Notes under the pieces: generated by a model
Database searches by the model: none
What the model was told of the DNA's origin: nothing
What the model saw: the letters and a program-made list of their open reading frames with translations, nothing else
Assembly: GCA_012845835.1 (NCBI GenBank)
Contig: JABAKD010000002.1
Span: forward strand, 25,317,210-25,381,209
Direction: 5' to 3'
Length of the DNA stretch: 64,000 nucleotides
Source: Undaria pinnatifida
Taxonomy: Eukaryota > Sar > Phaeophyceae > Laminariales > Alariaceae
Made by a program: the position numbers and the translations under genes
Shown here: positions 1 through 64,000 of the stretch, in pieces
Numbering within the stretch: position 1 is the first letter of the stretch
How the letters are laid out: each line of letters begins with the position of its first letter

Positions 1-7
1 TCGGAGA

Positions 8-71
8 TGTGTGCTGGGTCATGCAGATCGTGCGGCTCCCACCCGGCAACTTGAGCTAGACTATACAGATC
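8..71 (+). repeat. Dispersed repeat, copy 1 (family D)
   Basis: A stretch of about 64 bases recurs, diverged, at 10548-10617 in the same orientation and in part at about 31640-31690 in the opposite orientation. Shared blocks include TCATGC followed by ATCGTGCGGCT, then a C-rich segment leading into GGCAAC, and AGCTAGAC near the end. No coding potential is evident. This is an old interspersed element of unknown class. Confidence 0.6.
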
Positions 72-246
72 TTCCCGGAAGGATCTAGATCACCAAGTGC
101 GGATTGATAGTCAGTCCAACCCGTGCAAGGTTCCCCTGCGGGATGCGATTGGCTTGAATTGTCGGGTTGTGTCGCAAGTGTCGAAGGGGGGAACACAGAT
201 TATGCGTTAACCTACTCCTACGTAAGAGCGTATAGTACCCGATGCA

Positions 247-369
247 TGAGTCATCCCACGATAGGGGTTGCAGCTTTTGCGCCAAAAAAAGGTATACCCT
301 CTGACCAGTGAGTCATCCCACGATAGGGGTTGCAGTTTGTGCGCCAAAAAAAGGTATACCCTCTGACCA
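247..369 (+). repeat. Two-copy tandem repeat, 62-base unit
   Basis: Two near-identical 62-base units start with TGAGTCATCCCACGATAGGG at 247 and 309. Each contains CGCCAAAAAAAGGTATACC, which also occurs in the 57-base tandem repeat at 22896-23040, so the two arrays share a module. Confidence 0.85.
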
Positions 370-2235
370 AATGAGCTCCTCACGTGAGGAACTAGCGGTT
401 AGTCATCAGTGAAGTAATTGCACGAGAGTATGTATTGTTTTAAGACTATAATAAGGCGTTATAAGGCATAGAAGCTTGGTCGAGTTGTGCGAACGAATGC
501 CTTCGAAGTCATTGTTCGGGTGAGATGTTGAGTTCCCGATGTGAGCAGGTCAGAAAATTCTTAGAATATGCTGCACCCCCTACCGTGCGATGGCTCCGGT
601 ACAAACGGTAACAAAGCGCTTTAAATGTAGGTAAGAAAAATAATAGCCACGGTGGAAGTAACCGGGCTAGTAAACGAGCTCATATGTTAGTGTACAAGTA
701 GGGGTTTCCCCATAAGGCGGTCTGAGTAAGGCAGTATCCCGATATAAGGCGGTCAATTGTTGCGCCGTATGGTTACTCTTGTTGCTAGATATACAGACGA
801 TTGGTGTGTTACCGATCCAACACTTGGGTCGTGCATGCTAAGTGTTCTAATACAACGTCATCTTATATTAGGTGTTGACTCATGAAAACTTTGCTGAAAA
901 AGGGACGACCGGTGTGGTGCGCAGCTTGCGAAGATGAGTAGTATCGACCCTAAATTTGTCGAACGCACAGCTGACGTTGTTAGATTTTTTTTTTTGGGAT
1001 CTATTTGGCGCAACCGGAGAATTGCACTGCTATACAAGTAACAACTTGGAATTAATATGGCGGCTTCCCCCATTAAGGCGGTCATATTGCTCTGCCACAC
1101 CACCGCCTTACTGCATAACCCCTACTGTATTACGAATTGCCCCGTACGGAGTACTAGGTTTATGTGTACGGTTGTTGTTATTTTGTTGTACGGTATATAT
1201 AGATAGATCATGGGTTGTCGTCCTTCGGTTGTTTTGCTCTTGATACGTTTTTCTTTTTTTGTTGTATATTCGTGGTTGGTTTGTTCTCGGTCTTGTGTAG
1301 TCGTCGTGGCGTGTTTCGCTTTTGTTTTGCTGAGGCGGTCGGAGATTTGGGGATACGGCAAATGGAAAGGTGGAGTCTAAAGTTGACGCAACAGCTAAAT
1401 ACATCAGCATTTACTCGAACTGCCCTGTAGATTGTAGGCCCGACCAAGCCTCCCGTCTACATCCGGAGGTATCCACCCATAGCACGCGGCTGCTTCCGAA
1501 CTAAAGCGTGCCGTGCTCTTCTAAGTAATTGGAATGCTGCGTACCTGGTTTTGCGTACCTGGTACCTGGTATATATGTATAAAACCGAGGGCGCCCGGAC
1601 AGTCTTTTTTCGACACCTCACATAAAAAATGGTCAGAATGGAAAACTAACAGGAGCGCTGTGATCGCTGGACGATTCAGAAGAAACCAAAGTTCGTTTTT
1701 CAATTTTTTCATTTCTACATCACTTGGCTTTAGAGACGCCCCCCCCCCCCCCGCCGAATGCTATCCCAATCCCCGGGCACCCTCCATAAAACGTTTTATT
1801 TTTCTGGTAACTTGTTGTCGCGGCCACCCCGAGCGTAAAGCGTGCCGTTCTCTTGTAAATATTCTGAGCAATACTCTGTATACTCGTACGTACCTGTATC
1901 TCTAGAACTTTGTCGTGATCTAGTGATGTGTGATCGTTCCTCGTTTTCGACTCGCATGACCCACCCCCCGCGCGCGCGCCTCCCTTCCCCTCCACCGTCC
2001 CCTTGCCTCGCTTTTTTGTAGGCAACATGCTCGATGGACAGGACTGTACGTTTCTACGGCAGCGCGTAGGTGTCCGCAAGAAGAGGAAACCACTCGGAGG
2101 AGTTATAAAAATGATACTAGGGAATAGGAAGCGTGCGCAAGGAGCGGCGAGGAAGAGGGAGGAAGCGCGGACAACGGACCCGGTAGCTTTTGGCGCTGGT
2201 GCGCTCTAAAATAAGGTCGTGGAGTTTTTTTTTTA
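370..2235. other. Intergenic stretch without recognisable gene
   Basis: No open frame here looks like protein. The segment at about 895-990 is a partial copy of the MITE family best seen at 19352-19495 (shared core near GCAGCTTGCGAAGATGAGT). Two overlapping copies of TACCTGGTA lie at 1556-1571. A short C run is at about 1740-1752. Otherwise nothing was seen. Confidence 0.5.
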
Positions 2236-2445
2236 CCGAATGCCGGTGCTGTTGTTACCAAACGCCGGTGCTTTTGGCCAAATGCTGGTGCTTTTGAGTG
2301 AAACGCCCATCGATTTGCCAAGAACCGGCGCCGTTGACCAATTTGTAGACGCTTTTTTTTACGAAACTCCGGTGCTTTAGTCAAACGCCGGTGATTTATT
2401 CAAAATGTCGGTGATTTTGGTCTAACGCTGGTGCTTTTGACACAA
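2236..2445 (+). repeat. Degenerate minisatellite, unit about 20-25 bases
   Basis: A motif close to ACGCCGGTGCTTTTG is repeated about nine times with heavy divergence and variable spacing. The spread of mutations suggests an old, inactive array. Confidence 0.7.
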
Positions 2446-3884
2446 GGTCGGGGGGGGGGGAGAGTTCCGGTGGCTGGCGTTGGCAATCAGCAGAGCTCTT
2501 TTGCTCCTTCGTTGTCATACCCTTGCTGTTTTCGCTTCTTTTTTTTGCTGCGGGAAGGCCTTTTACGGTTTCCCGGAAAGCTCAGGGGGGGGGCGGAGGC
2601 GGGGAGTGGGGGGGGGGGGCTGCCACAACGATGAAAAAAAAAGAAAAAAGTCCAGACGCGAAGCCAGCCTCCCTTGAAACGTCGCCCCTCGCCATTGACC
2701 GCGTACGCTTGCGCTTGCCATTATTATGCTTGCGTTCTCTCGTTTTTCTTGGGGCTTGTGTATGCCTGAACGACCATTTGCCGTCGGCTTTGATCTGGAT
2801 GCGTGCAATGCGCTGCTCACTGATTTGTTTGCTGTAGCGTGACTGGGTGGCCCCGAATAAATCTTGCGGTACGAGGCAGGCTGCGCGGTGATAGAGTGGG
2901 GTTATTGTGGCACCCCGCTAAGTTTGTGGACTTTTTTTTTTCTCGGTGTCCGGTAGGAGTGTTTTCGTCTGTCTGCTCGCGCAGAGGGCGCAGCGATTTG
3001 CTGCCTGCAGCGGGCGGTGGAGGGGGTGGTAACCGGCCGGCCATAGGTGCGATGGTGAGGGTCGAACACGGCGGGTGGTAATAATATATGTGTTCAAAGA
3101 AGAAGAGCAAAACAAAAAAAGGGGGCGAGTGCAGCGTGCACGCCCGCCGGGGTATCTATCGTTCAACCGTTTCCTTTTTGCAACGTGCCGGGGTGTCTAT
3201 CGTTCAACCATTTCCTTTTTGTCTGGTTATTTTCGAAACAGCCTCCCTGCGAATGCGCGTTCAGATGTTGGCTCTATATACCACCAAAAGCGATGCAAGG
3301 ATGGATGTAGAACATTGTTAGCGCTATGCGTGACTCTTCGTCTCCCTTTCTTATTGAATCCTTTTTCACGGCTGCGAAATTTTGTATCCTTCACTAATCG
3401 CTAGTGGTTTTTTTTTTCCCCAAAACGTGCAACGGCTGAAAAAAAAAATGAACGGCATGGCTCCTTCTTAAACCCCAAATGGTCGGAATAACGATATTTT
3501 TGTTTTGCAGTAGTATTATTTTTTGTATACCTATATACCTAGCTACTGTAGCATGGCGTGGGATTGTTTATCCTTTGGGTTTGCTCTTCCGTTTTTTCTC
3601 AACTTTTTTTTTTTTCTTCAGTATATGCTCCGGCGGATGGGGAAAATTAAAGCTCAAGCTCATCACACTTTCATGTATTTCATACACGTCGTGTGTCGAT
3701 TTAACTCAATTGCACAGAAAAATCACTTTACGAGTGGGGTATACATACCATTGATGATCAAGTGAGGAAGGAGCCTCGAGGAAAAAAAATGGTCCACCTT
3801 TTTACCGTACCTCAAGTGTCAGAGGTGTTGAAGACCGATAAAGACGCTGAACTGCCTGAGGGTCACAGTAATTCACGAATTTCG

Positions 3885-4220
3885 TAAGCGCGCCACACGC
3901 TGTGATACGGTGAACATAATCTGTCGTAGTACTTGCTCTGCTGTGCGACAGGGCGGCAGCAGCTGCGGCAGTCGCCCTCTGCCTTCTATAATACGTATTC
4001 TTGCCCGCCCCAATTGGAACCGAATCAACCCCATGTACATATGACCCATGCTAAACACGATTTTTGCAAGCACGCCATGCTGTGATACGCCGAACACGAT
4101 GGTGGTGGCAGTGGTGCTTGCTCTGCTGTGCGGCGGGGCAGCAGCTGCGACAGGCAGTCGCGCCGCCTTGTGTACGCCCCCCCCCCCACCCCTATTGGAA
4201 CCGACCCCATGTACATTGTG
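3885..4220 (+). repeat. Diverged tandem duplication, about 180 bases per copy
   Basis: Copy 1 (about 3885-4048) and copy 2 (about 4066-4220) share, in the same order, GCTGTGATACG, TTGCTCTGCTGTGCG, GGCAGCAGCTGCG, CAATTGGAACCGA or its variant, and CCCCATGTACAT. The spacing is about 180-185 bases. Short open frames across it look like by-products of the duplication. Confidence 0.75.
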
Positions 4221-4295
4221 TATATCGTGCGTATGGGAGACGGTAGAGGTGTGCTTTTTTTTTTTTTTCCTGAGGCTCCGAACCTATTGAGGCTC

Positions 4296-4570
4296 TCTCT
4301 ACATTGCCTTATATTGCCTTATATTGCCTTATGTTGCCTTGTATTGCCTTGCATTGCCTTATATTGCCTTACATTACCTTGTATTGCCTTATATTGCCTT
4401 ATATTGCCTTACATTACCTTATATTGACTTATATTTGACTTATATTGATTGCCTTACATTGCCTTATACTGAGTATTGACTTTCATTGATTGCAGTGCCT
4501 TATATTGCCTTATATTGACCCCTATCGACTTCTATTTCCTTATATTGACTTATGTTGATTGCCTTATGTT
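4296..4570 (+). repeat. Decamer tandem array (ATTGCCTTAT)n
   Basis: About 27 units of a 10-base motif ATTGCCTTAT with point variants (G or C in place of A, occasional 11-base units). Because 10 is not a multiple of 3, the array reads as a repetitive Leu-Pro-Cys-Ile-Ala-Leu-Tyr pattern, which is not a real protein. Confidence 0.9.
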
Positions 4571-4700
4571 GGACGCACGCTACGATAGCGGTAGCACTTT
4601 TCGTCTGAAACGTTTTCTGGATGACGGGGCTCCTTGCGCCAAAATGGTCGGAAAATACGCCCCCTTATTTTTTGGCATGATTTATCGTTGTCTACCAACA
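4571..4700 (-). repeat. Copy of dispersed family B, inverted
   Basis: Read on the minus strand, this contains the family B landmarks in order: a block close to CCGACGATTTTGGGTTAAGG with a following GAGCCCCGTCAT, then AAAAAGTGCTACC and a GCATGCGTC-like end. The best plus-strand copies are at 7515-7610, 22896-23110 and 34990-35075. Confidence 0.6.
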
Positions 4701-6345
4701 AAAGGCCATGGGATCTCTTCACATCCGGCAGAATCTACATTTTTCTCCTAATCAGCTTTTGGCAGAAGAGGTCTTGAGCTCCCAAATGGAGGAAACTAAA
4801 AAAAAACAATGGTTGGTGCACCTCTGTCGTAGCACGCGTCTTTGCCTTCTAAGGGAAAAAATGATTATTTGGAAAGGAAAGAAAAATGTGTGCTATAGTA
4901 AATACCCGATGAATGACCCAATCGTCTGGGCGAGGACCCTCTATATCATACACCTACCTCTCTCGCAAAAGCTGATTTGGAATAGAAAAAAATTGCTGGG
5001 TGGCTATCTCACCTTCTTTGGCCAAACCTTTATGGGGTTCGGCCGGAGAAAGCCGGCAAGTCCACGGTTTGGACTTGATTAACTCCGACGAGGTTGGGTT
5101 AATCTGTGGAAGTGATAGCTCTCGCGCCTGTCAATCCCGCCATTCGCTGGAGTGTTCTGTACCCTTTTTCCCGTCTTCCGTTCTTCGTTTCAGGTTTTCT
5201 GCTGTAGCATTTTCCCTGAGGCTTTGTAGCCTCGCAGGGTAGAAGTGTGGGAGTAGGTTGTAAAGAGCCGCATCTTCGAGTCATGTTCTAGATCGTGGAA
5301 CCGGTGCTTCCCCGAATCTTCCATATTTCTGCATATACGGCTCATCAGGGTTGGCTAGTGTTATGGTATTCCCTTGGGAGCCTAACAAGGCGTAAGATGT
5401 AAGATATGGGATACGGCTGGATATAAAAGGGTTCCACATCCTTTGAAGGCATGTGCGTATAGGAAAAAGGGGATTATGCTTTTGCCTCGCGGAATTGAAC
5501 GCTATTCAGTTCGTCCGCGTCGAGTGTGGAACTAATACAAGAGCTTATCTAGTGCAAGTGAGTGACCAACGTGGAACTTTCCTAGTAGAAAAACCTGCAA
5601 AGAAAGACCTGTGTCTGCCACAGCCTCTTAATCTTATTATGGAGCCCCGCCGCGTCATGCAGAAGGCGTTTCAGACAAAATAAGTGCTCGTACGCCTATA
5701 ATAGTGTAGGCCCGCAAATAGGCACTTGTTGATGAGGATTAAGGTAGACTCTCAGCTAAAGCATACCTGGTACATAGGGAAAGGAAACAGCAGAAGTAGG
5801 TAAAAGGAGAAGATGTCGGGGAGGAAATAGGAACATGGTTGGCGGAAGATATCACTGCTTTATGGTGCGATCGTTCGACTTATATTAGGTACTACTACTG
5901 CTGCTGCTTTATGGAAGGATATGCGATTTACATCGGAACGGCATCTGCGCTATGTTGTCGGAGGGCAAAAAATATTATAAGAAAAATGCCTATTAATAAT
6001 AAAAAAGTAAGGCTAAGGGGCTCACTTTGGGGCGGACGCGCCAAGAAAGTTGGAAGAAGAGTGAAATCCTGCTTAGCGGCGTGTACTACACTTAATCCTA
6101 TATGATAGCCTATCTATCTATCTTTGCTCAAGGGGGTTGTTCCAGGGTGGTGTCACAATAAGAGTCTTGAGGCTCATAGCAATTGGGTGTGCGTTTTCTT
6201 GTTGGTGGGCCTATATTGCTGTAGTATTATCGTGGAACGCGTCGTATATTGTCATTGCGACAAAAAAAGAAAGAAATGGCCACTGACTGCGACCTTATCA
6301 AAAGCGTCTGTATATTAACTACCCTTTTGGGACTCGATAACATCT
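4701..6345. other. Intergenic stretch without recognisable gene
   Basis: Only short open frames with no domain-like content. One TACCTGGTA lies at 5764-5772. A (GTT)n microsatellite begins at about 6350. A partial copy of the repeat family seen at 57088 and 63175 lies at about 6405-6445. Nothing else was seen. Confidence 0.4.
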
Positions 6346-6348
6346 TGA

Positions 6349-6385
<37 letters not shown>

Positions 6386-6835
6386 CGTTGTGGTTGTTGT
6401 TGTTGTGCTCACATTGACTCGCATAATCAAGTCCGTAGTCCTTGATTGAAGTGTGGCGACCAAAATATTTTTCAGGCGTCTCGAAACGGGTAGCACAGCG
6501 TGGGCGCGCAGCAGCGGTACGAGCGGGACCACGCTGCACCCGCCCGCCATCCCCTCCTCTACGAGATTGTCTTTCCCAATCAACTTGTACAGTTCTAAAT
6601 ACATACGGACACACCGCTTTTCTTATCATCTCCAAAACCAGCAGTGGTCGAGGATGCCGTCATGGTCAGTTTTCGTTGTTGTCGATTTTTCCCTCCTCTG
6701 AAGTCTCGAAGGGGTTGTTGGTAGGAAGGAGAGCGTGCAGCCGCAGTAGGAGGAGGAGGAGGAGGAGGGGGAGCAGTAGTGCGAGTTTCTCCACGCTCCG
6801 CTTGTTTTTGCTGATGGTACAGCTATGCATGTACG

Positions 6836-7144
6836 CCGGTCGCTCCTCGGTGGCGTATCAGGTCATCCTCGAGTCTGGTACAGGTCGGTTTCGTGAGTTC
6901 GAATCCCCCCGAGTGCGTACCCGTATAAGTTCGTGGGGACATTTTTCTTGTGCACAAATTGACTTGCGGAAAGCGCAAGAGCGTGAGTTAGCAACACTCG
7001 ATGAAAAATCGAGCAGTGGGATTGCTGAACCCTATGCGCGACAAAAATTGAAGGCAAGAAGCGGGGGGGAGAAGGGACGACACCTGTGACCACGGCTTTT
7101 GTCCAGAAGCTGGAAAGTAGATGTGTGCGTGAAAAAAAAAAAAA
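6836..7144 (+). mobile_element. SINE-like retroposon with tRNA-like head and poly(A) tail
   Basis: The head carries a sequence resembling an RNA polymerase III A box (TGGCGTATCAGG, 6851-6862) and a good B box (GAGTTCGAATC, 6895-6905), spaced as in a tRNA. A tRNA-unrelated body follows, then a 13-base A run at 7132-7144. The body from 6993 to the A run recurs, truncated at its 5' end, at 54413-54587 with a 35-base A run. A related head (shared GCCGGTCGCTCC before the A box) is at 35472-35545. The head cannot be a functional tRNA because the acceptor ends pair over only about five bases. The class assignment is inference from these parts. No clear target-site duplication was found. Confidence 0.6.
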
Positions 7145-7254
7145 CGCCACCTACAAATTCTGATTTTCATGAAAGGACTGAAAAATGCAACAACGAACAA
7201 ATCTTCCCATGGCCTAGTAGGTATTATGAGCAACTGTTTTCGCAAAACAAGAGA

Positions 7255-7620
7255 CGCGTGTTACGATATAAGAGGTGCACCACTTTTTTTTTCTGAGGCT
7301 TCCTCAATTTGGGGGCTCAAGACCTTTAGAGCCCCCAAAATCCCTCCCTATACTAACTTCAAGTCAATTTGTAAAAAAAAGGGTTTCCAGTTGTAAAGGC
7401 ATTAAGACTCTCTCCCAAAAACAAATCTAAAGAGAATAAAAGTGTGCTCTACCGGATGAAAAAAACCCATGGCGTTAGGTACACAACGAGAAATCATGCA
7501 AAAACTAAGGGGGCGTATTTTCCGACGATTTTGGGTTAAGGAGCCCCGTCATTCAGAAACCATTCAACACAAAAAGTGCTACCTCTGTCGCAGCATGCGT
7601 CAAGAATAACATCCTCCCGA
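7255..7620 (+). repeat. Copy of dispersed family B
   Basis: Contains a segment like TACGATATAAGAGGTGCACC, which recurs at about 34590, then a block shared with 18830-18930 (ACTTCAAG, TTTGTAAAAAA, GGGTTTCCAGTTGTAA), then the landmark near CCGACGATTTTGGGTTAAGG at 7522. It looks like a composite or a long non-coding element. Confidence 0.6.
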
Positions 7621-8624
7621 CACATGCTATATGTTTTAGAGGTGCATTCAACTGTTTCATGAGGCTCCTTTATCACTTAAGTTTAGTTGAACGCACCTCT
7701 ACATGATACCTCATGTCCCCCAAAAAGCTGATTTTGAGCGGGACTGAAGATGCAACGATGAAAACACAAAAACCTCTTTACCTTTATAGTGTCTCGAGAT
7801 CTGCGTCATCGGTAACCTCGCACAGGGTCTATTTTTTCTCGTGAAATCGCGCTGCACTTTTGATGAGGATTAAAGCTCTTGCAACCGTGGTTCCTTTAGA
7901 GGGGTCTAGCCCCCCAAAACATTCAGGTCTTCTTAGCGGGTCACGACCCGACCCCCTGATCGGGACACAAGGATTTCGAAAATCTCGCGGGTCGAGTGGG
8001 GTCGGGTCAAAGCAGGTGTTCGAAACGTCACGGGACGGGACGGGTCGGGTCGGGTCGGGCCATTCCTTTAGAGGGGCCTTAAGAGCCCAGAAAAAATGGT
8101 ATCTATTAATAGCTGCGAGCCCGAGAATAAAACCGTGCGCGCGCGTCTTTAATCGCAGACAACGTAAGGCTTAGTTTGGGTAAGTGATTGTTTATAACCG
8201 TGTTCCCGTTTGTCCGGCATACTTCTGTACAGTAACACTCTCTAAAACCTTCACAAATGGCGTCGTCGACACGGTATGTATGGATTCTTGGAATCGTGAG
8301 TTCTGCAGTAGGGTGTTCCACATACAGCAGCAAGGGTATTGCGTCAACGCCATCTGTATGTATGTACTGCAGTACGTCACCCCTTTTCTCGTATTTCCAT
8401 GTCCTGGAACCTGGGCCTAACACTCTTTCCAGGGCGATAACATACTATAACAATAGCCCGCCCTGATGACCGCGATACGATGAATGCTGTATTTTTGTCA
8501 TTATAATCACGGTTATTCTCTCTTGGCGTGTTTGCGTGTGTGTGCCCCCTCCTTCTCTTCACAGCTTGCCGGTCATGCAGCCACCGCGCTGCCACCCCCA
8601 TCAACTATTACACCCCACCCCCCT
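7621..8624. other. Intergenic stretch without recognisable gene
   Basis: A G/C-rich direct repetition of CGGGTCGGGTC-like units lies at about 7935-8060. No convincing open frame was seen. Confidence 0.4.
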
Positions 8625-8976
8625 ACGTGTCCGTCTCGAAAGGGATGCATGGTCCATGGGCGAATAACTAAGGCAGGCAACAAATGAGTAACCGTCCCCT
8701 CCCTCCCCCCGCGCCCCCCCATGCGAACGGTGCTCCGCCTCGAAAGGGGTATGCGAGATCAATCTGAGAAAATGACTAAGGCAAGCAACAAAAGACCCCC
8801 CCCCCCCGCGCGCGCCCATGCGAACGGTGTTCCGTCTCGAAAGGGATGTGCGGTCAATGGTCAATGACTGCGGCAGTCAACAAATGCGTGCCTCCCCTCC
8901 CTTGCTGTGCTCCGTCTCTAAAGGGATGCGTGGTCAACGGTCACGGTCAAATGACTAAGGCAATCAACAAAGAAGA
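8625..8976 (+). repeat. Tandem array of the 3'-terminal piece of a LINE ORF
   Basis: Four diverged units start at about 8631, 8735, 8832 and 8912. Each reads, where intact, like the C-terminal end of the LINE protein seen once at 31005-31071: Pro-Ser-Arg-Lys-Gly-Cys, a Val-Asn-Gly or Val-His-Gly step, then Thr-Lys-Ala, Asn-Lys and a stop (intact in unit 1). C-rich spacers separate the units. The second and third units carry frameshifts or early stops. Confidence 0.7.
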
Positions 8977-9349
8977 GAACCCCAACCCCCTCCCTCGCGC
9001 CACACCCCGCTCGCTGGGCGAGCCTGTCCTGTGCAGCAACGAAAGTCGTGCGCGGTGGTGGTGGTGGTGATGGTGACTCACTTTCGCAATAAGCCTCGCG
9101 CCGTGGGATACATCCTGGATAACGAAACGAGAGGAGGGCAGAAAGAGGGAGGGAGTCAACAAAAAGGCCTGCTACAACAGAGGTTGCGCTTTTGGGGGGG
9201 GGAAACAAAAATCTGAATGACGGGGCTACCTTAACCAAATTTTGTCGAAACACCATTTTTTGCATTGCAATATAAACCTTTTTTTTAAGCTATAGGTGAG
9301 GTGGGTTCATCGGGTGGTACATTTTCAGTTTATCAAAATAAGGTTTGGC

Positions 9350-9622
9350 TCTGAAGGCAAAAGAGCTCCTCAATAGGTTAAGAGCCTCTGAAGGCAAAAG
9401 AGCTCTTCAATAGGTCAAGAGCCTCAGAAGGCAAAACAGCTCCTCAATAGGTTACGGGCCTCGGAAGGCAAAAGAGCTCCCCGATAGGTCACGAGCCTCA
9501 GAAGGCAAAACGCCCCTCAATAGGTTACGAGCCTCAGAAGGGAAAAGAGCTTCTCAATAGGTTACGAGCCTCGGAAGGCAAAAGAGCTCCTCTCAATAGG
9601 TTAGGAGCCTCAGAACAGCAAA
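9350..9622 (+). repeat. Minisatellite, 37-base unit, about 7 copies
   Basis: The unit is built of GCCTCAGAAGGCAAAAGAGC followed by TCCTCAATAGGTTACGA. Copies differ by a few bases each. A single unexpanded copy in what looks like the same parent element is at about 38795-38835; the left flank (TTTTCAGTTTAT, 9324) also matches there. Confidence 0.9.
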
Positions 9623-9717
9623 AAATGGTTCACGTTTACCGCCGCAGCGTGTATCACAAGCAGCAAGTATGATACGTGTTATAAAGTATAAGTAGTTCAT
9701 ATAAAAGAAAAAATTAA

Positions 9718-10055
9718 ATACGTCATATGTGTGTTCAACCAATTGAGTGGTCACTATTGTTCGTAGGCCGTGAAGTAGATGAATCGCATGCGTTTTATTG
9801 AAAATATTACGAATACGTCATCGGTGAGTTTGACTAATCGAGTGGTCAATGTTCGTGGGCCGTGAAGTGGATGAATCATGTGCATTGTATGAAAAACGCT
9901 TCATATACGTCATCGGTAAATTCGACTAATTGAGTGTTCACTGTTCGTGGGCCGTGAAGTGGATGAATCTTATGCATTTTATCAAACATATTTCAAATAC
10001 GTCATCTGTGAGTTCGACTAATTGAGTGATCACCGTTTGTGGGCCGTGAAGTAGA
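9718..10055 (+). repeat. Minisatellite, 92-95-base unit, about 3.6 copies
   Basis: CGTCAT landmarks occur at 9721, 9816, 9908 and 10000. Each unit contains a block like TTCGACTAATTGAGTG and GTGGGCCGTGAAGT. No coding potential is preserved across the units. Confidence 0.85.
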
Positions 10056-10339
10056 TGCACGCGAAGCAAGTGACTGCGGATGCCCCGTGAGTTGTGCATA
10101 TTTCGCAAGCTGTCATAAGCGTTCAAATTGGAGTGAAGAAATGAGTCTAGCCCTTCGTGAAGAAGAGGTCAGTAGTGTAAAGCTCTGTGCAGTAGGGTAC
10201 AGCTTTGCGCACACTGAAGTATACATATCGGCATGTTTTCCGCCCTTGTTTACCCCTCCTCTCTCCCCCGTTCCCCCACCCTACGCCCGGATCTGCTCGG
10301 TGCTTTTGTTTGTAGTGAACCCTACCCGGTAGCACTGAA

Positions 10340-10617
10340 AATCATACACGTCTCGGACAGATCACGATCTAGGTCATCTACACATCGGGCAGATCGCGAT
10401 CTATTGTATATCATACACGCCTGGGACAGATCACGATCTGCTGTAGATAATCTAGATCATCTACAGTAGGTCCTATTATTGCCTGCCGTTATGACATGTT
10501 GTGCTGGGATCTGTGTATGAATGTGGAGTATATATCCATACCCCGGAAGCATGTGCTAGATCATGCAAATCGTGCGGCTTCTACCGGGGCAACATGAACA
10601 GCTAGACCTTACAGATA
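10340..10617 (+). repeat. Short tandem AGATCACGATCT units and family D copy 2
   Basis: Three units around the palindromic AGATC-(A/G)CGATCT occur between 10355 and 10440, each preceded by a CATACACG-like block. The segment 10548-10617 is the second copy of the repeat at 8-71. Confidence 0.65.
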
Positions 10618-12650
10618 TTTATCATTGAGTTAATGGGGGGGATACGTCCCCTATGGCCATGTGCGATCTGGGTCACGCCAGATCTCGCACGAAAGTTAAG
10701 CACTCAGCAGATGTTACTCTGCCGTTGCGTTCAAGTTTCAAGCTCCACAGAGCTGATGACAAAAAAATATGCCCCACTCGAAGAAGAGACGAAGAAGGAA
10801 GATTGGTGTTGTTGAGTTGAGTTGTGAGAGAGTGTGCGTGGTGCATGCTCGATCGATCACAGCTTAAGATCCTATGAAAGCGTACGAACCCCCCTAAAAA
10901 GCAAGCGGTGTGATTACCCCAAAAACATGCAGGTACGAGACACATCGGGCCAACTGTAAACTACAACCAACCGGGACATTTTAGGGTTCCGCCGCCATCC
11001 ACGATATACGATCTACTAGATTCACGTGATCCTATGATCCTACGAGGCACGTGTGTATGTGTATGATACGTTCGTACATATCACACTCCTTGCACTGGTA
11101 TCGCCGAAGCGCCTCGTGCTGCTCCGTACCGAAGAAAGCTAGTTAGTGCCTATCCTTAACAACGAACCGATCCGAGATACTCTCTGAAAACGTCTACGTA
11201 CTAACTCGTGTATACCACTCGTGTATAACAGCGCGTCATGCTGCTGCGTCCTACCACGTACGAGCTACGTATACCAGATGACTACGTATGATGTGTTAAC
11301 GACATCGCAATCGATAGAGAGGTGACGATGGACTAACTGTTACCCCGTTGTACCACCAGTAGCAAGGTAACTATCCTCAATACGAGTGGGGATCGATGAT
11401 CTGTCCGACACGCGAAATCATCCCAAAATATTTCCAAGTCGTGTGTCCTCCAGCAGGCGTGTACGTAGACAATTCGAAAGCTGGTGATCGATCCATTTAG
11501 CACTGCACTACTCCCGTTATTTGCACAAAACACTTGGTACCAGAATAGGAAATTCTAGGAAATGGAAAAAAGTGAAAGGCACAAAGCACCGGTCAGGCAA
11601 CCGAAGGCATGTATGCTATGGGAAGAAATTTCCGCCCCAAGGGCCAAGGAGAAAAGCGTGGACCGCATAGACTATAGACTATACCTGGTATATACACATA
11701 TTCGGACCCATGAGACTACAGACAGGTAGCAAACTAATGTTAGCGATTGCATTTGCATTTGTACTTTTAATACTACTTCCGCCGTGCACTGCTTTGCATT
11801 TGCATTAAAGCAGCATTGCATTGTCATTACAACAGTTGCAACGCATCGCATGTGCATATATATCGCTATGAGTGGGGTGTGTAGACTATATATATATGTA
11901 TATTCTGCGGTATTGCGACGCGAAACGGCTGCGGGGTGGTCCGCAGCGTCGCTCGACATATTTACGTAGCAACACCTTGTCTTGTAGAGTTTTTCGAACG
12001 CGTTTTGGATAGAAGTATTCGGAAATAATATACTGTAAGAGGCTTTCTTTTTTGTAGCGGGAGAATGGTTAAACAGCTCTGCGCCCCCCCCCCCTCAACC
12101 ACCACACACATACTCCAGTTAGAACGAGGTGGAGAGTCAAGCCGTTTCCAAACCAAGGCAAAACATAAATAGCGAACGGGGGGAGGGGGGGGGGCAAACA
12201 CGGTGTAGGTAGACGTTGTGTTGTGGAGATAAGCGCGGGGTTAATTGTTGAATTATTTCGCCCTCATCACCCACACCTCTGCGGTATGATTAGACCGAAG
12301 CAACGAAAAATCGCACACGGGGGCGATTACTAACAAAGTCGCGTATCTTGCTAGTGTTAAGGCATAGATCTGTTGTTTCTTTGTTACGTTCTTAAAATCG
12401 CAATTTTCCAGCTGGTACTACTATGTGTTTTCTCTGTTGTCTCGTATAATAGGTTGTGCCCGAACTAATAATTAACCTTTTGAGAACAATAATCAATACA
12501 CCATACACCCATTACACGCTCTGGGTGTGCTGGATATGGCTGGGAAGGACTGGAAATAATGAAATCACCGCAAAAAAAAACGTCCTAATATATAATTTTA
12601 GTCCTTCTTGTTACAGTAAGACTGTACCGAACACGTGTGTGCAGTATCGG
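10618..12650. other. Intergenic stretch downstream of the kinesin gene
   Basis: No coding exon was recognised. It should hold the 3' end of the kinesin transcript if the stop at 12883 is correct, but no confident polyadenylation signal could be placed. TACCTGGTA occurs at 11692-11700. Confidence 0.35.
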
Positions 12651-12673
12651 AACAATCACACACGCAAAAACAC

Positions 12674-12722
12674 ACGCGTACGAAGGAGTGAGTGGCTCAC
12701 TCGTCGTCTGTGAACCCTACTC
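12674..12722 (-). repeat. Partial duplicate of the end of kinesin exon 19
   Basis: On the minus strand this reads Phe-Thr-Asp-Asp-Glu-stop, against Phe-Lys-Asp-Asp-Asp-Glu-stop at the true exon end (12883-12903). The 13-base core CTCACTCGTCGTC is identical, and the flanking A/C-rich and GGAAGGA-like segments also match. Spacing between the copies is about 190 bases. Confidence 0.5.
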
Positions 12723-12882
12723 TAAATCACACACAAACCACACCAAGAAAAAAAACGGAACACACTCAGGACACTCACCGCTGGGTACATGCTGGAAGTC
12801 GACGGGTAGAGCAAAAACAACGCTTTGTATGAAGAACACACACAAAGAAACACAAACAATAGCCACGCACGGAAGGAATAAC

Positions 12883-45521
<32,639 letters not shown>

Positions 45522-46869
45522 ATCTCCAGCTTCAATATACCGCGCCTAACTCCTCCTGTACACTCGTACCAGAGTACAAGTAAGGACGCTTGTTCCTTGT
45601 TTGGTGGTACCATTCATTCACGAGAAGAGTCTGATACTTTGCGACTGCTGCTGATATATCTCGAGTGGATATCGAGATATCTCCCATTTTATCGTGTTGC
45701 AGCAGCAGTGGCGGTCTCCCCACCAGCAACAATGCTGGTATGCGCCAGCCAACAACACCGGCTGTATATCGGATACCGGCACTATTGGGTACGGTGCCGA
45801 TGCCGGTCCAAAAATAGTAGATTCTCGTCGTGCCTGGGGATCTCACCGGCACTAAATCAGAAGCAAGCACTATTAAAACAGCACTCTACGAGGTGAGCTA
45901 CGATAAACCCCACTGGGTGTATCGTGTACCGTCTGTCGAGCGTAGAATCGTGAAAAGATCCAATCTTTGGTACGGTACGAGGGAAGACGAAAGACACGAA
46001 AACGGATGAAAACGTCCTAAAAAAATCTGGTAACATTCTATTGGCGGTTACACCGACCGCTCTGCTCTTTACCTACTCTTTCTTTGTTTCTTTGGTTTCT
46101 TCGTTCGTCTTTCGTGTTCTTTTCTATTCTTTATCGCATTGCTTATCGTACTCTTTCGTACTGCGTTGATATATCGTACTTTTTTAAAGCGACATTGCGT
46201 TGTCGAATGCATTACGATGCATTATCTCTGTGTCGTGGCTTGTGACCACAGAGCTGATCTTTCTAGGGTGAAGAATCAGTACGGACAATGGGTGTGCTGG
46301 ATGTCGACGAGTAGAAAAACGGTTTAATGTGAAGAACACACACACACACACACACACACTTTTTAAAGCTGTCTATCGCTGTGGAATAGTACCGAATCTC
46401 GTCCCCACTAAAGTCAAAACGATATGCGGGATTAAATCCTCCCGTGTGCATACTTGGGCTCGCAGAAACATTTTTTTTCTTGCGATAAAAAAAAAAATTA
46501 ATTGGCATATACTTGCACCCAATCTCTAAATTGAAGATACATTGACATCGCTCACCAGTGTGGACGGAAATATTGCAACCGTTTACATAATAGTTTGCAT
46601 ATAAAGTACAGCTTAAAATATGGTTCACAAAAGGTATCACGTTTCCTCTTCCCTTCGTCTCGAACATAAATCAATACCACAAAAGGTATATTACCAGCAT
46701 GTTTAGGTAGGGGGCTATGGCATACCCACCCCGCTTCGAAAGTACGCGGCGTAATTTGCGCGGGAACTTCTAGATTCTCCGGTGCGAATCAAGGGAGTAC
46801 TTGCCCCAACACGCATACACAGCAGCGCGACAAGCCGCCCACAGCTACTGCCTCATAGGGAAAAAAAAA
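45522..46869. promoter_or_regulatory. Shared upstream region of the two divergent genes
   Basis: About 1.35 kb between the kinesin ATG and the earliest candidate ATG of gene 2 (if the start is 48358, about 2.8 kb). No TATA box or regulatory motif can be assigned with confidence. It includes a family E repeat (46191-46346). Confidence 0.35.
46191..46346 (+). repeat. Dispersed family E copy, near-identical to 57847-58001
   Basis: About 155 bases differ from the copy at 57847 at only a few positions. Landmarks: GACATTGCGTTGTCGAATGC, GTGGCTTGTGACCACAGAGC, GAAGAATCAGTACGGACA, TGCTGGATGTCGACGAGTAG. Ends in (AC)n. No open frame. Confidence 0.85.
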
Positions 46870-47079
46870 ATGATCAGCATCGTCAAGTCAACAACGCGTC
46901 GGCACACCAGAGAGGTCGCGAGGTCGTCGTCGTCCTCGGCTGCTTCTGCTGCTGCCACGGCGGCCGCTGCTATTAAAAATTCCTCGGCGGCATTCAAGAA
47001 AAGCAACCATTTTCAAAACTCCGGTGATGACGCGGCATTTAGAAGTCTCAACCACCTAGCGGGGGCGCATACCGAAAAG
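46870..47079 (+). CDS. Candidate first exon of gene 2
   Basis: An ATG-started frame of 70 codons with Ser- and Ala-rich runs (SSSSSAASAAATAAAA) and then a mixed segment ending AGAHTEK. It would end at a GC donor (AAG|GCAAGC) in phase 0, the phase required by the acceptor at 48605-48606. It could equally be an unrelated open frame ending at TAA 47086-47088. Low confidence. Confidence 0.35.
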
Positions 47080-47587
47080 GCAAGCTAAGCAGGGCAGAAG
47101 TATTGCCGGAATATCGCGCGTGTTAGATCTGGTAGCAGGCCACCACGTCGGCCATTTCATCTCCAGTGTTGTTGTCTGTGACACCACGGACGCTCGTATA
47201 GATATTAGCTATAGTTTTGACACTTGGTATTGGCCGATGTCAGAATTTCATTTTGAGACCACAAAATTGCAACAAAAATTGACCTTTGACCTGACAGCTG
47301 AACTGAAATAATGAAGACTACCAGGTACAAAGTAGCTCAGCATCCAAGAGTCGAATATTAATATTTCGTATCACTTAAAAAAACCAACTTTTTTCCCCCG
47401 CTATCTTTTTTATCGTCATCCCACACCTACCCTACCGCACAACAACAAAAAATCACCCACACATACTTTGTACCAGCGTCCATCCTCCTCAAGTCACTTC
47501 GTGACACTCCGTGGTGGGACAGTCAAAGCCAGGAATATAAAACCAAAGAGTACTATGCGCCAGCCGCTGACCTGTGTCCTATCTCAG

Positions 47588-47605
47588 CCCCAAGGGAACA
47601 GCGAG
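47588..47605 (+). CDS. Possible 18-base microexon of gene 2
   Basis: A strong acceptor (CTGTGTCCTATCTCAG) is followed 18 bases later by a strong donor (GCGAG|GTAAGC). The six codons (PQGNSE) would join candidate exon 1 and exon 2 in phase 0. The splice signals are good but the evidence is only those signals. Confidence 0.25.
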
Positions 47606-48606
47606 GTAAGCGAGGCATGCATGTGCTTTTGTTACCGCAGTCTGGTGGCTTTATTTTGGGAGATTCTACGTTTGTTTTAGTTGCGGGCAGCAGTGCGGTG
47701 TTTTTTCTTGGCGCCAAGCTGCTGCTCGGTGCCCACTGGCCCACGCTTGAACTAGGTCCCGTATCGAGGCTACTCCCAAACAAACGCTACGCGCAGGCGG
47801 GGGTGCGTAGCAGCTTAGCTCGCCGAGAGGCTCATCTATGTCGGCGTGCTGCTGACGGGGAACTAAATACATCTTGTGATGGATTAGTTACCCCCACGTA
47901 AAAGCCCGGTTGCTTCGAAAATTCTCGTGTATTGCCGTCTTTCGTTTTGACCCTCCCGGCTTTCCACTTGGCCCCGTCCTATGCCCTCGATACTGAAATG
48001 AAATCGAACTCTCAAATGAACAAAAACTTTGTACTAGGTGAGCCCCGGCGGGGCACCACATGGCTTGGAAAACGAGTAGCGAAGCATGTGCCGTTTACCT
48101 GCAGGGCCTCTATGCCCTACTCGTAGTGCATCCGGCCACGCAGTCGGTGTTTTGGTGTCTTTCGTTAGGTCTGTTGCGCCCACGTTTTTTCGCGACAAAT
48201 CACTTGCAATTAGTATGTGGATGATTTTGCATCGGGATTAAAGATTATAAGGCAACCTCCCACCATTCGGACAAAACAACTTGCAATTAGTATCGAATGT
48301 TTGTTTTGCGGTGGGAAATCCTATTGTTCGGCGCGAAAGCACGAATGATACGTACGAATGGTACAGAAGAATTCGATTGCACCGCTTTCCCTGCCTCTCC
48401 GCGTCCCGGAGATCATCCTAAGAGATGCTTCTTGTGATCGATCGCCGTTTCGAGCAGGATTATCTAACAACTACCTTCTTCCCCCCATCCGACCCCCGAC
48501 TGCTCTCTGTCTTCACTTGTTTATGCCCATGCCCTCTCTTCTCCGACGCCTCCCCTTCTTTTTCCGCCTCTTGGCTGGTTCCGTGCCGGATGGGATATGC
48601 GAGCAG

Positions 48607-49058
48607 GTCGAAAAAAATGACCGAAAGCCGGCAGCTCTCCAAAAGCAACAGCCCACCTCGGCGACCCCCACAGCGGCGGCGGTGGCTACTCCTGTAGATC
48701 GAAGAATCACCATCACTGCTACTGCCCTCTCTCTCGACAACAGCGACAACCACAACCACGCTCCCGAAAACCCAGCCTCTCAGACCTCAGCCGTCGCTGC
48801 TGTCGCTGCTGCCGCTGCTGCCGCCGCCGAGGCCTCAGCAGCAGCAGCAGCAGCACTTGTGACAGAGGACGAGCAGCTGGCGTCGCCGGAGGGGGGGCAG
48901 GCAACTCAGCAAGGCGAGGGAGGGCAGCAGCGACCTCGGCCGGAGAACATCCCAAAGTTTGTCCGGGTTGGGTCTAAGGTTTGCTTCTCGACGGTTGTTG
49001 CCGCCGTCCTCATACCTTCCTCAGAGGACATCACCGCGGCATCCAAGAAAGAACTCTG
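48607..49058 (+). CDS. Gene 2, exon with low-complexity N-terminal region and conserved core
   Basis: Acceptor GCGAGCAG (48605-48606), donor CTCTG|GTGAGT. The frame is open back to an ATG at 48358, so an unspliced start there is the alternative; however, codons before 48607 do not look like protein. The exon encodes an Ala-rich linker (residues with AAVAAAAAAAAEASAAAAA) and then VRVGSKVCFSTVVAAVLIPS, SSEDITAASKKELW. This V-x-F-x-x-x-V...LIPS...LW pattern recurs, from memory, in many unassigned stramenopile proteins. Confidence 0.7.
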
Positions 49059-49298
49059 GTGAGTTGCGGTTTTTTGACCGCGCAAAGATAACGTCGAACG
49101 TTGAACACTGCACTCTCGTTTCGGGCTCAAAACACGTACAATTAACGTGAAGCACTTTTTCTCAGTTTGATGTGTTGACCTCTTGAAATTATTTTCATCC
49201 TTGTTTGTTTGGGACAAAGTACCAGAGATTATTGTGGATTTGTTTTTGCATGCATCCGTACTTGTAAAAGGATTTTTGTTGTATCATACAAGTGCATT

Positions 49299-49580
49299 TG
49301 GCAAACAACCTACATCTAACGCAGATTTTGTTTGACCCGCTGCTGCCGCACCAGCTGGTGCTTGTGCTGTAGAGCTCACCCCGTAGCACACCGCAATACG
49401 AACCAGGCATACAACCGCAGTCTCCCGCAACAAGGTACAGACGAAAAATTAGACGCCACGAAACGTCCGGCGCCCCGTGTATATGGACCCACGCATAAGG
49501 TGAGCTCTACAGCACAAGCACCAGCTGCTGCAGCAGCAGCGGGTCAAACAAAATCTTCATTAGATGCAGGTTGTTTGCCG
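49299..49580 (+). repeat. Inverted repeat A (82-base arms, 118-base loop)
   Basis: Left arm 49299-49380 and right arm 49499-49580 pair with few mismatches; both contain GTTTGACCCGCTGCTG or its complement and TAGAGCTCACC or its complement. No coding content. Confidence 0.85.
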
Positions 49581-49587
49581 ATTGCGG

Positions 49588-50128
49588 GAGACCCTATTTG
49601 CAGGACGGTCCTGCAACGAATTCTTGCAGGACCGGGAAACGCCTCCAGAACCACCCTCCACAAAACCATCAAAACCTACCCTCCCGAAAAACACACAACA
49701 GACAGCAGACAGCAGACCATCACACGAGACAGGACACGTTCGAGACCACGCCAAAGACCATGCCCCTTATGAATCTAATTGGCGGTAGGAAACTGCCCTT
49801 GGGCGAAGATGAGGACGTAGTATCCATCGGCGGGCAGTATCGTCGTCGATATAGACGACGACGACGATACTGCTGCCGCCGACGGATACTACGTCCTCAT
49901 TTTCCTACCGCCAATTAGATCCACAGGGAACATGGCCTTTGGCGTGGTCTCGGACGTGTCCTGTCTCGTGTGATGGTCTGCTGTCTGCTGTTGAGTGTTC
50001 TTCGGGAGGGTAGGTTTTGATGGTTTTGTGGAGGGTGGTTCTGGAGGCGTTTCCCAGTCCTGCAAGAATTCGTTGAGGACCCAGTCCCGCAAGAATTCGT
50101 TGCAGGACCGTCCTGCAAATAGGGTCTT
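49588..50128 (+). repeat. Inverted repeat B, giant hairpin (about 270-base arms, almost no loop)
   Basis: The arms meet at about 49857 (…TCGTCGTCGATAT|AGACGACGACGACGA). They pair along their whole length: for example CTATTTGCAGGACGGTCCTG at 49594 against its complement near 50110, and CCTCCAGAACCACCCTCCAC near 49650 against 50035. Differences are a 20-odd base insertion in the right arm near 50075 and an extra piece of similar size in the left arm near 49790. Confidence 0.9.
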
Positions 50129-50129
50129 C

Positions 50130-50434
50130 CGGAATAGCCTCAAGAGCCATGTATATGAAGGCATTTTTGTTCAGGCGACAACACGCAGAGCAAGGTGTAA
50201 AATCTACCGGGCAGACAGCAGTGGTAGCAAGAGACCAAGTAGACCGAACTAGACGCGTCTCCCAGCAGCTGTTCCTGCACCTAAAAACGAAGACCGCAAG
50301 AAAGAGCGGCCAATAATGGTACCAGGTATCACGTGGAGCATTATAAATAGTAACACACGTTACACCTTGCTCTGCGTGTTGTCGCCTTAACAAAAATGCC
50401 TTCATATACATGGCTCCTGAAGCTATTCCAAGCT
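50130..50434 (+). repeat. Inverted repeat C (about 72-base arms, 160-base loop)
   Basis: Left arm 50130-50201 and right arm 50362-50434 are near-perfect inverted copies, both with CATGTATATGAAGGCATTTT and CGACAACACGCAGAGCAAGG or the complement. It abuts inverted repeat B. Confidence 0.88.
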
Positions 50435-53400
50435 ACTCAGCTACTACTCAAACTGGCATGAAGGAGGATTGTTCAATAGTTTGGGGAGGCTTTCCCACAC
50501 AACCGGGCATTTTGTCGTTCATCCCTGGTTATTGTGGTCTCGACGTCCGTCGTGGCGGGGTTTGCTGGCAGCCCTTACGTTTAGTGCAGGGAGTTATTAT
50601 AATTATAAAAACGTTTAGTGCAGGAAGTATATATAACCCACGAACATGCCGTCTTCCAGCATGTTTGATTATGAGGAAAACACATCGGACATCTCATATC
50701 ATCGTACTTGTATTTAACGCTGGTCTTTCTGGGCATGTTGCGCGCAACAGGTTTGATGACACCAAAGTTATTTACCAGGTGTATTACTGAACGACCAACA
50801 GAAGTAGAAACCCTTTGCATTTGAGCACAAATACTTGAGAGGTGGAGTGGCGGATCAACAGGCGTACTCCTTTTGACGGGGGGTTGGGAGGGTATACTTT
50901 CCAGTATGCTCTATCACGCACTGCCACTAGACGAACTGGCATATCCCGGCCGGTCCACATCATTGGAGTTATGATCCCTGTGCCGTACCGTATTATTCTA
51001 CTGGTGCATTCAGGAGTAAGCAGTTGTGGAGCTTCGTACGTCTTGTAAAGTACGTCATCACGGGTACGAATCTCACACCACGTAAAGCATGGGCTCGGTA
51101 TTTTCGTTATATTTGTTGTATAATCTGGTTTTTGGTTATGTTGAATGTCCGTGTAACTGCTGCCAATTTAAGCCTATCGTTCAGTCGCCCGCGAAGTTGT
51201 CGGGAGATGAATAGACTTTTCGGGTGATCTCGTGCGAATCTCGACTATTGTTGACTTTTGTGCCTTTGGTACAACATCGTAAGGAAGCTGGTGGGTGTTT
51301 TGGACCTGATAATAAGCCCTTACGGACTGCTCACTACCCTTGTATCTTGGGAGGGTCTGCTGCAAGTGGTACAAAAGTTAGGGTACCCGGTATCTAAAAC
51401 CTGTTGCTGCTGCACTTTTGCGTCTCTTTTTACGAGTGATCGATGCGGACGGCACGGCTCACACTTGCACAGCTCACACTATCGAGCTTCCATGGCCGGA
51501 TGGAGGCGGAATATGCTCCTCATGTTCTGTGATGCTGTGATGACCTTTGACGGCGTTAATTGGTGCGCACGTAAGACTAAATATACTACTGCTGTAGCAT
51601 GCACATACCATGTACAAGTAGGTATTTCACCCTCTGCTCTGCTGTTGCAGCTTTAGGCATATGTCTTCGAGAAAACTTGTAGCCACTTCCATAAGCAAAC
51701 ACAAATATTACTATTCAATAATATACTAATAATACTGTCAAAATCAGCTGTACCTATGCGTACCTATACACCCGATTTGTGTGACCACGGACTCTAGATG
51801 TTCGACAAGAGTGGATGTGAGACAACATACACTTGAAGTCGTAAATTCGCTGCTCTGTACATACCGGTGGAATTGTGTGGTGTGTGTCGCATTTCGACAA
51901 TACCAACGTCTGCTTTATCACGTCTAAAGTTCATCACCAACAAAACAACATAATTGATTGCTAAAAGGTACTGGTAGTTAGTTTGCGGTCCTCTGTAGTA
52001 CTTAACTCCGTACGCCCTCTCTTCCTGGGATAGGGGCATATTCCATGCAAGTAAGCGACAAGAAGCCGGTTGCCAGCAGGCGGGCATGGGCACCATGATG
52101 TTACTGGATACAACGCGACAACAACATACCGCGGCGTCGAAGGAAGTAACGAACTCACGAGGAGGTACAGAGGCGCGTCTGTTAGGCGACACGGTCATGC
52201 ACGTTAGACGTCATCTAATTACCAGGCCATGACCCATCTGATTCCATTCATGATAACGCCATCAAACAAGGGCGTAGTCCAGGCATGACCCCGAGTCTGC
52301 TCGATTATTTTCCCTCGAGAGATCGCACAAGTTGCGCGGTTACAAAATATCACAACTATTTCAAGCATAAATTGTTTTTATCATTGTTGAATAATTTGTG
52401 TTTCGCGGAGAAACTCGGTGCCCCCTCGACAGGATAACCATGCAGATTATAGACGAGATAGCCCACCACGTGCGTCAGTCAGTTCGTGACACTTGAGTGC
52501 TGTGATGGGAACTTTCATCAAAAGCTTCTGCGCTCATTTTGATTGCTGATTATCGATTTTGCGATTGTCGTCACTCTGTTTCTAGGAACATTCGGAACAT
52601 TCGGGGATTGACAGTTTGATAGATTACTCGAGCTACGGGTACAGTAGACACACGTTTTGGGGGCAAATTGCTTGGAATTAAGGGGGAATCTGTCTGCACG
52701 TTTTCCGGGACAAAACTAATAATATCAATGCTTGGAATACGTAGGGATGAAATTGTTCTGCAGTTGTATCGCGTTCCGGACCCCAAAACACACAGTTTAC
52801 TCGCTACTCGCACGCTTATCATCGCATTGCAAGTGGTAGTTGCAAGCGTTTTGTGTCCAAGAGGGGGTGGAGTCAAGTGGTCAACATAACTAACCCTTTT
52901 GCTGTCGCGCTATTCATTTGTGTTCATGTCAGATTTAAGGGTAAAGAAACGTTTAGACTACCCCCACTGTATAATACAGCCTTCTCAGTTCCCAGGTATT
53001 GGGGAAGCCGCCTTCGTGAGTCAAGCTTTGTCATTACAGCAGTTTTAGTAGTAGTGCAATTCCCCGGTCGCACGAAGTTTGACTGCCTTTCAAATCAGGG
53101 CTGCCTCTTACTCAGACCGCGTAATGGGAAATCCCACAAACTCTATCGTCGTTTCCCCCGCGCCCTTTTTGGTGGTATCCATATTTTCGGAGCTGTACGG
53201 GGCCCGGCGACGGTTTTCTCGTCCGAGCTGCTCCGCGACCTCGGTCTGCTGCCACAGGCTGGTGTCTGACGAATCATACTAGCTAGCGTGAAATATGAAT
53301 CACAACCAAGCCAAACAGTTGTTTGTCTTGATTTGGGATCTGTCTTTCCCTCGTCAGAGATTGTTTGGTCTAATTCAAGCGTGTTTTTATAGGCAATATA

Positions 53401-54412
53401 TTTCTTCTTGGTGCGGCGTTCGTTGGTCTAGAAGTTTTAAAGCGTTGCGCACGATCACCCGAGAATTGATTTGCTGCTGCCAGTTAAGAAAATATTTAAT
53501 TATTCTAGACTATACCTCATAAATTCAGATATACCAATATGCGTAGAGGACTCCTTACTCCGTACGCACCTGATACGCTCGTTCAATGGCCTTGCTCCAA
53601 AAGATGTGCGTTGACGAACCGACACGAGAACAAGGCCCCGTCACAGGCATGCACTTGACGCGTTTGATATTAGAACCAAGTAATTACGGTATTTCGAGCC
53701 TCTTGTCACGTCGTTTCCCCTGTAATTTTTCCGTCCGTCAGGCACACCCCTAAACTGCTGTCTTTTTTCGACGCCATTGGATTGCGTCATGCATATTCCG
53801 TATTACTGACACTCTGTTGTAGTATGTATCATATAAGCCTCCTTTACAGCAGTTTAGTATGGGACGTTTGAAGTTCTGTCAAGGTATTTTGAATCTCTGT
53901 ACATCTGTATATTATAGTACTTGCACGACCTTGATCATTCGTGTTTCACCTACCCTTGGTGGAAGCGCAGCCGTAGTTCCGCTCTAAAGTAGTAGTTTCG
54001 CTTTCATCGAAAAGTTTAACATTTCAACACTTTTTGACGTTTTAGAACCGCCGCTGTATCAACGGTACGACAACTACTTGCTTGGAAATGGTGTAGGATG
54101 TTCACATTTTCGATTACTTCAAATTAGTGTAGAATTTATGTACTTCAACGCGTAAGGACGGCCTTCGTTTTCGCGACTAACCACTTGATATTAATAAGTT
54201 GGGCTTTCCTTCGGGAGTTCAGCAGCCGAGTCTAGACTGCTCGAGTGGTCCCTGATAGAGAGCAACAGGTATCATATGGAATATTAAAGGGGCGTTGATG
54301 TCTCGATTAGGATGAAAATGATGAAACGGTTGCTAATTTTTTTTTGACGCCTCTCTTTCGCGCATCGCCGCTACATTACTTGTTGTTATTTCTTTTTCAC
54401 TATATAGTAAAT

Positions 54413-54550
54413 GCAACATTCGATGAACAATCGACGAGCAGTGGGATTGCTGAACCCTATGCGCGATAAAAATTGAAGGCAAGAACCGGGGAGGAGAAGG
54501 GAAGACACCTGTGACCACGGCTTGTCCAGAAGCTGGAAAGCGAAAGTGTG

Positions 54551-54587
<37 letters not shown>
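54413..54587 (+). mobile_element. 5'-truncated copy of the SINE-like retroposon, 35-base poly(A)
   Basis: Shares GTGGGATTGCTGAACCCTAT, GACACCTGTGACCACGGCTT and CCAGAAGCTGGAAAG with 6993-7144. The tRNA-like head is absent. The uninterrupted 35-base A run suggests a more recent insertion than the copy at 6836. Confidence 0.75.
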
Positions 54588-54589
<2 letters not shown>

Positions 54590-55913
54590 TGTCCAGAAAT
54601 GACCGTCGGCATGTATTTCGAATGGATATTTATCGTTCTCTCAAATCTGTTTTGAGAGTTTTACTTTGCCGTGCGAATATCATACCGACGGATTCAACAC
54701 ACCCTGCGCAGCCTATGCATTTTGTGCGCGGTAACAATCGTCTGCAAGATCCGCGGAGAAATATGATGTGGCAAATTCCTTCATTCCGGGGAGACAACGG
54801 TGGAAATATGTCATCTTAGCTTGCCTGACCTGTACCTATATAGGCCTCGTTTCCACACTCTCGTAGGTCTCTCATGGGACCAGACCGCTGCCGACTGTTG
54901 TGGTACTTGTCCAGACGGGGTATGGTAGGCTCCACCGCTACGTGTTGTTGAAAAAATCAACGGAAACAACTCCTTTCCCAAAAGCAACTCAGAAAAACTC
55001 CAGCTGGCGTCTTTTGGTGAAAGCTTCATCGGGTGGGTCTCTTTTTTTTCCGAATACGTATAGCCGGGGTGACTGATGATGGACTAGACGCGTATGCATG
55101 TCTGCGATAGAAGTTGTTACTTGCGAGGAACCGACCAACATTGGTGTCCAACCTTGGTGTCTTAGGCTTGTGGCGTCGAAATGTTTTGACAGCAGTCTGT
55201 TTTTTATTTCGATTCCTGAATTATATCATTGCTTCCGGCGGCAAAAGACCGTGCTTGATGTTATTTTGCCGTATCGTGATGAATGTTGTAATATAGATAC
55301 TATTAATAGTAGAAAATTATCCAAGTCCAGTATCCGCCATTAATGGTAGCTAGTCGTGCAGCGGGCAGCAAGCGGGGTGGCGGCGCCCCGTGGAACGATC
55401 ACTTCGAGGCTCCCATAAATACACGCGGTAGATATAAACAGCTGACGTATAGTTTGAGTTGATTTTTTCAGTTTATAGTGAAACGGACGTTGTGACTCGG
55501 CGAGGCCACCGGATGATGTACTGCTATGCTAGCTACTGCGCGACCACAGCGAGGTGTTACCGATGCCATCCTTGTGATGTTATCGTAACGCCTTTTTGCC
55601 CTCTTGGGAACTTCTACTTTGCCCTAGTAGCTGGCTTTTCGGTTTAAAAAAATTGCGAGACATTGCCGAGCGCATTTTTTATCGAGATTTTTTTACGAGA
55701 AACGGTTAGTACAGCTGGCCAAGGACATCGCTTTTTTAGTCCTGATCTCTGTTCTACAAGGATGCCACAAAATGCTCAGTCGCGAAAGTGTGCTTGTGGG
55801 CGCCATGAGTTTAGCCTCAATTGAAGCCATGGCTTTGTTCTTGACTCGCTGTCAACGTTTTTAGTGTTATAAACTCTGACCGCCCGTACCGCCCACGCTG
55901 AACGCAACAACAG

Positions 55914-56424
55914 GTGGCAGGCATCGGATTACACTGAGTTCCGCCGGAACTACGCAATGCTGATGCAAGACCCCTCCCTAGAGAAGGAGGAGTGTGAGAA
56001 GGACTTTGACAACTGCGACAACTACACCAACAACGACGAAAACTGCTACGTGGACTACAACAACAACGTGGGAGGCGTACCACTCCAGGAGAATGAAAAC
56101 CGTGTCCCCTATGCTGTGGCCTCCGTGAACGAGCCCCACTCGGCGCCGGGGACAGCAGGGTACCACTACGGCGGGGGGATTGCGTGCGCCCCGCATGTAC
56201 ATGTGATGGCTGGGAGAGCACAGCATGCACCGACCGCTACTGTCGAGGGGGTGTTGGTTGTGGCCGCGGCGCCTGCCCCTGCTGTATTGGCGTCCCGCCC
56301 ATACCCCACGAATGAGATGTCTGGTGTTGGTGTTGTCAAGCAAAATGGAGGAGGCATGTTCAAGGGGGGTCCTGGTGTGCCTGCGGGTCAGGGACGGGCG
56401 ACGAAGTCGACTCGCTATGAGAGG
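55914..56424 (+). CDS. Gene 2, central exon
   Basis: Acceptor AACAACAG, donor GAGAGG|GTGAGT. It completes the split Trp codon of the previous exon, giving ELWWQASDYTEFRRNYAM across the junction, then an acidic Asn/Asp-rich stretch (CEKDFDNCDNYTNNDENCY), a Gly/Ala/Val-rich middle and a basic end (GRATKSTRYER). The joined LWW...DY..FRR.Y motif is strong evidence that the two exons belong together. Function unknown. Confidence 0.8.
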
Positions 56425-56664
56425 GTGAGTTTTCCGAGGGAGTAAAGACGTTAGCTATGAGTTCGACGAATTCACGGTCGATATTTATCTGCAAGCTGCG
56501 TACTACATCGATCGCCCGTTTTTTATACCAGATACATTTTAGGATATCGTAGGTTGTAGCGGATCTAGATTGATGGAAACATGAGTTTAATGTGCGAACA
56601 CACGCGAAAGTGTTTGATCGATCGCTCTTTTTCTTTTAGATATGTACCCTGGTACAAGCTACAC

Positions 56665-56805
56665 TGCTGTAGTTCCAAGGGGAGTCGCCGACCTATATCC
56701 TTCATGAGGATACATACCCAGTAATACGCGCGATCGGAGTATCGCACACAGCTTGCAAATGAGTTTCGACGAAATCTTCGATCTCACAGCTGGGGTGTAT
56801 TTTTT
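56665..56805 (-). mobile_element. MITE-like element, copy 3 (inverted)
   Basis: On the minus strand it matches 19352-19495 from CAGCTGTGAGATCGAAGAT through GATACTCCGATCGCGCGTAT to GATATAGGTCGGCGACTCCC and the terminal AGTGTAGC. Confidence 0.75.
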
Positions 56806-57087
56806 TTCTTTCAAATATGTATGTACGGTTGTGTGACACATGATGCGTTCCATGTTTTTGTTTGGTGCCTCGAATCATAGTTTTTCCTTTATTTGATTTC
56901 AGCGTTGCATCTTATAGCATTCTGTACCGGCGATAAGTTATTAGACTATGCTGTTTATTTGAGCCCCACGTGAGTACTCGTACGAGGGCAAGAACTCGTG
57001 GTTGTGATACGCCGTACTATAATAAAGTCGATATTATAGTGTTGGGTGTGTACTACCAGGTAGTATTTTTCTCTGGGGTATCCCTCC

Positions 57088-57190
57088 ACTCAATCCGAAG
57101 TGAATGGAGCCTGTCCTGTGACCACGAACTTGATCATACGAGTTAATGTGAGAACAAGTGTGCACGTACATACGCTCTTTGAGAAGTCGA
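57088..57190 (+). repeat. Dispersed family F copy, inverted relative to 63175-63290
   Basis: Shares TGGAGCCTGTCCTGTGACCA, CTTGATCATACGAGTTAATG and TGAGAACAAG with the complement of 63175-63290. A short piece also occurs at 6405-6445. Confidence 0.75.
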
Positions 57191-57846
57191 ACTGGAACAC
57201 GGAGAGTTGTACGACGAATCGTGTATTAATATTTATTAATAACACATTTTATACCTCGTAAGAGCAGTGGCGATCAACGCTGATTGCCGATGCCCGACCT
57301 GATTATTTATCTGTTGCTTTTCCCGAGGAGGTAATATGCTAGACTGATGATGTGTGGGCACCAATAATGGCGGACACGCATGTATGTTGGCGGGGTTTGG
57401 GAACCCTTCAAATGTACCCGCCCGCCGACTTCTGCCCGGGAGAAACCTTCAACTTGAAAAATTGAACACTACAAAAAATTCGTAGTTGCTGCCCGCGTGT
57501 GGTGTGTGTGGTATTCTAAAGGTTTAGCTATTTCGGTGGTACAAGATGTGCTGGAGGAAACGTCAGTATCAGTGCGCACAAATATCTTGTACCTAGTACA
57601 GTCAGAACTGCGTATAATTTCCGAGCTTTGGCTCTCCTTTCCGGTTGGGTTGTTTCTTCGATTTCCCCTCCGTTTTGTTTGTTTCATTTTCTGTTTTATT
57701 TTTATCTTTGTTTTTATTTGTTTTCTTATTTTGTTTTTGTTTTTTGTTTTTGTTTTTGTTTTTGTTTAGTTCGTATTTCTCTCTTCCAATGTATTTCCGT
57801 TGCTGACGTATGTATGTTGTGCCTGTCGTACCCAGTACTAGGGCAT

Positions 57847-58001
57847 GACATTGCGTTGTCGAATGCATTACGATGCATTATCTCTGTGTCGTGGCTTGTG
57901 ACCACAGAGCTGATCTTTCTAGGGTGAAGAATCAGTACGGACACTGGGTGTGCTGGATGTCGACGAGTAGAAGAACGGTTTAATGTGAAGAACACACACA
58001 C
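57847..58001 (+). repeat. Dispersed family E copy
   Basis: Near-identical to 46191-46346. The two lie in the same orientation on either side of most of gene 2. Confidence 0.85.
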
Positions 58002-58616
58002 ATAAATACGTGATAGGTTGCGTCGTATACCGATCATTTTCGTAGTCCATTCGAGCTGTGCTGTATTCCACCACCTTGCTTTGTTGTCAGTACAGTACTC
58101 GTACTACACTTGTTTTGTGTATTCCGGTTGGTTGGGCATTGTGTTTCCTTCAGAAGCTCAAGTTCGCTTTTTCGCACTCGATTAGTACCTTTCAGCAGCC
58201 CCCTTATCCTATGACTAGTAGTGTTGTCGCCTTTCGCGCTGCAGCGGTACCGCACCATCTCCGCCTCGTTTGTTTTTTTTCAAATTCGTAAGACACCAGC
58301 TGTGAGCTGAAGCCTTTTTTCGAAGGTAATCTTTGCGCCCAACGAATTTTGATGATGTCCTTTTTCACAGATTATGGTGCGCAGCAGCAAAAATTCGTTT
58401 TCTCACCTAACCCCCCGCTCCTAGACGATCATCGTCCCGCAGCCCCCTCCCCAGCGCGCACGGAGACAAGAATAACCCATGAGGCGGACAAAATGTTGTG
58501 TGTTGCTTGTCATATGTTTATTTCAGTGTCCCACGTACCCATCCCCCCTCCCCGATCATCATCCTCCAGCCCGCCCCCACCCCCGCCTCTCATGACTTGC
58601 TGATTTTCCCCCGCAG

Positions 58617-59180
58617 GCTGCCTGGTCCGGATCAAACCTGAGCCTCGACGACCAGCAGCAGAAGCTTGCTTCCCGCGGCCGCGTAGCCGGAGGAGCCCCC
58701 CCCCCCGCCCACGCCCAACGTCGCCACCAGGGACACGGAGGCCAGCGCGTGGCGCGGGTAGGCAACCGCCCCTGCTACGCAGCCGCGCGCCGCGATGGTG
58801 GGCATGACCAGGCGTACAACATGCAGTGCGGTAGGAGTAACTACCAGCACGGTGGAGGAGCAGGAGGAAGGCAGTACTTTGTGAATGGGTATCCGGCTGG
58901 AGTGTACGATGCCCCCCCCCCTAGGGCTGCGTACGGTAACAACGCTCAGTATGGCCATGGTGCGGCGATGGCGGAGGCTTATCTTCCGATTCAGCACCAC
59001 CAGCAGAGGCGGCACCATGTGCAGGGTGGAGGCATGATCGGAGGGGGGGGAGGGACTTCTTTCGTCCCCTCTACGGGGGGGCTTGGGGCTCCCAGCGTTG
59101 TGATGGTGCAGGCGCCGAGCTCGTCGCAGTTCAGCATGTGGCGCAGCCAGCTGGTGTTTTCCCCTGTCATGATGCAGTGA
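58617..59180 (+). CDS. Gene 2, last exon with stop
   Basis: Acceptor TTTTCCCCCGCAG, phase 0. 187 codons to TGA at 59178-59180. It opens AAWSGSNLSLDDQQQKLASR, is rich in Gly, Gln, His and Tyr (for example NMQCGRSNYQHGGGAGG and GNNAQYGHGAA), and ends SMWRSQLVFSPVMMQ. Such composition suggests a disordered tail. An intervening exon between 56424 and 58617 cannot be excluded. Confidence 0.72.
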   Translation, partial: AAWSGSNLSLDDQQQKLASRGRVAGGAPPPAHAQRRHQGHGGQRVARVGNRPCYAAARRDGGHDQAYNMQCGRSNYQHGGGAGGRQYFVNGYPAGVYDAPPPRAAYGNNAQYGHGAAMAEAYLPIQHHQQRRHHVQGGGMIGGGGGTSFVPSTGGLGAPSVVMVQAPSSSQFSMWRSQLVFSPVMMQ

Positions 59181-60175
59181 GTGGTGTTGTAGTTGTCAAG
59201 CTGGGCGAGCGTGCCGCCCGCGCGAGACCCAGTGGGGGGTGGGGTGGGGTAGCAGTTCTAGTGTGTACAGTGGAGACCGAGTTGAACAAAAGAGTGACGA
59301 CAAGGAGAAGAGTGCGAAGGAACAAAGCCTCCTTCGTATATTTTTTATTTTTTCTGTTTCAGCTGTTTTTTGTGTGATTTTTTTTCTTTGATATTTGGCT
59401 CTTTCTATATTGGTTTTGTTTTCGGTCCGAGCTTTTTGGGGTCATGTTGTTCCCCCCCCCACCCGTGTGGGATGTGCGGCGATTGGACGACCAACACATG
59501 TAACGAACGTTTCGAAGCTTTTGCCCACGCTTTTTTTTTTTTTCGTCTTTTTTTGTGTAATGTGTGTGTTTTTCTTCTTTTCTGTTCCTACGTGCACGCT
59601 ACGTTTTTGTCTCTGGGGAAAAATGTGATTTGTTTCCGTTGTACCTTAAAACTAGAAAAGCATTTTTTGTCCTTTTTGAGGGTTTTTCGCGTTTGTTGCC
59701 CTGTTGTTGGCACGACGTTCTTTTCCCTTGCCCCCTCTTTTAATCGTCTCTTTCGGAGACTGTTTTAGATGGAGGTGCCCTATGCACACGGTGATCGACC
59801 GTGGGGTGCTGGATTGGGTTGGCCTGAAGTCTACGCTTTTGTGCTGTCTCGGGCCAGAAAGGAGGAGGGGGGTGACTAGGTCGGTTTTGGAGGGGGACGG
59901 GGGGGGGGGAGGACGGGGGTTGTGATGGTGGAGGGGAGGGGGGGCGGAAGGGGTTGTGATTTTGTTCGAGAATAAATATAGACCTTGGGGCTGGATTGGA
60001 TGTGAGTTTGAGACGACGAGTGATGTTATCATAGCTGTGTCAGTCAGCCAGGCTTTCTGCCCTCCCCCCCCCCCCCCCGCGCCCGCGCTTTCTCACGCCG
60101 TGAAATCAAATATGAGTAAATGGTGTGTTGAGATTACCCGGGGGTTATTTTCGTGTGAAAGCGTTATCATATAGA
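59181..60175 (+). other. Probable 3' UTR / 3' flank of gene 2
   Basis: Strongly T-rich, with open frames giving Phe-rich pseudo-peptides. An AATAAA at 59971-59976 might be a polyadenylation signal, but signals in the presumed lineage are not well enough known to me to rely on it. Confidence 0.35.
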
Positions 60176-62330
60176 GGTGTAGGGAGGGAGAGGCGTAAAA
60201 CCCGGACCCTAGTAGCGAAGGGGTTTTGCACCTTTTTAGACAGGCGGCAGAGGCGCGCAACGCGGCCCTCTGCTTGTACTTATATTGTTGCTCTTGTGTA
60301 GGTCGTGAGTGTTCCCGTCATCTTTAACTTACCGATAACCGAAAAGTTGCGTGTTTTTTTTAGATTTCCGAGTTGACGAGTTATGATTTCTTTTTCTTTT
60401 TCTTCATGTATGAGGTTTTGTATAATCAATCGTGCTCGTGATGCGTTTCCCCCCCCCCCCCCCCCCCCCCTGCCCCTCTCTCTGTGTTTGACTTTGTTTT
60501 GTCGACCGGCGCGTCGAAGAGCGTATGTTTCACGTCGTATTTTAATTGCTTTATGAAGATGCCACACGAAAAAGGTGTAGTGGCTTTATTCTCGAGTATA
60601 ATATGCTGCCATGCGTTCGGCGATTTTTTTTTCGCTGCTGAGTGTATTTTTTTTTCGTGCTTTTTTCGTGTACCCTTTTTTTTCCTCTTTAGTTAGGCCT
60701 TGAGAAAAGTCATAGTTAACTGGTGGACGGGAAGAAAAAGAAGATTACAGGTTGTCGGTTCAATTGAGTGTGTTTTCCTTCGAAGAATTGTCGGTTCCAT
60801 TGATTTATAGTTAAGTCCCACCCGGATTGGTTCTCTGGTGGTTCTTATTTTTGGTCGCTTGGTACTAGAATTGGAGGGTGTGATTAATTTCAATGCAGTC
60901 CAAAAAAGAACTTTTTTGACTGCCTCCCCCCCCCCCCCCACCCCCATTCCCCCCCGTCCTCCCGCGCCCCCTTCAAGCGCGCCGTAATTGTAAACCCTCG
61001 TAGATTTGCGGAGCTGAACAAGGTGGTTTTTTATGGTGGTATGTGTTAGCCAGCGTACGAGTCATGGGAGTTCATATAGACTATACATACTCGAGACACG
61101 CGAGAGAGAGGGGAGGGGGGGGGGGGTCGACTTTGCGGTTGAAAATGCAGTGAGTTTGTGTGTACAGGGTAGAATGCAGCCGGGGAACTCTTCAGTTCGT
61201 GATTGAAGGCATCGACGTGTTTCCCCACAGTTTTTGCTGGCGTTTGGCCAGCCCTTTGTTATACGTCGCCTGGCGCATAGGGAGGGGTGGGCGCTCGGGC
61301 CTTTCATCGTGTGATGTTTTTCATTGCAAATGATGTTTTCATATTGCAAATGTTGTTTGCAAGGTGTATACCTACTACTTACGATAGGCGCGTCTAGGAC
61401 TTTTGGGAGTCCTTTCTTTGTCACATCTTTCTTGAACGGAAAAGTTCTTGAGGGATTTCTTAAGGAACTTTCCTTGAGGAAAATTTCTCACGGAAACTTC
61501 CTGAGTAAATTTCTTTGTCGTGAGACAAACTTGGACCGCCACCGGCGTGCGTCCTAGAACGGGGATAATTTTGTAGATTTTTTTGGTAGGTAGACTCGGA
61601 CGCTCGTTCTGTTCTCGTGTGTTCTTTCTCGTGTTCTCGTGATCGAAGTTCTTTCCAAAATAATATCAGGTTTCTTTTGTGTTGGTAGTGATGGGGTCAG
61701 GTCGGCAGCGGCCGGAGACGAGTCCAGATGTCCCTGCGCCCGCTGATTAACCTTGCCTTGCGCAAGACGGATTGGTAGGTAACAAACGCCAACCGCACGG
61801 TTATGTACACATGGCATTGAACACGCAGCGGAGAGGCGGTGGATGAGGGGGGAGGGGGGGCTAGTGGCCCCGGTGTGCGCAGCAGATACTATTGGTATCT
61901 GCGACTGGGGCGGATCAGACGAAGTGAAAGACAGGAGCGAAGGCTTTTTGGCGATCATGGAAAATATCTTCCCGAGCGTTAGTTTTTCTTTTCTGTTCCC
62001 GATGCCTGAGTGGGTTCTGAGAAAATTCCGGGAATATTCCATGTTTACGCGAGAATCGTTTACAAACTTTGTTTTTGGTGGGTGAGGGTGGGGGTGCGTT
62101 GCGTGGTTATTATATCGATTTGTAGGATTTTTTAGTCGTTTTTTATTCGTTTTATAGCCATGTGATGCGAGGGCATGGAACAATCAATAATAGTAGTATG
62201 TGTAAGACTTGCTGTCATAGTGCTTTTTTTCGTACCCTGGTGTGGTGCACCGAAGCCGAGCCATAGATGGCCATGGCCGTATATATCATCGTAGCAACAT
62301 GGTATCCGGTTTCCGGTGTCTCTTATAATA
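60176..62330. other. Intergenic, no recognisable gene
   Basis: C runs at 60449-60470 and about 60925-60940. The segment 61440-61520 is a quasi-repetition of CTTGAGGAAA/TTTCTT-like pieces. No protein-like frame was found. Confidence 0.4.
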
Positions 62331-62339
62331 GCTGACTGT

Positions 62340-62640
62340 ATTATCTTACGTTTTCTGGACCAAAATACGTCGCAGTAGAACGATAATATCCATCTGGTTG
62401 TGTCTGTATGGGACGGATGTAGCAGATCAGAGAGCTGCGGACATTTGTATCGTCCCGTTTCTATATAGTGTTTTGGCGAAAATATGTCGTCGTGGTAGAA
62501 CTAAATTTTTTCATCTGGTTGTGTTTGGATGGAGCAGGTCTGCAGTCGAGCTGGTTGTGTTTGGATGGGACGGGTCTAGCGGATCAGAGACGGGGCGGGG
62601 GCTTATCGTTCCGTTTCTTAGTGTAGCGTTCGTTCTTCAT
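62340..62640 (+). repeat. Diverged two- to three-copy tandem repeat, about 120-base unit
   Basis: CATCTGGTTGTGT occurs at about 62391 and 62513, with TTGTGTTTGGATGGGACGGG in a partial third copy at 62552. AGCAGATCAGAGA/AGCGGATCAGAGA and CGT(C/T)CCGTTTCT follow in each. Confidence 0.7.
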
Positions 62641-63174
62641 AGCTATTTCGGCAGCGGCAATGATGGTTTCTCTTCGAAACGTATTGTGCTGTACAGACAT
62701 TGATTGAAACGTCGGATTCCGTTGGAACGAAAACAAAATTTTATGTCTCAAGTTGTACCCTACATTTGACCAGCTAATAATGCTGCCGTGGAGTCATCGC
62801 AATATAATGGAAATATACGTGAACGGTGATTTGATTGTTTTATGGCCCGTGTTGGGTCATACCATCATGTTTTATTTCATGAATCTTGAAAACACATTAA
62901 TTATGTTTCTCTTGTTGAGGATGCCGGGTCATCTGTCTCGATAGATGGTACCGCCTCATTATCATTACGATGCTCCTGCCACATCGCGAGAGTCAGTCTG
63001 AGATTGTGGCGTTTCGTTGCTGACCCGCTGACCACTGGCAGTAAGTGGAATTATTTGTTTGACGACCCACGTCGTCGGTGTCTCCACACTGAAGAACCCT
63101 GACGGCAGAGATGTGCGAGATAAGCCTAATATTAGTAGCAAAACGACCAGGCATGTTAAAACCGCCTCTTTGCG

Positions 63175-63290
63175 AACGTATCACACAGACATGAACACCT
63201 TCCTCTTGTTCTCACATTAACTCGCATAATCAAGTCCGTGGTCACAGGACAGGCTCCAGTCATTCTGGAGCTGAGGAGTACCCCAGAGGG
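63175..63290 (-). repeat. Dispersed family F copy
   Basis: Inverted partner of 57088-57190. A family E-like block (CCACATCACCTCGC(C/T)TGTTGT) follows at 63325-63385 and again at 63690-63745, so families E and F may be parts of one larger element. Confidence 0.7.
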
Positions 63291-64000
63291 AAAAACACAA
63301 ACAAACCAAAGGTGGTACACGCGTATATCACATGCCCACATCACCTCGCTTGTTGTTTTTGTAAGATGTATCTCTGTCTTAGAATTGGCAGCCTCAGAGC
63401 CCCACATCGGCACGGTGAAAATCACGGGCGTAAAATCGTACATTTGAGCCAATAATTATGGGAAAAGGGAGTACAGGCAGATATTTTAAAACTGCGGTAG
63501 ACCACACCAACCTACCTTGTATTACGTAGGGTGTTTCGTACATACCGTCTGCATGATCGCCTCCCAACCTATGCCAAACGAAGTATGACTAACGAAGTAA
63601 CGTAGTTGAGCGCGGGTGCACCAAGCGTTCCTTTCTAAACATTGACGATTCGCACTTGTCCCTCTCGTGCTCAATAATAGTGGTGACATTGCATGACCAC
63701 ATCACCTCGCCTGTTGTATTTTGCAATACGTATGTATCTCTTTTATATAATATAATTAGCGATGTCAGAAAATAATGGTAACTATATGATTGTATGTGAC
63801 CTATCGACTGAAATATTTTGTCTTGCGATCCATGTACAACAACAAATTGTGAAGCTTTAACACGTTGTTTACCACACCCAAAGATTGATTGTGTTACATA
63901 CCACATCTAACATCAAATCTTCTAGAATAAATAAACAATGACAGGCAGGTGATATAGAGGGATGTCTTCCGCCTACAAACGTCAGATGTGTCAACACTTT

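Follow-up and report, generated by a model that had tools for sequence, protein, structure and literature searches.

A foldback Mutator-like element in Undaria pinnatifida with apparently inverted host flanks at both ends

The window, which is the whole 64-kb stretch of Undaria pinnatifida DNA analysed here, contains a chain of three abutting inverted repeats, A, B and C. We propose that this chain consists of a foldback Mutator-like element (MULE), B, and of host flank that has been flipped at both ends of B, with the far breakpoint doubled, a reading to which we assign a probability of about 0.62. Chains of abutting inverted repeats invite interpretation as nested elements or as assembly errors, and here the chain would instead be made up of one transposon and two apparently flipped flanks. 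The new feature is the apparent flipping of the flanks on both sides of B; local inversion processes themselves are already known. In the open-access literature, no transposon-end-anchored flank inversions with long inverted duplications were reported in the titles and abstract starts among the matches listed.

A (49294–49585, 292 bp), B (49586–50130, 545 bp) and C (50131–50429, 299 bp) abut base to base, without gaps. The arms of A are 87 bp long (80/87 identical) and enclose a spacer of 118 bp, and those of C are 70 bp long (67/70 identical), with a spacer of 159 bp. In B, the left arm (about 49586–49848, plus strand) and the right arm (about 49859–50130, minus strand) are identical at 232 of 248 aligned positions (93.5%), and are interrupted by four indels of 27, 4, 16 and 2 columns, the largest of which is due to a 27-bp tandem duplication in the right arm (50053–50109). 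The centre of B (49849–49858), placed by eye in a CGTCG/CGACG tract that could have primed fold-back, is about 10 bp of the 545 bp, and the inverted repeats thus account for nearly the whole of B. The three abutting repeats described in the earlier note were therefore confirmed, and the minimum-energy fold of the RNA, computed with no shuffle control, gave exactly three large domains, coinciding with A, B and C at the above coordinates. The arm lengths (82, about 270 and 72 bases) and spacers (118, about 0 and 160 bases) given earlier are close to our values of 87, about 250 and 70 bp, and 118, about 10 and 159 bp, respectively; the description of B as near-perfect was too strong.

A filtered scan of the 64-kb window (arms ≥40 bp, identity ≥85%, spacer ≤400 bp, low complexity masked) returned A and C as the sole spaced inverted repeats, which points to more than a chance occurrence. 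B is absent from this list because its gapped arms are only about 85% identical. No match to Rfam at gathering scores was found within the window. Arm divergence is similar in the three repeats (7/87 in A, 16/248 in B and 3/70 in C; chi-square p = 0.63), which would be compatible, in this small sample, with a single age. The 4–8% divergence of the arms also appears to disfavour an assembly artefact from a chimeric read, which would be expected to give near-identical arms.

B belongs to a dispersed family. Its 18-base end pattern, with one mismatch allowed, gave 287 matches in the 511-Mb assembly (142 forward, 145 reverse) and the reversed control pattern gave 0, and the genome-wide search showed the ends of B recurring at many places. 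Five long copies of about 9.1–10.6 kb were found, the left ends of which match B at 93–95% over about 280 bp, and the right ends over 86–91 bp, with a short further piece in four of the five. A 9-bp target-site duplication was recognised by eye in four of the long copies, and none at the copy on C1. A Pfam scan for transposase, covering two of the five (L009 and L010), identified a MULE transposase domain (PF10551) at L009:4185–4574 (E = 6.9e-12, 46.1 bits against a cut-off of 27.6), while the same region of L010 scored below the cut-off, at 15.8 bits. A SWIM-like match in L009 was likewise below the cut-off. Both copies contain a second ORF on the minus strand (7450–7965 in L009, 7411–7923 in L010), in which weak matches to ankyrin repeats scored below the Pfam cut-off; judging from these matches, it may be an accessory gene or one that was captured.

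A target-site duplication of 8–10 bp, usually 9 bp, flanks 77 of 83 complete copies (68 exact, and 9 with one mismatch, a few of which may be due to chance because small offsets were allowed in the search); six copies have none. The 83 copies are 86 loci, the window included, minus L042, L056 and L114, at each of which a single end was recognised. The 86 loci comprise the best matches of the genome-wide search, the zero-mismatch matches among the 100 of 287 listed, and the window, and are not a random sample. L009–L017 and L019–L021, which are long elements or single ends, stand outside this count. Taken together, the dispersed copies, the target-site duplications and the MULE domain place B in a Mutator-like family. 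The presence of dispersed copies with a coding partner had been named earlier as the sign of an ordinary transposon, and B is accordingly a transposon.

The terminal inverted repeats are about 92 bp long in L009 and L010 and about 41–49 bp in the short copies, compared with arms of about 250 bp in B. Alignment of the right arm of B to L010 covers 251 columns (89%) at the left end of L010 and 76 columns at its right end. The left end of the long copies is matched by both arms, which makes B a foldback derivative with one end present twice. These alignments identify B, at the level of sequence, as a non-autonomous foldback derivative of a Mutator-like element. The left arm contains an ATG at 49760, a candidate start, the counterpart of which lies in frame inside ORF 309–758 of L010. 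No target-site duplication adjoins B, and displaced candidate copies of one match at 8/9 positions.

Other palindromic sequences were noticed in or near copies of the family. L018 (C20) contains at 555–1300 a foldback copy of 746 bp with two left ends, arms that are 98% identical and an inner palindrome of 133 bp. It carries a flanking 8-bp target-site duplication and, by eye, has a centre different from that of B. It seems to be a second palindromic derivative that moved as such. Near short MULE copies, self-complementary stretches of 600 bp (98%; L049, 1527–2126) and 509 columns (95%; L092, 1894–2401) could be true palindromes or self-complementary simple repeats.

The origin of A and C was approached through L026 (C22), a short copy without an adjacent target-site duplication, which has an inverted repeat starting at its right end. 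The arms of this repeat are 49 bp long, including 3 bp of the element, and the spacer is 137 bp; the repeat is present on one side only. The flank of L026 sits in a dispersed repeat, R, for which there were 909 first-look candidates, 40 of which were scored. Eight R copies were aligned, and L095 and L098 were used as references. Read against R, the locus consists of R 1–77 forward, the element, R 254–71 reversed, and then R from 217 forward, this last stretch running to 254 against L095 and to 321 against L098. The order of these segments shows that the stretch adjacent to the element is inverted, and the far breakpoint (R 217–254 and a few bases) is present twice, as the two arms. The left flank of L026 ends in TATAGATTC, and the outer spacer edge carries the reverse complement of this sequence, lacking 2 nt. 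On these matches, the second target-site duplication of L026 is shifted, in inverted form, to the outer spacer edge, and comparison with R identifies the locus as an inversion with a duplicated far breakpoint. Template switching is the cause suggested for this inversion. Microhomology at the joins amounts to 3 bp in L026, and none was seen by eye in A or C. Inside the element, L026 carries a run of TTAGGG-type telomere-like repeat (386–691). Most of the R copies L095–L102 remain similar across the whole of the aligned 324 bp or so, and R is therefore probably longer than this.

A flank inversion of the type seen in L026 predicts for the window that one 9-bp sequence should be found, inverted, at both outer spacer edges, perhaps with a few terminal bases of B. 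The outer arm of A (49294–49380), 92% complementary to 49499–49585, would be left flank in its original place and orientation, the orientation being assigned by analogy with L026. It is followed by CC (49381–49382), the reverse complement of the first two bases of B, which fits an inverted segment starting 2 nt inside B, and by GTAGCACAC (49383–49391, minus strand), a putative displaced and inverted target-site duplication of B, with an 8/9 match to 50350–50358 at the predicted edge. The rest of the A spacer (49392–49498, minus strand) would be inverted host flank, of which no other copy was found, and the inner arm (49499–49585, minus strand), an inverted copy of the outer arm, is joined directly to B. 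On the other side, the inner arm of C (50131–50200, minus strand), again an inverted copy of its outer arm, is joined directly to B. It is followed by a C spacer segment (50201–50349, minus strand), a presumed inverted host flank with no other copy found, by GTAACACAC (50350–50358, minus strand), the other putative displaced and inverted target-site duplication, at the predicted spacer edge, and by G (50359), the reverse complement of the last base of B, which fits the junction model. The outer arm of C (50360–50429), 96% complementary to 50131–50200, would be right flank in its original place and orientation.

The window thus shows an 8/9 target-site match together with 3/3 of the expected element bases. 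In a Monte Carlo test, 101 of 400,000 random position pairs from 44–54 kb did as well (2.5e-4); the match was sought after L026 had been seen, and the random draws allow for the offsets tried. A looser test, in which all 9-mer pairs up to 4 bp from the edges were counted and the element bases were ignored, gave P = 0.012. Alternative placements of the target-site match gave 5 to 7 of 9, and the best match at the inner spacer edges was 5/9. No other copy of the flanks of the window site was found in the genome that would give its ancestral state. Given that the putative target-site duplication is displaced and that the repeats are anchored exactly at B, we infer, by analogy, that A and C would have arisen as the repeat of L026 did, by flank inversion.

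To survey the family, 144,645 bp of flank around the 83 copies was scanned as untruncated sequence, with spacer-less palindromes, repeats below 85% identity and low-complexity sequence left out. A, C and the L026 repeat were the three spaced inverted repeats to pass the filter. Each starts at an element end, and each is at a copy without an adjacent target-site duplication. With the window left out, as it was chosen for its repeats, one repeat remains, that of L026, and it is anchored; the scar is present at 2 of the 83 loci, one of them the starting point. No such repeats were found in the flanks of L028, L037, L066 and L075, which also have no target-site duplication. Likewise, no anchored inverted repeat was found in about 820 bp of sequence to each side of the long copy on C1 (L013/L014), at which no target-site duplication was seen by eye. 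L027 has an inverted repeat (626–668 and 856–894; 45 columns, 78%) starting 4 bp outside its right end. This copy has a target-site duplication and its repeat is below the 85% filter; the repeat could be an older case or due to chance. With L027 below the filter, the link to missing target-site duplications is drawn from three repeats. L018, a longer and cleaner palindrome than B, has its target-site duplication and no such flank repeat, which argues against hairpin strength alone as the cause.

Without masking, other flank inverted repeats were found away from element ends, for example at L086, 53 bp off. In a rougher test, for which the control positions were truncated, four hits at controls started near the moved boundary; we attribute these to the cutting of longer repeats. 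In L066, an exact reverse complement of the left 9-mer occurs at 1983–1991, 474 bp into the right flank, and in L075, a reverse complement of the left 9-mer with one mismatch occurs at 244. No arm duplication follows the 9-mer match in either copy, and L066 is possibly a simple flank inversion.

According to the proposed explanation, insertion of B would have produced an ordinary 9-bp target-site duplication. At some later time, or in a subsequent abortive reaction, the flanking host DNA would have been inverted, over 205 bp on the left and 229 bp on the right. The far breakpoints would have been copied twice, giving the arms of 87 and 70 bp in inverted orientation, and the target-site duplications would have ended up at the outer edges of the inverted segments. 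The trigger may have been a break or a replication stall at the element end, produced by a transposase cut or at the hairpin base, and either the cut site or the hairpin base would fix the proximal breakpoint. Repair would then copy the flank back from the opposite strand, before returning to the original template. We infer a break or stall followed by an opposite-strand switch as the mechanism. The flanks at both ends of B may have been flipped in one event.

One alternative is that A and C are two other MITE-like elements, which inserted by chance exactly at the ends of B. They resemble MITEs in size (292 and 299 bp) and in arm length. Searched alone against the 511-Mb assembly, A matched only itself, and so did C; a missing match is no proof of rarity. 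The genome search for other copies that had been proposed in the earlier note thus found none of A or C, and A and C as repeat families were rejected. No target-site duplications of A's or C's own were seen, the abutment is exact on both sides of B, no further spaced inverted repeat in the window passes the filter, and L026 has the same anatomy, made from flanking DNA. We consider this alternative very improbable. The suggestion of foldback elements holds for B, a foldback MULE; nested foldback elements are not supported for A and C. The suggestion of successive template switching came close for A and C, although the evidence favours host-flank inversions anchored on B over a serial chain.

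Other routes to the same structure concern the mechanism. Plain snap-back synthesis, which leaves the spacer unflipped, predicts the target-site duplication at the inner spacer edges; it was rejected for L026 by the R alignment and is disfavoured for the window, given the 5/9 match there. In a two-step version, snap-back synthesis duplicates the flank in inverted orientation, and template switching or recombination between the arms then flips the spacer. Switching of template between the arms of an inverted repeat, accompanied by inversion of the spacer, is described for yeast in passages of PMC8604942, for spacers of a few bases. This version calls for two events, with the spacers of A, C and L026 all in the flipped state, and appears quite unlikely. 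Alternative (aberrant) transposition, in which the cut end or ends of B are re-inserted into the nearby flank and the stretch between is inverted, would account for breakpoints within 2 nt of the element/target-site border, where transposase would cut, and for affected copies having no adjacent target-site duplication. Inversions by alternative transposition of Ac/Ds are known (PMC8225341, in part), and this reaction leaves a normal short duplication (8 bp for Ac, same passages). The distal duplications here are about 46–49, 70 and 87 bp, not 9 bp, and ordinary alternative transposition is therefore disfavoured; we regard this route in general as unlikely. Staggered double-strand breaks, mentioned in the same passages of PMC8225341 as yielding inversions with inverted duplications, may also be a source.

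A different kind of explanation is that the chain is a selected silencing locus, the hairpin being kept for the production of small RNAs against the long MULE copies, like Mu killer in maize. One element end is duplicated in inverted orientation in B, which is 93–95% identical to the long copies and reaches into one of their ORFs, and the same design, with two ends from one side, is described for Mu killer in passages of PMC3440606. A transcript of the chain would form a long double-stranded stem; the predicted minimum free energy was −466 kcal/mol (no shuffle control). By analogy with Mu killer, the long elements could in principle be silenced by the B stem; on this precedent a small-RNA role for B would be reasonable, and the hairpin is a candidate Mu killer-type silencer outside maize. 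Against selection, no constraint is evident, as the arms of B are 6.5% diverged and contain four indels. The survival of the palindrome, proposed earlier as a sign of function, finds no support here. In the ORF reached by B, which may lie outside the transposase gene, no Pfam family was found. In the host context, a plausible GT donor stands at the end of ORF 48358–49062, a search for an exon downstream of it identified none, and the gene 2 intron in which the earlier note placed the chain is a putative one. This ORF and 8 others from the same part of the window were without a Pfam match above the cut-off. We consider a selected silencing locus the most improbable of these explanations, and a selected function is not needed for the chain.

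Inversion of host flank at both ends of B therefore remains our preferred reading. Tentatively, the ends of this MULE family may be sites at which neighbouring sequence becomes inverted and its far breakpoint acquires a long inverted duplication, a recurrent by-product that would arise either in transposition or as replication passes the element. If true, this would account for part of the copies without target-site duplications, and single insertions would become chains of inverted repeats. It would also link transposon ends to a local inversion process. The search for an inverted target-site duplication at the outer spacer edge is a rule usable in any genome.

Among known systems, Tm1, a MULE of root-knot nematodes (PMC3169594, in part), resembles the family of B in its long terminal inverted repeats and 9-bp target-site duplications, and in having short non-autonomous copies alongside long transposase-coding ones. 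Unlike Tm1, B contains one end twice, and has apparently inverted flanks with a displaced target-site duplication. MULEs with tandem terminal repeats, described in passages of PMC3310237, have a structure other than that of B. Mu killer is a derivative of maize MuDR, with both termini from the same element end, as in B (PMC3440606, passages). Unlike Mu killer, B is 0.55 kb long, with about 30 ORF codons per arm. The inverted flanks are a feature of B on which the Mu killer passages are silent.

In alternative transposition of Ac/Ds, the inversion starts at the transposon end, as here; the target-site duplication is 8 bp long in that system, according to the passages of PMC8225341, compared with inverted duplications of about 46–87 bp here. 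Small inverted triplications in yeast and cancer, for which a fold-back origin is proposed, have similar lengths in the part of PMC13334657 concerned, with a median duplication of 148 bp and an inverted fragment of 160 bp. They have the structure DUP/INV/DUP with direct flanking duplications, whereas here the arm is present twice, inverted, and the spacer once. In the four-point model of short-range template-switch mutation, as set out in passages of PMC7954356, an inverted copied segment between two switch points leaves inverted repeats, as here. Compared with the ancestral repeat R, L026 shows an inverted segment of the kind that this model expects, with template switching as the putative cause. 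Unlike the four-point cases, the present ones are anchored at transposon ends, have inverted segments of about 184–229 bp and would require an inter-strand switch; the same passages exclude an intra-strand mechanism for switches to a point ahead. By analogy with this model, an opposite-strand template switch would explain both the inverted segment and its repeated edge in one event.
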